In this document: positions 1 to 64,000 of the stretch, one piece after another
How the letters are laid out: every line of letters starts with the position of its first letter
How positions within the stretch are numbered: position 1 is the first letter of the stretch
Assembly: GCF_003670115.1 (NCBI RefSeq)
Contig: NZ_QQTY01000005.1
Location: 248,001-312,000 of the forward strand
Direction: 5' to 3'
Origin: Natronorubrum halophilum
Lineage (GTDB): Archaea; Halobacteriota; Halobacteria; Halobacteriales; Natrialbaceae
DNA length: 64,000 nucleotides
Notes under the pieces: model-generated
The model's input: the letters and a program-made list of their open reading frames with translations, nothing else
What the model was told of the DNA's origin: nothing
Databases searched by the model: none
Position numbers and translations under genes: made by a program

Positions 1-1
1 G

Positions 2-529
2 GAAACTCGCGTCGGCGGCGGCTCCATCGAGGACCGCGTCGACTTCGCCCTCGAGACGGTCGAGGAGGGCGGCGAACACGTCATGAACGACATGTTCCGC
101 GCCGGCGAGTACGTCGACGCAAGCGGCGTCACGAAAGGGAAAGGGACGCAGGGTCCCGTCAAACGCTGGGGCGTCCAGAAACGCAAGGGCAAACACGCCC
201 GGCAGGGCTGGCGTCGCCGCATCGGTAACCTCGGCCCGTGGAACCCGAGCCGCGTTCGCTCGACGGTTCCACAGCAGGGCCAGACCGGCTACCACCAGCG
301 AACTGAACTGAACAAACGCCTCGTCGATATCGGCGACGGCGCAGACGCGACGGTCGACGGTGGCTTCGTCAACTACGGCGAAGTCGACGGACCGCACGCG
401 CTGATCAAGGGCTCGCTCCCCGGGCCGAACAAGCGCCTTCTGCGCTTCCGCCCGGCGATCCGACCCGGAGACCAACCGCGCCTCGATCCCGAGGTGCGCT
501 ACGTCTCCACCGCATCCAACCAGGGATAA
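2..529 (+). CDS. rpl3: Ribosomal protein uL3 (3' part; start lies upstream of the window)
   Basis: This is the C-terminal 175 residues of large-subunit protein L3, which binds 23S rRNA near the peptidyl transferase centre and is an early assembly protein. The frame is open from base 2, so the first in-frame ATG at 83 is internal and not the start. The segment GTQGPVKRWGVQKRKGKHAR followed by GNLGPWNPSRV is the L3 loop that reaches the catalytic centre. It heads the visible S10-type ribosomal cluster, three bases before rpl4. Confidence 0.96.
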   Translation, partial: ETRVGGGSIEDRVDFALETVEEGGEHVMNDMFRAGEYVDASGVTKGKGTQGPVKRWGVQKRKGKHARQGWRRRIGNLGPWNPSRVRSTVPQQGQTGYHQRTELNKRLVDIGDGADATVDGGFVNYGEVDGPHALIKGSLPGPNKRLLRFRPAIRPGDQPRLDPEVRYVSTASNQG

Positions 530-532
530 CAC

Positions 533-1285
533 ATGGAAGCAACAGTACGCGACCTGGACGGCGACGACGCGGGCTCGGTTACGCTCCCGGCGGTCTTCGA
601 GACCACCTACCGACCGGACCTGATCGGTCGTGCCGTTCGCGTCGCTCAGGCAAACCGGAAACAGGACTACGGCGCCGACGAGTTCGCGGGCATGCGCACG
701 CCTGCGGAATCGTTCGGTAGCGGCCGCGGTATGGCCCACGTGCCACGACAGGACGGACGCGCACGACGCGTCCCGCAGGCTGTCAAGGGACGCAAGGCCC
801 ACCCGCCGAAAGCCGAGAAGGACCAGTCCGAATCGATCAACACGAAAGCAAAGAAACTGGCCGTCCGCAGTGCGATCGCAGCGACGACCGACGCCGAACT
901 GGTCGCCGAGCGCGGTCACCAGTTCGACGAGGATACCGAGATTCCAGTCGTCGTCTCCGACGAGTTCGAGGACCTCCAGAAGACGGCGGAGGTCGTCGAC
1001 TTCCTCGAGGCCGCCGGCCTCGCGGACGACATCGAACGCGCCGACGAGGGTCGGAGCGTCCGCTCTGGTCAGGGGAAAGCCCGCGGCCGGAAGTACAAGA
1101 CGCCCACCTCGATCCTCTTCGTCACCTCGAGCGAGAACGGCCCGTCACGAGCGGCCCGTAATCTCGCCGGGGCGGACGTCACGACGGCCACCGAGGTCAA
1201 TGCGGAGGATCTCGCCCCCGGTGCACAGCCGGGGCGACTGACCGTCTGGACCGAAAGCGCGCTCGAGGAGGTGGCTGACCGATGA
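533..1285 (+). CDS. rpl4: Ribosomal protein uL4
   Basis: Large-subunit protein L4 (250 aa), which lines the nascent-peptide exit tunnel. The long basic tunnel loop is recognisable around residues 45-90 (DYGADEFAGMRTP, then SFGSGRGMAHVPR). The size matches archaeal L4, which lacks the long eukaryotic tail. Its stop overlaps the rpl23 start by four bases, suggesting coupled translation. No oddities seen. Confidence 0.97.
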   Translation: MEATVRDLDGDDAGSVTLPAVFETTYRPDLIGRAVRVAQANRKQDYGADEFAGMRTPAESFGSGRGMAHVPRQDGRARRVPQAVKGRKAHPPKAEKDQSESINTKAKKLAVRSAIAATTDAELVAERGHQFDEDTEIPVVVSDEFEDLQKTAEVVDFLEAAGLADDIERADEGRSVRSGQGKARGRKYKTPTSILFVTSSENGPSRAARNLAGADVTTATEVNAEDLAPGAQPGRLTVWTESALEEVADR

Positions 1286-1536
1286 GTTCGGTCATCGAAC
1301 ACCCCCTCGTGACGGAGAAGGCGATGAACGACATGGACTTCGAGAACAAGCTCCAGTTCATCGTCAACCCGGACGCCGCCAAACCCGAGATTCGCGACGA
1401 AGTCGAAGCGCGCTTCGACATCTCGGTCGACAACATCAACACGCAAGTAACGATGAAGGGCAAAAAGAAAGCAATCGTCAAGCTGTCCGAGGACAACGAC
1501 GCCCAGGAAGTCGCCTCACGAATCGGGGTGTTCTGA
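1282..1536 (+). CDS. rpl23: Ribosomal protein uL23
   Basis: Protein L23 (84 aa) sits at the polypeptide exit and docks SRP and the translocon. The N-terminus VIEHPLVTEKAMNDM and the RNA-binding strand INTQVTMKGKKKAIVKL are typical of archaeal L23. The ATG overlaps the rpl4 stop, and rpl2 begins two bases after the stop. The length is normal for haloarchaea. Confidence 0.97.
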   Translation: MSSVIEHPLVTEKAMNDMDFENKLQFIVNPDAAKPEIRDEVEARFDISVDNINTQVTMKGKKKAIVKLSEDNDAQEVASRIGVF

Positions 1537-1538
1537 GA

Positions 1539-2261
1539 ATGGGACGTCGCATTCAAGGACAACGACGCGGTCGCGGCACGTCGACGTTCCGCGCCCCGTC
1601 CCATCGCTACAAGGCGAAACTCGACCACAAGAAAGAGGAGGACGACGACGTCGTCCGCGGCACGATCGTGGATATCGAACACGACCCGGCCCGTTCGGCA
1701 CCGATCGCCGCCATCGAGTTCGAAGATGGCGATCAGCGACTCGTGCTGGCTCCCGAAGGCGTCGCCGTCGGCGAGGAGATTCAGGTCGGCGTCTCGGCGG
1801 AGATCAAGCCGGGTAACACGATGCCGCTCGCGGAGATCCCCGAAGGGGTTCCGGTCTGTAACGTCGAAGCGAACCCGGGCGACGGCGGTAAGTTCGCCCG
1901 TTCCTCCGGCGTCAACGCGGACCTGATCACCCACGACCGCAACGCGGCGGTCCTTCAGCTGCCAAGTGGCGAGGTCAAGCGCCTCGACCCACAGTGTCGA
2001 GCCACCATCGGCGTCGTCGCCGGTGGCGGTCGAACGGAGAAGCCGTTCGTCAAGGCAGGGAACAAGTACCACAAGATGAAAGCACGGGGCACGAAGTGGC
2101 CTCGAGTCCGCGGTGTTGCGATGAACGCCGTCGACCACCCGTTCGGTGGCGGCGGCCGACAACACCCCGGCAAACCGAAGTCCGTCTCGCGGGATGCCCC
2201 GCCGGGACGGAAGGTCGGTGACATCTCCTCGCGCCGGACCGGCCGAGGTGGAAACAAATGA
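1539..2261 (+). CDS. rpl2: Ribosomal protein uL2
   Basis: Protein L2 (240 aa) is needed for subunit association and peptidyl transferase activity. It starts [20 protein letters not shown], and the C-terminal catalytic-region motif [15 protein letters not shown] contains the conserved histidine, here followed by [18 protein letters not shown]. The stop overlaps the rps19 start by four bases. Size and motifs match haloarchaeal L2. Confidence 0.98.
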
Positions 2262-2680
2262 GCCAGGAGTACAGAACCGGCCGTGAAGGTGAGTTTACCT
2301 ACCGCGGCCACACGGTCGAGGAACTGCAGGATCTGGAGCTTGAGGATGTTGCAGAACTGCTACCCGCTCGGAAGCGGCGAAGTATCAAACGCGGTCTCTC
2401 CGTCGAGAAGCAAAAGCTACTCGAGGAGGCCCGCGAGAAGGACGAGGAAGAGACGGCGAACGCGCCGATCCGAACGCACCTGCGGGATATGCCGATCCTG
2501 CCGGAGTTCGTTGGACTGACCTTCGAGGTCTACAACGGACAGTCGTTCGAGCGCGTCCGCGTCGAACCCGAGATGATCGGACACTATCTCGGCGAGTTCC
2601 GGCTGACCCGAACGTCCGTCGAACACGGGCAGGCAGGGATCGGTGCGACTCGTTCCTCCAAGTTCGTCCCACTGAAGTGA
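2258..2680 (+). CDS. rps19: Ribosomal protein uS19
   Basis: Small-subunit head protein S19 (140 aa), which contacts the A-site tRNA region with S13. The core signature [20 protein letters not shown] followed by [14 protein letters not shown] is at the C-terminus. An archaeal N-terminal extension of about 45 residues ([20 protein letters not shown]) precedes it. The gene is coupled to rpl2 by overlap and lies seven bases before rpl22. Confidence 0.97.
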
Positions 2681-2687
2681 TCATCGT

Positions 2688-3170
2688 ATGGGAATCAACT
2701 ACTCAGTCGACGCCGATCCGGACGCCACTGCAAAAGCGATGCTCCGGGAGCGTCACATGAGCAACAAGCACAGCAAGGAAGTCGCACGCGAACTCAAGGG
2801 CCGAACCGTCGAAAACGCCCAGGACTACCTGCAAGACGTGATCGACAAGAAGCAGTCGGTCCCGTTCAAGTCACACAACGCCGGCGCGGGCCACCGCTCC
2901 GACATCGACGGCTGGGACGCCGGGAAGTACCCGGAGAAGGTCTCGAACGCGTTCCTCGAACTGCTCGAGAACGTCGAGGCGAACGCCGACCACCAGGGCT
3001 TCGACGGACAATCGATGGAGATCGTCCACGTCGCCGCCCACAAGGTCGGCGAATCGGTCGGTCGCAAGCCCCGCGCGATGGGGCGTGCCTCGGCCTGGAA
3101 CACGCCACAGGTCGACGTCGAGATCGTAGTCGAGGAACCCGACACCGAGGACGACGAGGAAGATAACTAA
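2688..3170 (+). CDS. rpl22: Ribosomal protein uL22
   Basis: L22 (160 aa) spans the exit tunnel wall. The conserved hairpin is visible as [20 protein letters not shown], where archaeal L22 carries RGxxxRA-like residues. The archaeal-type N-terminus [18 protein letters not shown] is present. The C-terminus ends in an acidic run (TEDDEEDN), a halophilic trait. The final base of the stop is the first base of the rps3 ATG. Confidence 0.97.
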
Positions 3171-4144
3171 TGGCTGACGAACACCAGTTCATCGAAAACG
3201 GCCTCCAGCGGTCACAGATCGACGAGTTCTTCCAGGAAGAGCTCGGCCGCGCGGGCTACGGTGGCATGGACGTCGCCAAGACGCCGATGGGAACCCAGAT
3301 CGTCCTCAAGGCAGAGAAGCCCGGGATGGTCATCGGCAAAGGCGGCGAGAACATCCGGAAGGTCACGACGGCTCTCGAGGAGAAGTTCAACCTCGAGGAC
3401 CCACAGATCGACGTTCAGGAGGTCGACGAACCCGACCTCAACGCGCGAATCGTCGCGGACCGACTGGCCAACGCGCTCGAGCGTGGCTGGTACTTCCGGA
3501 AGGCCGGTCACACGACGATCGACCGGATCATGGACGCGGGCGCGCTCGGTGCCGAGATCGTCCTCTCCGGGAAGGTCACGGGCGCACGATCGCGCGTCGA
3601 GAAGTTCAACCGTGGCTACATCAAGCACAACGGCGAACCCGCCGAGGACGTCGTCGACCACGGACAGGGCGTTGCGGTCATGAAGCTCGGAACCATCGGG
3701 GTTAACGTCAAGATCATCCCGCCGGGTGCCGAGTTGCCCGACGACTTCGGCGTCCACGAAGATATGGACCCCGAAGAGGTCGTTCCCGACGCCGTCGAAG
3801 CCAACGCGGCCGAAGGCGTCGAGGAACTCCTCGAGGGCGAACCCGAGGACGCAGAGGCGACCGAATCCGGCGCAGAGGCTCCGGCCGAGGACGCCGTCGA
3901 ACCCGAGGCCGACCTCGACGAAGACGTCGTCGAGGAGGTCATCGAAGCGGAAGTCGAGTCCGAGGAGGACGAAGACGTCGACGTTCCCGACGAGTCCCCG
4001 ATCGAGGAGGACCTCGACGAACTCGAGGAGGACGTCGAGGCCGAAGCCGAAGAACTCGTCGCGGAGATGGACGAGGAAGCTGCGGCCGACGCGGACGAAA
4101 AAGCCGAAGCGGACTCCGACGCAGACGAGGGAGGTGACGCCTGA
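3170..4144 (+). CDS. rps3: Ribosomal protein uS3 with long acidic tail
   Basis: S3 (324 aa) forms the mRNA entry site. The KH domain motif [11 protein letters not shown] is at about residues 57-67 and the C-terminal S3 domain runs to about residue 195. From roughly residue 200 onward the protein is a low-complexity Glu/Asp/Ala extension of about 120 residues, much longer than in non-halophiles but shared by haloarchaeal S3. The last base of the stop is the first base of the rpl29 ATG. Confidence 0.97.
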
Positions 4145-4350
4145 TGGCGATCCTCCACGTCGAAGAGATCCGCGACATGACGCCCGCCGAACGGGCGGAA
4201 GAGCTCGAGGAACTCGAGACGGAACTGCTGAACCAGAAGTCCGTCCTCGCCGCCGGTGGTGCCCCGGAGAACCCGGGCCGCATCGGCGAACTGAGTCGCA
4301 CTATCGCCCGGGTCAAGACGATCCAGGGTGAGGAAGGCGATCTCGAATGA
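4144..4350 (+). CDS. rpl29: Ribosomal protein uL29
   Basis: L29 (68 aa) is a two-helix protein near the exit tunnel. It shows the archaeal pattern [20 protein letters not shown] and the conserved pair of arginines in [16 protein letters not shown]. Its ATG shares one base with the rps3 stop. Its stop overlaps an ATGA that opens a 23-codon mini-ORF. Confidence 0.96.
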
Positions 4351-4418
4351 GCGCAGTCCGTAAGGAAGGCGACCTCGAGGGCGAGACGTCTCGAAACGAA
4401 GGCGGAGAATCCGCCTGA
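4347..4418 (+). CDS. Possible 23-residue mini-ORF between rpl29 and rnp1
   Basis: An ATG overlapping the rpl29 stop (ATGA) opens a 23-codon frame beginning [12 protein letters not shown] and ending NEGGESA. The stop lies 20 bases before the rnp1 ATG. The peptide repeats the EGDLE found at the end of L29, and the underlying DNA is a near repeat, so it may derive from a local duplication. It has no recognisable domain. It could be a translated peptide that keeps ribosomes coupled between rpl29 and rnp1, or simply spacer DNA. Confidence 0.35.
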
Positions 4419-4438
4419 GACGACGAATAAGACTACCA

Positions 4439-4903
4439 ATGGCACTGACACCCGAAACGCTGCCGCGACACGAACTCAACGGGCTTCCCGTACGAGTCGT
4501 CGAGAGCGACGACTCCTCGCGAGTTGACCTCGAGGGGCGAGTCGTCATCGAGACGACTAACACCCTTTCGATAGAGGTTCGAGAGAACGGCGAGTCTCGG
4601 GTCGTCATGGTGCCAAAGTCGGGCTCGACGTTCGAGTTCGCGATCACAGATGAAGCCGCCGACTTCGCGAAGGAGTCGGGGACCACATCCAAACTGGCCG
4701 ATACCCAACCCGACTCGTCCGATACCCCGGGCGAGTCGGACCGAGCCGGCGGCGATGCCGCCGACTGTCGTGGCGATGATCCCTCGCGGGACCCCCGCCA
4801 CGCCGCTGGCGAGAATGTGGCCTACGTTACGGTCGATGGATCGCGGTTGCTCTCACGACCCGCCCGACGCACGGAAACTAGTGGTGATTCACCATGGCAA
4901 TAG
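4439..4903 (+). CDS. rnp1: Ribonuclease P protein component 1 (Rpp29/Pop4 homologue)
   Basis: Subunit of archaeal RNase P, which removes 5' leaders from pre-tRNA. The Sm-like barrel is recognisable from [20 protein letters not shown] to [10 protein letters not shown] (about residues 11-75), then resumes near the C-terminus as [19 protein letters not shown]. Between them lies a low-complexity Asp/Ser/Gly-rich insertion of about 45 residues, so the protein is 154 aa against roughly 95-110 in many archaea. Its place between rpl29 and rps17 is the standard archaeal position. It overlaps rps17 by ten bases. Confidence 0.93.
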
Positions 4904-5322
4904 GACTAGACGTTGAAACCCCTCCGGAACCGGAAAACCCGGAGGAATACGACTACGAGACGTGTCCGTTCTACGGCGAGCTTCCCGTTCGAGGACAGAT
5001 CCTCGAAGGGCAGGTCGTCTCGACGGACATGGACAAGACCGTAGTCGTCGAGCGAGAGTACGATGTCGCGGTTCCGAAATACGACCGCCTCATGAAACGT
5101 CGCTCGCGCATCCCGGCACACGTGCCGGGCGTGCTCGAGCCACTCTCGGTCGGTGACACGGTCAAGATCGCAGAGACCCGACCACTGTCGAAGACGAAAT
5201 CGCACGTGGTCGTCGAAGTAACCGAAGAAGCGACTGCAGAGGACATCGCAGCGCTGACCGGCGAGGCCGAACCGGACCCACAGCTTTCGGCCGAAGATAT
5301 CGCCAGCGAGGGTGATGAGTGA
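4894..5322 (+). CDS. rps17: Ribosomal protein uS17
   Basis: S17 (142 aa) is a primary 16S-binding OB-fold protein. The core runs from [20 protein letters not shown] to KSHVVVEV, with the signature [15 protein letters not shown]. About 27 N-terminal residues ([20 protein letters not shown]) and an acidic tail are archaeal/haloarchaeal additions. The start overlaps rnp1 by ten bases, and the final A of the stop begins the rpl14 ATG. Confidence 0.97.
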
Positions 5323-5720
5323 TGGAGGCGATGAAAGCCGACGTCACCCAGGGACTCAAGAAAGGGTCGCTGGTCACGTGTGCCGACAACACCGGCGCAC
5401 GCGAGCTCAAAGTCATCAGCGTTGCGGGCTACCACGGCACCAAGAACCGCCAGCCGAAGGCGGGACTCGGTGACAAAGTGACCGTCTCGGTCACCAAGGG
5501 TACGCCCGAGATGCGCCGTCAGGTCCTCGAGGCCGTCGTCGTCCGCCAGCGTCAGTCGGTTCGCCGACCGGACGGGACGCGACTGAAGTTCGAGGACAAC
5601 GCGGCGGTCATCATCGACGAGAACGAAGAGCCCCGCGGAACGGAGATCAAGGGCCCGATCGCCCGCGAAGTCGCGGAACGCTTCGGAGCGATCGCGAGTA
5701 CCGCAACCATGATCGTATAG
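5322..5720 (+). CDS. rpl14: Ribosomal protein uL14
   Basis: L14 (132 aa) lies at the subunit interface and contacts 16S helix 14. Signatures are [15 protein letters not shown] and the C-terminal [19 protein letters not shown] chose the ATG at 5322, which overlaps the rps17 stop as TGATG, over a GTG three bases upstream that would add one methionine. This gives the usual haloarchaeal length. Rpl24 begins three bases after the stop. Confidence 0.97.
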
Positions 5721-5723
5721 ACC

Positions 5724-6080
5724 ATGAGTAAACAACCAACCAAACAGCGAAACGAAACTGCGCGTGCACCGCTGCACAAGCGACAGAAGCAGCTTCACGC
5801 GACGCTGTCCGATGAACTCCGGGAGGAGTACGGCACCCGTCGAACCCGCGTCAACGCGGGCGACACGGTCGAGGTTATGCGCGGCGACCACGCCGGCGAA
5901 GAAAGCGAGGTCCTCCGTGCGATCCTCGAGGACGGGACCATCCACGTCGAGGACGTGACGGTCGAGACGGCAGACGGCGAAGAGGTGCCGCGGCCGCTTG
6001 CCCCCTCGAACGTCCGTATCACGGACCTCGATCTGGAGGACGAGCGTCGCGAAGCACGCCTCGAAGGTGATAGCGAATGA
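5724..6080 (+). CDS. rpl24: Ribosomal protein uL24
   Basis: L24 (118 aa) initiates 50S assembly. The KOW motif is at about residues 45-70 ([20 protein letters not shown]), preceded by the archaeal N-terminal helix [20 protein letters not shown]. The stop overlaps the rps4e start by four bases. No anomalies were seen. Confidence 0.97.
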
Positions 6081-6790
6081 CGAAACACCAGAAACGACTG
6101 TCAGTACCGAAGTCCTGGCCGGTCGAGCGCAAGACGGAGACCTTCACGGTCAAAGCCGGCGCTGGACCACACGGGAAGGAGGGCGTTCCGCTCGTCGTCT
6201 TGTTGCGGGACGTACTCGGCTACGTGGACTCGAAGAAGGAAGCGCGATACGCTCTTTCCGAGGATGCGATCCTCATCAACGGGGAGCCGATCAACGACGA
6301 ACAGCGCCCGATCGGCATGTTCGACATCGTCGGCTTCCCCGGCCGAGCGGAGTACTACCGCGTCTTCCCCGACGAAGGCGGTCGGCTCGCGCTGACCGAG
6401 ATCGACGAGGAGGCCGCCGGAAGCCGCCTCGGAAAGATCGCTGGCAAACAGCAGACCTCCGGTGGGGACACGCAGATGACGCTGCACGACGGTACGAACG
6501 TCCTCCTCGAGGATGCAAGCGACTACAACACGAACGACTCGGTCGTCGTCGACAACGAGGACAAGTCGATCGTCGCCCACTTCCCGTTCGAAGAGGGCGC
6601 ACTCGTAACGGCCGTCCGTGGCAACCACGGCGGCAAGATCGGTGAGATCGACGCGATCGACATCACCCCTGGCAGCGGCCCGAACACCATCGGCGTCTCG
6701 ATGGACGACGACGACGGGTTCGAAACCATTCAGGAGTACGTTGTCGTCATCGACGAGAACTTCACAGGCGACGAAGGTGATGACGAATGA
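6077..6790 (+). CDS. rps4e: Ribosomal protein eS4
   Basis: Archaeal/eukaryotic S4e (237 aa), absent from bacteria. The order is an N-terminal S4e region ([20 protein letters not shown]), an S4-like RNA-binding domain, the central S4e domain with [14 protein letters not shown], and a C-terminal KOW segment ([15 protein letters not shown]). The tail is acidic. It overlaps both rpl24 and rpl5 by four bases, fixing its place within the coupled spc-type cluster. Confidence 0.97.
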
Positions 6791-7323
6791 GCGAAGCTGA
6801 GGCCGGCGAGTTCCACGAGATGCGTAAGCCACGCGTCGAGAAAGTCGTCGTCCACATGGGCGTCGGCCGCGGTGGCCGCGAACTCGGGAAGGCCGAGGAC
6901 ATCATCGAGAAGGTCACGAGTCAGGAGAGCGTCCGTACGCAGGCCAAGCGGACCGAACCCGACTTCGGCATTCGTCAGGGCGATCCGATCGGCGCGAAGG
7001 TCACCCTTCGCGGCGAGGACGCCGCCGCGTTCCTCGAGACGGCACTGCCGCTCGCGAACCTCTCTGCGAGCCAGTTCGACAACACTGGCAATTTCAGCTT
7101 CGGCATCGAGGAACACACGGCGTTCCCGAGCCAGGAGTACGACCCGAACGTCGGGATCTACGGCATGGACGTCACCGTCAACCTGGTGCGTCCGGGCTAC
7201 CGCGTGGCCAAGCGAGACAAGGCCAACCGGTCGATCCCGTCGAGCCACCGACTCACTCCCGAGGACGCGATTGCGTACCTCGAGGCCAACTTCGACGTGA
7301 GCGTGGAGGACAGCGATGAGTGA
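6787..7323 (+). CDS. rpl5: Ribosomal protein uL5
   Basis: L5 (178 aa) binds 5S rRNA and the P-site tRNA. Motifs include [20 protein letters not shown] near the N-terminus and [19 protein letters not shown], the conserved L5 loop. The N-terminus [20 protein letters not shown] matches haloarchaeal L5. It overlaps rps14 by eight bases in another frame. Confidence 0.97.
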
Positions 7324-7504
7324 AAGTGAAACAGACGTAGAAAACGAGCAGACGGGCGAGCACGCAGCAAAGCGGACGGGCCAGGAAGCGGCCTGCCAGC
7401 GCTGTGGCCGCAAGCAAGGACTCGTCGGCAAGTACGACATCAATCTCTGTCGACAGTGCTTCCGCGAGATCGCTCGTGACATGGGATTCAGGAAGTATCG
7501 ATAA
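7316..7504 (+). CDS. rps14: Ribosomal protein uS14, zinc-binding
   Basis: S14 (62 aa) of the zinc-binding type. Four cysteines in CQRCGRKQG and NLCRQCFRE (Cys27, 30, 45, 48) form the zinc site, and the C-terminus DMGFRKYR is the family signature. The N-terminal 25 residues are an acidic haloarchaeal extension. The start overlaps rpl5 by eight bases. Confidence 0.97.
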
Positions 7505-7505
7505 C

Positions 7506-7898
7506 ATGACCGGAAACGATCCACTCAGCAACGCGCTCTCGGGACTCGACAACGCCGAGAGCGTGGGGCATCTCAGCCACGAGGTAACACCCGCCTCGAA
7601 CGAGATCGGCAGCGTGCTCGAGGTCTTCTACGACCGCGGGTACATCGACGGCTTCGAGTACGTCGACGACGGTAAAGCCGGTCAGTTTGAGGTCGAATTG
7701 AAAGGAGCGATCAACCAGTGTGGTCCCGTCAAGCCCCGCTACGCCGCAGGTGCCGAAGACTTCGAGAAGTGGGAGAAGCGCTATCTCCCCGCTCGAGACT
7801 TCGGTGCGCTCGTCGTCACGACGAGCAGCGGCATCATGAGCCACTACGAGGCTCGTGAGCAGGGTATCGGGGGCCAGGTTATCGCATACGTCTACTAA
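7506..7898 (+). CDS. rps8: Ribosomal protein uS8
   Basis: S8 (130 aa) organises the central domain of 16S rRNA. I take the ATG at 7506 ([18 protein letters not shown]), one base after the rps14 stop, because the frame upstream of it only duplicates rps14 coding. The C-terminus carries the conserved [17 protein letters not shown] segment. Rpl6 follows two bases after the stop. Confidence 0.97.
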
Positions 7899-7900
7899 CC

Positions 7901-8434
7901 ATGCGAGTCGAACTGGAAATTCCCGAAACCGTATCAGTCGAGGTCGATCATCTCGACGTGCAGGTCGATGGACCGGAAGGCACCGTCTCACGACGACTCT
8001 GGTACCCCGACGTGACCGTCGAGGTCGAAGACGACACCGTGGTAATCGAAAGCGAAGCCGAGGACGCGAAAACGAACGCGACCGTCGGAACCTTCGAGAG
8101 CCACATCCGGAACGCGTTCCACGGCGTGACCGCGGGCTGGGAGTACAAGATGGAAGTCTTCTACTCTCACTTCCCGATGCAGGTCCGCGTGGAGGGCGAC
8201 GACGTCGTCATCGAGAACTTCCTCGGCGAAAAGGCACCGCGACGTACGACTATCCACGGTGAAACTGAGGTCTCCGTCGACGACGAACGGCTCGTCCTCT
8301 CCGGCCCGAACAAGGAGAACGTCGGGCAGACGGCGGCAGACATCGAGCAGCTGACCCGAGTCAGCGGCAAGGACACCCGCGTCTTCCAGGACGGGGTTTA
8401 CATCACCGAAAAACCCGCCAAAGGAGGTGCCTGA
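7901..8434 (+). CDS. rpl6: Ribosomal protein uL6
   Basis: L6 (177 aa) has two tandem L6 folds near the factor-binding site. The first starts MRVELEIPETVSVEVDHLDV and includes the family segment VEGPEGTVSRRL-like LDVQVDGPEGTVSRRLWYP. The second contains GPNKENVGQTAADIEQLTRV and ends ITEKPAKGGA. The length matches haloarchaeal L6. Confidence 0.97.
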   Translation: MRVELEIPETVSVEVDHLDVQVDGPEGTVSRRLWYPDVTVEVEDDTVVIESEAEDAKTNATVGTFESHIRNAFHGVTAGWEYKMEVFYSHFPMQVRVEGDDVVIENFLGEKAPRRTTIHGETEVSVDDERLVLSGPNKENVGQTAADIEQLTRVSGKDTRVFQDGVYITEKPAKGGA

Positions 8435-8437
8435 TAG

Positions 8438-9172
8438 ATGGCAGACGACGAAGAACAATCGCAGGACGCCTCGGACGAACCACAGGAACTCGAGGACATC
8501 AGCGGAGTCGGCGCGAGCAAGGCAGAAGCCCTGCACGAAGCCGGATTCGAGTCTATCGAGGACGTCAAAGAGGCCGACCAGGACGAACTGGCCGAAGCCG
8601 ATGGCATCGGGAACGCACTCGCGGCCCGTATCAAAGCCGACGTCGGCGATCTCGAGGTCTCCGAAGAGACCGACGCCGAGATCGAAGACGAAGGCGCTGA
8701 CGAAGAGCCCGAGGAAGACGTCGAAACCGAACTGCAGCCCCGCGGACTGACCGAGAAGACGCCCGACCTCTCCGACGAGGAAGCGCGACTTCTCAACCGT
8801 CGTCGAAGCGAGGGCAAACCGCAGTTCAACCGACAGGACTACCACAAGAAAAAGCGGACGCCCGAATCCTGGCGCCGTCCACGCGGCCAGCTCTCGAAGC
8901 AGCGCCGCGGTGTCAAGGGCAAGGGACAGAAGGTCGCAGCCGGCTTCCGCACCCCGAAAGAAGTCCGCGGGAAACACCCCAGCGGCTTCGAAGAGGTCTA
9001 CGTCGAGAACACGGACGACCTCGAGGGCGTCGATGGCGACAGCGAGGCGGTTCGAATCGCCTCCGCAGTCGGTGCCCGCAAGCGCGAGCGGATCGAGGAA
9101 CTCGCCGAGTCGGAGGGCGTTCGCGTCCTGAACCCAACCTACGAAGAAGTCGAGGTGGACTCCGATGACTGA
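8438..9172 (+). CDS. rpl32e: Ribosomal protein eL32 with N-terminal helix-hairpin-helix domain
   Basis: L32e (244 aa). The family core occupies the C-terminal half ([20 protein letters not shown], then [20 protein letters not shown]). The N-terminal region has a helix-hairpin-helix-like segment, [20 protein letters not shown] with a second hairpin [12 protein letters not shown], followed by an acidic linker. This extension is known in haloarchaeal L32e and is absent from the eukaryotic protein. The gene overlaps rpl19e by eight bases. Confidence 0.97.
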
Positions 9173-9614
9173 TCTCTCCGCACAAAAGCGACTCGCAGCC
9201 GACGTTCTGGACGTCGGGCAGAACCGCGTCTGGTTCGACCCCGACGCGCAGGGAGACATCGCCGAAGCGATCACGCGCGACGAGATCCGCGATCTCGTCG
9301 ACGAGGGTCGCATTCAGGCCGAAGACGCCAACGGCAACTCCCGCGGCCGTGCCCGTGAGCGCAACGCGAAACGCGCCTACGGTCACCAGAACGGCCCCGG
9401 CAAGCGCCGCGGCAAGAAAGGCGCACGCCAGAACGAGAAAGAAGAATGGCAGAGCAAGATTCGTGCACAGCGACGGAAGATGCGTGAACTCCGCGACAAG
9501 GGCGAGCTGACGCCCACACAGTACCGCGAGCTTTACAAGAAGGCTGGCGGTGGCGAGTTCCGCAGCGTCCAATACCTGTTGAACTACATTGACGAAAACT
9601 ACGGTGAGCAATAA
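9165..9614 (+). CDS. rpl19e: Ribosomal protein eL19
   Basis: L19e (149 aa) contributes to inter-subunit contacts. The N-terminus [20 protein letters not shown] and the very basic central helix ([20 protein letters not shown], then [10 protein letters not shown]) are diagnostic, with [19 protein letters not shown] at the C-terminus. The start overlaps rpl32e and the last stop base is the first base of the rpl18 ATG. Confidence 0.97.
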
Positions 9615-10162
9615 TGGCGACAGGACCACGATATAAGGTACCGATGCGGCGTCGCCGTGAGGTCCGAACGGACTACCATCAGAGGTTGCGCCTGCTAAAA
9701 TCGGGCAAGCCCCGCCTCGTTGCTCGCAAGAGCAACAAGCATACTACGGCGCAGCTGATCACGCCGGGACCTCAGGGAGACGAGACGCTCGCAAACGCAC
9801 ACTCGAACGATCTCGAAGAGTACGGCTGGGAAGCTCCAACGGGGAACATCTCCGCAGCCTACCTGACCGGCCTGCTGGCCGGCAAACGAGCCGTCGATGC
9901 CGGTCTCGAGGAAGCGGTCCTCGATATCGGACTCAACACGGCGACACCCGGCAACAAGGTGTTCGCGGTTCAGGAGGGCGCGATCGACGCCGGCCTCGAG
10001 ATCCCCCACAACGACAGCGTGCTCGCAGACTGGTCGCGTACGCGCGGCGAACACATCGCCGAGTACGCCGAACAGCTGGACGAGCCGCTGTATAGCGGGG
10101 AGTTCGACGCAACAGACCTCCCAGAACACTTCGACGAGGTACGAGAGGCGATTCTCGAATGA
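9614..10162 (+). CDS. rpl18: Ribosomal protein uL18
   Basis: L18 (182 aa) binds 5S rRNA in the central protuberance. Signatures are [38 protein letters not shown], and [20 protein letters not shown]. The C-terminal extension is the archaeal/eukaryotic L5-type tail. It shares one base with the rpl19e stop and four with rps5. Confidence 0.97.
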
Positions 10163-10812
10163 GCAACTACAACGACAGCGGATGGGAACCCGTCACCCGT
10201 CTCGGTCGGAAGGTCCAAGAGGGCGACATCGACGATATGGAGACCGCCCTCAAATCGGGACTCCCGCTGAAGGAGCCCGAGATCGTCGATCAGCTCCTTC
10301 CGGGGCTCGACGACGAAGTGCTGGACATCAACATGGTCCAGCGGATGACCGACTCCGGACGCCGCGTGAAGTTCCGATGCGTCGTTGCGGTCGGTAACCG
10401 CGACGGCTACGTCGGCTACGCGGAAGGCCGGGACGACCAGGTCGGATCCGCCATCCAGAAGGCGATCGGTATCGCGAAACTGAACATCATCCAGGTTCCC
10501 CGCGGCTCCGGTTCGTGGGAGGACCGTTCGGATCGGCCCCACTCGCTGACCCGGAAGACGACCGGCAAAGCCGGCTCCGTCGAGGTCGAAGTCATCCCCG
10601 CCCCCGAAGGGCTGGGTCTGGCCGCGAGCGACACCGTCCGTCACGTCCTCGAACTGGCCGGCATCGAAAACGCCTGGACCAAGAGCCACGGCAACACTCG
10701 AACGACCGTGAACCTCGCGAAAGCGACGTACAACGCGCTCGAGAACGCCTCGCAGTCGCGTCACCCACAGCGCCGTCCCAACCGAGAGGAAGCCGAGGTG
10801 GCTGACCAATGA
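10159..10812 (+). CDS. rps5: Ribosomal protein uS5
   Basis: S5 (217 aa) takes part in mRNA unwinding and decoding fidelity. The double-stranded RNA-binding domain is at about residues 50-115 with [20 protein letters not shown], and the C-terminal domain contains [19 protein letters not shown]. The start overlaps rpl18 and the stop overlaps rpl30 by four bases. Confidence 0.97.
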
Positions 10813-11276
10813 AAGCGATCGTTCAGGTTCGCGGTGAAGTGAACCGCCAGCAGGACGTCCAGGACACGCTGGAGATGCTCAACATCCACAGCGTCAACCA
10901 CTGTGCGCTCGTCCCCGAAACCGACACCTACGGCGGGATGATCACGAAGGTCAACGACTACGTTTCCGTCGGTGAGCCGAGCGCAGACGTCCTCGAGACG
11001 CTGCTCGCGAAGCGAGCGGAGCCCCTCGAGGGGAGCCAATCCGACGTCGACGAGGAGTGGCTCGCCGAGAACACCGACTACGACGACTTCGGTGCGCTCG
11101 CCGAGGCGCTGCTCGACGAAGAGACCACGCTTCGTGACGAGGGACTGTCGCCAACGCTGCGACTCCACCCACCACGAGGTGGCCACGACGGCATCAAGAA
11201 GCCGACCGTCGAGGGCGGACAACTCGGAAAACATACAACTGAGGAGATTGATGACCTCCTAGAATCGATGCGATAA
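10809..11276 (+). CDS. rpl30: Ribosomal protein uL30
   Basis: L30 (155 aa) of the long archaeal type. The N-terminal ferredoxin-like core [20 protein letters not shown] is followed by [20 protein letters not shown]. The second half, ending [17 protein letters not shown], is the extension shared with eukaryotic L7. Four bases overlap rps5. Rpl15 starts two bases after the stop. Confidence 0.97.
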
Positions 11277-11278
11277 CA

Positions 11279-11782
11279 ATGACGAGTAAAAAACGACGCC
11301 AGCGCGGATCGCGTACCCACAGCGGCGGCACCCACAAGAATCGGCGTGGTGCGGGCCACCGTGGCGGTCGCGGTCGTGCCGGGCGGAGCAAACACGAGTT
11401 CCACAACTACGAACCGAAGGGGAAACACGGCTTCAAGCGGCCACACGACATCCGCAAAGATGTCGCAGAGATCGACGTCCAGAAGCTAGACGAGGACGCG
11501 ATCCTCTACGCCGCCGATGATCTCGCCGAAGAGACCGACGACGGCTACGCACTCGACGCTCGCGATATCGTCGAGGACGGCCACGAGGTCGACATCGTCA
11601 AGGTCCTCGGCTCGGGACAGGTCCGCAACCAACTCGAGGTAACGGCGGACGCCTTCTCCGAAGCTGCACAGGAGAAACTCGAGGATGCCGGCGGCGAGGC
11701 AGTGCTCTCGGAGCGAGGGCAGGCGGCTGCCGAAGACGCCGCCGAGGACGAAGAAGCCGACGACGAATCTGAACAGGAGTAA
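11279..11782 (+). CDS. rpl15: Ribosomal protein uL15
   Basis: L15 (167 aa) is a late 50S assembly protein. The glycine/arginine-rich N-terminus SRTHSGGTHKNRRGAGHRGG is diagnostic. The globular half contains VDIVKVLGSGQVRNQLEVTA, and the tail is acidic (DAAEDEEADDESEQE). The secY ATG follows three bases after the stop. Confidence 0.97.
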   Translation: MTSKKRRQRGSRTHSGGTHKNRRGAGHRGGRGRAGRSKHEFHNYEPKGKHGFKRPHDIRKDVAEIDVQKLDEDAILYAADDLAEETDDGYALDARDIVEDGHEVDIVKVLGSGQVRNQLEVTADAFSEAAQEKLEDAGGEAVLSERGQAAAEDAAEDEEADDESEQE

Positions 11783-11785
11783 TAC

Positions 11786-13252
11786 ATGGGATGGAAGGAA
11801 GCCGCTGAACCGGTCTTGACGCGGATGCCCGAGGTGCGCCGTCCGGAGGGACACGTCCCCTTCAAGCGCAAGCTACTGTGGACTGCCGGCATCCTCGTGC
11901 TGTACTTCTTCCTGACGAACATCACGCTGCTCGGCAGTGCCGAAGGAGCAACCGACATCTTCGGCCAATTCCGCTCGATTGTCGCCGGTGAGCAGGGATC
12001 GCTCCTGCAAGTCGGCATCGGACCGATCGTCACCGCAAGCATCGTCTTGCAGCTACTTGGCGGCGCAAACCTGCTCGGCCTCGACACGGACGACCCGCGA
12101 GACCAGGTGCTCTACCAGGGGCTGCAGAAGCTGCTCGTCGTCATCATGACGGTGCTGACCGCGCTCCCGATGGTGTTCGCCGGCGGCTTCCTGCCAGCTC
12201 AGCAGTCACTCACTCTCGGCGGATTCGAGTTCGGCTACACGCAAGTCCAGACGCTGATGTTCGTCCAGGTGTTCGTTGGCGGGATCCTCATCCTGTACAT
12301 GGACGAGGTCGTCAGCAAGTGGGGGATCGGCAGCGGGATCGGCCTGTTCATCATCGCCAGCGTGAGCCAGCGACTCGTCGCCGGGTTCGTTCAGCCCAGA
12401 TCTGAAGGGTTCTTCTACGACTGGTACCGAATCCTCACGGGGCGGGTCGAGGTCGGCTCGCTCGTCTCCGGCGACGGGTTGTACACGCTGTTCCTCCAGG
12501 AAGGACACGTCATCGCCTTGCTGACGACGCTGTTGATCTTCGCCATCGTCGTCTACGCGGAGTCCGTGCGGATCGAAATTCCGCTCAGCCACGCCCGCGT
12601 CAAGGGTGCCCGCGGTCGCTTCCCGGTGAAGCTCATCTACGCGAGCGTCCTGCCGATGATCCTCGTTCGAGCACTGCAGGCCAACATCCAGTTCATCGGG
12701 CAGATCCTCAACAGCCAGTGGGCCGGAATGCCCGGCTGGCTCGGGACCTACGGCGGAGAGGGTCAGGCGACCGGCGGATTCTTCTACTACGTGTCCCCGA
12801 TCTACAGACCCGAAGATTGGATGTGGTGGACGGGAACCGTCACCCAGGATATGTGGCAGGTGCTCATCCGGATATCGATCGACCTGACGTTCATGGTCGT
12901 CGGTGGCGCGGTCTTCGCCGTCTTCTGGGTCGAGACCACCGACATGGGTCCAAAATCCACGGCAAGACAGATCCAAAACTCCGGGATGCAGATTCCCGGA
13001 TTCCGACAGAACGTCGGCGTTATCGAGAAAGTCATGGAGCGGTACATCCCGCAAGTGACCGTCATCGGTGGCGCGCTGGTCGGGCTGCTCGCCGTCTGGG
13101 CGAACATGCTCGGGACCATCGGCGGCGTGACCGGAACCGGCTTGCTGCTCGCCGTCTCCATTACGTACAAGCTGTACGAGGAGATCGCCGAGGAGCAGAT
13201 GATGGAAATGCATCCGATGATGCGCGAAATGTTCGGCGGCGGGAAGGACTGA
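11786..13252 (+). CDS. secY: Preprotein translocase subunit SecY
   Basis: Central pore of the Sec translocon (488 aa) with about ten membrane segments. The N-terminal region FKRKLLWTAGILVLYFFLTN, plug-region residues near IGPIVTASIVLQLLGGANLL, and the C-terminal cytosolic tail EEQMMEMHPMMREMFGGGKD match archaeal SecY. The long loop with MPGWLGTYGGEGQATGGFFY is a haloarchaeal feature. It closes the ribosomal superoperon. In many archaea adk follows directly, but here about 10 kb of other genes intervene. Confidence 0.97.
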   Translation: MGWKEAAEPVLTRMPEVRRPEGHVPFKRKLLWTAGILVLYFFLTNITLLGSAEGATDIFGQFRSIVAGEQGSLLQVGIGPIVTASIVLQLLGGANLLGLDTDDPRDQVLYQGLQKLLVVIMTVLTALPMVFAGGFLPAQQSLTLGGFEFGYTQVQTLMFVQVFVGGILILYMDEVVSKWGIGSGIGLFIIASVSQRLVAGFVQPRSEGFFYDWYRILTGRVEVGSLVSGDGLYTLFLQEGHVIALLTTLLIFAIVVYAESVRIEIPLSHARVKGARGRFPVKLIYASVLPMILVRALQANIQFIGQILNSQWAGMPGWLGTYGGEGQATGGFFYYVSPIYRPEDWMWWTGTVTQDMWQVLIRISIDLTFMVVGGAVFAVFWVETTDMGPKSTARQIQNSGMQIPGFRQNVGVIEKVMERYIPQVTVIGGALVGLLAVWANMLGTIGGVTGTGLLLAVSITYKLYEEIAEEQMMEMHPMMREMFGGGKD

Positions 13253-13283
13253 CGCGTCCAGCGTTCGCCGATCGATGGTTCCG

Positions 13284-13296
13284 TTCTTATTTATTC
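13284..13296 (+). terminator. T-rich candidate terminator after secY
   Basis: A pyrimidine-rich GTTCTTATTTATT stretch begins 31 bases after the secY stop in the gap between convergent genes. Archaeal RNA polymerase ends transcripts at such T-rich tracts, so this is a candidate end for the ribosomal superoperon. It is inferred from composition only. Confidence 0.4.
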
Positions 13297-13375
13297 ACGT
13301 GACACAGCGATGCGGTCGCTGCAACTCTCGAGGAGGGAACAGATCCTTCCCCTCCGTAGACCGGTGTGAGCATGG

Positions 13376-13412
13376 GAACCAAACAAGCACGCACTCATCG
13401 CTGGTTTGGTTC
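13376..13412. repeat. Inverted repeat (9-base arms) in the post-secY gap
   Basis: GAACCAAAC at 13376-13384 is perfectly repeated in inverse orientation as GTTTGGTTC at 13404-13412, with a 19-base loop. A second hairpin-capable segment (GGAGGGAA pairing with TTCCCCTCC with one bulge) lies just upstream at 13332-13355. They could belong to a structured 3' end or a small RNA. Confidence 0.55.
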
Positions 13413-13988
13413 GGCAACCGCTTCCCGTTTCAGATATTTATCCGAACCTCGCAACGGCGGTGAAAACTGGCTTCGAGTCGGAGGTCCGTTCGTTCGATCG
13501 GTGCGCTGGAATAGGAACAGACGACAGTAGTCACTGCACACCAATCGCAGCTGCGGTTCTCGCTCCCCCGTTGTTCCACGGCTCTCAGGGCTCGCCGTCT
13601 GCTCACGGCCGCTGTACGCCCGTTCGCATGGTTCGCGGGATCTCCGATCCCACGCTATTCGCGTTCCCGCGGTTCTTACTCACTCCGTTCGCTCCGAACC
13701 GCGCTCCCCTCGTGCGATCCGTGTGTGAACCGCTTCAGTTGTTACTAGCGTCTCGCAGTCGGTGCCGGCAGCACCGGTGGCTCGAGTGCGGTCGACGAGC
13801 GAAGCCCGTCCCGGTGTTCGACGAGACCAACTCTGCGGACGGCCCCAGTCCGTCCCAGTTACGGCCGACCGAGACACACCGTTCGTCGGCGTGCTCGCTC
13901 GAGGAGCAACGATTCAGGCGTCGAACCGAATCACCGGTAGAAGGAACGCGGAGTAGAACGCCCGGATACGCGGAAGAAAGAGCGGGTA

Positions 13989-14255
13989 TTACTGGATGGA
14001 GTAGCCCGCTGCGATCGTCAGCAGGAACACCATGAATACGGCAGTCGCCATCATATAGGTGATCGAACGTGGCTCTTCCCGCAGGTGCTGGAAGTAGCCG
14101 GCGATCAGGAGCGCCTTCGTCACCGCGAGAACGATCGTCGCGCTTATCGCTACCTGATACGTGAAGATTTCGTCGAAGTGGAAGAATACGAACTTACCCG
14201 TGCCGAGGGACATCAGTACCACGTATATGAGGGCGTATGTCCGGACTTCAGCCAT
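13989..14255 (-). CDS. coxD: Cytochrome c oxidase subunit IV-like membrane protein
   Basis: An 88-residue protein with three predicted membrane helices (ALIYVVLMSLGTGKFVFF, VAISATIVLAVTKALLIAGY, YMMATAVFMVFLLTIAAGY). The motif KALLIAGYFQHLREEPRS matches the prokaryotic caa3-type oxidase subunit IV family, a small accessory subunit of heme-copper oxidases. The oxidase core genes coxB-coxAC lie 4 kb downstream on the same strand, separated by unrelated plus-strand genes. A TATA-like box at 14282-14287 fits a leaderless start at 14255. Confidence 0.85.
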   Translation of the reverse strand: MAEVRTYALIYVVLMSLGTGKFVFFHFDEIFTYQVAISATIVLAVTKALLIAGYFQHLREEPRSITYMMATAVFMVFLLTIAAGYSIQ

Positions 14256-14281
14256 TGATCTACAATGGGGATGACGGCCAC

Positions 14282-14287
14282 TTATAC
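14282..14287 (-). promoter_or_regulatory. TATA-like box for the subunit IV gene
   Basis: On the minus strand GGTATAAG is centred about 27-29 bases before the ATG at 14255, so transcription would begin at or within a few bases of the start codon. This is the usual leaderless haloarchaeal arrangement. Confidence 0.55.
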
Positions 14288-14412
14288 CTTCCTCATACGA
14301 TCGGTGGCAGGGGTTCGATGAGACCGCTCACGTGGCCCGCTCGCCGAACATCATCGGGTTCTCCGTCGGGTAAAACGACACGTAAATGGGGCCATAGACC
14401 AAGACTCGAGCA

Positions 14413-15816
14413 ATGAGTAGACGGTCGGCTCTCGCCCGCCGAACCGGTATCGCCACCGCCCTCGTCCTCGTGACGCTCGCCGTCGGTGCCGGCGTGGTCG
14501 CGGCGAGTAACGTCGCGGTCGGTCTTTCGGAGCAAAGCGGTGATACGTCGGTTCCGACGTGGCTGTATCTCGCGACGGGTGCCGGCGTTATCGGCGCTTC
14601 GGCGCTGTTGACTATGCTCATGACCGACCGCGGGGTCATCGGAAGCTTTCACGACGACGCGGTTGGCTTCTCCGTGGAACGGCTCCGCGAGGCAGGATCG
14701 TTACTGCTCGGCACGCTCGGGATCGCTGGGCTCCTGTTCGTTATCGTCGTCGGCCTCGTCGGCCCGCAGATCGGAAACTTCAGCGCAGCCGTGTTGTTGA
14801 CGTTCGTCGGTGGCCGGGCGCTGTTGACGATCGTCGCATACACCGTCGGCAACCCGTGGCCCGCGCTCAACCCGTGGCGACGGATCGCGAGCGCGCTTCC
14901 GAACGGATACGCTACCTACCCACCGTGGCTCGGCTCCTGGCCCGCCGTTGGGTCGTTGCTGGTGCTCATCTGGGCCGAACTGGTCGCACCGCTGAGTAGC
15001 TCCCCACGCGCGCTCGTGGCCGCTATTCTCGCGTATTCGGCGTTCACGATGGCTGGTGCGATCGCGTTTACCCCCGAAACGTGGTTTCGGAAGGGCGATC
15101 CGATCTCGGTCTGGTTTCGCCTCTACGGTTCGGTTGCGCCCATCCAGCGGACTGACGACGGCCTCGAGGTGTGCTATCCGGGATCGAGGCTCAGCGACGA
15201 CGACGTCATCACGGACGTCTCCGGGGTAGCGTTCATCCTCGTGCTCGTCTGGGAGTTGACCTACAGCGGATTCATCGTCACGTCGCCGGGAGTCCGAACC
15301 GTCGACGCGCTCGTTGGTATCGGAATACCACCCTTGCTCATCTACCTCGGGTTGTTGCTTGCCGGGTTTGCACTCTTCTGGAAGGTGTACTGGTTCGCCG
15401 CCGCCCGGACCCGACGTCGCGCCGAGACGTACCTCTCGTACCGGTATCTCGCCATTCGATTCGCGCCGCCGCTGCTCGCGATCGCGGCCGGCTACCACTT
15501 CGCCCACTACGCCGGGTTCTCGATCTCGCTGTGGCCGTCGCTTCTCGATACGATGGCCGCACCGCTGAACCCACCCGAGAATCCGACCCAGTACGCGCTG
15601 ACGTCGTGGTTCGGGTACGTCGAAATCACCGGCATTTTGCTCGGACACATGCTCGCCGTCTGGATCACCCACTCCGTCTCGTTCGAACTCTTCCCGGGAA
15701 AGCTACAGGCGCTTCGGAGCCAGTACCCCTTCATTATCATCATGATCCTCTTTACCGTCGTGAGCCTCTACCTCGTCTCGCTTCCCTCGATGGCAGCGGT
15801 GTACGTTCCCGACTGA
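14413..15816 (+). CDS. Polytopic membrane protein of unknown function, oxidase neighbourhood
   Basis: A 467-residue protein with about 11-12 hydrophobic segments, including a possible N-terminal signal anchor (TGIATALVLVTLAVGAGVVA). Conserved-looking loops are NPWPALNPWRR, KGDPISVWFRLYGSVAPI and YHFAHYAGF with two histidines. The spacing GDP-x-W-F resembles polytopic proteins annotated, with little experimental basis, as fenitrothion hydrolase-like in actinobacteria; I offer this only as a memory-based resemblance. It diverges from the oxidase subunit IV gene, so a role in oxidase assembly or metal supply is possible but unproven. A TATA-like GTAAAT near 14383 suits a leaderless start. Confidence 0.8.
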   Translation: MSRRSALARRTGIATALVLVTLAVGAGVVAASNVAVGLSEQSGDTSVPTWLYLATGAGVIGASALLTMLMTDRGVIGSFHDDAVGFSVERLREAGSLLLGTLGIAGLLFVIVVGLVGPQIGNFSAAVLLTFVGGRALLTIVAYTVGNPWPALNPWRRIASALPNGYATYPPWLGSWPAVGSLLVLIWAELVAPLSSSPRALVAAILAYSAFTMAGAIAFTPETWFRKGDPISVWFRLYGSVAPIQRTDDGLEVCYPGSRLSDDDVITDVSGVAFILVLVWELTYSGFIVTSPGVRTVDALVGIGIPPLLIYLGLLLAGFALFWKVYWFAAARTRRRAETYLSYRYLAIRFAPPLLAIAAGYHFAHYAGFSISLWPSLLDTMAAPLNPPENPTQYALTSWFGYVEITGILLGHMLAVWITHSVSFELFPGKLQALRSQYPFIIIMILFTVVSLYLVSLPSMAAVYVPD

Positions 15817-15900
15817 CCGTCGCCGTCTCGATCGGTGGAGTGTTCACTACCCGAACACCGATACACACTTTATCGGGCCGCCACAACGCACGTCCAACGA

Positions 15901-16218
15901 ATGACTGTCGGACCGGCTCTCGACCTCGAGTTGTATCCGGAGACCGTCACGGAGTACGAGTACGACGTGCCGGCAGACGAGACGCCCGCGACGACTTGTC
16001 CGTACTGTGAGCGGCCGTTTCGCTCCGAACGGTACGTGACGTATCATCTCGGCGTGTCTCATCCCGAGGAGCTCACCGACGACGAACGAGCGGCGTTCGA
16101 GGACGAACGTGAAGACGAGGAGTTCGATCTCCTGACGTTCCACGTGAAGGCAGCCGTGACCGTTTTTATGACGTACTTCGTGTTTACGTTCCTCTACGCG
16201 CTCGTGTGGGCCGGGTAA
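15901..16218 (+). CDS. C2H2 zinc-finger protein with C-terminal membrane anchor
   Basis: A 105-residue protein. One classical C2H2-type finger is visible at about residues 34-55 (CPYCERPF, then YVTYHLGVSHPEE), followed by an acidic linker and a single C-terminal hydrophobic helix (AVTVFMTYFVFTFLYALVW). The start at 15901 is preferred over an upstream frame extension because a TATA-like TTTATC lies about 27 bases upstream. Haloarchaea often carry this kind of small tail-anchored finger protein near oxidase genes. Its partner is unknown. Confidence 0.85.
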   Translation: MTVGPALDLELYPETVTEYEYDVPADETPATTCPYCERPFRSERYVTYHLGVSHPEELTDDERAAFEDEREDEEFDLLTFHVKAAVTVFMTYFVFTFLYALVWAG

Positions 16219-16384
16219 AGCACCGAAGCCCTCCGGTTCGCACGTCGGGTAACGCGACGAGTTCTCCGCAACCGCCGGCTAGCCGCTCTCAGCGGTTGCG
16301 TTCGATTCGAACCGAATCCGAAGCCGACAGAACAGGTTAGTGAGCCAGAATCTCTTCATCTGGTGACTGCCCAGTTGACGTATC

Positions 16385-18091
16385 ATGGCGGTCCGCCTCG
16401 CGAACGCGAGTGAGGGAGTGAACCGTACGCTCTGCGTCGTCTTCGTCTGTCTCCTGCTCGTGACGTCGCTTTCGGTTCCGGTCGTCGCTGTCACCGCTGG
16501 GTCAGAACCCGAGAGCGTTCGGAACGAGGTCCCCACACGCCAGTTTCACGACCACGGCGGTGAGTCGATCGAGATTGGCGATGGGCTCGAGTCGGCCGAC
16601 GGAACCCTCGAGGTCGTCGTTCGCTTCGAAGAGGCGACGATTCCGGACTCCGCAACCGAGACCGGATCCGAGGAACGACTCGAAGATCACGCTGATGAAA
16701 CGCAGGCACCGGTGCTCGAGTACGTCGACTCGACCCCCGGCGTCAGCGTCGAAACGGAGTTCTGGGTGACCAACGCCGTGTTGCTCGAGGTCGACACCGA
16801 CCGGGTGGCACTCGAGACGTTCGGGGAATTTCCGGCGGTCGAGGCGATCCACGAGAACTTCGAACTCACCGTACCGGAGCAGCCGGTGGTGAACACGACG
16901 GATCGATCGGGACCAACGTCGGGGGTCGAGAGCGAAACCGAAATCCGGGCACAGCAACCGACGCGAGGCGTCGAGCTACTAAACGCACCCGACGTCTGGG
17001 AGGCGTACGATACACGCGGCGATGGCGTCCGGGTTGCGGTCCTCGATACCGGAATCGACGCCGACCATCCGGACCTCGAACTCGCGACGGACGACCCGTC
17101 GGACCCGACGTATCCGGGCGGCTGGGCGGCGTTCGATGCGACGGGCGATCGCATCGAGGGATCGACGCCCCACGACACCGGAACGCACGGAACGCACGTC
17201 AGCGGGACCGTCGCTGGTGGCGCGGCAACGGCCACCCAGATCGGCGTCGCTCCCGACGCAGAGCTGCTCCACGGACTCGTTTTGAGCGATACGAGCGGCT
17301 CGTTCGCACAGGTCATCGCCGGTGTGGAATGGGCGCTCGAGGAAGACGCCGACGTGATCAGCATGAGCCTCGGGTCTGCTGGGAGACATCGACAGTTGAT
17401 TGATCCGGTACGGAACGCCGTGGATAGCGGTACCGTCGTCGTGGCGGCGGTCGGTAACGACGGCGTGGAGACCTCCGACTCGCCGGGGAACGTCTACGAT
17501 TCGATCGGCGTCGGTGCGGTCCACGAAAGCGGTGCAGTCCCCTCGTTTTCCGGTGGCGAGTGGATCAACCGAAGCGACTGGCAATCAGCGCCGTCGTCGT
17601 GGCCGTCATCGTACGTCGCCCCTGACGTCGTGGCCCACGGCGTCGGGGTCGTGAGTACCGTTCCCGGCGGCGACTATCGGGCCATGCCCGGGACATCGAT
17701 GGTGACGCCGCACGTCTCCGGGGCGGTTGCACTGATGCTGTCGGTCGAACCCGACGCGACCCCCGAGGAAATCTCGACGGCACTGTATAAGACCGCCTGG
17801 AAACCCGGACAGACGGGTGCACCGACGAACGGCCCGGCGACGGATGTTCGGTACGGGAACGGGATCGTCGATGCGAAAGCCGCCACTGATTCGCTCGTCG
17901 CGGCCCACAGCGACATCGATCCGACAACTGGCGGGGGTGCAGACGAGACGAGCGCGATGATCCCTCGAGCCACGCCGGCGTTCAGCGGACCGGTCATCGT
18001 CGCAGTGTCGATCGTCGTCCTCGCCGTCAGTGTCGGATCGCTCCTCACGGCGCGGTCGATCGCTCGAGAGACGGACAACGGTGACCGTTAG
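16385..18091 (+). CDS. Membrane-anchored subtilisin-family serine protease (S8)
   Basis: A 568-residue secreted protease. An N-terminal signal peptide (TLCVVFVCLLLVTSLSVPVV) is followed by an inhibitor-like prodomain to about residue 185. The catalytic domain shows all three triad motifs: Asp in VAVLDTGIDADHPDL, His in HGTHVSGTVAGG and Ser in GTSMVTPHVSGAVALM, plus the oxyanion Asn in VVAAVGNDG. A C-terminal hydrophobic helix (VIVAVSIVVLAVSVGSLLTA) suggests tethering to the membrane with the catalytic domain outside. Halolysins are typically secreted free with a C-terminal PKD-type domain; here that domain is absent. Confidence 0.93.
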   Translation: MAVRLANASEGVNRTLCVVFVCLLLVTSLSVPVVAVTAGSEPESVRNEVPTRQFHDHGGESIEIGDGLESADGTLEVVVRFEEATIPDSATETGSEERLEDHADETQAPVLEYVDSTPGVSVETEFWVTNAVLLEVDTDRVALETFGEFPAVEAIHENFELTVPEQPVVNTTDRSGPTSGVESETEIRAQQPTRGVELLNAPDVWEAYDTRGDGVRVAVLDTGIDADHPDLELATDDPSDPTYPGGWAAFDATGDRIEGSTPHDTGTHGTHVSGTVAGGAATATQIGVAPDAELLHGLVLSDTSGSFAQVIAGVEWALEEDADVISMSLGSAGRHRQLIDPVRNAVDSGTVVVAAVGNDGVETSDSPGNVYDSIGVGAVHESGAVPSFSGGEWINRSDWQSAPSSWPSSYVAPDVVAHGVGVVSTVPGGDYRAMPGTSMVTPHVSGAVALMLSVEPDATPEEISTALYKTAWKPGQTGAPTNGPATDVRYGNGIVDAKAATDSLVAAHSDIDPTTGGGADETSAMIPRATPAFSGPVIVAVSIVVLAVSVGSLLTARSIARETDNGDR

Positions 18092-18278
18092 AGCAGGCGT
18101 TTCGAGCAGGTCCTCGGGTCGCAGACACGACCGATCTCCGAGTACCACCGTCGACGGGGACCGAGGACGAACGCCGTGTGCTCGAGGAATCGATAGCTGC
18201 ACCGAGTCAAAACTGGTTGCGATGACGATCCGAGCGGACGGCTATCTGTTGCTCGAGGTGGCGAAGCGGCGACGGAGC

Positions 18279-18309
18279 AAAAAACGCGAACGGAACCCGC
18301 GTAGCGGGT
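18279..18309 (-). terminator. Hairpin plus T-run terminator after coxAC
   Basis: On the minus strand, downstream of the coxAC stop, ACCCGC and GCGGGT (18295-18309) form a perfect six-base stem with a three-base loop. A run of six Ts (A run at 18279-18284 on the plus strand) follows about ten bases later. Stem plus T-run suggests a transcript end for the oxidase operon. Confidence 0.55.
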
Positions 18310-18314
18310 GAGCG

Positions 18315-20786
18315 CTACATCAGGTAGAACAGTGGGAACAGGAACACCCACACGATATCGACGAAGTGCCAGTAGAGTCCGAAGAACTCGACCGGACGGT
18401 GGTCCTCGAGATAGGCGTCGACGCTGATGATCCGGTAGATCATGAAGACGGCGACGAGCAATCCGAGAATCACGTGCAGCGCGTGGAGTCCCGTGGTGAC
18501 GAAGTAAATCGAGTACTCGATGCCGTTCCACCAGTAGTCGCCGTGGGAGAACTTGACGCTGTACTCGTAGGCCTTTACGCTCATGAACGCGAGTCCGAGC
18601 AAGAGCGTCGCACCCATCGCGGTCAGCAGTCCCTTCTTGTTCTGGCGCTCGGCGAAGACGAGCGCGAGGATGACCGTGAAGCTCGAGGTGAGCAGGATGT
18701 AGGTGTTGAGCAGGCCGGGCCAGGAGGCGAACGGCACCGTTGTCCACTCGCTCCAGCCGGTGTGGATACGCATGAAGATGAACGCGCCGATCGCGGCACC
18801 GAAGACGACGACGTCGGAGGCGAGGAACACCCAGACGCCCATCTTGGTGTTGCCGACGCCCTCGAACGGCCAGCGTTCGGCAACGGGCATCTCCGGCGCG
18901 TTGAACTCCTCGACGCCGAACTTGAACAGGGTGACCGCGAGGATCGCCAGTCCGGCCGCGATGAGGGCCGGATAGAGGATGCTCGTCTCGGCTCCGGTTC
19001 CGACGCCCTCGAGACCGCGTTCCGTCGCGAAGCTGACCGTGTACGGGGTAATCCCCGTCAGCCCGAGGAAGAACACGAAGGTCCCGAGACCGATGCCGAG
19101 CGGCCAGATGCTGGCGTGATCCGCGTGTACGTCTTCGTGAGCGGACTCCGTCGTCGTCTCTGCGTGTCCGGTGGCGACACCGCCGTCGGTGGCGGCCGCC
19201 GAGTCGTCGACGAACTCGAGGCGACCGCTGGCGTAGCTCGGACGGCCGTCCCAGTTCTCGAGCGGCGGGGGCGACGGAATCGCCCACTCGGCGGTTCGGG
19301 AGAACTCCCACGGGTTATCGGGGGCGTCGGGACCCGATACCCAACTCTTTGCGAGCGTGAAGAACATGATCAGGAACGACGAGCCGAGGACGAACGCCCC
19401 GACGGTCGCCATCTGGTGGTAGATCTGCATTCCCTCACCGTAGTTGAAGACGCGACGCGGCGTCTCCCAGGCGAGGAACATCGGGAAGTACAGCAGGTTG
19501 AACCCGATGAAGTAGACTGCGAAGTTGAGTTTTCCCAGCGTCTCGGAGTACATCTTCCCGGTAATTTTGGGCCACCAGTAGTAGAGGCCCGCGATCAGCG
19601 CGGTTACTCCGGAGACCATCACGTAGTGGAAGTGGGCGACGACCCAGTAGGTGCCACGGAACTCGTAGTCCAGCACGACGGCTCCGAGGAAGACCCCGGT
19701 GATTCCGCCGAGGATGAATAGGACGAGCGCACCGAGACTGAACAGGAACGGCGTGGTAAACCGAACGCGTCCCTTGACCATCGTGTAGATCAGCGCGAAG
19801 ACCATCAGGTCGAAGGGCAGCGAAATCCCGATCGTCGTCGCCATGAACAGCGTCGTGATCTCGAGGTTGATGGTGGTCAGGAACATGTGGTGCATCCAGA
19901 CCAGGAAGGACTGGACGGCCACGAGGACCATCGCGATGATGACCCATTTCCGACCGACGAGTCGCCGACCGGTGAAGGTCTGGAACGTCTCGAACATGAT
20001 CCCCAGCGCGGGGAAGAAGACGATGTACACCTCCGGATGGCCGAAGAACCAGAACAGGTGCGCCCACAGCAGGCCCGAGCCCTGGTCGGTCGCGAAGTAC
20101 TGCGTCAGGAAGATGCGGTCGATCGACAACAACAGCAGTGCGGCGAGCAGCGCGGCGAAGGCGAACAGCATCATCCAGACCGTCAGCAGCCACGACCAGG
20201 TGAACATCGGCATGTTCCAGAGGCCGAGTCCCTCCGCACGGGAGCGATGGATGGTGACGAGGAAGTTCACCGTCCCGATCGTGATCGAGAAGACGAACAG
20301 CAACAAGGCGAGAACCGTCGCATTACCGCCGGTCGTCGCCTCCATCGCGGGCGTATACGTCGGCACGTTCAACGGGGCGTACATCGTCCAGCCACCGGCG
20401 AACGAGCCCTGCTGGAAGAACGAAATGGCAATGAGAATTCCGGAGAACAGGTAGAACCAGTAACTCAGGGCGTTCATTCGAGGGAACGCGAGGTCGTCCG
20501 CCCCGATCTGTAGCGGAACGAAGTAGTTCGCAAAGCCGGCTGCGAACGGCGAGAGGAACCAGAAAACCATCAACAACCCGTGGGTCGAGACGGCCTGGTT
20601 GAACTCGTTCCCCGAAAGGAGACCCGTACCGCCGGCTTCCCAGAGGTGTGCACGGAACACTAACGCGAGGACGCCGCCGAACAGCAAGAAGAACAGCGCC
20701 GTCGCCAGATAGAGGACCCCGACGTCCTTGTGGTTCGTCGTAACGAACCACCGCTTGATGGACGTCATTGGTGGAAGATCACTCAT
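18315..20786 (-). CDS. coxAC: Cytochrome c oxidase subunit I-III fusion
   Basis: An 823-residue fusion of heme-copper oxidase subunit I (about residues 1-560) with subunit III (about 620-823). Subunit I has the active-site motif [13 protein letters not shown] (cross-linked His-Tyr pair), the CuB histidines in VWMHHMF, and the heme ligands in [10 protein letters not shown], with another heme ligand in [11 protein letters not shown]. The subunit III part shows the terminal helices with [12 protein letters not shown] and [16 protein letters not shown]. The joint is an acidic loop rich in Ala/Thr/His. It reduces O2 to water and pumps protons. Its start overlaps the coxB stop by four bases. Confidence 0.96.
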
Positions 20787-21814
20787 GAGTCCTCACCGCC
20801 ATCGTCCGTTTCGTTGTTAGTTCCGTTTTCATCGCCTTCAGCGTCCGCGTTCGGCTCTTCGACCGTGTAGGTCTCGCTTGCCGGACTGGTGACGTCGAGG
20901 GTTTCTTCGATCGTCTCGTACTCCTCGTCCTCGAACTCGATCGTCAGATTGTACTCGCCGCCCTGTTCGAGGTCCTGGATGGAGATCGAGCCGTTTTCGA
21001 AGTCGTCCTCGGTGTACGTGTACGTGAGGTCCTCCTCGTACTCGTCGTTGTTCTGGTGGACGAGTTCGAGTTCGAGCGCGCCAGTCTCGTTGAGCGGCTC
21101 TTCGTCCGCATTCTCGAGCGTGATATCGACGTATAGCTGTTCGGCGAGCCACTGGTCGAACTCCTCTTGTTCCATGACCTCGACGGTGCCGGTCATGCCG
21201 GAGTGGAAGTCACCGCAGAGTTCGTAACACTTGATCTCGTGTTGTTGACCAGCTTCGGGTGCGACGAACCACGTCTCGTCGTACTCGCCCGGGATGGCGT
21301 CCGCTTTCACACGTAAGTCCGAGACCCCGAAGCTGTGCCAGACGTCGCCGGAAGTCGTCCTGATTTCGACCGGATAATCCGCCGGGACGCGCATGGTGCT
21401 CGTTCCTTCAGCACCGTTTTCGTATTCGAAATGCCATGCGAAGCCCTCGCCGACGACCTCGATCTCGACCGGATCTTCCTCGAAGTCGTCCGACGGGTCC
21501 TCCACGACGAGGAGCATCCCGTAGGTCCACATAACCAGCGAAATAACGATGATCGCGCTGATTCCGAACGATAGGAATAGTTTCTTTCCACCCGTTCCGC
21601 CTGTCGGTAACTCCCCGACCGTAGGTAACGAATCGTCGGCTTTCGCGTCGTCGTTATCGCGGTACTTGTACGCGTTGTACAAGGTGTATGCGATCACGAC
21701 GACACCGACGAGCGTGCCGAGTCCGAGGAACACCAGGAAGATGCTCTCGAAGATGTCAACACGCGTCCGCGCTACCTGCATCGGAGTCGTAAGTGCGCTG
21801 TAGATTGTGTTCAC
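20783..21814 (-). CDS. coxB: Cytochrome c oxidase subunit II with C-terminal beta-sandwich-like extension
   Basis: A 343-residue subunit that takes electrons through the CuA centre. Two N-terminal membrane helices are present (to about residue 105). The CuA ligands are complete: His160 in DVWHSFGV and Cys196, Glu198, Cys200, His204, Met207 in [12 protein letters not shown]. After residue 225 an extra Thr/Glu-rich region of about 90 residues (for example [20 protein letters not shown]) resembles a carboxypeptidase-regulatory-like or Ig-like fold, then an acidic tail. The annotated start is a GTG at 21814; because a TATA-like box lies only about 20 bases upstream, Met12 (21781) is an alternative start. 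Confidence 0.94.
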
Positions 21815-21830
21815 CTCGTTTGTAAACCGC

Positions 21831-21836
21831 TTATAT
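21831..21836 (-). promoter_or_regulatory. TATA-like box for coxB-coxAC
   Basis: On the minus strand CGAAATATAAGCGG is a good BRE/TATA match. Its centre lies about 20 bases before the GTG at 21814 and about 53 before the ATG at 21781, so it favours a short leader with the later start, or a leaderless start slightly within the longer frame. Confidence 0.5.
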
Positions 21837-22311
21837 TTCGGAGGATGATGGCCGGGGGCACTTATCTATTTGGAAACGGTTCCAACGGACCCGTTTCAGC
21901 AGGGGATCACTCCCGCGAACAACACCGTTCTATTCCAGTGCCACAGGGCCACTACTCCTCAGTCCCTCACCATCCGCTTGGAGTCGAGAACCTTTTTTCT
22001 ATCGCTGCAGCTCGGAGTTCGTATCTCCGGAGGGACAGATTACCGCGTGAAAACCGCTCGAGGGCGAACGTGTTCGGATGGAAAACGACGGGATCGTGTC
22101 ACGGTCGTTGATTTGGCGGCGCGTAGCGGATCGTATCGCTCGCGCGCGCAACGCGAATGACAGGCGAATCGTAGTGTCCGTAAACGGAATACATCGATCA
22201 ACCCCGAGGAATACCGCGCTCGAGTTACAGCGTTCGAAGCGAAACGCGTTCCGAAAGCATCCCGTGATCGCTCGGCGAAACGTTCTATATCAGTCACCCC
22301 GAAGGTTACGT
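21837..22311. other. Divergent intergenic region coxB / amphi-Trp gene
   Basis: This gap of almost 500 bases separates two divergent genes. It holds the coxB promoter at one end and a TATA-like CTATAT near 22285 for the downstream gene at the other. A T-run (21993-21998) is the only other obvious element. The frames that cross it have non-coding composition, and I see no RNA gene. Confidence 0.5.
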
Positions 22312-22608
22312 ATGCCAGAAGAGGTTCTCTTCAAATTCGAACGGCGCATGGGACGCGACGAAATCGCAGACTACCTCCGTTCCGTCGCCGATACACTCGA
22401 GGGCGACGGTCCGATCTCCCTCGAAGCCGGCGGGGAATCGGTGACGATGACGCCACCAGCGCGGCCGACCTTCGAGGTCAAGGCCGAGCGAGAAACGTCG
22501 AGTTCGGCCCCCGACGGGCCGGGCGAACTCGGCCTCGAATTCGAACTCGAGTGGAAGGAAGGCGACGGTGGGGACGACGACGGCAGCGGCGAACTCTCTA
22601 TCGAGTAA
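22312..22608 (+). CDS. Amphi-Trp domain protein
   Basis: A 98-residue protein matching the amphi-Trp domain: EVLFKFERRMGRDEIADYLR, a helix with LRSVADTLEG, then GPISLEAGGESVTMTPP, and the closing strand GELGLEFELEWKEG. The molecular function of the family is unknown. The ATG at 22312 is chosen over an upstream in-frame ATG at 22078 because homology begins here and the TATA-like CTATATC lies about 25 bases upstream. The tail is Gly/Asp-rich. Confidence 0.88.
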   Translation: MPEEVLFKFERRMGRDEIADYLRSVADTLEGDGPISLEAGGESVTMTPPARPTFEVKAERETSSSAPDGPGELGLEFELEWKEGDGGDDDGSGELSIE

Positions 22609-22652
22609 CGACCGAACCGATTCGTCGGTCTCGAGTCGGGTGGTGGCCGGGA

Positions 22653-23114
22653 CTACAGTTCGACGACCCAGACGCGGAATTCCGACGGCAGTTCGTAGAC
22701 TCGGCGAAATATCGCATCGAGGCACTGGGCGATCCGATTCGGATCCGCCTTCGCGCTAACGTGAACGTTGATGCCCTCGGCATCGTCGGGACGACGTATC
22801 TCGTCGATCTTGAACGCCGGAAACTCCCCGAGGACGGACTTGAGCGACTCGAGTTCCGTATCGGTACAGTCGAGGTTGATGAGTCCGTCGCCGAACTGGA
22901 TCCACGGCGCGCCGAGTTCGGAGTCGGGAGCGTCGTGCTCGCTGTCAGCGGCGCTTTCGCTCCCGTCGATCGCCGGTTCGTCGTCGGCCGTCGCGAGCGC
23001 GCCGTCGTCGACCTCGAGGGTCACGAACCCGCTCCCGCGTTGGCGGTGGGCCGTGATGGCATCGACGTACAGTTTTCGTCGGTCCGCCGGATCGGCTGCG
23101 TCGAAACGCGTCAT
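22653..23114 (-). CDS. Conserved haloarchaeal protein of unknown function
   Basis: A 153-residue acidic soluble protein that I do not recognise by name. It begins [20 protein letters not shown] and has a second half with alternating strand/helix character ([14 protein letters not shown]-like, actual [20 protein letters not shown]). It lies convergent to the amphi-Trp gene and divergent from adk, with which it shares a 59-base bidirectional promoter. A minus-strand TATA-like TTAAAG at about 23135-23141 fits a leaderless start. Confidence 0.8.
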
Positions 23115-23173
23115 ACACGACTGGATGTGGCCATTTCTTTAAGCCTTTATGCGACGCCGATCAAGGGTGGGGT
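23115..23173. promoter_or_regulatory. Compact bidirectional promoter, unknown gene / adk
   Basis: The 59 bases between divergent starts contain the AT-rich core TTTCTTTAAGCCTTTATG. TTTAAG read on the minus strand and TTTATG read on the plus strand each lie about 25-28 bases from their respective start codons, so the two TATA boxes are almost back to back. Confidence 0.5.
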
Positions 23174-23812
23174 ATGGCACAACCACGAATTCTGATCCTG
23201 GGTGCACCCGGGGCCGGAAAGGGGACCCAGAGTGCAAAGATCACCGACGAGTTCGACCTCGAGCACATCACCACCGGTGACGCACTTCGTGCGAACAAGG
23301 AGATGGATATCTCCGAGATGAACACGGAGTACGATACGCCGCGAGAGTATATGGACCAGGGCGAACTCGTCCCCGATGCGGTTGTCAACGCCATCGTCGA
23401 CGAGGCGCTCTCCCAGGCCGACGGCTTCGTCCTCGACGGCTACCCGCGGAACCTCGAGCAGGCCAAGGAACTCGAGAATATGACGGATCTGGACGTCGTG
23501 CTCTACCTCGACGTCGACGAAGCGGAACTCGTTCACCGGCTGACGGGTCGTCGACTGGACCCCGAAACGGGCGACATCTACCACGTCGAGTACAACCCGC
23601 CGGAGGACCCGGACGTCGAGGCGCGACTCGAGCAGCGCGACGACGACACCGAGGAGACGGTGAAAGAGCGACTGCGCGTGTTCCGAGAGAACACCGAACC
23701 GGTTATCGATTACTACGAGGACGAGGGGGTGCTCGAGCGCGTCGACGGCGAACAAACTCCTGACGAGGTCTGGGAGGACGTGAAGACGACGATCGAAAAC
23801 GCGGCGACGTAA
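23174..23812 (+). CDS. adk: Adenylate kinase
   Basis: A 212-residue bacterial/eukaryotic-type adenylate kinase that converts ATP plus AMP to two ADP. The P-loop is [14 protein letters not shown], the AMP-binding region includes [12 protein letters not shown] and [14 protein letters not shown], and the LID carries [20 protein letters not shown] without zinc cysteines. In many archaea this gene is directly downstream of secY; here the cox block separates them. Confidence 0.97.
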
Positions 23813-23937
23813 CGCTCCCTCGTAATAGAAGCGGCGTCTCTTACCAGCAACGGGACAGCGGACGACGTTCGATCGGTGGCGAACGGTTTTTAACGAGTTC
23901 AACGGATGACTTGATTTCGGCAAGAACGAGCGGTCGG

Positions 23938-25434
23938 TCAGTCGTTCGTGATGTCGATAGCGTGGTTGGTGATATTCAGGTAGATCAGATCCGGCGGTGC
24001 CTGTACGCGCTCGTTGATTTTGGGCTCGAGATCGGAAAGCGCGGGATCGTGAGTGATGGTCGGGTTCCCGTTGAGTTCGACCGATCCTCCGACCAGTGAG
24101 CCGTACACGTCCGGATTCCCGGCCGCTGTTTCGACCATGCTTCCCCCGCCGGAGGACGGCGCGTAGACGACCCCCTCGTAGTATCCGTTCCCTCGAATCG
24201 TAAACTCGAACGACGAATCGCCGTACACCTGAATGCGGGCCGGATTCTTGCCGCTACCGTCGGGTTTCAGTTCGTTGTTAGCCACGTCGAGACCGCCCGA
24301 CGTGTAGACGTAGAACGCGTGTTCGCCGTCGTGGTTCTCGACGAGGACGTCGTCGTCGATGGTCACGATACCCTCGGTGACGAGAACGACGTCACCGTTC
24401 GCGAGATCGACGTTGTTGCCGAGAGAGACGTCTCCGTCCGCGTAGTACGTCCCGTTCTCGATCGTACTCGAGGGGTCGAGTTCGTCGTAGTCGTCCGTCG
24501 TTTCGTCGATCCGTGCCGCGATTTCGTCGTCGATGTTCGCTAACGGCTCTACGCCTTCCTCGTGGCCGTCCTCGTAATTACCGCTCTCGTCGACGGAGCC
24601 GGCAGCCATGACGGACCCTTCCACGACACCGGCACCGCCACCCGCCCAGTTGAGATCACCGCCCGCTCGCACCGCCTGTGAGAACTCGCTCGGGTGGCTG
24701 ATCTGTCCGAGGTTTACCGTCACCGACTTTTTGTCGGTGCCGTCGACGGGTTCGGTCGTCACCGCCCACGGGGCCCCCGTTTCCTCGATGAAATACGTCT
24801 CCCACCCGCTCCAGTACTCGCTCGTTACTTCGATCTCGACTCGCTGGTTCTCCTCGACTCGATGTTCGGAGTCGATCCGCTGGTTCCCGAAGGAGATCGA
24901 TCCGGACTCGAGGTCCTGTTCGCCGGAAGCGATGTCGACGATCGGGAACGTGAGCGTGTCGCTGTCCTCGTCGTACTGGAACTGCGGTGCGGAGACGAGG
25001 CGAGTTTCCGCTCCCTCCTCGCGGAACACGGCCCCCGCTTCGTACGCCAGTTTCGAACCGTCGCTACCCGTGTACTCTATCGATCCGAACGAGATATCGT
25101 CGATGATCGGGTCGTTCGAACTCGCCTCGCGGATTTCGATCGCTCCGGTGTCCTCCCGCGTGATCGCGCCGTGGTCACCGACGTCGAAGTCGATCGATCT
25201 CGAGGTGTCGTCGGTTACCGCAGCATCCGTCATCTTCTGACTCATCTCGATGAACGCCTGTTCGACCCGCTCGTTTTCGGATTGCTGTTCGGCACCGTTA
25301 ATGGCCGCTCCACCGACGAGAAGGATGCTACAACTCCCAGCAGCGACCATTCCGATCAACAGGACGACCCCGATCAACGTCGACTGGGCCCTCCCCGACG
25401 ATCTCTTCGGTTCGTGCCCGCGTGGCGCTCTCAT
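23938..25434 (-). CDS. Large type IV pilin-like surface protein (DUF7289-type)
   Basis: A 498-residue protein. After a short basic leader the N-terminus RAQSTLIGVVLLIGMVAAGS resembles the class III pilin/archaellin motif cut by PibD before a hydrophobic helix. The body is a long beta-rich acidic ectodomain with few cysteines. The C-terminal third (YYEGVVYAPSSGGGS, then YGSLVGGSVELNG) recalls the DUF7305 type of haloarchaeal pilin-like proteins. It is far longer than ordinary pilins (about 130-200 aa) and has no adjacent pil operon, so it may be an orphan surface or minor pilus component. No enzymatic motif seen. Confidence 0.8.
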   Translation of the reverse strand: MRAPRGHEPKRSSGRAQSTLIGVVLLIGMVAAGSCSILLVGGAAINGAEQQSENERVEQAFIEMSQKMTDAAVTDDTSRSIDFDVGDHGAITREDTGAIEIREASSNDPIIDDISFGSIEYTGSDGSKLAYEAGAVFREEGAETRLVSAPQFQYDEDSDTLTFPIVDIASGEQDLESGSISFGNQRIDSEHRVEENQRVEIEVTSEYWSGWETYFIEETGAPWAVTTEPVDGTDKKSVTVNLGQISHPSEFSQAVRAGGDLNWAGGGAGVVEGSVMAAGSVDESGNYEDGHEEGVEPLANIDDEIAARIDETTDDYDELDPSSTIENGTYYADGDVSLGNNVDLANGDVVLVTEGIVTIDDDVLVENHDGEHAFYVYTSGGLDVANNELKPDGSGKNPARIQVYGDSSFEFTIRGNGYYEGVVYAPSSGGGSMVETAAGNPDVYGSLVGGSVELNGNPTITHDPALSDLEPKINERVQAPPDLIYLNITNHAIDITND

Positions 25435-25717
25435 ACGCGATTACTCGACAATACTCACAAGAAAACAGTCGTCCGATCAAATACTTCAAGACCGTTTACA
25501 TTCGTTCACGAACGGTCTGTTCCACGAGGAGATGTCGAGAGCAGTAGCGCCAGGACGCTTGTACCGGGAGAATTCGGTAAACAGTCGCGGGAGACGAATT
25601 CCGTGGCGGCTGCGGACGGGAACCGGGCAATCAGTAGACACGTATCGCAAAAAGCGGAATTCGGCGGAGCGCGGAAGATAAACACTTGTATACCGAACGC
25701 GCCCTAGCCACAAGCAG

Positions 25718-26671
25718 ATGACGCGTACAGCGGAGAAGATCAACGGTCTCGTTCGCGAGGACTCCTCGATGGCAGACGCCCTCGAGGCGATTCGCGAGGA
25801 AGCCGACAGGAACGGAGGCGAGGTCCAGTGGGCCGACGTCAACGATACCCTGTCGAGTGGACAATGGGGTCGTCTGATCGAAAAAGGCGTACTGGTCGAC
25901 GGCGACGAAGGATTCGAAATCGCCGACCGCGAGGCCTACGACGAGGCACTCGACGGGGACGGCGACGGCGAGAGTTACGACGCCGACGTCGAAATCGACG
26001 CCGAACAGTCCAAGTGGTCACAGTGGGATAAACTGGCCGGTGTCGGCTCGCTCCTGTTGATGTTCGGCTACTGGATCGGGTCCGTCCGGGATGCGGTCGG
26101 CTCGACGCTCGACATGGTACTGGGTCCGCTCGATGCCGCGTTGCCGTTTTACGCCGTGATTCTGTCCGTAGCGCTGCTGACCGGCCTGTACTCGACGCTG
26201 TTGCAGGCGAACCTGATGAATCCCGAGATCATGGGAAAGTATCAGGAGCGGATGAAGGCGATGCAGGAGAAACAAAAGGACGTCCGCGAGCGCAAGGAGG
26301 ACGCCGAAGAGCGCGGTGCCAGCGAGGCCGAACTCGAACGACTCGACGACGAACTCGAGGAGGCCCGCGAAGAGCAGATGGAGGCCATGGCCGAGAACCT
26401 CGGAATGTTCAAAGAGCAGTTGCGCCCGATGGCGTGGATCATGCTGTTTACCATTCCGCTGTTCCTCTGGATGTACTGGAAGATCCAGACCGTCGGCATC
26501 GACGGTGCAGAAGCGACCGTAATCATGCCGATAGCCGGAGAAACGACCTGGAACTCGGGACTTCTCGGACCGATGCCGGCCTGGATCGTGTGGTACTTCT
26601 TGTGCTCGATGGGCTTTACGCAGCTGTTGCGCAAGGCACTGAACATCGACATGACGCCGTCTGGAACCTGA
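25718..26671 (+). CDS. DUF106 / EMC3-TMCO1 family membrane protein
   Basis: A 317-residue membrane protein of the archaeal DUF106 family, distant relatives of YidC/Oxa1, Get1 and EMC3 that help insert membrane proteins. It has an acidic N-terminal cytosolic domain to about residue 105, a first helix near LLMFGYWIGSV, a helix plus YSTLLQANLMNPEIMGKYQE, a charged coiled coil (QKDVRERKEDAEERGASEAE) and two C-terminal helices (LFTIPLFLWMYWKI, IVWYFLCSMGFTQLLRK). It sits between adk and cmk in the classical archaeal secY-linked order. Confidence 0.92.
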   Translation: MTRTAEKINGLVREDSSMADALEAIREEADRNGGEVQWADVNDTLSSGQWGRLIEKGVLVDGDEGFEIADREAYDEALDGDGDGESYDADVEIDAEQSKWSQWDKLAGVGSLLLMFGYWIGSVRDAVGSTLDMVLGPLDAALPFYAVILSVALLTGLYSTLLQANLMNPEIMGKYQERMKAMQEKQKDVRERKEDAEERGASEAELERLDDELEEAREEQMEAMAENLGMFKEQLRPMAWIMLFTIPLFLWMYWKIQTVGIDGAEATVIMPIAGETTWNSGLLGPMPAWIVWYFLCSMGFTQLLRKALNIDMTPSGT

Positions 26672-26827
26672 AATCGGCCGGGATCTCGGAGTCCGTGTGC
26701 TGACGCTCCCTCGTTGTACACGTGTTGGGGATTCCGTAGATCGCAGCCACGATATCCACAACTCGTTCCGTCTTTCGCCCGTCGAACGATTCAAAACCCA
26801 TTTTACCGGTCGCCGCGCAGTTCGGAT

Positions 26828-27403
26828 ATGTTACTCACCGTCTCCGGTCCGCCGGGAAGCGGGAAGAGCACGACTGCGGAGTTGCTCGCCGACACCTTTG
26901 ATCTCGACCACGTCAGCGGCGGTGACATCTTTCGAGACCTGGCGGACGAACGCGGCTATACGCCGCTCGAGTTCAACAAACTCGCCGAGGAAAACGATCA
27001 GATCGATCGGGACCTCGACCGGCGGCTTCGAGATATCGCCATCGAGCGGGACGACCTCGTGATCGAGTCCCGGTTGGCCGGCTGGCTGGCCGGCGAACAG
27101 GCCGATTTCCGTTTCTGGCTCGATGCACCACCGCGTGTTCGTGGCGAACGAATCGCCGAACGGGAGGGGAAAGATCCAGCGCGAGCAACCGAGGAGACGA
27201 AAGCCCGCGAAGCGAGCGAAGCGAAACGCTATCAGGAGTACTACGGAATCGATATTCGGGATCTGACGATCTACGATCTCTCAATAAACACGGCTCGCTG
27301 GGATCCCGACGCCGTCCTCGACATGCTCGTGACCGCCGTCGGAGAGTACGACGCTGACGGCGACGAAGGACAGGCCGTCGTTTCCATCGAGTACGAGCTC
27401 TGA
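26828..27403 (+). CDS. cmk: Cytidylate kinase
   Basis: A 191-residue archaeal-type (d)CMP kinase. The P-loop [15 protein letters not shown] is at residues 7-21, followed by [17 protein letters not shown]. The arginine-rich lid is around [20 protein letters not shown]. The ATG at 26828 begins the conserved [14 protein letters not shown]; the upstream in-frame extension from 26714 is non-conserved. The truB ATG follows five bases after the stop. Confidence 0.95.
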
Positions 27404-27408
27404 GCGTG

Positions 27409-28329
27409 ATGGCTCAGCGCTCCCGTCTCCGCGGTCCGCCGGACGATCGCACGCCCGCCGAACTGCTCACCTTCGGCGTCGTCAACCTCGACAAGCCCCC
27501 CGGCCCGTCGTCACACCAGATCAGCGGCTGGTTGCGGGATGCCGTCAACGAGACGCTTTCCGAGCGCGACGCTGGCATGTCGATTGATAACGCAGCCCAC
27601 GCCGGGACGCTCGACCCCAAAGTGACCGGCTGCCTCCCCGTTATGCTCGGCGAGGCGACCCGCCTCGCACAGGTCTTTCTCGAGGGCTCGAAGGAGTACG
27701 TTTCCGTTCTCGAGTGTCACGCCCCGGTCCCGGCGGACGCCGAGTCGGTCATCGCCGAGTTCGAAGGTCCGATCTACCAGAAGCCACCGCGCAAGAGTGC
27801 GGTGTCGCGACGCCTCCGCGTGCGCGAAATCTACGATCTCGAGGTGCTCGAGACCGACGAGCGACGGCTCCTCTTGCGCATTCGATGTGAAAGCGGCACC
27901 TACGTCCGAAAACTCTGTCACGATCTGGGCCTCGCACTCGGAACCGGCGGCCACATGGGTCATTTGCGCCGGTCGGCGACGAGTCCGTTCGACGATACGG
28001 ATCTGTACAACGCTCACGAGTTCCTCGACGCGCTCGCGTTCTGGCTCGAGGACGACAATCCCGAACCCCTCTCCGAGATCGTCGATCCCGCCGAGCGGAT
28101 CCTCGGCGGGATCCCGTCCGTGACGATCGCCGAAAACGCCGCTCGAGAGGTGGCAAACGGTGCCCCGGTGTACGCGCCCGGCGTCCTCGAGATCGACGCT
28201 GGCGTTTCCACGGGCGATCTCGTCGCCTGTTACACGCCCAACGGAGCTGCCGTCTGTCTCGGAGAGTACGTCGGGAAGCCGGACGCAGAGCGTGGGACTG
28301 TGGTATCACTCGAACGCGTGCTGGTCTGA
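27409..28329 (+). CDS. truB: tRNA/rRNA pseudouridine synthase TruB/Cbf5
   Basis: A 306-residue archaeal Cbf5-type pseudouridine synthase, catalytic subunit of H/ACA guide RNPs and able to make tRNA Psi55. The N-terminal signature VVNLDKPPGPSSHQISGWLR, the catalytic Asp in HAGTLDPKVTGCLP and the PUA domain near the C-terminus (RILGGIPSVTIAENAAREVA) are present. I use the ATG at 27409 over a GTG one codon upstream. It is operonic with cmk. Confidence 0.96.
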   Translation: MAQRSRLRGPPDDRTPAELLTFGVVNLDKPPGPSSHQISGWLRDAVNETLSERDAGMSIDNAAHAGTLDPKVTGCLPVMLGEATRLAQVFLEGSKEYVSVLECHAPVPADAESVIAEFEGPIYQKPPRKSAVSRRLRVREIYDLEVLETDERRLLLRIRCESGTYVRKLCHDLGLALGTGGHMGHLRRSATSPFDDTDLYNAHEFLDALAFWLEDDNPEPLSEIVDPAERILGGIPSVTIAENAAREVANGAPVYAPGVLEIDAGVSTGDLVACYTPNGAAVCLGEYVGKPDAERGTVVSLERVLV

Positions 28330-28385
28330 GCGAGCGCTGTGTGTCCGGACTGGACGTAGCCCGCGTACACTCGATCTGAAACGAC

Positions 28386-28394
28386 ACGCTTAAA
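28386..28394 (+). promoter_or_regulatory. TATA-like box for tRNA-Pro
   Basis: CGCTTAAAC is centred about 30 bases before the 5' end of the tRNA-Pro gene, the expected place for an archaeal TATA box at a tRNA transcribed with almost no leader. Confidence 0.5.
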
Positions 28395-28420
28395 CAGCAG
28401 ACGGCCATCGATTCACGTAC

Positions 28421-28491
28421 GGGACCGTGGGGTAGTGGTATCCTCTGCGGATGGGGTCCGTAGGACCCGAGTTCAATTCTCGGCGGTCCCA
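28421..28491 (+). tRNA. tRNA-Pro (GGG)
   Basis: The 71-base gene folds into a full cloverleaf. The acceptor GGGACCG pairs with CGGTCCC. The anticodon arm TGCGG/CCGTA closes the loop ATGGGGT, giving anticodon GGG. The T arm is CCGAG-TTCAATT-CTCGG. The CCA end is not encoded; the discriminator is A. There is no intron. A run of five Ts follows immediately (28492-28496). Confidence 0.95.
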
Positions 28492-28496
28492 TTTTT
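28492..28496 (+). terminator. T-run terminator after tRNA-Pro
   Basis: Five consecutive Ts directly after the discriminator base are a typical archaeal tRNA transcript end. Confidence 0.5.
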
Positions 28497-28810
28497 CTGA
28501 CGTAACGAGCGAGGGAGCACAGCGACCGTTGCGATATGAGGAGATCAGGGAGCAGTTTCGCTGCGACCGTGGTCCCACTCGAAATTATCTACGCGTTCAA
28601 CTCTTAGCGGCTCGTACCCCTGAGCGTACGAAAAGCCGATTTCCGGCTTCGATACAGTACCGCAGATCCGCCAGGTCACATGGAAACGGTCTGCGTGACG
28701 GTCGCTCCGTGGCCATTAGCCACAATCGACGAGCAGTTTCCCCTACCCCGTCGAGGGATTCGAAACGGCAGTGGTAACGCCTCGAGCGGGACTAAACGGC
28801 GGATACGGTG
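28497..28810. other. Gap between tRNA-Pro and a small membrane-protein gene
   Basis: This stretch of about 315 bases has no open frame with coding character on either strand. It is less GC-rich than the surrounding genes, with no obvious repeat or RNA gene. Confidence 0.45.
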
Positions 28811-28957
28811 TCAATCGATCAGAAACCCGCACGCGGATACCGTGAATCCGATCACGAAGAGGGGGTAGCCGGGGTCGATAGCGAATCCGAGAAGCGTCAC
28901 TTGAAGCCCGAGGATCGCTACTTTGAGTCCGTCCTGGTTCCTCTGGGCCGTTGCCAT
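28811..28957 (-). CDS. 48-residue two-helix membrane mini-protein
   Basis: The minus-strand frame starts MATAQRNQDGLKVAILGLQV and ends VSACGFLID. It has two hydrophobic segments separated by IDPGYP: GLKVAILGLQVTLLGFAI and LFVIGFTVSACGFLI. A strong minus-strand TATA-like TTTTAATA (28982-28989) lies exactly 28 bases before the ATG, as for a leaderless transcript. I recall similar short double-helix proteins in haloarchaea, but function is unknown. It is too short for usual ORF cut-offs. Confidence 0.75.
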   Translation of the reverse strand: MATAQRNQDGLKVAILGLQVTLLGFAIDPGYPLFVIGFTVSACGFLID

Positions 28958-28981
28958 CGTACGTGAACTCTCAGCCACCTG

Positions 28982-28989
28982 TATTAAAA
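28982..28989 (-). promoter_or_regulatory. TATA-like box for the 48-residue membrane protein
   Basis: AGTTTTAATACAGG on the minus strand places a TATA centre 28 bases before the ATG at 28957, predicting a leaderless mRNA and supporting that the small gene is real. Confidence 0.55.
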
Positions 28990-29246
28990 CTGATCAGATC
29001 TCGATTTCGACGACGCCGTTGCGTACGCGATCCGGAGGCGTAATCGCACGAGGTCACGCTCGAGGAGAACGCCGAAACCGACATCGGGTCGGTCGAGTCT
29101 GGCGTGGGAAAGGATCGGTCCCGCCTCGGGACTTGCCAGAAGACAACCGGCTCTCGAAGACGGTATCGACGGCGTCCCAGGGCTGTGGATACTGCTGTTC
29201 GTCGTCGGTAGCTTCGCCATCAGCGTCGTCACTGATCGCGTCGCTA

Positions 29247-29417
29247 TCACCGCCCGTGCTCTCGAGAGTCCCCGATGATTTCGAACGACTCTCCTCCGCA
29301 GGAACACCGGGTACCTGTCCCGATCGGTCGGACGGATCCGTCGGACAGGATTCGTACCGCGAGGGCGCTCTGGCACTGCCGACAGATCGCGACCGATCGC
29401 TGTCCGTCGACGGGCAT
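29247..29417 (-). CDS. 56-residue zinc-ribbon mini-protein
   Basis: A small minus-strand frame, MPVDGQRSVAICRQCQSALA, then GTGTRCSCGGESFEIIGD, ending SREHGR. Two cysteine pairs, CRQC and CSC(G), are spaced as in zinc-ribbon mini-proteins common in haloarchaea. A TATA-like GTTAAC at 29443-29448 lies about 27 bases before this ATG. A longer overlapping frame from 29437 (127 codons) has low-complexity Ser/Asp composition and scrambles the cysteine pattern, so I reject it in favour of this one. Function unknown; possibly a nucleic-acid or protein adaptor. Confidence 0.6.
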   Translation of the reverse strand: MPVDGQRSVAICRQCQSALAVRILSDGSVRPIGTGTRCSCGGESFEIIGDSREHGR

Positions 29418-29623
29418 GCCCCGTCGTATTCTGTCATATCACGTTAACGTTTTGGTGGAACGGCTTGTCATCCTCTTGAGCACGATCCGTCCGGTGTCAC
29501 TATCGCGGATACCGCTCCCACTTCGGTACCGCGCTGCTCGAACCCGCTACGGTACGCTCGAGTTACCGTCCAGATCGATCGCGACCGGCGGCTTTACGTT
29601 CCAGCCATCCAGATCACCGGATA

Positions 29624-30436
29624 ATGACGGTCGTCCTCGCCGGTGTCGGCGCCGACAGCACGAATCTCGGGGCGCTCGCCCCGCTGTACGACGACGGGCG
29701 CTTCGAGTACGTTCCGATCCCCGAGAAAACCCCGGAGACGGACGAGACCGAAACGCTCGGCTCGTGGACGCTCCGTGCGAGCGACCGCACCGCGGCGGCG
29801 CTCACCGATCGAATCGCGCCCCAGCCGATCGGTGACGCCGACCGGACCGTCTCCGGGGATGACCTCGAGTCCTGGCCCCTCCACCGCGATCCGAACTTCG
29901 CCGCGTTAACCTACGGCGAACACCGCACCAGTGGCTACGTCTCGAGACTCCGGGCGCTCGAACCGGGCGACGTCGTCGGCTTCTACGCCGGCCTGCGTCG
30001 ACCCGATGGCGACCGCGCGCACCGCTACCTGATCGGCTATTTCACCGTCGATCGCGTCGACGTCGTCACGCCCGAGATGCCTCGCGACGAACGCGAAGCC
30101 GTCCTTGCGGCCCACCCCGAGAACGCCCACACGAAGCGCGCCCGCGACGGCGAGTGCTACCTCGAGAAACCGGTCGTCCTCGTCGACGGACGCGAACCCG
30201 GCGGTCTGTTCGACCGCCACCCGATCCGGCTGAGCGACTATTACGTCAAGGCGGGGAACGAACGGGCGCAGTACTATCTGCGGGAGGACGTCGCGACGGG
30301 GTTAGCCGTCCGCGCCGGCGGCGAGAACATGATGTACAAACCGGCCTATCGCTGCGAGCTTTCGGCCGAAGCGTTTCGCCGGCGGGTTGGCCGCCCCGGC
30401 GAACGGACGGCCGAGCACGCGGTCCTCGAGGGCTGA
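29624..30436 (+). CDS. Possible nucleotide-modification-associated protein (Nmad3-like)
   Basis: A 270-residue soluble protein starting TVVLAGVGADSTNLGALAPL. It has an alpha/beta N-terminus, the segment VSRLRALEPGDVVGFYAGLR, the strand HRYLIGYFTVDRVDVV and a conserved-looking SDYYVKAGNERAQYYLREDV. By recall this resembles the Nmad3 family proposed from genomic context to act in nucleotide modification; no catalytic residue can be confirmed here. It stands alone between the mini-genes and an acyltransferase. Confidence 0.7.
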   Translation: MTVVLAGVGADSTNLGALAPLYDDGRFEYVPIPEKTPETDETETLGSWTLRASDRTAAALTDRIAPQPIGDADRTVSGDDLESWPLHRDPNFAALTYGEHRTSGYVSRLRALEPGDVVGFYAGLRRPDGDRAHRYLIGYFTVDRVDVVTPEMPRDEREAVLAAHPENAHTKRARDGECYLEKPVVLVDGREPGGLFDRHPIRLSDYYVKAGNERAQYYLREDVATGLAVRAGGENMMYKPAYRCELSAEAFRRRVGRPGERTAEHAVLEG

Positions 30437-30560
30437 TTCTGCATCACACTCCGCCCCGATCGGGAGGGTCCACTCCGAAGCGGACGGGTCGAACTGATCG
30501 AAGTTCAAGGCGCGTTCCGAACGGTCGGTTTCATGTAGTGACAGGACCTATCCCCGGCCA

Positions 30561-31136
30561 GTGACCGACGAGACGACGTCCCGACACGACCGTGTTCGAC
30601 GCCATCCGACGCCGGGGCCGGGGAACTCGCTCGCGGACTGGACGGACGCTCGCAGCCCACTTCGGGTCGCCGTCTCCTACGTCGTCGTCTGGCTCGTTCG
30701 GACGTCGCCGAGCCTCCGGCTCAAGCGCTGGCTGTTGCGGCGGCTCGGCGTCACCGTCGGCCCCGGCGTCTCCTGGGGTCTCGAGGCCACGCCGGACGTG
30801 TTCTGGCCCGAACTCATCACCGTCGAAGCCGAAGCGATCGTGGGCTACGACGCGACGATTCTCTGTCACGAGTTTCTGCAAGACGAGTACCGGACGGGGG
30901 AGGTCCGGATCGGCGAGCGGGCGATGATCGGTGCCGGGGCCATCGTGCTCCCCGGCGTCGAAATCGGCCCGGACGCACGCGTCGCGGCGAACTCGCTCGT
31001 GACGCGTGACGTGCCGCCGGACACGACGGTTGCGGGCGTTCCGGCCGAGCCGATGGGGTCGGGGAAGACCGGGGGCGCTACGGAGGGCGACGGTGACGGG
31101 AGTGGAAACGAAGATGCCGCCGACAGCGAGCGCTAA
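30561..31136 (+). CDS. Left-handed beta-helix (hexapeptide) acyltransferase
   Basis: A 191-residue protein with hexapeptide repeats typical of the CoA-dependent O-acetyltransferases: VSWGLEATPDVFWPELITVE, then IGERAMIGAGAIVLPGVEIG and ARVAANSLVTRDVPPDTTVA with the closing GVPAEP. The N-terminal 75 residues contain an amphipathic/hydrophobic helix (VSYVVVWLVRTSP) that may touch the membrane. The start is a GTG. The last 30 residues are an acidic tail. The substrate (sugar or other) is unknown. Confidence 0.85.
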   Translation: MTDETTSRHDRVRRHPTPGPGNSLADWTDARSPLRVAVSYVVVWLVRTSPSLRLKRWLLRRLGVTVGPGVSWGLEATPDVFWPELITVEAEAIVGYDATILCHEFLQDEYRTGEVRIGERAMIGAGAIVLPGVEIGPDARVAANSLVTRDVPPDTTVAGVPAEPMGSGKTGGATEGDGDGSGNEDAADSER

Positions 31137-31251
31137 CTCGAGCGGACGTTGTTCCTCGTACAGCCGCGATCAGCGCGACGGTAGCGACACTGTTGGGTCG
31201 AATAGAACGGAAAAGCGGTCGCCCCAGAAGTCGGAACCGGTCGGGGAACGG

Positions 31252-32406
31252 TTACAGCGACGACCAGGACTTGCGGGCCTGGTTCCAGGAGGTGATGTCC
31301 GCGATCCAGCGGGCGGCGATCATCTTTTTGAGATTCTTCGCGGGGATGCCCCCGAAGGTGTCGAGAGGGAGCATCGCGACGTCGTGGGCGACTGCCTTCT
31401 CGCCGACGGAGACGACGGTCCCCTTGTTGTTGTACTCCCAGGTCTTCAGCGGGCGATTCTCGATGGCACGGGAGATGTTCTCGCCGGCGACCTCCGCGGC
31501 CTGCCAGGCGGCCTGTGCGGTCGGCGGTGCGGGCTGGTCTCCCTGATCGATGATCGCCGAGTCGCCGATCGCGAAGACGCGCTCGTCGGATGTCTGAAAG
31601 TTGGCCGCCGTGTTGACGCGGTTGTGCTCGTTGTCGAGGTCGACGTCGTCCATCGCGTCGCGGCCCGTGATTCCGCCGGTCCAGACGAGGACGTCGTGGT
31701 CGAGTGGGTCGCCCTCGTCGAACTCGATGGTTTCCGCGTTGGCTTCCGTGATCGGGTCGTCCGTGTGAATCTGGACGCCGGCCTCCTCGAGCAGGTCTCG
31801 TAGGGCCTGCTGGATCTCCGGATCGTTCCCGGGGAAGATCTCATCGAGCGCCTCGACGAGGTGGATGTCGATCGGCGCGCGGTGGGCGTCGCGGAACTCC
31901 GCGATCTCGCCGGCGGTTTGAATGCCCGAGAGTCCGGCACCGCCGATGACGACCTGTGCGGGTTCGCCGCGGGTCGCCTCCTGGCTGGCGTCCGTGATGG
32001 CCTCGTGAATCTCGAGTGCGTCATCGAGACTCTTCAGGGTGAGCGAGTGCTCCTCGAGGCCGGGAATGCCGTAGTAGGCGGTTTGGCTGCCGAGTCCGAC
32101 GAGGACGTAGTCGTACTCGACGTCGTCGGTGTCGGCGAGTTCGACGACTTGCTCCTCCACGTCGAGACCCGTGACGTCGTCATGAATGAACCGCGTCGAC
32201 GGGTCCGCGATCCGATCGACGCGGAACGTGATGTCCGAGCGGACGTCAGGGTCGCGGATCACGCGGTGGGACTCGTGGAGAACCAGATGATAGTCGACGT
32301 CTGCGATCCAAGTGAGGCGCGCGTTGCCCCCGAGTTCCGACTGGAGTTTGTTGATCGCACCGGTACCGGCATATCCGGCCCCGAGCACGACGACGTTTTC
32401 AGTCAT
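31252..32406 (-). CDS. FAD-dependent NAD(P)H oxidoreductase, type II NADH dehydrogenase-like
   Basis: A 384-residue two-dinucleotide-binding flavoprotein. The N-terminal FAD fold starts ENVVVLGAGYAGTGAINKLQ. The NAD(P)H fold has VVIGGAGLSGIQTAGEIAEF, and the FAD-closing motif ERVFAIGDSAIID is near residue 290. In aerobic haloarchaea such NDH-2 enzymes pass electrons from NADH to menaquinone without pumping protons. Sulfide:quinone reductase is less likely because the catalytic cysteines are missing. The C-terminal amphipathic region would bind the membrane. Confidence 0.88.
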   Translation of the reverse strand: MTENVVVLGAGYAGTGAINKLQSELGGNARLTWIADVDYHLVLHESHRVIRDPDVRSDITFRVDRIADPSTRFIHDDVTGLDVEEQVVELADTDDVEYDYVLVGLGSQTAYYGIPGLEEHSLTLKSLDDALEIHEAITDASQEATRGEPAQVVIGGAGLSGIQTAGEIAEFRDAHRAPIDIHLVEALDEIFPGNDPEIQQALRDLLEEAGVQIHTDDPITEANAETIEFDEGDPLDHDVLVWTGGITGRDAMDDVDLDNEHNRVNTAANFQTSDERVFAIGDSAIIDQGDQPAPPTAQAAWQAAEVAGENISRAIENRPLKTWEYNNKGTVVSVGEKAVAHDVAMLPLDTFGGIPAKNLKKMIAARWIADITSWNQARKSWSSL

Positions 32407-32524
32407 ACCTATTCATCTGAAACACTACGATACAAAGGTGTTGGAACCGATACCTACGTGATGTGTGTTCTCATGACGCAATGGGGTCTCGGTCCGGCTG
32501 TCGACCCTGCGACGGCCGTTCCGA

Positions 32525-33445
32525 TCAGAGGATTCGTTCGCCGAACGCGCTCGCGGTGAGTTCGGCTGCGAGCGTCGCCGTCTCGTTGCCTTCGTCGAGG
32601 ATCGGATTCACTTCGACGACGTCCATCGACCGGACGATCCCGTCGGTCTCCTGACGCTGAGAGACGGTCTCGAGCGCGGCGTGGGCTTCTCGGTAGGTGA
32701 CGCCGCCGCGGACGGGCGTCCCGACGCCGGGGGCCGTCTTGGGATCGAGCCAGTCGAGGTCGAGACTGACGTGAATCCCGTCGGTACCGTCGGTTGCGAC
32801 GTCGAGTGCGTCCGCGACGACGGCGGTCATCCCGCGCTCGTCGATGTCGGCCATGGTAAACGCCGTCATCTGGCTCTCGCGGAGCAGTTCCCGTTCGCGT
32901 TCGTCGATGCTCCGCAGGCCGACGTACGCGATCGACTCCTCGCGGACGCCCGGCGCGGTAGCCCACTCCATCTCCTCGAAGGCACCGCGACCGAGCGTCG
33001 CGGCGAGGGGCATCCCGTGGACGTTGCCGCTGGGAGACGTCTCCGGCGTGTTGAGGTCCGCGTGGGCGTCGAACCAGATCACACCGAGGTTGGCATCTCG
33101 CGACGAACCGTGCATCGATCCGATCGCAACCGAGTGATCCCCGCCCAACACGAGCGGAAACTCGTCGGCCGCCAGCGCGTCCGCAACCTGATCGCTCAGT
33201 CGCGTACAGACGTCCTCGACCTCGCGAAGGAATTTCGCGTTTCCTCGACTCGGCTGGTCGACGTCCGGATCGCGCTCTTCCGCCCGCGGAATCGAGAGAT
33301 CCCCCGCATCGACCGGTTCGACGCCGGCGTGCACTAATCCGTCGGCCAGTCCCGCGTACCGAATAGCCGATGGTCCCATGTCGACGCCGCGGCGATCCGC
33401 CCCGTAGTCCATCGGCGCACCGATGATTCTGACGGTCGTACCCAT
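32525..33445 (-). CDS. rocF: Arginase/agmatinase family ureohydrolase
   Basis: A 306-residue manganese ureohydrolase. Metal-binding motifs are GGDHSVAIGSMHGSS, WFDAHADLNTPETSPSGNVH and SLDLDWLDPKTAPGVGTPVR. The GxGxxxDRRGVDMGPSAIRYAG start and STSPSGNVHGMP-like loop favour arginase (arginine to ornithine plus urea) over agmatinase. I use the ATG at 33445, where homology begins, over the frame start at 33499. It diverges from a metalloregulator. Confidence 0.9.
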   Translation of the reverse strand: MGTTVRIIGAPMDYGADRRGVDMGPSAIRYAGLADGLVHAGVEPVDAGDLSIPRAEERDPDVDQPSRGNAKFLREVEDVCTRLSDQVADALAADEFPLVLGGDHSVAIGSMHGSSRDANLGVIWFDAHADLNTPETSPSGNVHGMPLAATLGRGAFEEMEWATAPGVREESIAYVGLRSIDERERELLRESQMTAFTMADIDERGMTAVVADALDVATDGTDGIHVSLDLDWLDPKTAPGVGTPVRGGVTYREAHAALETVSQRQETDGIVRSMDVVEVNPILDEGNETATLAAELTASAFGERIL

Positions 33446-33575
33446 ACGCTCCCTACGAAACGGCGTGGTTTGATCGTGACGATCGATACCGGCGGCCACC
33501 CCGCTTAGGTGCGTCCGGTCGATCGGCTGGCCGCCCCCGTTACCGGCTTTTCCCCGCCGTATGAGACAGCGACAG

Positions 33576-33599
33576 ATTTAGGGTTAGATGGGGCTAAAT
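33576..33599. promoter_or_regulatory. Candidate metalloregulator operator over the DtxR-family gene promoter
   Basis: ATTTAG (33576-33581) and CTAAAT (33594-33599) form a perfect inverted repeat with a 12-base spacer, just before the DtxR-family start at 33610. The left arm coincides with the TATA position for a leaderless transcript. The TTAG...CTAA arms resemble DtxR/IdeR-type operators (TTAGG...CCTAA). Binding here would block transcription, so autoregulation is a sensible inference. Confidence 0.5.
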
Positions 33600-33609
33600 T
33601 CCGAGTACG

Positions 33610-34290
33610 ATGATGCTGAGCGACGTGATGGAGGACTATCTCAAGGCGATCTATCAGCTTCAACGCGAGACCGACGGGCGAATCAAGACGTCGGCCATCG
33701 CCGAAGAGCTGGACGTCACGTCGCCGACCGTTACCAGCATGCTCGACAAACTCGAGGACCGCGGCTTCGTCGACCGCGAGAAGTACCGCGGCGTCACCCT
33801 CACCGGTGAAGGCGAAACCGTCGCTCTCGAGGTGATCCGCCATCACCGGCTGCTCGAGGCCTACCTCACCGAACATCTCGACTACGACTGGGCGGAGGTC
33901 CACGAGGAAGCCGACCGACTCGAACACCACATCAGCGAAGACTTCGAAGCGCGCGTCGCGGACGCCCTCGGCGAACCGACCGTCGACCCGCACGGCTCAC
34001 CGATTCCCGGTGCCGACCTCGAACCGCCCGAACGAACCGAGGGCAAGTCCGTCACGGAGTTCGAGGAGGACGACGTCGTGGTCGTCGAGGAGGTCGCCGA
34101 CCGCGACGCCGACGTCCTCTCGTACCTCGCCGACCACGGGGTCGAACCCGGCGTCGAACTCGAGATACTCGAGGTCGCCCCCTTCGGGATGGTCACCGCG
34201 CGCTCGAGCAGTCGCGAGGGAACCGTCTCGCTCCCCGAATCCGTCGCCCACCACGTTCGCGTCGCCGCACCACCGGAACTCGAGCAATAG
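33610..34290 (+). CDS. DtxR-family metal-dependent transcriptional regulator (SirR/MntR-like)
   Basis: A 226-residue iron/manganese-responsive repressor. The winged helix is at the N-terminus (MEDYLKAIYQLQRETDGRIK, then AEELDVTSPTVTSMLDKLED). The metal-binding and dimerisation domain includes RHHRLLEAYLTEHL and HEEADRLEHHISEDFEARV. A C-terminal FeoA/SH3-like domain (VEPGVELEILEVAPFGMVTA) follows. The start is either of two adjacent ATGs. It diverges from the arginase gene. Confidence 0.93.
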   Translation: MMLSDVMEDYLKAIYQLQRETDGRIKTSAIAEELDVTSPTVTSMLDKLEDRGFVDREKYRGVTLTGEGETVALEVIRHHRLLEAYLTEHLDYDWAEVHEEADRLEHHISEDFEARVADALGEPTVDPHGSPIPGADLEPPERTEGKSVTEFEEDDVVVVEEVADRDADVLSYLADHGVEPGVELEILEVAPFGMVTARSSSREGTVSLPESVAHHVRVAAPPELEQ

Positions 34291-34757
34291 CGCACAGGGA
34301 TCGTCTCCGCGCAACTATCCGGAGGGGAGCCGCATTCAGACGCCCACCGCTGTGAATATTCATGACCACGCCCGATTTTAGACGCGTCTAACCGCTGGCT
34401 GATGCCGTCTCGACCTCACGCTACCGAGGGTGACGTAGGTCCACGACGGGGCAGGATGGGGTACACTCGCCACTGAGACACTGCTCGCCGTCTCCTTACA
34501 TACGATCGCGCAGTTCGTTTCAGTCGTGCCGATAGCTCGAGCGACTGCCGGTCGTCGCCAATCGGGTGGTCACGAGGACGAGCCGAAAACCGCCCTACTG
34601 CGGTACAGCTAACAGCTCATCATCAGTATTCCGTCACGAACTGCGGACAACTATCGAAACAAAACGCCTTACTGTAGCCGACTCGAACGTCAGAATCTGA
34701 GGGAAACAGCGTAACCCACCCGTCGGGTTTAAGGAACCCACTTACGAACAATATAGT
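34291..34757. other. Gap between the DtxR-family gene and a winged-helix regulator
   Basis: No frame here has coding character. A perfect 14-base palindrome lies at 34378-34391. The 3' end holds the promoter of the next gene, with a TATA-like TTTAAG centred about 28 bases before the ATG at 34758. The middle 300 bases show nothing else. Confidence 0.5.
34378..34391. repeat. Perfect 14-base palindrome
   Basis: TTAGACGCGTCTAA is a perfect palindrome 88 bases after the DtxR-family stop. Its outer TTAG/CTAA arms match those of the candidate operator at 33576-33599, so it may be a second binding site for the same regulator, though no start codon follows closely. Confidence 0.5.
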
Positions 34758-35291
34758 ATGTCATCCATCGAACTCACCCCCAGCCAAAAGAAAATTCTCC
34801 GGGCGCTAACGAATCTGCACAAAGAGTCGGAAGCCGCCATCAAAGGAGAGGATATCGCCGAACAGGTCGATCGAAATCCGGGGACGATTCGCAACCAGAT
34901 GCAGAGTCTCAAGGCCTTGCAACTCGTCGAAGGCGTACCAGGACCCAAAGGCGGGTACAAACCCACCGCGGCCGCCTACGAAGCCCTCGAGATCCAGCAG
35001 ATGGACGATCCGGCCTCCGTTCCGCTCGAGCACGAGGGGAACCCCGTCGAGGACGTCATCGTCGAAGAGATAGACCTCTCGAGCGTCCACCATCCCGAAC
35101 TCTGTCGCGCCGAGATCCACATGCAGGGATCGATGGGCGAGATTCACGAGGACGACACGGTTATCGTCGGCCCGACGCCCCTCTCGAAACTCGTTATCGA
35201 GGGCCGCGTCGACGGCAAGGACGACACCAACAACATCCTCATCCTGCGCATCGAGGACATGGTCGCTCCCGCCGAAGAACCAGCCCACTGA
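34758..35291 (+). CDS. Winged-helix transcriptional regulator (Rrf2/TrmB-like)
   Basis: A 177-residue protein with an N-terminal HTH (SQKKILRALTNLHKESEAAI, then IAEQVDRNPGTIRNQMQSLK) and wing (PGPKGGYKPTAAAYEAL). The C-terminal domain (AEIHMQGSMGEIHEDDTVIV, then KLVIEGRVDG) has beta-rich character and may sense a ligand or mediate dimers. It has no cysteine cluster as in Fe-S Rrf2 proteins. The TATA-like TTTAAG at about 34727-34733 agrees with the start. Confidence 0.82.
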   Translation: MSSIELTPSQKKILRALTNLHKESEAAIKGEDIAEQVDRNPGTIRNQMQSLKALQLVEGVPGPKGGYKPTAAAYEALEIQQMDDPASVPLEHEGNPVEDVIVEEIDLSSVHHPELCRAEIHMQGSMGEIHEDDTVIVGPTPLSKLVIEGRVDGKDDTNNILILRIEDMVAPAEEPAH

Positions 35292-35473
35292 ACCGCACGC
35301 CGGTAGCCCGTCTCGTCGCTCCTCGCTCTACCCGACGGGTTCTCTTATGCGCTCTCGAGACAGGATGTGTGTCACGAGACCGATCCTCACGCCGTTTCTC
35401 TTCCGCCGAGCGCTCCCCCGCCTCTAGAGGCGTCGAAAAGCCGTCTAAACGGAAAAGAACCGCGCCGTGATAC

Positions 35474-37948
35474 TCAGCTCTCGTCGGTATCGACCGTCGT
35501 AGCCGCCGGAATCTCGTCGACGCTCGCGACCGCGTCGCCGTCTTCGACGGCCATCACGATCACGCCCATGGTGTTGCGCCCGACCGTCGAAATTTCGTCG
35601 ACGCGGGTGCGGACGATCTGCCCGCGTTCGCTCATCACGACGAGCTGATCGTCGTCGGCGACGGCCTTGACGGCCGTTACGGGTCCGTTTCGCTCGCCCG
35701 TTTTGATGTCGATCAGTCCCTTGCCGTAGCGCGACTGGGTGCGGTACTCCGAGAGGCGGGTCCGCTTGCCGTACCCGTTTCGGGTTACGGTCAACAGCGC
35801 CCGCCCGTCGTCCTCGTCGGTCGCGACCAGGCCGGCAACGGCGTCGTCGTCGGCGAGTTTGATACCGTTGACGCCGCGGGCGTTTCGCCCCATCGCGCGA
35901 ACCTCGCTCTCGTCGAATCGGATCGTCATCCCGCCTTCCGTCGCGATGACCAGATCCTGCGAGCCGTCGGTGACTTCGACGTCGACGAGTTCGTCGCCCT
36001 CCTCGAGGTCGGCCGCGATGATCCCGGTCGAACGGATGTTGTCGAACTGCTCGCCGGCCGTTCGCTTGACGTATCCGTGACGGGTCGTCATCGTCACGTA
36101 CTCCTCGTCGCCGAAGGCGTCGGTGTCGACGATCGCCGTGATATCCTCGTCGGTATCGAGATCGAGGATGTTGACCGCCGACTTCCCCCGGGCGGTTCGG
36201 CCCATCTCCGGGATTTCGTAGGTCTTCAGCTGGTAGACCCTCCCCTGGTTAGTGAAGCACAGCAGGTAATCGTGGGTGTTCGCCCGGAACACCGTCGTCA
36301 CGCGGTCATCGTCCTTGACGTCCGCACCGATGATCCCCTTGCCGCCTCGACCCTGGGGGTCGAAGTTCTCGATCGGCATCCGCTTGACGTAGTCGTCTTC
36401 GGTCATGACGACGAAGACTTCTTCCTCCGGGATGAGATCCTCGTGGGTGACCGTCCCCTGGTCCTCGACGATCGAGGTTCGACGGTCGTCCGAGTACTCG
36501 GCTTTGATCTCGCGGAGTTCGTCCTTGATGACGCCGAGCAGTTCCTGCTCGCTCTCGAGGATCGCCGTCAGCCGTTCGATTTCGGCCTGAACCTCCTCGT
36601 ACTCGGTTTCGATCTCGGCCGTCTCTATCGACGTGAGGCTGCCGAGTTGCATCCGGACGATGTGTTCCGCCTGGTCCTGGGAGAAGTCGTAGGCCTCCCG
36701 CAGCGCCTCCTTCGCGGCCGAACGATCCTCGCTGTTGCGGATCAGTTCGACGACGTCGTCGGCGTTCTCGACGGCCGTCAGCCGGCCTTCGAGGATGTGC
36801 GCGCGGTCCTCGGCTTCTTTGAGGTCGTACTCGCTGCGCCGCCGAACGACGTTCCGTCGGTGGGCGACGTACTCCTCTAGGGTCTCTCGCAGGGAGAGCA
36901 CCCGCGGCTGGCCGTCGACCAGCGCGAGGTTGATGACGCCGAAGGTTTTCTCGAGATGGTTCTCGAGCAGTTTGTTCTTGACGACGTCGGCGTTCGCGCC
37001 GCGTTTGAGTTCGATGACGATGCGGACGCCGTTTCGGTCGGACTCGTCGCGCAGATCCGAGATGTCCTCGATTTTACCCTCGTGGACGTCGTCGGCGATT
37101 CGTTCGACCATTCGGGCCTTGTTGGACTGGTAGGGGAGCTCCGAGACCACGATTCGCTCGCGGCCGTTCTTCCACTCCTCGACCTCGAACTCGGCGCGGA
37201 CGCGGATGCGTCCGCGGCCGGTCTTGTACGCCGAGTAGATGGCGTCGCGGCCGACGATGTTCGCACCGGTGGGGAAGTCCGGCCCCTTGACGTGCTCCAT
37301 CAGCTCTTCGACCGTCGCGTCGGGGTTGTCGATGAGTTCGATCGTCGCGTCGATCACCTCGCCCAAGTTGTGCGGCGGGATGTTCGTCGACATCCCGACC
37401 GCGATCCCCGAGGAGCCATTCACGAGGAGGTTCGGGAACGCCGCCGGCAACACGTCCGGCTCCTGCAGGCGATCGTCGTAGTTCGCCGAAAAGTCGACCG
37501 TGTCCTTGTCGATGTCCTCGAGCAACTCCTCGGAGATGGCCGCCATTCGCGCCTCAGTGTATCGGGGCGCTGCGGCGGGGTCGCCGTCCATCGAACCGAA
37601 GTTCCCCTGCCCGTCCACGAGGGGATAGCGCATCGAGAAGTCCTGGGCCATCCGCACGAGCGTGTCGTAGATCGGACTGTCACCGTGGGGGTGGTAGTCA
37701 CCCATCGTCTCCCCGACGATCGAGGAGGACTTTCGGTGACTCGAGCCGCTCGAGACGCCCATTTCGTGCATCGCGTACAGAATGCGCCGGTGGACCGGCT
37801 TCAGGCCGTCCTCGACGCGTGGGAGCGCCCGACCCGCGATGACGCTCATCGCGTAGTCGATGTAGCTCTGCTCCATCTCGTCTTCGATGCGGACGTTTTC
37901 GACCGTCCGTGCCTGTACGTCAGTCGGATCGGGTACGTCTGAACTCAT
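35474..37948 (-). CDS. gyrA: DNA gyrase subunit A
   Basis: An 824-residue type IIA topoisomerase subunit that breaks and rejoins the DNA gate. The breakage core contains [20 protein letters not shown] and the catalytic Tyr in APRYTEARM. The C-terminal beta-pinwheel carries the GyrA box QGRGGKGI that wraps DNA for negative supercoiling. Gyrase in haloarchaea was acquired from bacteria long ago. It lies 27 bases downstream of gyrB, in the same operon. Confidence 0.98.
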
Positions 37949-37975
37949 GTAGTTACCTCACCTCGTCTCCAGCGC

Positions 37976-40000
<2,025 letters not shown>

Positions 40001-40033
40001 CTACAAAAGCGAGGCGACGGGACCCCTGACCTC

Positions 40034-40750
40034 TTAGACGACCGCGTCGAACGAGTTGTGGCCCTGAATGTCGACGCCGTCGCCGGTGATCTCCGCGAGG
40101 AAGACGCCGTTTCCGGAGCCGGTATCGCGCTCGACGGCGCTCTTGATGGCGCGAGCCGCCACCGACCGCGCGTCCGAAAGCGAGAGCTCGTCCGCGTACT
40201 CGTTCTCGAGGAGTCCGTAGGCGAGTTGCATCCCGCTGCCGGTAACCGTGTAGTCGTCGGCCATCACGCCGCCGGCGGGGTCGATGCTGTAGACGTGACT
40301 GCCCGCCTCGTCCACGCCGCCGAGGATGGGATTGATCGCCTGAAACGGGCCGCCGCGGGCGAAGTTTCCCGCGAGCGTCGCCAGCGCCGGAACGCTCATC
40401 TGCTCGCCGCGGCGGGCCTCGTAGAGGTTGACTTCGGATCGCAGCGATCGGATGAACGACTGCGCCCCGCCGACGCTGCCGACGAGCGTGAGCGCCGCCG
40501 TGGGGTGGATCTGTTCCACCTTCTGGACGTTCTTGTTCGAGACGAACCGGCCGCCGAGGCTGGCGCGCATGTCCGTCGCGATGACGACGCCCTCATCGGT
40601 CGTAATCCCGACGGTCGTCGTCCCCGTGGAGTTTACGTTCTCCTCGTCCTCGCCAGCGCGTGGCAGCGAGCCGAGTTCGGGCTCGTAGGGCGACGGCGAG
40701 CCGTCGGCCGCGACGTTCGAGCCGGCGTTCCACTCACTCATCGAGTTCAC
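40034..40750 (-). CDS. psmB: Proteasome subunit beta
   Basis: A 238-residue catalytic subunit of the 20S proteasome. A propeptide of about 43 residues is cleaved before the nucleophile in TG-TTTVGITTDEGVVIATDM, exposing Thr44. The conserved lysine region is in RASLGGRFVSNKNVQKVEQI, and the serine-glycine SGSGMQLAYG-type element appears as TVTGSGMQLAYGLLE. The ATG may be 40750 or 40741. It overlaps the 3' end of the alpha gene by 17 or 8 bases, so the two are coupled. Confidence 0.97.
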   Translation of the reverse strand: MNSMSEWNAGSNVAADGSPSPYEPELGSLPRAGEDEENVNSTGTTTVGITTDEGVVIATDMRASLGGRFVSNKNVQKVEQIHPTAALTLVGSVGGAQSFIRSLRSEVNLYEARRGEQMSVPALATLAGNFARGGPFQAINPILGGVDEAGSHVYSIDPAGGVMADDYTVTGSGMQLAYGLLENEYADELSLSDARSVAARAIKSAVERDTGSGNGVFLAEITGDGVDIQGHNSFDAVV

Positions 40751-41477
40751 CCCCGTCGATTTCGGCGAGGATCGTCTCGAGGTAGTCGGTCGAGACCGAG
40801 CGGAACGTCTCGTCGTCGGTGCCGATCGTCGCGACGTCGACGTCGGCAGCGTCGACGGGGTCGTCTTCGGCCGCCGCGAGCGCGTTCAGCGCGAGTTCGA
40901 GTCCCGCGTCGAGGTCGAGGTCGGGCCGATAGTGCTCCTCGAGGTAGTCTTGAATCTCGTTGCGATTGCTGCCGATGGCAGCCGCCTGCCACTCGTAGTC
41001 GGTTCCCGACGGATCGGTCTCGAACAGGCGCGGCTCGCCGTCGCCGTCGATACCGCCGACGAGCAAGGCGACGCCGAACGGGCGCGCCCCGCCGGTCTGG
41101 GTGTACTCCTGAATGTGATCGGTGACGGACCGCGTCAGCGTTTCGACGCCGATCGTTTCGCCGTACCGGAGCTGTTCGCCCTGGGCGCGCCGCCGAGCGA
41201 GGTCGACGAGTTGGCGCGCGTCGGCCACGTGACCGGCGCTCGCGATACCGATGTGATCGTCGGCCTTGTGGATCTTTTCGACGCTCGAGCGTTCCATGAG
41301 CGACGAATTGACCTGCCGGTTGGCCGCGAGGACGACGCCCTCCTGGGTGCGGATACCGACGCTCGGGGTGCCGCGTTTGACGGCTTCGCGAGCGTATTCG
41401 ACTTGATAGAGGCGTCCGTCCGGGGAGAAGATCGTGATCCCCCGGTCGTAGGCCTGCTGTTGGGATTGACCTTGCAT
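40734..41477 (-). CDS. psmA: Proteasome subunit alpha
   Basis: A 247-residue structural ring subunit that gates the 20S core. The N-terminal gate YDRGITIFSPDGRLYQVEYA and the helix AREAVKRGTPSVGIRTQEG are diagnostic. The C-terminal tail is acidic. Unlike most neighbours it has a leader of about 24 bases with GAGG 5 bases before the ATG, and a strong TATA (41524-41532). Confidence 0.97.
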   Translation of the reverse strand: MQGQSQQQAYDRGITIFSPDGRLYQVEYAREAVKRGTPSVGIRTQEGVVLAANRQVNSSLMERSSVEKIHKADDHIGIASAGHVADARQLVDLARRRAQGEQLRYGETIGVETLTRSVTDHIQEYTQTGGARPFGVALLVGGIDGDGEPRLFETDPSGTDYEWQAAAIGSNRNEIQDYLEEHYRPDLDLDAGLELALNALAAAEDDPVDAADVDVATIGTDDETFRSVSTDYLETILAEIDGGELDE

Positions 41478-41482
41478 TGGTT

Positions 41483-41532
41483 CCTCAGGTCGTTCGTGAC
41501 CTTCACCTCAGGTAAGGGACACCTATATATAA
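41483..41532 (-). promoter_or_regulatory. Promoter and Shine-Dalgarno of psmA-psmB
   Basis: On the minus strand CCTTATATATAGG (TATA 41524-41532) predicts a start near 41501, giving a leader of about 24 bases. GAGG at 41483-41486 is placed five bases before the ATG, a plausible ribosome binding site. Confidence 0.6.
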
Positions 41533-41624
41533 GGGTTTGTGAACGGTGAGCGTCGATCGGTGACTACGGTCGGGCTCCGCAAAGCGAAACGACGGGCGAC
41601 TCGGAACGGACCCCCAGACGCCGT

Positions 41625-42425
41625 TTAATAATCGCCGAGGACGCCCAACGTGCGGGCGCGCTTCGTCGTGAGACCGAACACGGCGTAGCCGAGTCCCAGG
41701 TAGCCGACCGCCGTCGCGACGAGGACGGCGAACGCGACGGGGTCGAACTCCCAGAGTCGAACGCCCTCGGTCATCGTTAGCTGGAGCAGGGCGCTCCCCT
41801 GCACCAGCGGCAGTGCGGCCGTCCACCACAGATCGAAGGCGGGAGCCGAAATCAGGCCGACGAACGCGAACCCGAGGAGGTTGACGACGCTGTCGATCCG
41901 CTTGTACAGCACGCTCAATCCACCCATGGCGAGACCGAGGCCCAGCGCGGAGGTGATCGCCAGCATCGCCACGGGGACGACGGTCAGGAGGTGCAACTCG
42001 AGTCGCGTTCCGGTCAGCAGCAACATCACCACGAGGACGGCCGAGGACGTGAGAAACGTCCGGAAGACGATCGCGACCGCCTTGGTGAGGACGACCGGTC
42101 CGAAGCCGAAGGGCGTGATGTAGTGGCGCTCGAGGGTACCCCAGCTGGCCTCGGACCGAACGTCGTTGGTGATCCCCGAGTACGCGCCGGTCGACAGCGT
42201 CCACAGGAAGTAGCCGACGATCAGCCCTTCGATGGAGTCGCCGATCGCCTCCCCCGCGAGCAGGGTCCCGCCGTAGAACAGCATCACGAAAAAGAGCAGG
42301 TTCATGAACAACACGAGCCCCGCGTTGACGGGATACCGGATCCATATCAGCAGATCGCGGTAGATAACGGCCCGCAGGAGGTGATAGTAGCCGCCCGTCC
42401 GGAGCGGTTGCGGGGCGGCCGTCAT
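41625..42425 (-). CDS. ABC-2 type transporter permease
   Basis: A 266-residue permease with about six membrane helices (AGLVLFMNLLFFVMLFYGG, SSAVLVVMLLLTGTRL, VVPVAMLAITSALGLGLAMG among them). The cytoplasmic loop ASWGTLERHYITPFGFGPVV matches the ABC-2 export family. It follows the ATPase gene by 40 bases, making a two-gene exporter. The substrate cannot be told from sequence. Confidence 0.9.
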   Translation of the reverse strand: MTAAPQPLRTGGYYHLLRAVIYRDLLIWIRYPVNAGLVLFMNLLFFVMLFYGGTLLAGEAIGDSIEGLIVGYFLWTLSTGAYSGITNDVRSEASWGTLERHYITPFGFGPVVLTKAVAIVFRTFLTSSAVLVVMLLLTGTRLELHLLTVVPVAMLAITSALGLGLAMGGLSVLYKRIDSVVNLLGFAFVGLISAPAFDLWWTAALPLVQGSALLQLTMTEGVRLWEFDPVAFAVLVATAVGYLGLGYAVFGLTTKRARTLGVLGDY

Positions 42426-42465
42426 CGTGCCCCTCCATCCTCACCGCGACTGCGGCCGATCGATA

Positions 42466-43518
42466 TCATCGGTGACTCCCCTCCCCGGTCATCTCGACGA
42501 ACGCTTCCTCGAGGTCGGGCTGGACGGTGTCGACGGCCGCGAGCTCGAGCCCGTGGCGTTCCATGGCGTCGGTCAGGCGGTAGAACGTCGCGGAGTCGGC
42601 CGCCACCTCGAAGCGCGTTCGGTCGTCCAGTCGCTCGAGCGCGGTCACGTCGAACCGGTCGCGGAGGTCGGCGAGGATCGCGTCGTCGGCTCCGCGGACG
42701 GTGAGCCGATACCCCTGCGTCTCGAAGCCCGCAAGCAGGCTCTCGACGGTGTCGTTGGCGATGATCCGGCCCTCGTTCATGATGATCACGCGGTCGCAGA
42801 CCGCCTCGATGACGTCCATGTCGTGACTGGACACCAGCAGCGTCAGACCGCGTTCTTCGGCCAGCGTGACGAGTTCGCGCCGGAGTTTGAGCGAACTCTC
42901 GACGTCGAGACCGAGCGTCGGCTCGTCGAGGAACGCGACGGAGACGCTCCCGGAGAGAACGCTCGCCAGCGAGACTTTCTGTTTCATTCCCCGGGAGAGC
43001 TCCCGAACCGGGGTATCGGCCCTGTCCGCGAGGTCGAAGCGTTCCAACAGTTCGTCGTGGCGGTCGGCGAGTGCGTCGGGGTTCTGGCCCCTGATCGCCG
43101 CGAAGTATCGGAGGTTCTCCCTGACGGTGAGCCGCCAGTAGTCGTTGCGCGCTCCCTCTAACATGGCGTCGACGTGTTGATAGGCCTCCCGCGGTCGACC
43201 GTAGACGTCGATCCCCTGGATCCGAACCGATCCCGAATCGGGGAGTATCAAGCCGAGGATCGATTTGATCGTCGTCGTCTTTCCGGCACCGTTGGGACCG
43301 AGTATCCCGATCACCTCGCCGGATTCGACGGTAAAGGAGACGTCCTCGACGGCCGTCACGGCGTCTTCTCCGTCCCCGAAGGTCTTCGAAAGCCCGTCGA
43401 CGGCGAGTGCGGGGACGCCCCGTTCGTCCCCGGAGCGGGCGCTCGCCGCTCCGGTTTCGGCGACAGCGTCGCTCTCGACCGTGTCGACAGTTTCGGGGTT
43501 CGTTGGCTCGGTACTCAT
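42466..43518 (-). CDS. ABC-2 type transporter ATP-binding protein
   Basis: A 350-residue ATPase. Walker A is ILGPNGAGKTTTIKSILG, the signature is RELSRGMKQKVSLASVLSG, Walker B is VAFLDEPTLGLD and the switch histidine is in LLVSSHDMDVIEAVC. A DrrA-like C-terminal domain of about 90 residues follows. The ATG at 43518 begins a Glu/Thr/Ala-rich leader; the frame remains open upstream to 43659 but that part is Arg/Ser-rich and likely non-coding. Confidence 0.93.
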   Translation of the reverse strand: MSTEPTNPETVDTVESDAVAETGAASARSGDERGVPALAVDGLSKTFGDGEDAVTAVEDVSFTVESGEVIGILGPNGAGKTTTIKSILGLILPDSGSVRIQGIDVYGRPREAYQHVDAMLEGARNDYWRLTVRENLRYFAAIRGQNPDALADRHDELLERFDLADRADTPVRELSRGMKQKVSLASVLSGSVSVAFLDEPTLGLDVESSLKLRRELVTLAEERGLTLLVSSHDMDVIEAVCDRVIIMNEGRIIANDTVESLLAGFETQGYRLTVRGADDAILADLRDRFDVTALERLDDRTRFEVAADSATFYRLTDAMERHGLELAAVDTVQPDLEEAFVEMTGEGSHR

Positions 43519-43845
43519 GAATCCGTTGATATGTTCAGTAGTTCCGTCGAAAGGAAGACGCTTTTGGTCCGCTCGAGAGGGGGTGGTCTCGAGGGAAATC
43601 TCCTCGCGGTCGAATCGCTGCGGCGTTCCCAGCGTCGCCTCGAGATTTGTTATCGTCATTATTCATTTATCGGTCCGGTCGGGATCGGTCGGCTCCGCGA
43701 GAAGGTTGGCGGGTCGCACGCGGGTACTCATCGCTGGCTCTGGCAGATCGGCGACCTCGAGGGTTCTTACCTGCGGGTAAGCCAAAAGGAGACATCGCAC
43801 GTTCCAAAAACGGAGACGAAGAGCGTACCGTCGGACGGACGCGCC
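43519..43845. other. Gap upstream of the ABC exporter operon
   Basis: The 327 bases between the kinase stop and the ABC ATPase start, both minus strand, contain no convincing gene. AT-rich patches near 43528-43536 and 43668-43677 are the only promoter-like elements. No repeat of note. Confidence 0.4.
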
Positions 43846-46800
43846 TCATCGGCGCTCGGCCGCCGACAGGGTAAACGAGAACGTCGCTCCCGCACCCGGT
43901 TCGGAATCGACCCAGATGTCGCCGTCGTGGCGTTCGACGATCCGCTGACAGAGCGCGAGTCCGATCCCGGTGCCGGGATGTTCCTCGCGGCTGTGGAGGC
44001 GCTGGAAGACGTCGAACACGCGCTCTTGATCCGCGGGATCGATACCGATTCCCTCATCGTGGACTGACACCACCCACCTCTGTCCGCGCCGCTCGGCGTC
44101 GACGCGGATACGGGGCGTCTCGTCCCCGCTGTACGTGATCGCGTTCGTCAGGAGGTTCTGGAGGACCTGTCGCAACTGGCTCGGATCACCCTCGACGCGG
44201 GGCAATTCCTCGACCGTGATCTCGACCCCGTGGTCCTCGATCTGGAGTTGAAGATCCTCGAGGACGTCTTCGAGAACGGCCTCGAGTTCCACCGGCTCGA
44301 GCGGGTCCCCGCGCGTCTCGACCCTGGAGTACTCGAGCAAACCCTCGATCATCCTCCGCATCCGGTCGGCACCGTTGACAGCGTACGCGAGGAACTCCTC
44401 GCCGTCCGCATCGAGTTCGTCGGCGTAGCGGCGTTCGATCAACTGGAGATAGCTCGAGACCATCCGGAGGGGCTCCTGGAGGTCGTGGCTGGCGGCGTAG
44501 GCGAACTGCTCTAAGCGTTCGTTCGACTCCTCGAGTTTCGAAATTGTCTGCTCGAGTCTGCGCTGGTACTCCGTGCGTTCGGTGATGTCGGACATCGTCA
44601 CCACGCCGCGAGTCACGTCGCCGCGCTCGTTCCTGATCGGCATTCCCTTGACGCTGAGGGTTCGCTTCTCGCCGTCTACGGCGTCGATCTCTAAGGTTCT
44701 GGGGTCGGTTAGTTCCTCGCCCGCCAGTACCTTGGCGAGCGTCCACTCGTCGCTCTGGCCCGGTTCGCCCGTGTCGGCCCACCTGACGGGGAACTCGTCG
44801 TAGTCCTCGATCGAGTCGGCGTCGAACACGTCGCCGCCCCAGATGTCTTCGGCAGCCGTGTTGGCCTCGACGAGGCCACCGTCCTGATCCGCGACGACGA
44901 CCCCCACGGGGAGGATCTCGAAGAGGGACTGGAGCTGTTCTTTGTTCCGCTGCAGTTCCAGTTCGGCTCGCTTTCGCTCCGTAATGTCCGTCAACGCGCC
45001 GGGGAACGTGAGCGGCGTACCGTCCTCGTCACATTCGATGTGGCCACGGGCAACGACCCATCGGAGTTCGCCGTCGGCGTTCCAGACGCGGTACTCCTCC
45101 TCGTACTCCCCGCCCGATTCGATGGCGGCCTCGATTCGTCGCATCACCCGCTCGCGGTCGGCCTCGTGAATCGAGGACGTGATGCGCTCGAGCGGAACAC
45201 CCTCTCGGGCCGCGTCGGGATCGACGCCGAACGTCGTGGCGAACGACCGCCCGGCCACGAACTGATCCGCTGGGATGTGCCACTCCCACGTTCCGACTGC
45301 CCCGGCCTCCGTCGCCGCCTCGAGCTGTGCTTTCGCGTCTTCTAAGTACCGCTCCCGTTCTTTCTGTTCGGTGATGTCCTGGGCCATCGTCATCCCGGCG
45401 AGGACGTCGCCTCGCTCGTCGGTGATCGGAACCGCGTGGATCACCCACTCCCGTCCGGCGTACGTGATTTCGACCGATCGATCCTCACCCGCCAGTGCAG
45501 CCAGAAACGCGGTCTCGAGGTCGGTGGCGATTTCCGACGGCCAGACGTCGACGACGTTCCGTCCCTCGAGATCGCTGGGATCGACGGGAATGCGGTCGAA
45601 CCCCTGGCCCGCCGCCAGCGTGTACTCAAGGTCGTAATCGAAGAGCGTGACGAGACCGTTCGGGAAGTACTCCGCGAGGGTGCGATAGCGCTGCTCGGAC
45701 TCCTCGAGGGCCTGCTGACGCTTCCGGCGTTCGGTAACGTCACGGAAGTACACCGAAATACCGGTTTCGGAGGGGTAGCAGTTCGCCTCGACCCAGAAGC
45801 CGAGCGTGTCGTAGTACAGTTCGTAGCTGGTCGACTCCTGTGTTTCCGCCGCCGTCCGGAAGGCGTCCCAGACCTCGTCGATTTCGGCGGCGGAGGGGAA
45901 CACGTCCCAGAGGTTCTCGCCGAGCAGTTCCTCCTCGGAGTGCTGTAAGAGCTCTTCGGCGCGGTCGTTGACGTGAGTGAATCGGAACTGGTCGTCGACG
46001 GCGTAGAACGCATCAGAGATCCGACTGAGAATACGCTGGAGTTCCCCCTCGAGTTCTCGCTCGCGCTCCCGCCGGGCAGTCATGTCGCGAGTGACCTTCA
46101 GATAGCCACGATGGGTACCGTCGTCGACCCACACCGGGGTAATCGTGACGTTCGCCCAGAACTTCGTCCCGTCGTTTCTGACGCGCCACCCCTCGTCCTC
46201 GAGAGAGCCGTTCTCGATCGACTTTTCGAGGTTTCGTTCGGGCACGTTCGCCGCTCGATCGCTCTCGGTGTAGAACGTGGAGATGTGCTCGCCGAGGATC
46301 TCCTCGCGGTCGTAGCCCTTGATCTGTCTCGCTCCTTCGTTCCAACTGGCGACGTGTCCGTCCGAATCGAGCCGGAAAATCGCGTACTCTTCGACCGCGT
46401 TGACCAGCGATTGAAACCGTTCTTCGCTCTCCTGGAGGACTCCTTCAGAGCGCTTTCGATCGGTGATATCGTAGTAGAGTTCGACCCGCCCGCGTACGCT
46501 CCCGACTCGATCAGGCTTGCTCTGATACTCGAGCCAGCGTTCCTCGCGGCCTTCGGATTCGTCGGCGGTAACCCGACACTCGAGGCGGTCGACGTAGCTG
46601 TTGTCCTCGTAGCTTCCGAGGACCGTCTCGGCGAACGAGTCGGACTCGGCGAAGCGATCCGTGAGCGTGTTCTCGATCACCCTCCGATTGTCCCGTCCAA
46701 CGATTTCGTCACGCTCGAGACCGAGGAATTTCTCGCCAGTCTCGTCGATCCAGGCGACTTCGAACGTCTCGTCGAGCACGACGAGACCGGTGTTGACCTC

Positions 46801-47277
46801 GTCGAGTACGGGTGTGTTCGATGCGGACGATTCCCCCGACGAATCGGAACGGTTCGATCGCGACCCCGTGTCGAAGTGCGTCCGAGCGACGCCAACGAAC
46901 CCGCGTACCTCGACGTCGTCTCCGAGCGGGTTGAGGCGAAGTTCGCAGGAAACCGATCCGTCAGTGGCGCTCCGAACGGCGAGTTCGGCGGTCACAGTTT
47001 CGCTGTCCGCCGTCGAACCGCGGCGATCGAGTTTCCGTTCGATCCGTTCGACAGCGGTACCGAAGAGAAAAGAGACGGGTTCGCCGACGAGTTCCTCGCG
47101 AGTGTAGCCCGTCGTTTCGACGAGTGCATCGTTGATCGCGGCGAAGCGACCGTCGGCGTCGAGCCGGAAAATTCCGTCGTCGATCGTTTCGACGAGCGTC
47201 TGATACCGAGTGCGTGCCACATCGTCGTCGACGTCCCCCCAAAAGGATCCATCCGTGGCACCCGGTCGTGTACTCAT
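43846..47277 (-). CDS. Multi-PAS sensor histidine kinase (about seven PAS domains)
   Basis: A 1143-residue soluble hybrid-free kinase. Seven PAS-like repeats are visible at about residues 23, 155, 285, 415, 530, 665 and 795, each closing with D-(I/V/M)-TER/TARR-like linkers. The HisKA H-box is YAASHDLQEPLRMVSSYLQL near residue 930. HATPase boxes are LLTNAITYSG (N), HDEGIGIDPADQ (G1) and GTGIGLALCQRIVERH (G2). No transmembrane helix or receiver domain is present, and no response regulator is adjacent. The start at 47277 is supported by TATA-like TTTATG about 27 bases upstream; the frame upstream to 47604 is spurious. PAS ligands could be redox, light or oxygen. Confidence 0.93.
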   Translation of the reverse strand: MSTRPGATDGSFWGDVDDDVARTRYQTLVETIDDGIFRLDADGRFAAINDALVETTGYTREELVGEPVSFLFGTAVERIERKLDRRGSTADSETVTAELAVRSATDGSVSCELRLNPLGDDVEVRGFVGVARTHFDTGSRSNRSDSSGESSASNTPVLDEVNTGLVVLDETFEVAWIDETGEKFLGLERDEIVGRDNRRVIENTLTDRFAESDSFAETVLGSYEDNSYVDRLECRVTADESEGREERWLEYQSKPDRVGSVRGRVELYYDITDRKRSEGVLQESEERFQSLVNAVEEYAIFRLDSDGHVASWNEGARQIKGYDREEILGEHISTFYTESDRAANVPERNLEKSIENGSLEDEGWRVRNDGTKFWANVTITPVWVDDGTHRGYLKVTRDMTARRERERELEGELQRILSRISDAFYAVDDQFRFTHVNDRAEELLQHSEEELLGENLWDVFPSAAEIDEVWDAFRTAAETQESTSYELYYDTLGFWVEANCYPSETGISVYFRDVTERRKRQQALEESEQRYRTLAEYFPNGLVTLFDYDLEYTLAAGQGFDRIPVDPSDLEGRNVVDVWPSEIATDLETAFLAALAGEDRSVEITYAGREWVIHAVPITDERGDVLAGMTMAQDITEQKERERYLEDAKAQLEAATEAGAVGTWEWHIPADQFVAGRSFATTFGVDPDAAREGVPLERITSSIHEADRERVMRRIEAAIESGGEYEEEYRVWNADGELRWVVARGHIECDEDGTPLTFPGALTDITERKRAELELQRNKEQLQSLFEILPVGVVVADQDGGLVEANTAAEDIWGGDVFDADSIEDYDEFPVRWADTGEPGQSDEWTLAKVLAGEELTDPRTLEIDAVDGEKRTLSVKGMPIRNERGDVTRGVVTMSDITERTEYQRRLEQTISKLEESNERLEQFAYAASHDLQEPLRMVSSYLQLIERRYADELDADGEEFLAYAVNGADRMRRMIEGLLEYSRVETRGDPLEPVELEAVLEDVLEDLQLQIEDHGVEITVEELPRVEGDPSQLRQVLQNLLTNAITYSGDETPRIRVDAERRGQRWVVSVHDEGIGIDPADQERVFDVFQRLHSREEHPGTGIGLALCQRIVERHDGDIWVDSEPGAGATFSFTLSAAERR

Positions 47278-47301
47278 GGTCGTTAGTGAGCGGTGAATCT
47301 C

Positions 47302-47307
47302 ATAAAT
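47302..47307 (-). promoter_or_regulatory. TATA-like box for the multi-PAS kinase
   Basis: GGATTTATGAG on the minus strand places the TATA centre about 27 bases before the ATG at 47277, arguing for a leaderless transcript and against the longer frame. Confidence 0.5.
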
Positions 47308-47488
47308 CCACTGCCCCGTAGGCCTATCTCTGAGGCAACCGGTCACGGCCGGATCGAAAAGCGTGTCAGTGTAACGCGCGACGGCCTCCTCGCGCTCGCT
47401 CGAGACGGCTTCTTCGCGCGGGTACTGAAAAAAGCGCGTCAGTGACCGGGGTGTCGTTGACGGGCCTCCGTCGTATAGGTGCGATTGA

Positions 47489-48490
47489 ATGGACGCGCTG
47501 TATCTGCTCGTCGGTCTCGTCGTGCTCGCCGCCGTGATCGTCGACATTCTCTGGACGACGCTCTGGGTAGACGGTGGTTCGGGTCCGCTCTCGGCCCGGC
47601 TCACGACCTGGACGTGGCGCGGCCTCCGGGCGGTGGGCGGCGATCATCCGCGCGCGTTGAGCATCGCGGGTCCGCTCATCCTCACGCTCACGCTCGCGAT
47701 GTGGATCGCGCTGCTCTGGTTCGGGTGGACGTTCATCTTCGCCAGTGGCGAGCCTGCCCTCGTCGGCCCCCACACCGGCGAACCGGCCGATTGGGCGGGA
47801 CGCTTTTACTACGTCGCCTACACGATGTTCACCAACGGAAACGGCGACTACTCCCCCACGACGGGGACCTGGGAGATTGCCAGTTCGTTCACGACGGCGA
47901 CGGGGATGGCCTTCGTCACGCTCGGCGTCTCCTACGTGCTCACCGTTCTCGGTGCGGTCTCCGAGAAACGCTCGTTCGCCAGCAACGTCACCGGACTGGG
48001 CGAACGCAGCGAGGCGTTCGTCCGCGCGGGCTGGAACGGCGACGAGGAGTTTCGCGGCCTCGACCTGCCGCTCGAGTCGCTCTCGACGCAGCTATCGCTG
48101 CTCGCGGACCAGCACAAGGCCTACCCGATTTTGCACTACTATCACAGCGAACGGGGAACGCGGGCCTCGGCGATAGCCGTCCCGATCCTCGACGAGGCGC
48201 TGACGCTGTTTCGCCACGGCGTCTCCGCGGACGCCCAGCCGAACCCCGCGCTGGTGGAGAACGCCCGCTCGAGCGTAGATAGCTACCTCGACACGCTCGG
48301 AACGGCCTTTATCGATCCGGCCGACGAAGTGCCGCCCGAACCGGAACTCGAGCGGCTTCGCGAGGAGGAGATTCCCACCGTTGACGACGAGGAACTCGCC
48401 GACGCACTCGAGAGTCTCACGGAACGCCGGCGGAAGCTCCTGGGGGTAGTGCGTGCCGACGCCTGGTACTGGCCGCCGATCGAGGAGTGA
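47489..48490 (+). CDS. Ion-channel-like membrane protein with variant pore filter
   Basis: A 333-residue protein. Membrane segments are at about residues 2-24, 58-88 and 138-160, with a re-entrant loop between the last two: YTMFTNGNGDYSPTTGTWEI. The position of this loop copies the K+ channel T-x-G-Y-G-D filter, but the residues are TNGNGD. A C-terminal soluble region of about 170 residues is helical and acidic and has no clear RCK domain. It starts 211 bases from the divergent multi-PAS kinase. Confidence 0.8.
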   Translation: MDALYLLVGLVVLAAVIVDILWTTLWVDGGSGPLSARLTTWTWRGLRAVGGDHPRALSIAGPLILTLTLAMWIALLWFGWTFIFASGEPALVGPHTGEPADWAGRFYYVAYTMFTNGNGDYSPTTGTWEIASSFTTATGMAFVTLGVSYVLTVLGAVSEKRSFASNVTGLGERSEAFVRAGWNGDEEFRGLDLPLESLSTQLSLLADQHKAYPILHYYHSERGTRASAIAVPILDEALTLFRHGVSADAQPNPALVENARSSVDSYLDTLGTAFIDPADEVPPEPELERLREEEIPTVDDEELADALESLTERRRKLLGVVRADAWYWPPIEE

Positions 48491-48681
48491 ACACCGGTTG
48501 CGGTCAGCATTCGGGATCGACCGGACGGCGAGGGACCGCACTCGAGACCGTCACTTGATGCACCAGTTGGCAGCGGATCCGACGGCTACGGTGCTCCCTG
48601 CTCGAGCGCGGATCGAGTACGCCATTCACTTTCACTCCGGTAACGCACACCTTTTAGCCCCGCCGTTAGTATGAAGGGACA

Positions 48682-51147
48682 ATGACGTCGTTTCAGTCGA
48701 CACTCGAGGACGAGGTGGGAATCGCCGAGGAGCTGGCAGAAAGCCAGCAGGCGATCTCGATCGCCGAGTTCTTCGAGAAGAACAAGCACATGCTTGGCTT
48801 CGACAGCGGCGCTCGAGGCCTCGTCACGGCTGTCAAGGAAGCTGTTGACAACGCCTTAGACGCCGCGGAAGAGTCGGGCATTCTCCCGGATATCTACGTC
48901 GAAATCGAGGAGGCCGGTGATTACTACCGGCTCATCGTCGAGGACAACGGCCCCGGATTGACGAAGGAAACGCTGCCGAAGGTCTTCGGAAAACTCCTGT
49001 ACGGCTCACGGTTTCACGCCCGCGAACAGTCGCGTGGCCAGCAGGGGATCGGGATCTCCGCCGCCGTGCTCTACTCGCAGCTGACCAGCGGCAAACCCGC
49101 CAAGATCACCAGTCGAACCCAGGGTGCGAGCGAGGCCGAGTACTTCGAACTCATCGTCGATACCGACAGCAACGAACCCGAGATCAGCGTCGAGGAAACC
49201 ACCTCCTGGGACCGCCCGCACGGGACGCGCATCGAACTCGAGATGGAGGGGAACATGCGCGCACGCCAACAGCTTCACGACTACATCAAGCACACGGCGG
49301 TCGTCAACCCTCACGCCCGACTCGAGTTACACGAACCCCAGGAGCACTTCAAATTCGAGCGGGCGACGGATCAGTTGCCCGACGAGACGGAAGAGATCCG
49401 GCCCCACCCCCACGGCGTCGAACTCGGTACCGTGATGAAGATGCTCTCGGTAACGGACTCGCAGACGGTCTCCGGATTCCTGCAGGAAGAATTTACGCGC
49501 GTGGGGAAAAAGAGCGCCGAATCGGTTATCGACGAGTTTCGCGACCGACACGACGGTCGCGAGATGCGCTGGAGACCCCCGAAAGCGCACGAAGATCTCG
49601 ACATTCGGACGGCGGTATCGGACGCCACCGTAAACAAAGGAGCTGACGCGACGGCGGCCTTCGCCGACGCCATCGCCGACGCGGTCGACGATCACGACCG
49701 AATCGCCCACCACGAACTCCTCGAGATCGTGGATTCGGCCGCCGAGACCGTCCAGAGCGAACGGGGAACGACGTTCGGTGACACCGTTCGAGAGAACGCC
49801 GTCGAGACCGTCTGGCTCGAGATCATCGACGCCGCAGGTCCCGACGAAACCGAATCAGACGACGACGCAGCGGGCGACTCGAGGCTCGTCGCCGATCTCT
49901 ACGAACTCGCCGACGGCGCGACGAGCACTCGCAAGGACGACGAGGTGATCCACGCCTTCGCCGAGCGACTCGCGGCCAAGTTCGAGGACGAACACGAGGA
50001 CGGGGAGAACGTCCGCCACCGGCTCACCCACAAGCGGCTCCGGGAACACGTCGACCGAGCCGCGGCGCTCACCGAGGAGTACGACGACGTCACCTTCGGC
50101 GAAACGGCCCGCGAGAACATCACCGAGGCCGTCTGGGACGTGATGGCGACGGTCCCCGACGATCCGCCGCTGGTCCGCGAACTCAACAGCGACCGCGACG
50201 CCACCAGCAATCTCGTCGACGGGATGCGCGCGACCGATATCATGGCCCCGCCGACGCGGTGTCTCGCCCCCATCTCGGAGGACCTGATCACGGCCGGCCT
50301 CGAGAAGGAGTTCGACGCCGACTTCTACGCCTCCGCCACGCGGGACGCCGAAGTCCACGGCGGCGATCCGTTCATCGTCGAGGCCGGCATCGCCTACGGC
50401 GGGGAGCTTCCGGCCGAAGGCAGTGCCGACGTCATGCGGTTTGCCAACCGCGTTCCGCTGGTCTACCAGCGCGGCGCGTGTGCGACGACAGACGTGGTCA
50501 AATCCATCGGCTGGCGCAACTACGGCCTCGACCAACCCGGCGGCTCCGGCCTCCCCAACGGCCCGGCCGTGATCATGGTCCACGTCGCCTCGACGAACGT
50601 TCCCTTCACGAGCGAGTCCAAAGACGCCGTCGCGAACGTCCCCGAGATGGAAGACGAGATCGAACTCGCGATCCGGGAGGCCGCACGCGAACTCAAGAGC
50701 TACCTGAACAAGCGCCGCTCGATGCAACAGCGGCGGAAGAAACAGAACGTCCTCGGGAAGATCCTCCCCAAGATGGCCGAGAAGGTCGCCGAAGTGACCG
50801 GCCGCGAGGAGCCCGATATCGACGACGCCATCGCGCGCATCATGAACAACGTACTCGTCGAACGCTCGGTCGAGGCGAACGGCAACGGCCAGAACGTCTC
50901 GCTCACCGTCGAGAACAACTCGAGTACGAACGAGTCGCTCGAGATTACCGAGATCGTGACCGCCGAACCGACGAACCTCTCCGACGGAGCCACCGTCGTC
51001 GAGATGGACGGCGAGTGGTTCATCAAGTGGGAGGCCGACGTCTCGAGCGACGAGGACGTCGCTCTCGAGTACGTCGTGCCCGACGACGCGAGCTTCGATC
51101 TGGACGTGAAAGGAGTCGAAACCGAGAAACTTACGGTGAAACAATGA
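48682..51147 (+). CDS. top6B: DNA topoisomerase VI subunit B
   Basis: An 821-residue ATPase of the type IIB topoisomerase that decatenates and relaxes DNA. GHKL motifs are [36 protein letters not shown] and [16 protein letters not shown]. The transducer domain with ALITRPK-like lysine lies in the second half ([20 protein letters not shown]). Between about residues 330 and 495 an insertion carries two related repeats of about 48 residues, making the protein about 290 residues longer than Sulfolobus Top6B. The C-terminal beta-sandwich is present. The stop overlaps the top6A ATG. Confidence 0.97.
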
Positions 51148-52235
51148 GCGCAGACACCGACCAGCAGGCGAAAGCACAGTTGCTCGATCTCGCGGCGCAG
51201 TTCTACGATCAGTTCGAACTGGGCGAGATTCCCCACATGTCCGTGCCGACGCGGACGAAGAACAACATCGAGTACGACGAGGACAGCGACGTCTGGGTGT
51301 ACGGCGACCGGAAGTCGACCCGATCGGCCAACTCCGTCCGCGGCGCCCGGAAACTCCTGAAGGCGGTCTACACGATCGAGTTCTTGGCGACCCAGCTCGA
51401 ACAGGATCGCTCCTCGACCCTGCGTGAACTCTACTACCTCTCCGAAAGCTGGGACAACAACGAAGCCCAGTTCAACGACCAGGACGAGTCCAACGGGCTG
51501 ATCGAGGACTTAGAGATCGTGTCGGGGGTTACCCGCGAGGACTTCCACATGCGACCCGAGGAGTCGGGCGCGAAGGTGATGGGCCCGCTTCGCATCCGCG
51601 AACAGACCAACCGCGGCGACCGCGACATCCACTGTCAACTCGACGTGGGACAGGGCGGCTACCAGATTCCGAACAACCCGGACACCATCGAGTTCCTGGA
51701 CAACGACGCCGAGTTCGTGCTCTGCGTCGAGACCGGTGGGATGCGCGACCGACTGGTCGAGAACGGGTTCGACGAGGAGTACGACGCCCTCATCGTCCAC
51801 CTCGGGGGCCAGCCGGCGCGGGCGACACGGCGACTGACCAAGCGGCTCCACGACGAACTCGACCTCCCCGTCACGGTCTTCGCCGACGGTGACCCGTGGT
51901 CGTATCGGATCTACGGCTCGGTCGCCTACGGCTCGATCAAATCCGCGCACCTGTCGGAGTACCTCGCGACGCCGTCCGCCCAGTATATCGGCATCCAACC
52001 CGCCGATATCGTCGAGTACGACCTCCCGACCGATCCGCTCAGCGACTCGGACATCAACGCCCTCGAGAGCGAACTCGAGGACCCGCGCTTCCAGACGGAC
52101 TACTGGGAGGAACAGATCGAGTTGCAACTCGAGATCGGGAAGAAGTCCGAACAGCAGTCGCTCGCCGCTCGAGGGCTCGATTTCGTGACGGACACCTATC
52201 TGCCGGAACGGCTGGGCGAGATGGACGTCATTTAA
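51144..52235 (+). CDS. top6A: DNA topoisomerase VI subunit A
   Basis: A 363-residue Spo11-family subunit that cleaves DNA. The 5Y-CAP domain has the catalytic Tyr in [12 protein letters not shown]. The TOPRIM acidic residues are in [14 protein letters not shown] and [17 protein letters not shown] chose the ATG at 51144, which overlaps the top6B stop by four bases. The stop shares bases with that of the convergent methyltransferase (TTTAAA at 52231-52236). Confidence 0.97.
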
Positions 52236-52951
52236 ACGCGTCTCAAAGCTGCCCGGTAGTGGTATCCGGTATCGCTTCGGCTGATCTCGGCGACCTCCCA
52301 CCCGGTACCGATCGTTGCTTCCCGCAATCGGTCCGGACTAACGAGACGGAACAAGAGCGTCTCGCTCACGTCGCCCTCGTACTCGCAGTGGTAGACACGA
52401 TACGCGAGCCCCGGCGACGGGTCGTCTCGGAATCCGAGTAACTCGACCGCCCTCTCGTGTTCCGGATCGTATAAGTCGATAACAGCGGTGGCAGCTGATT
52501 TCGTGACGAGGGAGAGGTCACCGAGAAAACGTCTGAGCCCCTGTAACGACCCGACGAGTCCGACCTGGGTTCCTTTCGCGTGGACCGACGCGAATCGGTT
52601 GCGATCGAAACGATCAGGCAGGGCAAACATATCCGCTCGCAACGCGTTCTCGACACCACGGTCTTGCATCGTTTTAACGAGGTGGTCGCTGATTTCGATG
52701 GCAACCGTTTCGTGTCGTTCTTGCCAGTACAGTGCCTCGGTCCCGACGCCCGCCCCCATATCGAGGAGCGGGCCGTCGAGCCAGGCGTCAACCCACCGTT
52801 GCGTTTCACTTTCGCCGGTCACATCTTCGAAATAGAACGCTTCGATGGGATGTTCGCGAGTCGCGGATCCGTCTCTGTCGATGAGCGGTTCGTCCCGTTC
52901 GCCGAGGTAGTGGTCTCGAATCGCCCGCCCGTATGGATCGGTGGAGCCCAT
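52232..52951 (-). CDS. Class I SAM-dependent methyltransferase
   Basis: A 239-residue methyltransferase. Motif I is [15 protein letters not shown], followed by acidic [17 protein letters not shown] and [13 protein letters not shown]. The acceptor substrate is unknown. The ATG at 52951 is favoured because the TATA-like box TTATAATA (52971-52978) fits a leaderless start there, while the longer frame begins at 52963. It is convergent with top6A and their stops overlap. Confidence 0.88.
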
Positions 52952-52970
52952 ATGTGCTATCACACATCAA

Positions 52971-52978
52971 TTATAATA
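52971..52978 (-). promoter_or_regulatory. TATA-like box for the methyltransferase
   Basis: TTATTATAATTG on the minus strand places a TATA centre about 24-27 bases before the ATG at 52951. Confidence 0.5.
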
Positions 52979-53307
52979 AGATTGTAATGACAGTCGGTAC
53001 CAGTAACCGTCACCGGTTAGCGATCGTGAGCGGTGATTGGACGGTCCCTGCTGTGAATCACGGCTCTTCTGCTCGATCGTTGGGTTCACTGCATCCGTAC
53101 ACGGACGTACTGAATCGATCGGTGCAGTCGGATTCGACGCCGAACATCGGACCCGCACGCCCACCGACTGCGAGAGGGAGCACTACGCGCAGCGGCGGTT
53201 TGATACCGAGGGATGCGGCCCGTTTCATACGGTCTGCTGTACGTCATTTCCGGTGCAGACGGGACCTTTCATGCGGTTCCACCGGTAAATCGTTACAGCA
53301 GACCGTA
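52979..53307. other. Gap with an imperfect palindromic element
   Basis: Open frames here have shadow composition, so I see no gene. The right half contains an 82-base element bounded by perfect 15-base inverted repeats (53227-53308). The left half has no recognisable feature. Confidence 0.5.
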
Positions 53308-53308
53308 T
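53227..53308. repeat. 82-base element bounded by 15-base perfect inverted repeats
   Basis: ATACGGTCTGCTGTA at 53227-53241 recurs inverted at 53294-53308. With small gaps the similarity extends inward to about 29 bases on each side, reaching an ATTT-CCGGTG block in each arm. The right arm touches the stop codon of the zinc-ribbon gene. It looks like a miniature inverted-repeat unit or a structured 3' end; no transposase is nearby. Confidence 0.7.
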
Positions 53309-54276
53309 CAGGCGTGATCAGGTTCGGGATCGCGGTCACCGTCGGCGGAGTCCGGCGATCGGCCGGTCTCCCGGTCGGGCGCCGCCTCGACCGTTCGTCG
53401 ACTACTGGCCTCGGCTGCCGGCGAGTCGGCGTTCGCACACTGCCTGCAGTAGTAGTTTCGCCCCTCCGACGCCGTCAGCGGGACGCCGAGTACGCAAAAT
53501 TCCTCGCGATACGTTCGCTCGAGACCGTGACCGACGGGGTCGGTACACGCCGAACACGGCCTGTCGTAGGCGCTGACGGTTCGCTCGTCCACCGAATGCG
53601 TCCGCCCGTTGGTCGTCACCGAGTGGCGGTTCTCAACGCGACGTTTGACCGACGGGAGGACGCTCACACCCATCGCGGCGAAGACGAACGCGAGGGCGAA
53701 CAACACGTAACTCGCGGCCGCGAGCCCGACGTAGACGCCGGCGACGGCGATACCCGCCGCGACGAGCCAGCAGAACGCCGCGGTCGCCCGCCAGAGAATC
53801 GCCGACCCGATCGATTCACCGCCGTCCGCGTCGCTTCGCTCGACGCCGTCGGCCTGCAACACGATTCGCTCTGCGTCCCCGAAGTAACGATACGCGCCGT
53901 ACAGCACGTTGCCGAGTCCGCCCGTGAACCAGATGGTGATCAGGGCGACCACCAGGTGTTCGTTCATACTGCCGACGGTCCGTCGCACCATGACCGCGTG
54001 ATCGCCGAAGTCGTGCTCGAGCCCCCAGCCGTCTCGCGCGGCCGTCACGATTCGGTACTCGAGGACGTCGCGGTCGGTCGCGCCACCGTCCGCATCCCTC
54101 GCTCTCGATTCCGCGGTCGTCGCACCTCCGGGGCTCCCGATTCGAGACCGCGCGGTGGACCGTCCGCTCGCGGTCCCGCAGTTCGGACAGTAGTTCATCG
54201 ATGGCTCGAGTTCGGTGCCACAGTTCGAACAGTAGGATTCACCCCCATCCCGACTCGAGCGACGATTCCCGTCCAT
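53308..54276 (-). CDS. Zinc-ribbon membrane protein of unknown function
   Basis: A 322-residue protein. A double zinc ribbon opens it (YCSNCGTELEPSMNYCPNCG). A soluble middle domain to about residue 105 precedes about three to four membrane helices (LVVALITIWFTGGLGNVLYG, ILWRATAAFCWLVAAGIAVA, YVGLAAASYVLFALAFVFAA). Further cysteine pairs lie in RPCSACTDPVG and YYCRQCANADS, making a second zinc site on the cytosolic C-terminus. It is acidic and likely a membrane scaffold; function is unknown. Confidence 0.85.
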   Translation of the reverse strand: MDGNRRSSRDGGESYCSNCGTELEPSMNYCPNCGTASGRSTARSRIGSPGGATTAESRARDADGGATDRDVLEYRIVTAARDGWGLEHDFGDHAVMVRRTVGSMNEHLVVALITIWFTGGLGNVLYGAYRYFGDAERIVLQADGVERSDADGGESIGSAILWRATAAFCWLVAAGIAVAGVYVGLAAASYVLFALAFVFAAMGVSVLPSVKRRVENRHSVTTNGRTHSVDERTVSAYDRPCSACTDPVGHGLERTYREEFCVLGVPLTASEGRNYYCRQCANADSPAAEASSRRTVEAAPDRETGRSPDSADGDRDPEPDHA

Positions 54277-54384
54277 ATGCCAGGAGTCGTCGGCGGCGAC
54301 ACTAACGCTTTGGAGATATCGAATATCGAACGCGTTTCGATCGAACGCGACGGAGACGAACGGCCGTCGAAGCGGGAATCGACG

Positions 54385-55755
54385 TCAGCCGATGACGCCG
54401 AGGCGGAGCGTAGCGCCCATCGCCCCGAAGGCGAGGACGAGCGCGAGGCTCACGACGTAGTAGGCGTGCCAGGCTCGAGACGGCCGGAACGGCTCGGGCA
54501 GGTGTTTCTCGACGACGTACCAGTTGGCCGGATAGAAGAAGATCTCCGTGACCGCGAGTACGGCGGCGACGTAGAGCAACAGCGTCACCGGAACGGTGCC
54601 GAGCGCGAGCACCATCGCGCTGCTGACGCCGACGACACCGACGACCACGAGCTTTCGGACGCGTTCGCTATCGATGCTGTCGTCCTCGAGGGCCATCGGC
54701 AGGATGTCGCCGGTCGCCCGGGCCGCACCGTCCAGTAGCGTGATGACCGTCGAGTACAGCGCCGCGAAAGCGCCGATCAGTACGGCGTAGTACGACCACT
54801 CGCCGAAGGAGTCGCTCAGGATACTGCCGATCGCGAACGCGAGGTTGTCGTCCGTCGGCGGGTTCGGGTAGAGGACGTTCGTCGCCAGGATCACCATCGA
54901 GACGATCAGGACGAAGCTGAACGCGTAGCCGATGTTGAAATCCCGCCGACCGGTCCTGATCCACGCGCGGATGTAGTCGTGGTAGGCCGGGTCGTTCGGA
55001 TCCAGTCCCTTCGACCGGAGTTCACCGGCGCCTTCCTCCTTGGCCATGCTCCAGCTGCCGATCAGGATGCTCGTGCTGAGGCCGGTCGGGGCGAAGCCGG
55101 CCGCGGCGGCGAACAGCGCGACGAACGCCGGCCCGGTGAGATCGGGCACGGCGAACGCCGTCTCCGCGATCCGCTCCGGCGACGGCGGGCCGACGAGCAC
55201 GCCGAGCAGGACCAGGGCCCCGACGGCGACGGTGAACCCGATGAGCGCCTTCTCGAGCAGGCTGTAGCGGGAGACCAGCACGAGCGCGCCGGCGCCGCCG
55301 ACGAAGACGACGTACGCCCACGGGGCGGTGAACCATTCGGGGGTGAGCGCGGCGACGAACGCCGCGGAGTTCATGCCGACGCTGGCCGTGATGAACGTGT
55401 ACATGCCCGTGAAGACGGCGATCGTCAGCCAGAGCGCCCAGTTCTTCGGACCCGGCAGGTCGCGGTAGGCCTCGATCGGGTTCGCACCCATCCCGTAGTT
55501 GTAGCGGATGCCGAGTTCCCACGCGCCGTACTTCGCGGCGTAGATGAGACCGAACATCCAGATGGCGACCAGCCCGAACGTCGCACCCATCGTCGGCGCG
55601 ATGACGATGTGACTGCCGCCGATGCCGATCAGCGCCCAGAGCATCGACGGCCCGAAGTGATTCCTGAAAAAGCCCGTCCAACCCGACGAGGGATACGTGA
55701 GATCGGATTCGGTAGTTTCGGTTTTGGGTTCCGTCCTACCGCCCACGTCGCTCAC
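54385..55755 (-). CDS. Nramp-related transporter lacking canonical metal-binding motifs
   Basis: A 456-residue protein with 11-12 membrane helices and the APC/LeuT-fold layout of Nramp. In the first helix the usual DPGN motif is replaced by FGPSMLWALIGIGGSHIVIA, and in helix 6 the MPH motif is replaced by FAPTGLSTSILIGSWSMAKE. These are the residues that bind Mn/Fe in true Nramp proteins, so a different substrate (for example Mg, Al or a non-metal cation) is plausible. A basic/acidic N-terminus of about 25 residues precedes the first helix. Confidence 0.85.
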   Translation of the reverse strand: MSDVGGRTEPKTETTESDLTYPSSGWTGFFRNHFGPSMLWALIGIGGSHIVIAPTMGATFGLVAIWMFGLIYAAKYGAWELGIRYNYGMGANPIEAYRDLPGPKNWALWLTIAVFTGMYTFITASVGMNSAAFVAALTPEWFTAPWAYVVFVGGAGALVLVSRYSLLEKALIGFTVAVGALVLLGVLVGPPSPERIAETAFAVPDLTGPAFVALFAAAAGFAPTGLSTSILIGSWSMAKEEGAGELRSKGLDPNDPAYHDYIRAWIRTGRRDFNIGYAFSFVLIVSMVILATNVLYPNPPTDDNLAFAIGSILSDSFGEWSYYAVLIGAFAALYSTVITLLDGAARATGDILPMALEDDSIDSERVRKLVVVGVVGVSSAMVLALGTVPVTLLLYVAAVLAVTEIFFYPANWYVVEKHLPEPFRPSRAWHAYYVVSLALVLAFGAMGATLRLGVIG

Positions 55756-55912
55756 CCGCTACCGGCTCCGCTCCCGTCGGTCTCGATTGATCGCTCGTCC
55801 GTCCGCGCCTCAAACGTGTAGGTGTGCGAATAGTTTGCATAGCGGATATCAGTGAGTACGGGAGCCGCGACTTATGTCCACGGATTCGCCCCCGAGTGAA
55901 CGGGTGTGTTCA

Positions 55913-56620
55913 CTACCGTTCGTCGAGGACCACCGGCACGTTACGGTTCGCGACGTCGACGACGAACGCGTCCGCGTCGGTCTCGATCGCCTCGAAAGTG
56001 TCGTAGTGGACCGGCAACACGAGATCCGGTTCGATCCGCTCGGCGAGCGCGGCGGCCTCGTGGCGATCCATCGTGAACGTGCCGCCGATCGGCGGGAGGA
56101 ACAGGTCGATGCGCATCTCCTCGTGGAACGGGAGTGCGTCGGTGTCGCCGGGCCAGAACGCCGAAACGCCGTCGACGGTGACCGCGAAACCACAGCCCTG
56201 TCCCTCGGGGTGGTGCGGTTCCCCGTGCTCGTCGACGTGTGGTCCTTCGGGATCGTTGTACGCGGGCGTCGTGAACAGGTCCAGCGGCCCGAGGACGAAC
56301 GACTCGTCCGCGCGGACGCGCTCGACTTCGTAGGGGAGTTCCTCCGGCTGTTCGTCCACCCGATCGATCTCGCGGGCGTCGATCGACTCGTGGACGACGA
56401 CGATGGCGTCCTCGTGGGCCACCCGCCGAATCGAGTCGGGATCGTAGTGGTGGCCGTGGCTGACGAGAATCAGATCGCCGTCCCGCGGCTCGTAGCCCTC
56501 GAGCACGCCGTACGCTTCCGGACCCGGATCCGCGTAGATGACGGCCCCGGTCTGGCCCTCGAGCCGAACGCTCGCGAGCCCGAACCAGTCGACGGCCACC
56601 GCGCCGAATCGAACGGTCAT
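55913..56620 (-). CDS. Metal-dependent hydrolase, metallo-beta-lactamase fold (UPF0173/UlaG-like)
   Basis: A 235-residue hydrolase. The fold is shown by LILVSHGHHYDPDSIRR (first metal motif, with Pro where the last His of HxHxDH is usual), then FWPGDTDALPFH and the terminal LVLPVHYDTF. FTMDRHEAAALAERIEPD matches the UPF0173 helix. The ATG at 56620 is used because the long upstream frame is arginine-rich shadow of the FAH gene. The substrate is unknown. Confidence 0.9.
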   Translation of the reverse strand: MTVRFGAVAVDWFGLASVRLEGQTGAVIYADPGPEAYGVLEGYEPRDGDLILVSHGHHYDPDSIRRVAHEDAIVVVHESIDAREIDRVDEQPEELPYEVERVRADESFVLGPLDLFTTPAYNDPEGPHVDEHGEPHHPEGQGCGFAVTVDGVSAFWPGDTDALPFHEEMRIDLFLPPIGGTFTMDRHEAAALAERIEPDLVLPVHYDTFEAIETDADAFVVDVANRNVPVVLDER

Positions 56621-56724
56621 ACGGTCGCGTTCGCTCGAACGCGGGGAAAGCGGTTCGGTTCGAGTCGGTCGGGACTGGTGGGCGGCCGGCGATGGTGTCG
56701 GAGACGGAGCCGAAAGCGGGCCGA

Positions 56725-57462
56725 TCAGGGACGGCGGATCGAGTGGGACAGCGTCCCGACGCCTTCGACCTCGATCTCGACCTCGTCGCCGTCGGAGAGC
56801 GGACCGACGCCTTCGGGGGTACCGGTGGCGATCACGTCGCCCGGCTCGAGGGTCATGTACGTCGTGATCTCGGCGATGAGTTCCGGGATGGGGAAGATGA
56901 GTTGCTCGAGCGAGCCGTCCTGTTTCAGGTTGCCGTTGACTCTCGAGCGGACGAACGCGTCGTCGGGCACCTCGTCGGGCGTCGCGAGCAGCGGACCGAT
57001 CGGCGCGGAGCCGTCGAACGCCTTGCCGCGGATCCAGTTCTGTTCTTCCTGCTGGTCGTCGCGATTCGAGACGTCGTTCACGCAGGTGAACCCTTCGACG
57101 ACGTCCATCGCCTCGGATTCGGGGACGTGGCGGCACTGTTCGCCGATAACGACGCCGAGTTCCGCCTCGTGGTCGATCCGTTCTTTCCCCGCGGGTGCGG
57201 TGACGGTGTCGCCGTGACCGGCGAGCGCGTTCGGCGGCTTCAAGAAGAGCAGCGGCCGGTCCGGCACGTCGTTCCCCATCTCGTCGGCGTGGTCGGCGTA
57301 GTTGCGGCCGATACAGACGATCTTCGAGGGCTCGCAGGGCGGCAAGACGTCGATGTCGTCGTCCTCGAGGCGGTAGCTCTCGTTCGCGAAGTGAACGTGG
57401 CCGCTTTCGAACTCGCCGCGGCGGACGGCACCGGCCGGATCGCGGAATCGAACGTATTTCAT
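56725..57462 (-). CDS. Fumarylacetoacetate hydrolase (FAH) family protein
   Basis: A 245-residue FAH-domain enzyme. Signatures are ICIGRNYADHADEMG (seen as VCIGRNYADHADEMG), the metal ligand region DHEAELGVVIG, CVNDVSNRD, GKAFDGSAPIGP and VIATGTPEGVGP. Related enzymes hydrolyse C-C bonds or decarboxylate/isomerise in catabolism of aromatics, or act as oxaloacetate tautomerase/decarboxylase. A TATA-like CTTTTGATG about 27 bases upstream supports the ATG at 57462 rather than 57489. Confidence 0.93.
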   Translation of the reverse strand: MKYVRFRDPAGAVRRGEFESGHVHFANESYRLEDDDIDVLPPCEPSKIVCIGRNYADHADEMGNDVPDRPLLFLKPPNALAGHGDTVTAPAGKERIDHEAELGVVIGEQCRHVPESEAMDVVEGFTCVNDVSNRDDQQEEQNWIRGKAFDGSAPIGPLLATPDEVPDDAFVRSRVNGNLKQDGSLEQLIFPIPELIAEITTYMTLEPGDVIATGTPEGVGPLSDGDEVEIEVEGVGTLSHSIRRP

Positions 57463-57799
57463 GCGAGATAGCTCGTATCGCGGCATCAAAAGCGTTGAGG
57501 TGACGGTGGTACTTGGAGTTCATCGCGTCGACTATCGGATATCGCGCTGTCCCGAGGCCGTTTCGTAGCCTGCTGACGGACAGATCGAACGAGAAACGGA
57601 GTGGTGGTGACCGACTCGAGCGTCCGAGAACAAATGAAACTGCGATCTGGCGGCGACTTGAGCACGTCAGGGCGTGCCACTACGGGAGCGGAACGGAACG
57701 TTTTTTACTAGCCCCCCGCAATCAGCTAATGCGTTCGACACGCGCTCCGGTGGCGAGATGGGCAGGTCCGTCGAGGCACGGGGTGAGAACGCAGTGAAC
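57463..57799. other. Gap between the FAH gene and tRNA-Glu
   Basis: Neither strand shows a credible gene over these 337 bases. A T-run followed by ACTAG at about 57702-57712 may be a promoter element for tRNA-Glu or a terminator. The first 40 bases contain the FAH promoter. Confidence 0.4.
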
Positions 57800-57874
57800 G
57801 CTCCGTTGGTGTAGCCCGGCCAATCATTTCGGCCTTTCGAGCCGATGACCTGGGTTCAAATCCCAGACGGAGCA
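57800..57874 (+). tRNA. tRNA-Glu (TTC)
   Basis: The 75-base gene folds as a cloverleaf. The acceptor GCTCCGT pairs with ACGGAGC, with discriminator A. The anticodon stem TCGGC/GCCGA closes the loop CTTTCGA, giving anticodon TTC. The T arm is CTGGG-TTCAAAT-CCCAG. A T-run (57875-57879) follows. Its 5' two-thirds are copied at 59025-59075, see findings. Confidence 0.95.
57802..57850 (+). repeat. 49-base direct repeat, copy 1 (within tRNA-Glu)
   Basis: Bases 57802-57850, from the acceptor stem through the anticodon arm, are repeated exactly at 59027-59075. The repeat pair brackets the AT-richer segment with a methyltransferase gene, as expected for integration at a tRNA gene or a recombination product. 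Confidence 0.85.
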
Positions 57875-57958
57875 TTTTTGCGAACGAAGTGAGCAAAAAG
57901 CGGACGCTCTGGAATTTGAATCGGAGAGGTACCGGCCCGCGAGCGAAGCGAGCGGGAT

Positions 57959-57992
57959 CGTCTTCGCGTCGTTCAAATCCCAGATGAAGCAC
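57959..57992 (+). repeat. 3' tRNA-Glu-like relic, copy 1
   Basis: The 34 bases contain a T-loop/acceptor-like end (GTTCAAATCCCAG, then ATGAAGC) and match 59117-59150 with only four substitutions; the first 19 bases are identical. This suggests the island ends were duplicated or that older integration left a scar. Confidence 0.65.
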
Positions 57993-58172
57993 TAAGACGG
58001 CTTCGCCGTCTCGCAGTTTTCACACATAACATAGAATGAACATAAACCCACTTTACGGGTTAAATGAGTGCAAACTTACTGTCGATTGTACAGCTGTAAA
58101 TGATGTTCCGGAGCTATGCTGCACATAAGGTGCGTATCGGTCACAGATGATACTCCTCTCATGAAAAGACTG

Positions 58173-58286
58173 AGATGACATTTGATGACTTGGAACAAGC
58201 AAACGCATGGGAATACACGTGATGACGCCAATTTAGATGCTGAACTTCGCTCTGTAGAAGTTGAAGTTTATTTCGCCTTGGAGTAG
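58173..58286 (+). pseudogene. Frameshifted coding relic
   Basis: The peptide MTFDDLEQANAWEYT is followed by a stop, and a one-base shift continues as DDANLDAELRSVEVEVYFAL and E before TAG. Together they look like the end of a small acidic haloarchaeal protein broken by a frameshift, in DNA that is AT-richer than its surroundings. The family is not recognised. Confidence 0.35.
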
Positions 58287-58329
58287 GTGAACGCGCTGAC
58301 AGACTAAAGTGCATGCCGGTCACCACCGC

Positions 58330-58944
58330 TCAGACTCGCTCGACAATCGCGAGTAAACCTGGAAACGAGGTTTCGCGCGTCTCGAACGTTACTTCCCGCG
58401 TTTCCAGGACGTTCCACTCTATTGCAAAGGCGGTGGATACGTCATCAGGAGTGAGCGGGTTCGGTCCTCCATCCGCTGGAGCACCTGCAGCAAATCCGAC
58501 AAGGAACACACGACCCCCCATCGAGACGATACTGGCGAGTTCGCAAGCGTAGTCCTCGCGCTCTTCACTCTGGAACGCGTGGAACAGACCACTGTCCAGC
58601 ACGGTATCGAACGTTCCGATATCGTTGGGAAAGTCCAGTGCATTTGCGACTCGGAACGTCGCATTGAGGCCCCGTTCTTCGGCGTTCTTCCGTGCTTGCT
58701 CGATTCCTTTTTTGGAGAAATCTATGCCCACGGCTGTGTGTCCCTCGGTTGCTGCCCAGAGTGCATGTGTTCCAGTTCCGCATCCAACATCAAGGACGCG
58801 ACCGGATAATCCGTCACTCCCAACGGCGTTCACGAGAGCTGGCTGTGGCTTGCCAATATCCCAGGGAGGGGCGATTTCGCTTTCGTATACGCCGTTCCAC
58901 CACTCCGCTGGACCACCTGTTTCAGAATCCGATTGGTCCGACAT
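58330..58944 (-). CDS. Class I SAM-dependent methyltransferase in the tRNA-Glu island
   Basis: A 204-residue methyltransferase. It starts SDQSDSETGGPAEWWNGVYE; motif I is RVLDVGCGTGTHALWAATEG, the acidic residue is in VGIDFSKKGIEQARK, and post-motifs are NALDFPNDIGTFDTVLDSGL. Related enzymes methylate small molecules such as thiopurines, tellurite or halides. Codon use is less GC-biased than in neighbours and the promoter is AT-rich (TATA-like TTATTA at 58971-58978, leaderless). Both suggest transfer with the island. Confidence 0.88.
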   Translation of the reverse strand: MSDQSDSETGGPAEWWNGVYESEIAPPWDIGKPQPALVNAVGSDGLSGRVLDVGCGTGTHALWAATEGHTAVGIDFSKKGIEQARKNAEERGLNATFRVANALDFPNDIGTFDTVLDSGLFHAFQSEEREDYACELASIVSMGGRVFLVGFAAGAPADGGPNPLTPDDVSTAFAIEWNVLETREVTFETRETSFPGLLAIVERV

Positions 58945-59024
58945 GGACTGGTACTCAATTCAACCATTGATAATAATTTTGTTGAAATAAAACGGAGGCC
59001 CGATTGAAAGCGCCGAAGGTGCTC

Positions 59025-59149
59025 GTTCCGTTGGTGTAGCCCGGCCAATCATTTCGGCCTTTCGAGCCGATGACCGAGGATTTGAATGAGACCAGTCGCG
59101 CGCAGCGTAGCGAGCACGTCTTCGCGTCGTTCAAACCCCGGACGGAGCA
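59025..59149 (+). pseudogene. Rearranged tRNA-Glu copy with 53-base insertion in the T arm
   Basis: Bases 59025-59075 repeat tRNA-Glu from the acceptor to the start of the T stem, with C-to-T at acceptor position 2. After a 53-base unrelated stretch (59076-59128) the T loop and 3' acceptor return (GTTCAAACCCCGG, then ACGGAGC-A, 59129-59149). The acceptor halves still pair (one T-G wobble), but the 5' T stem is missing. It is either a tRNA pseudogene scar of integration or, less likely, a tRNA with an unusual intervening sequence. Confidence 0.65.
59027..59075 (+). repeat. 49-base direct repeat, copy 2
   Basis: Identical to 57802-57850 in tRNA-Glu. It forms the right boundary of the island. 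Confidence 0.85.
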
Positions 59150-59232
59150 CGACATACGCGACACTTTGTCGGCCTCCATCCTCGAGCAACTCGGTTACTC
59201 GATTCGTCGGCAGAGCCGCGCAAAACGACCGC

Positions 59233-59931
59233 TTAGTCCCGTGAGCCGATCCGAATCGCTCTCGCAGCCGTCGCTTTGAACGATGCGGTGATCGACCGCC
59301 CCGGCTCGAGCGCTAACCGGTCCGAACTGGCGTTCGTGATCAGCGCCTGGATCGTGACGTCCGCCGCGAGCCGGATCGTCACTCTGGTGATCGCGTCGCC
59401 GGGCTCGAGTCGCTCGACGGTCCCGGTGAACTGGTTCCGGAGACTGGTGCCGTCCGCCTGCGGCGTCTCGTCCGGATCCGTCAGGACGACTGCGTCGGAG
59501 CGAACGGTAACCTGGACGTCGCTCGCGCCCTCGGGGACCAGGGCCAAAATCGGTCCGAGACCCGTCTCGACGGTCGCGAGTTCCCCCGTTCGGTCTCGAA
59601 TGGTCCCCGTAAAGACCGACTCCGTGACCCGTGCGACGCCGTCGAGTTCGGCCTCGTGACGATCGAACTGCTGGCGCAATTCCCGTGCCGTCTGCGTGAG
59701 TTCGGTCCCGCCGCCACCGCTTCCGCCTCGCTGTCGCTCCGTGATCGGTCCGACGGCGTCTTCGATTTCGACGACGCGGTTCTGAAGCCGCGCGTACGAT
59801 CGTCCCAGTTCGTCGGCCGCCTTGTGCATCGATCCGTACCGGTCGATCGCGTCGAGCATCTCGATGTCGCGCTGACCGATCGTGACGCCCTCGACCGAGA
59901 GCTTCGTGCTGTATTCCTTTTCTATCGTCAT
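59233..59931 (-). CDS. modE: ModE-type molybdate/tungstate-responsive regulator with TOBE domains
   Basis: A 232-residue regulator. The LysR-like winged helix of ModE is clear (RYGSMHKAADELGRSYARLQ, then ITERQRGGSGGGGTELTQTA). Two TOBE/MOP-like domains follow at about residues 100-165 and 165-232 (VFTGTIRDRTGELATVETGL, FTGTVERLEPGDAITRVTIR), which bind oxyanions. It lies 72 bases downstream of tupC on the same strand, so it likely senses tungstate or molybdate and regulates the tup operon. Confidence 0.92.
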   Translation of the reverse strand: MTIEKEYSTKLSVEGVTIGQRDIEMLDAIDRYGSMHKAADELGRSYARLQNRVVEIEDAVGPITERQRGGSGGGGTELTQTARELRQQFDRHEAELDGVARVTESVFTGTIRDRTGELATVETGLGPILALVPEGASDVQVTVRSDAVVLTDPDETPQADGTSLRNQFTGTVERLEPGDAITRVTIRLAADVTIQALITNASSDRLALEPGRSITASFKATAARAIRIGSRD

Positions 59932-60003
59932 GTTGTCTCCCTGGAGCGGTACGTGAGGACGGTCACACGATGTGGTCAGCCCGGATGGTGTCGAACGACA
60001 CGA

Positions 60004-60771
60004 TCAGTATATCAGTTCACCGTCGATAAACTTCCGGGTCCGTTCGTCGGCGGGATCTTCGAAGACCGTCTCGGTGGCTCCGACCTCGAGGATCTCGTTC
60101 CCGAGCAGTACCGCTACTCGATCCGCGATCCGTTCGGCCTGGTGCATGTCGTGCGTCGCGATAACGACGCCGATTCCGCGATCTCTCGCCTCGCGAACGG
60201 CGTCTTCGATGACAGCCGTGTTTCGCGGATCGAGATCCGACGTCGGTTCGTCGAGGAGGAGATAATCGGGTTCGTACGCTAGCGCGCGGGCGAACGCGAC
60301 CCGCTGTGCCTCGCCGCCCGAGAGCGAGGAGGCGTCTTGATCGGCCCGCTCCCGTAAGCCAACGGTATCGAGCGCGTCGATCGCGTCGCCAGTCCCGTTG
60401 GTTCGGCCGACGATACTCGAGAGCTCCCGACGAAGACGGTCGGTCCACGGTTGACGGACCCGTAAGCCGTACTCGGCGTTCCGACGAACGCTCGCGTCGA
60501 AGAGGCTCGCGTCCTGAAAGACCATGCCGATGCGGCGGCGGAACTCGAGTCGGGACTGTTCCGATAGCCGCCAGACGTCGGAGCCGTCGTACTCGATCGA
60601 ACCGCGGTCCGGGGCGTCGAAGAGCGCGAGTAATCGGAGCAGCGTCGATTTCCCGACCCCGGACGGACCGATGACCGCGACGACCTCACCGGGCGGTACC
60701 GACAGGGAAACGCCTTCGAAGACGGATTCGTTCTCGTACCCGTGATGGACGGCTCTCGCCTCGAGCGTCAT
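60004..60771 (-). CDS. tupC: Tungstate ABC transporter ATP-binding protein
   Basis: A 255-residue ATPase of the tungstate/molybdate importer. Walker A is [17 protein letters not shown], the Q-loop [13 protein letters not shown], the signature [18 protein letters not shown] and Walker [14 protein letters not shown]. It lacks the C-terminal TOBE domain of ModC, as in TupC. It overlaps tupB by four bases. Confidence 0.92.
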
Positions 60772-61484
60772 CGGTAGCCCCCGTCGTCGCTTCCCAATCG
60801 AACCACGATCGCGTTGACGAGCAACACGAGGACGACGAGAATCCCGCCGAGAATCATCGCCGTTTCGTACCGCCCCTGTTGGGCCTCCAGTTGGATCGCA
60901 GTGGTGAGCGTTCGCGTCCTCGAGGTTCCGTCCGCGCCGGCGATGTTCCCGCCGACGATGAGGACGGACCCGACTTCGCTGATCGCGCGTCCGAAGCCCG
61001 CGAGCACTGCCGTCGCGATCCCGTATCGAGCCTCCTTGATCGTCACCAGGGCGACGTCGAGTCGCGTCCCACCCATCGCAAACGCCGCGTCGCGGACGTT
61101 TCGTTCGACGCTGCTCACCGCGGCGAGGCTGACGCCGGCGATAACCGGCGTTGCGAGCACGAACTGCGACATGATCATCGCTTCTGGGGTGAACACGAGT
61201 TCGAGCGACCCGAGCGGTCCCTGATTGGACACCGCGAACAAGACGGCGAGTCCGACGACGACGCTCGGAAATCCCATGCCGGTGTTGATGATCGACGTGA
61301 GCAGCGCCTTCCCGCGGAAGTCCTTGAATCCGACGAAGAGTGCGACCGGGAGGCTACACAGCGTGCTCAACGTCACCGCGACGAGACTCACGTACAGCGA
61401 GACGCGGATGATACTTCGAATGTAGTTCCACTCGAATGGAACCTCGAGCAACAACGGCGTCAGCGGACTGATTTCGAGTGGCAT
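60768..61484 (-). CDS. tupB: Tungstate ABC transporter permease
   Basis: A 238-residue permease with about five to six membrane helices. The coupling (EAA) loop includes [20 protein letters not shown], followed by [20 protein letters not shown], typical of TupB/WtpB. The N-terminal helix [20 protein letters not shown] starts the membrane part. It lies 11 bases after tupA and overlaps tupC by four. Confidence 0.92.
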
Positions 61485-61495
61485 CCTCGTGTCCG

Positions 61496-62428
61496 TTAGT
61501 CGTCACCGTCCGAACTCTGCCACCCGGCCGGAACGTACTGCTGGAAGTTGGGGTCTTCCGCCAACGCCTTGGCGAAGAACAGCTGCTCGCCTTCGACCGT
61601 GTAATTCTCGATGATTTCCTGTCCTTCGACGCTCGTGAGATAGCCGATGTACGCCATCGAGAGATCGTAGTTCACGTGGTCGTGAACCGCGGGGTTGACC
61701 GCGACGATCCCGTACGGGTTCGCGAGGAGTTCGGGTCCCCCTTCGACGGGGCCTTGGACGAGAATCTCGAGGTCGATATTACTCCGCATGGACAGATACG
61801 TTCCGCGGTCGGCCAACGTGCACGCTTCCCGTTCATTGGCCACATTCAGAATCTCCCCCATTCCGCCACCGCTGTCGTTATACCACTCACCGGCCGACTC
61901 GACGTCGAACCCAGCTTCGTCCCAGATCTCGAGTTCCTTCGTGTGCGTCCCCGAGTTATCGCCGCGAGAAAAGAACATCGATTCTGAATCGGCGATGGCG
62001 GCGAACGCAGCGGCCGCGTCGTCGCTGCCCGCGATCGATGCGGGGTCGTCGGGTCCCCCGACGATGACGAAGTCGTTGAACATCAGATCACGGCGGTTGA
62101 CGCCGTAGCCGTCTTCCATGAACTCGTCCTCGAGCGAGCGGGCGTGAACCATCACCGCGTCGGAGTCGCCGTTTCGAGCGGTCTCGAGTGCATCACCGGT
62201 CCCCTTCGGGATGGCTTCGACGGTAACGCCGTACCGATCTTGGAAGGGAGCGTTGAGTTCGTCGAGAAGACCCGTCTGGTAGGTGCTCGTTGTCGTGGTC
62301 AGGGTGAGCGTTTCACCGCTGATCCCCGCTTCGTCATCGTTGTCGCCACCCAGTGTCGTACAGCCGGCGAGACCGGCTACGACGCCGCCGCCGACCGTCG
62401 CGATGTACGCTCGTCGTTGTATCGTCAT
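61496..62428 (-). CDS. tupA: Tungstate-binding lipoprotein of the ABC transporter
   Basis: A 310-residue extracellular binding protein. The N-terminus has a twin arginine ([16 protein letters not shown]) followed by a lipobox LAGC at about residues 20-23, so it is a probable Tat lipoprotein. The oxyanion-binding motif [18 protein letters not shown] and later [19 protein letters not shown] match the TupA family. A TATA-like box at 62453-62458 supports a leaderless start. Confidence 0.93.
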
Positions 62429-62452
62429 AGATACTACGTCTGATCCTTCGCG

Positions 62453-62458
62453 AATATA
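62453..62458 (-). promoter_or_regulatory. TATA-like box for the tup operon
   Basis: AGCTATATTCGCG on the minus strand puts the TATA centre about 27 bases before the ATG at 62428. A ModE operator would be expected near here; I cannot pick one out with confidence. Confidence 0.5.
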
Positions 62459-62657
62459 GCTTTCGGTGAGGCGTAACCACTTCCTGTTACGAAGGCGTCC
62501 CGTGGCCGCATTCGCAACGCGAACGACTACTATTTAAGTGACAGCCATACTGCCGAAACGATCCGGATCAGAAACTGCGGCCGCGGATTCGACCGCGGGC
62601 GAAACGGATCGTGAATCCACGCCGAAACCGTATGTCTCTCTCGTCGAAAACGGACCC

Positions 62658-62975
62658 TCAGTGATCGATGCCCGGCAGCCGAAAGGTGGTTTCGTCCGTC
62701 GTCGGGTCCGTCAGCGCCGTCTCGATTTCCGGGGCGGCGAGAACGTCGTTCCGAGCGGCTTCCGACGGCCGTTTGAAGTAGTACGCGTCAGCACAGCCGG
62801 CGACCATCTCCGCAAGCGGGCGCTCCTCCTCGTGGACGACCGAAACGAGGTCGCCCGTCACCGCGATCAGTGCCGCGTCGTCGGGCTTGTGTAGGGCCGA
62901 TCGAATCTCGTCGGCGGTGCACGTTTCGGGCAGCGGGAGGTTGACACCGTCGACGGTTACCCAGCGTGTCTCCAT
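62658..62975 (-). CDS. Small protein of unknown function
   Basis: A 105-residue acidic soluble protein starting METRWVTVDGVNLPLPETCT. Alternating strand and helix segments (AALIAVTGDLVSVVHEEERP, LAEMVAGCADAYYF) give it a beta-grasp-like look, but I do not recognise a family. The minus-strand frame is chosen over the 118-codon plus-strand frame (62538-62894), which is Arg-rich. A TATA-like GGTATAGG near 63000-63006 fits a leaderless start. Confidence 0.7.
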   Translation of the reverse strand: METRWVTVDGVNLPLPETCTADEIRSALHKPDDAALIAVTGDLVSVVHEEERPLAEMVAGCADAYYFKRPSEAARNDVLAAPEIETALTDPTTDETTFRLPGIDH

Positions 62976-63021
62976 ACACCGTCGTTTGCGCGTCGCGTCC
63001 TATACCGTTGGGCCCGCAGCT

Positions 63022-63147
63022 TCAGGCCGCGTACTCCGCGAAGTCGGCGGCGTATCGCCGTTCACAGTTCAAACACAGATATCCGCCGTTAACGTGCTCG
63101 TAGAGTCGCGCCCCGCAGTGCCGACATCGCCAGTTGGGGTATCGCAT
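63022..63147 (-). CDS. 41-residue zinc-finger mini-protein
   Basis: The frame MRYPNWRCRHCGARLYEH, then GGYLCLNCERRYAADFAE, contains two CxxC pairs (CRHC and CLNC) that form one zinc ribbon. The upstream part of the same open frame (to 63417) is Arg/Ser-rich shadow of the DUF309 gene region, so I start at the ATG at 63147. The type is the haloarchaeal zinc-finger mini-protein often linked to regulation; target unknown. Confidence 0.75.
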   Translation of the reverse strand: MRYPNWRCRHCGARLYEHVNGGYLCLNCERRYAADFAEYAA

Positions 63148-63403
63148 CCAGTTAGTTTTCCTGATCGTACAAACGTAAATAATCTGATGTTCGACCGGCT
63201 GTACGATACCGGGCAGCATTCGAGTTTGACGGTCGCTCGAGCCGGTCGTGCTCGGAGATAACCAACGAAGACGAGGGGACGGAGCCGTGGACCCCCGCGA
63301 CAGCAGTGGTTCGTCTGCGGGACGCCGAGGCGTTCGCCGCGACGTTCGGCGAAAGACTCTCACTCGCTCCGTCCGACGGTATACACGGACTACTCCACAG
63401 CCC

Positions 63404-63895
63404 ATGGACGACCACACCAGCGATCCGACCGTCGCGCCGCCTCCCGAAACCGAGAATCCGACGGGGTGGCTGGCCGCAGACGGGCGCTGGGAGCACGCGA
63501 CGCTCCGGCGCGCGACGGTTCACGGTGTCAGGTTGTTCAACGCCGGCGCGTACCACGAGAGCCACGACTGTTTCGAGACGGAGTGGTACAACTACGGCCG
63601 GGGAACCGCCGAAAGCGCCTTCTGCCACGGGATGGTTCAGGTCGCCGCCGGCGCGTACAAACGCGTCGATTTCGCGAACGATGACGGCATGCAATCGCTC
63701 TTCCGGACCGCGCTTCAGTATCTTCAGGACGTTCCTCGAGACTACTACGGCGTCGACCTGCTCGAGGTCCGAACCGCGATCACGAACGCACTCGAGGACC
63801 CGTCCCGAGTCGACGGCTGGCGAATTCCGCTTGATAGAGAGCAACCGCCCGTTCGAGCGGTCGATTTCGAGTACGCGGAGACGCTCTCGGAGTGA
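63404..63895 (+). CDS. DUF309 domain protein
   Basis: A 163-residue protein of the DUF309 family, helical and of unknown function. The signature is [18 protein letters not shown] with its conserved Glu-x2-His-Asp-x2-Glu, followed by [18 protein letters not shown]. The ATG at 63404 is chosen because a TATA-like TATAC lies about 27 bases upstream and the earlier frame is basic shadow. Confidence 0.88.
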
Positions 63896-64000
63896 CAGTT
63901 CGTCCCCGGTCGGCGATCGAACAGCGCTTCACTGGAACGGAGTCCCGTGGTATTGTGCGTCATTCACGCTCTATCAGAATACCTGGATTCGTGAGAGACC

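Follow-up and report, generated by a model that had tools for sequence, protein, structure and literature searches.

A probable remnant of a Hafunaviridae-type element among tRNA-linked hairpin units at a haloarchaeal tRNA-Glu gene

Introduction

In the window analysed here, a stretch of 64,000 nucleotides from Natronorubrum halophilum, an intact tRNA-Glu(TTC) gene is followed by further pieces of tRNA-Glu sequence on either side of AT-rich DNA with a methyltransferase gene. Is this island an integrated element, where does it begin and end, and are the tRNA pieces the scars of its integration? Haloarchaeal tRNA genes are known targets of such elements. Proviruses of the HF1 group recombine into tRNA-Thr, and tRNA genes are possible at both of their ends (PMC7230728), all Hafunaviridae encode tyrosine recombinases (PMC8651126), and islands with an HF2-like integrase and a truncated tRNA copy have been described at haloarchaeal tRNA-Glu genes (HVO_2815A, Nmag_0465; PMC3119063). 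A first-pass annotation of the locus had proposed a decayed integrative element occupying 57875-59150. Our analysis upholds the element and revises its span to about 57993-59024; the island as such is an ordinary decayed tRNA-targeted element. The short units that flank it are not ordinary, and they are the more interesting object.

Results and discussion

Layout of the locus and the two tRNA-Glu copies

The features of the locus are collected in Table 1. Its ends are linked, as had been noted before, by an exact 49-nt repeat (57802-57850 and 59027-59075) and by a near repeat (57951-57992 and 59109-59150), and the island is AT-richer than its surroundings, with a GC content of 0.49-0.56 against 0.61-0.68 in the flanks. 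Copies of the tRNA 3' end lie at 57971-57991 and 59129-59149, with 90% identity to the tRNA end. In the distal copy, tRNA positions 3-52 are followed by the inverted T-arm and hairpin of a second unit in place of the T-arm. The inner hairpin of unit 2 is of the AGACCAG..CGTCT type, as in the congener G005, and a GACC-TGG microhomology marks the junction of this unit with the tRNA segment. The 3' tRNA relic and the rearranged distal copy of the first-pass annotation are thus real; neither the former nor the insert of the latter is the scar of this integration event, since both belong to a unit found throughout the class. When the covariance models of Rfam 15 were run against 57700-59300, tRNA alone passed its threshold. 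Both tRNA-Glu copies read GTAGCCC (window positions 57818 and 59043), as against GTAGTCC in 16 of 16 relatives examined, and this private C means an undated exchange of sequence between the two copies or a recent shared source.

Table 1. Features of the tRNA-Glu locus, in positions of the window
Feature	Position	Strand	Remarks
Fumarylacetoacetate-hydrolase-family gene	56725-57489	-	Chromosomal flank; upstream of tRNA-Glu in most of 29 relatives
tRNA-Glu(TTC), intact	57800-57874	+	C at position 19 (GTAGCCC)
Unit 1, trailer hairpin (hairpin A)	57875-57899	+	Type shared with congeners G003 and G006
Unit 1, left arm	57907-57920	+	Inverted copy of the tRNA T-arm (CTCTGGAATTTGAA)
Unit 1, inner hairpin	57921-57971	+	Class I; tip GCGAGCGAAGCGAGC
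Unit 1, right arm	57972-57992	+	Copy of the cognate tRNA-Glu 3' end; attL-like left junction of the putative element
Putative left attachment arm	57993-58059	+	Matches HSTV-2 and provirus left arms
AT-rich remnant	58060-58264		No match found
Foreign cargo block	58265-58999	-	DNA 82% identical to a Haladaptatus pallidirubidus locus
Methyltransferase ORF, intact	58330-58944	-	204 aa; class I SAM-dependent; Methyltransf_25 / TPMT-like
Putative right attachment arm	59003-59023	+	ATTGAAAGCGCCGAAGGTGCT; common to the intact G024 element
tRNA-Glu segment on the element side	59027-59075	+	tRNA positions 3-52; putative attR; exact 49-nt repeat of the functional gene
Unit 2, without trailer hairpin	59076-59150	+	Inverted T-arm, inner hairpin, cognate 3' end
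HTH/TOBE-domain gene	59233-59931	-	Chromosomal flank; adjoins tRNA-Glu in G002, G005 and G030

The island as an insertion

Comparison with related genomes reveals the empty site that an insertion predicts. The distance from the end of tRNA-Glu to the stop codon of the downstream TOBE gene is 143 bp in G002, 395 bp in G005 and 1358 bp here, and these congeners keep the flanking genes and have no island. Sharing of the same segment by many genera had been named as the sign of vertical inheritance; the flanking units are indeed shared by many genera, whereas the island they enclose occurs in no other genome compared. The methyltransferase, previously taken for cargo, is an intact ORF for which the nine other genomes of the genus offer no ortholog (34% identity at best). 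It is most closely related to proteins of Haladaptatus pallidirubidus (81% at the amino acid level) and Haloferax profundi (62%), so that acquisition across families appears most likely. The Haladaptatus pallidirubidus counterpart, whose DNA similarity covers 58265-58999, lies beside an nrdR-like gene and away from any tRNA. In that genome (NZ_CP085301.1) the 8.6-kb surroundings of the methyltransferase occur twice, 100% identical and about 550 kb apart (L238, L239), which may reflect the recent duplication of a large segment or be a matter of the assembly.

Both ends of the island resemble the attachment arms of Hafunaviridae-type elements. Positions 57995-58023 are identical at 24 of 29 sites to the attachment arm of the isolated virus HSTV-2, which lies between its tRNA-Leu fragment and its integrase, a score reached in none of 5000 shuffles. 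Among the left arms compared across 30 related integrase loci, that of a provirus in G156 (L288) matches 58006-58059, and that of G024 also matches the interval 57993-58059. At the other end, the right arm of the G024 element, beside its tRNA copy, reads ATCGAGAGCGCCGAAGGCGCT, and it recurs at 59003-59023; a scan of 391 genomes for this pattern hit only these two places, the island and the right end of the intact G024 element. The intact elements at tRNA-Glu, of 15 kb in G024 and 9 kb in G060, have the order tRNA, tyrosine integrase (PF00589), cargo and a tRNA copy that has lost its first 8-10 nt, and their type of integrase shares 55% identity with the integrases of HSTV-2 and other Hafunaviridae. 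Direct repeats derived from the tRNA are present at both ends of the island, as of such elements.

The rest of the expected gene content is gone. In 28 of the 30 loci the related integrase begins some hundreds of nt past a tRNA end; no tyrosine integrase ORF was found beside the left end or elsewhere in 57993-59024, in agreement with the first-pass annotation, and no capsid or other viral gene was found in the island, where the methyltransferase is the sole gene left. The supposed frameshifted gene relic at 57993-58330 calls for a correction: its first 65 nt or so are the attachment arm, and the AT-rich stretch, read through against PHROGs and NCBIfam, gave no family match. Between the island and the elements of G024 and G060, homology is limited to the arms, the tRNA and the units. 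Because both arms match such elements, the comparisons support the island as a remnant of an HF2/HSTV-2-like element that would have lost its integrase and viral genes; as the integrase ORF is absent, we speak of a remnant and not of a member.

tRNA-linked hairpin units

The unit behind tRNA-Glu is about 118 bp long and consists of a trailer hairpin, an inverted copy of the T-arm, an inner hairpin and the 3' end of the cognate tRNA. Units are also found in this genome behind tRNA-Val (three), Gly, Ser, Phe, Arg, Ile, His and others, and each unit bears the 3' end of the tRNA that precedes it. Of the 43 tRNA genes, 19 have a cognate copy matching at 15 or more of 20 positions in the 330 nt downstream, and one, presumably the second gene in the tRNA-Asp tandem, has such a copy upstream; the ends of non-cognate tRNAs reach this score in 4% of comparisons. 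A strict pattern, GGATTTGAA-N30..60-TTCAAATCC, was present in 236 of 292 genomes of Halobacteria, and the reversed pattern, used as a control, in none. Outside Halobacteria the strict pattern occurred in one of 101 genomes of the phylum, where the hairpin was absent. Of the 27 pattern loci sampled, 25 are near a tRNA, and nearly all of these stand directly behind it with the cognate end. At L097 the unit has been cut off from its tRNA by an integrase-bearing element, while L104, with no tRNA nearby, was rejected as a chance match inside a gene. Units occur in zero to four tandem copies, with up to four behind tRNA-Asp within one genus. We found no earlier description of them in Rfam or in the literature searched, which lies mostly outside subscription journals. 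The small-genome Halobacteria of family f12 are among those with the most strict-pattern units (11-14 per genome), and one of their arrays fits five units into 600 bp, the two inner types following each other in turn (G063 C1:705395-705938, G047 C1:1884039-1884207).

The inner part of the unit folds as a hairpin with conserved mismatches. In 18 gap-free units 90% of the cells pair, as against 81% in shuffles, and 16 double changes are seen as against 4.1, a number reached in none of 500 shuffles; this control can be inflated by kinship of the sequences, but sliding the partners abolishes the signal. The outer arms are also complementary within units (3.59 of 5, at most 3.22 in 2000 shuffled pairs), and left arm, tRNA end and tRNA-end copy are mutually complementary. 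The covarying pairs, this threefold complementarity and the class-wide occurrence of units almost always directly behind a tRNA are what would be expected if the units functioned as hairpins of the tRNA transcript, as RNA or as DNA, serving in 3'-end formation or as a switch whose antisense arm takes either the tRNA end or its copy as partner, and if the adjacency of the element were coincidental. We consider this somewhat unlikely, because about half of the tRNA genes do without a unit, the same tRNA-Asp within one genus has zero to four units of differing classes, and in one case, at tRNA-Ser(TGA), the inner hairpin is inverted relative to the tRNA (L006, G000 C2:899953-900021). On the other side of that tRNA-Ser(TGA), about 300 nt away, there is an HF2-type integrase gene (C2:898564-899508, minus strand).

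The composition of the units is suggestive of exchange. By our own sorting the inner hairpins fall into about seven classes, most of them present at several tRNA species, and the spacers vary among species at the same tRNA. At tRNA-Asp of genus g46 the same trailer hairpin and arms enclose differing inner classes, and the converse is also seen. What maintains the units is a matter of inference; the reading we favour is that the T-loop-like cores may be recombination points at which unit spacers are shuffled. We tentatively suggest, at somewhat under even odds, that the units are an undescribed feature of the class Halobacteria: each would hold its cognate tRNA 3' end both directly and inverted, spacers would be exchanged at these cores, and the tRNA-end copies would be surrogate attachment sites, receiving viral integrations in lieu of the tRNA gene.

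Proposed site of integration and history of the island

We propose that a tyrosine integrase of Hafunaviridae (HF2/HSTV-2-like) type integrated the element now at 57993-59024 behind the last 21 nt of unit 1, a copy of the tRNA 3' end, and not behind tRNA-Glu itself. Unit 1 would then have been one of two tandem units behind this tRNA before the insertion. Most of the element, integrase and viral genes included, would later have been lost, leaving both arms and the methyltransferase gene, and a deletion of about 60 nt at the GACC-TGG microhomology may have fused the tRNA segment of the element to unit 2, removing T-arm, 3' end and trailer hairpin. Since GACC(N)TGG is found at both places in relatives, a microhomology deletion is probably the simplest account of this junction. 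We put the probability of the whole account at about 0.72.

The choice of site is suggested by the left arm, which abuts the 3' copy of unit 1, 118 bp past tRNA-Glu, so that this copy is probably the attachment site. The trailer hairpin of unit 1 is of the type found behind the orthologous tRNA in the congeners G003 and G006 and thus appears native; we therefore infer that unit 1 was present first and that its tRNA-end copy was the attB used. A parallel with an intact integrase, imperfect because its contig has single-N joins in the repeated flank, is the element behind a unit at tRNA-Gly(TCC) in G191. It also speaks for the account that the attachment region of HSTV-2 has the tRNA end and no unit. 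Against insertion behind a unit counts the position of the element directly behind the tRNA itself in 27 of 28 tRNA-linked integrase loci, and the account as a whole is weakened by the lack of integrase, capsid and other viral genes in the island, by the unmatched stretch 58060-58264 and by the undated private C of the two tRNA copies.

If instead the element had integrated at the tRNA gene as usual and unit 1 had been inserted between the two later, the units would be mini-elements that repeatedly arrive at a functional tRNA and push older insertions downstream. This would fit the tandem units behind one tRNA, up to four, and the finding that nearly all related elements directly follow a tRNA gene, but it is unlikely given that the trailer hairpin of unit 1 looks native and not newly arrived, that no enzyme or free form is known to move units, and that units are absent from the viral contigs and phage records searched. 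Vertical tandem duplication of tRNA-Glu followed by decay, with no integrated element, is very improbable: tandem tRNA-Asp genes do exist in this genome, but the arms at both junctions already speak against it, and the intervening DNA is AT-rich and its gene foreign to the genus.

Relation to known systems

Like the Hafunaviridae proviruses at haloarchaeal tRNA genes (HF1/HF2, HSTV-2, Hdep-prov1), the island has the attachment arms, the tRNA segment on the element side and the orientation; unlike them it is only about 1 kb long, is without integrase or structural gene, and has its left arm against the copy of a unit and not against the tRNA gene. The HVO_2815A and Nmag_0465 islands share the target tRNA and, at their far end, the truncated tRNA copy, but measure 5-48 kb and retain the integrase.

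The units themselves recall other folded or palindromic repeats. Integron attC sites and CTX-type folded attachment sites are imperfect hairpins with inverted cores and conserved mismatches, arranged as tandem units, and the tRNA-linked units are similar in these respects; a role as folded-strand substrate is putative. They differ from attC in their cores, which derive from the tRNA and match the one next to them: they read GATTTGAA / TTCAAATC, the tRNA T-loop, and do not agree with the RYYYAAC/GTTRRRY core boxes. In a check for IntI no integrase was found in the island, and the genome has 9-11 Phage_integrase genes, a count in which types are not told apart. The small mobile repeats, MITEs and PATEs of Haloquadratum are likewise short non-coding haloarchaeal repeats with palindromes (PMC3119063), but the units are tied to tRNA genes and each bears the 3' end of the matching tRNA.

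Short elements that copy the end of whichever tRNA precedes them, in direct and inverted form, and that are spread over most Halobacteria have a bearing on the survival of tRNA genes, which integrating viruses prefer as targets. Should the copies be surrogate attachment sites, this would be directly testable in Haloferax or Haloarcula. The elements also carry a risk for annotation, in that their tRNA-end copies can be taken for integration scars, as happened here.

Viral and plasmid sequences

Units as attachment sites carried by viruses were considered and rejected, as they are not in IMG/VR, phage records or HSTV-2/HCTV-6; none of the 92 IMG/VR matches inspected had the haloarchaeal hairpin tip. 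Five high-GC viral contigs (L160, L174, L186, L189, L212) have a nearly perfect palindrome, GGATTTGAACCGTGG..CCACGGTTCAAATCC, which resembles a tRNA T-arm inverted repeat without that tip. The plasmid matches examined are mostly ordinary tRNA-Glu genes on large haloarchaeal plasmids, and at L245 a tRNA-Glu 3' end is followed by a unit. Large plasmids of Haloarcula, Salinigranum and Halobaculum (L242, L243, L246) share a conserved tRNA-Glu(CTC) gene close to a P-type ATPase region, a gene that the plasmid gene table does not list.
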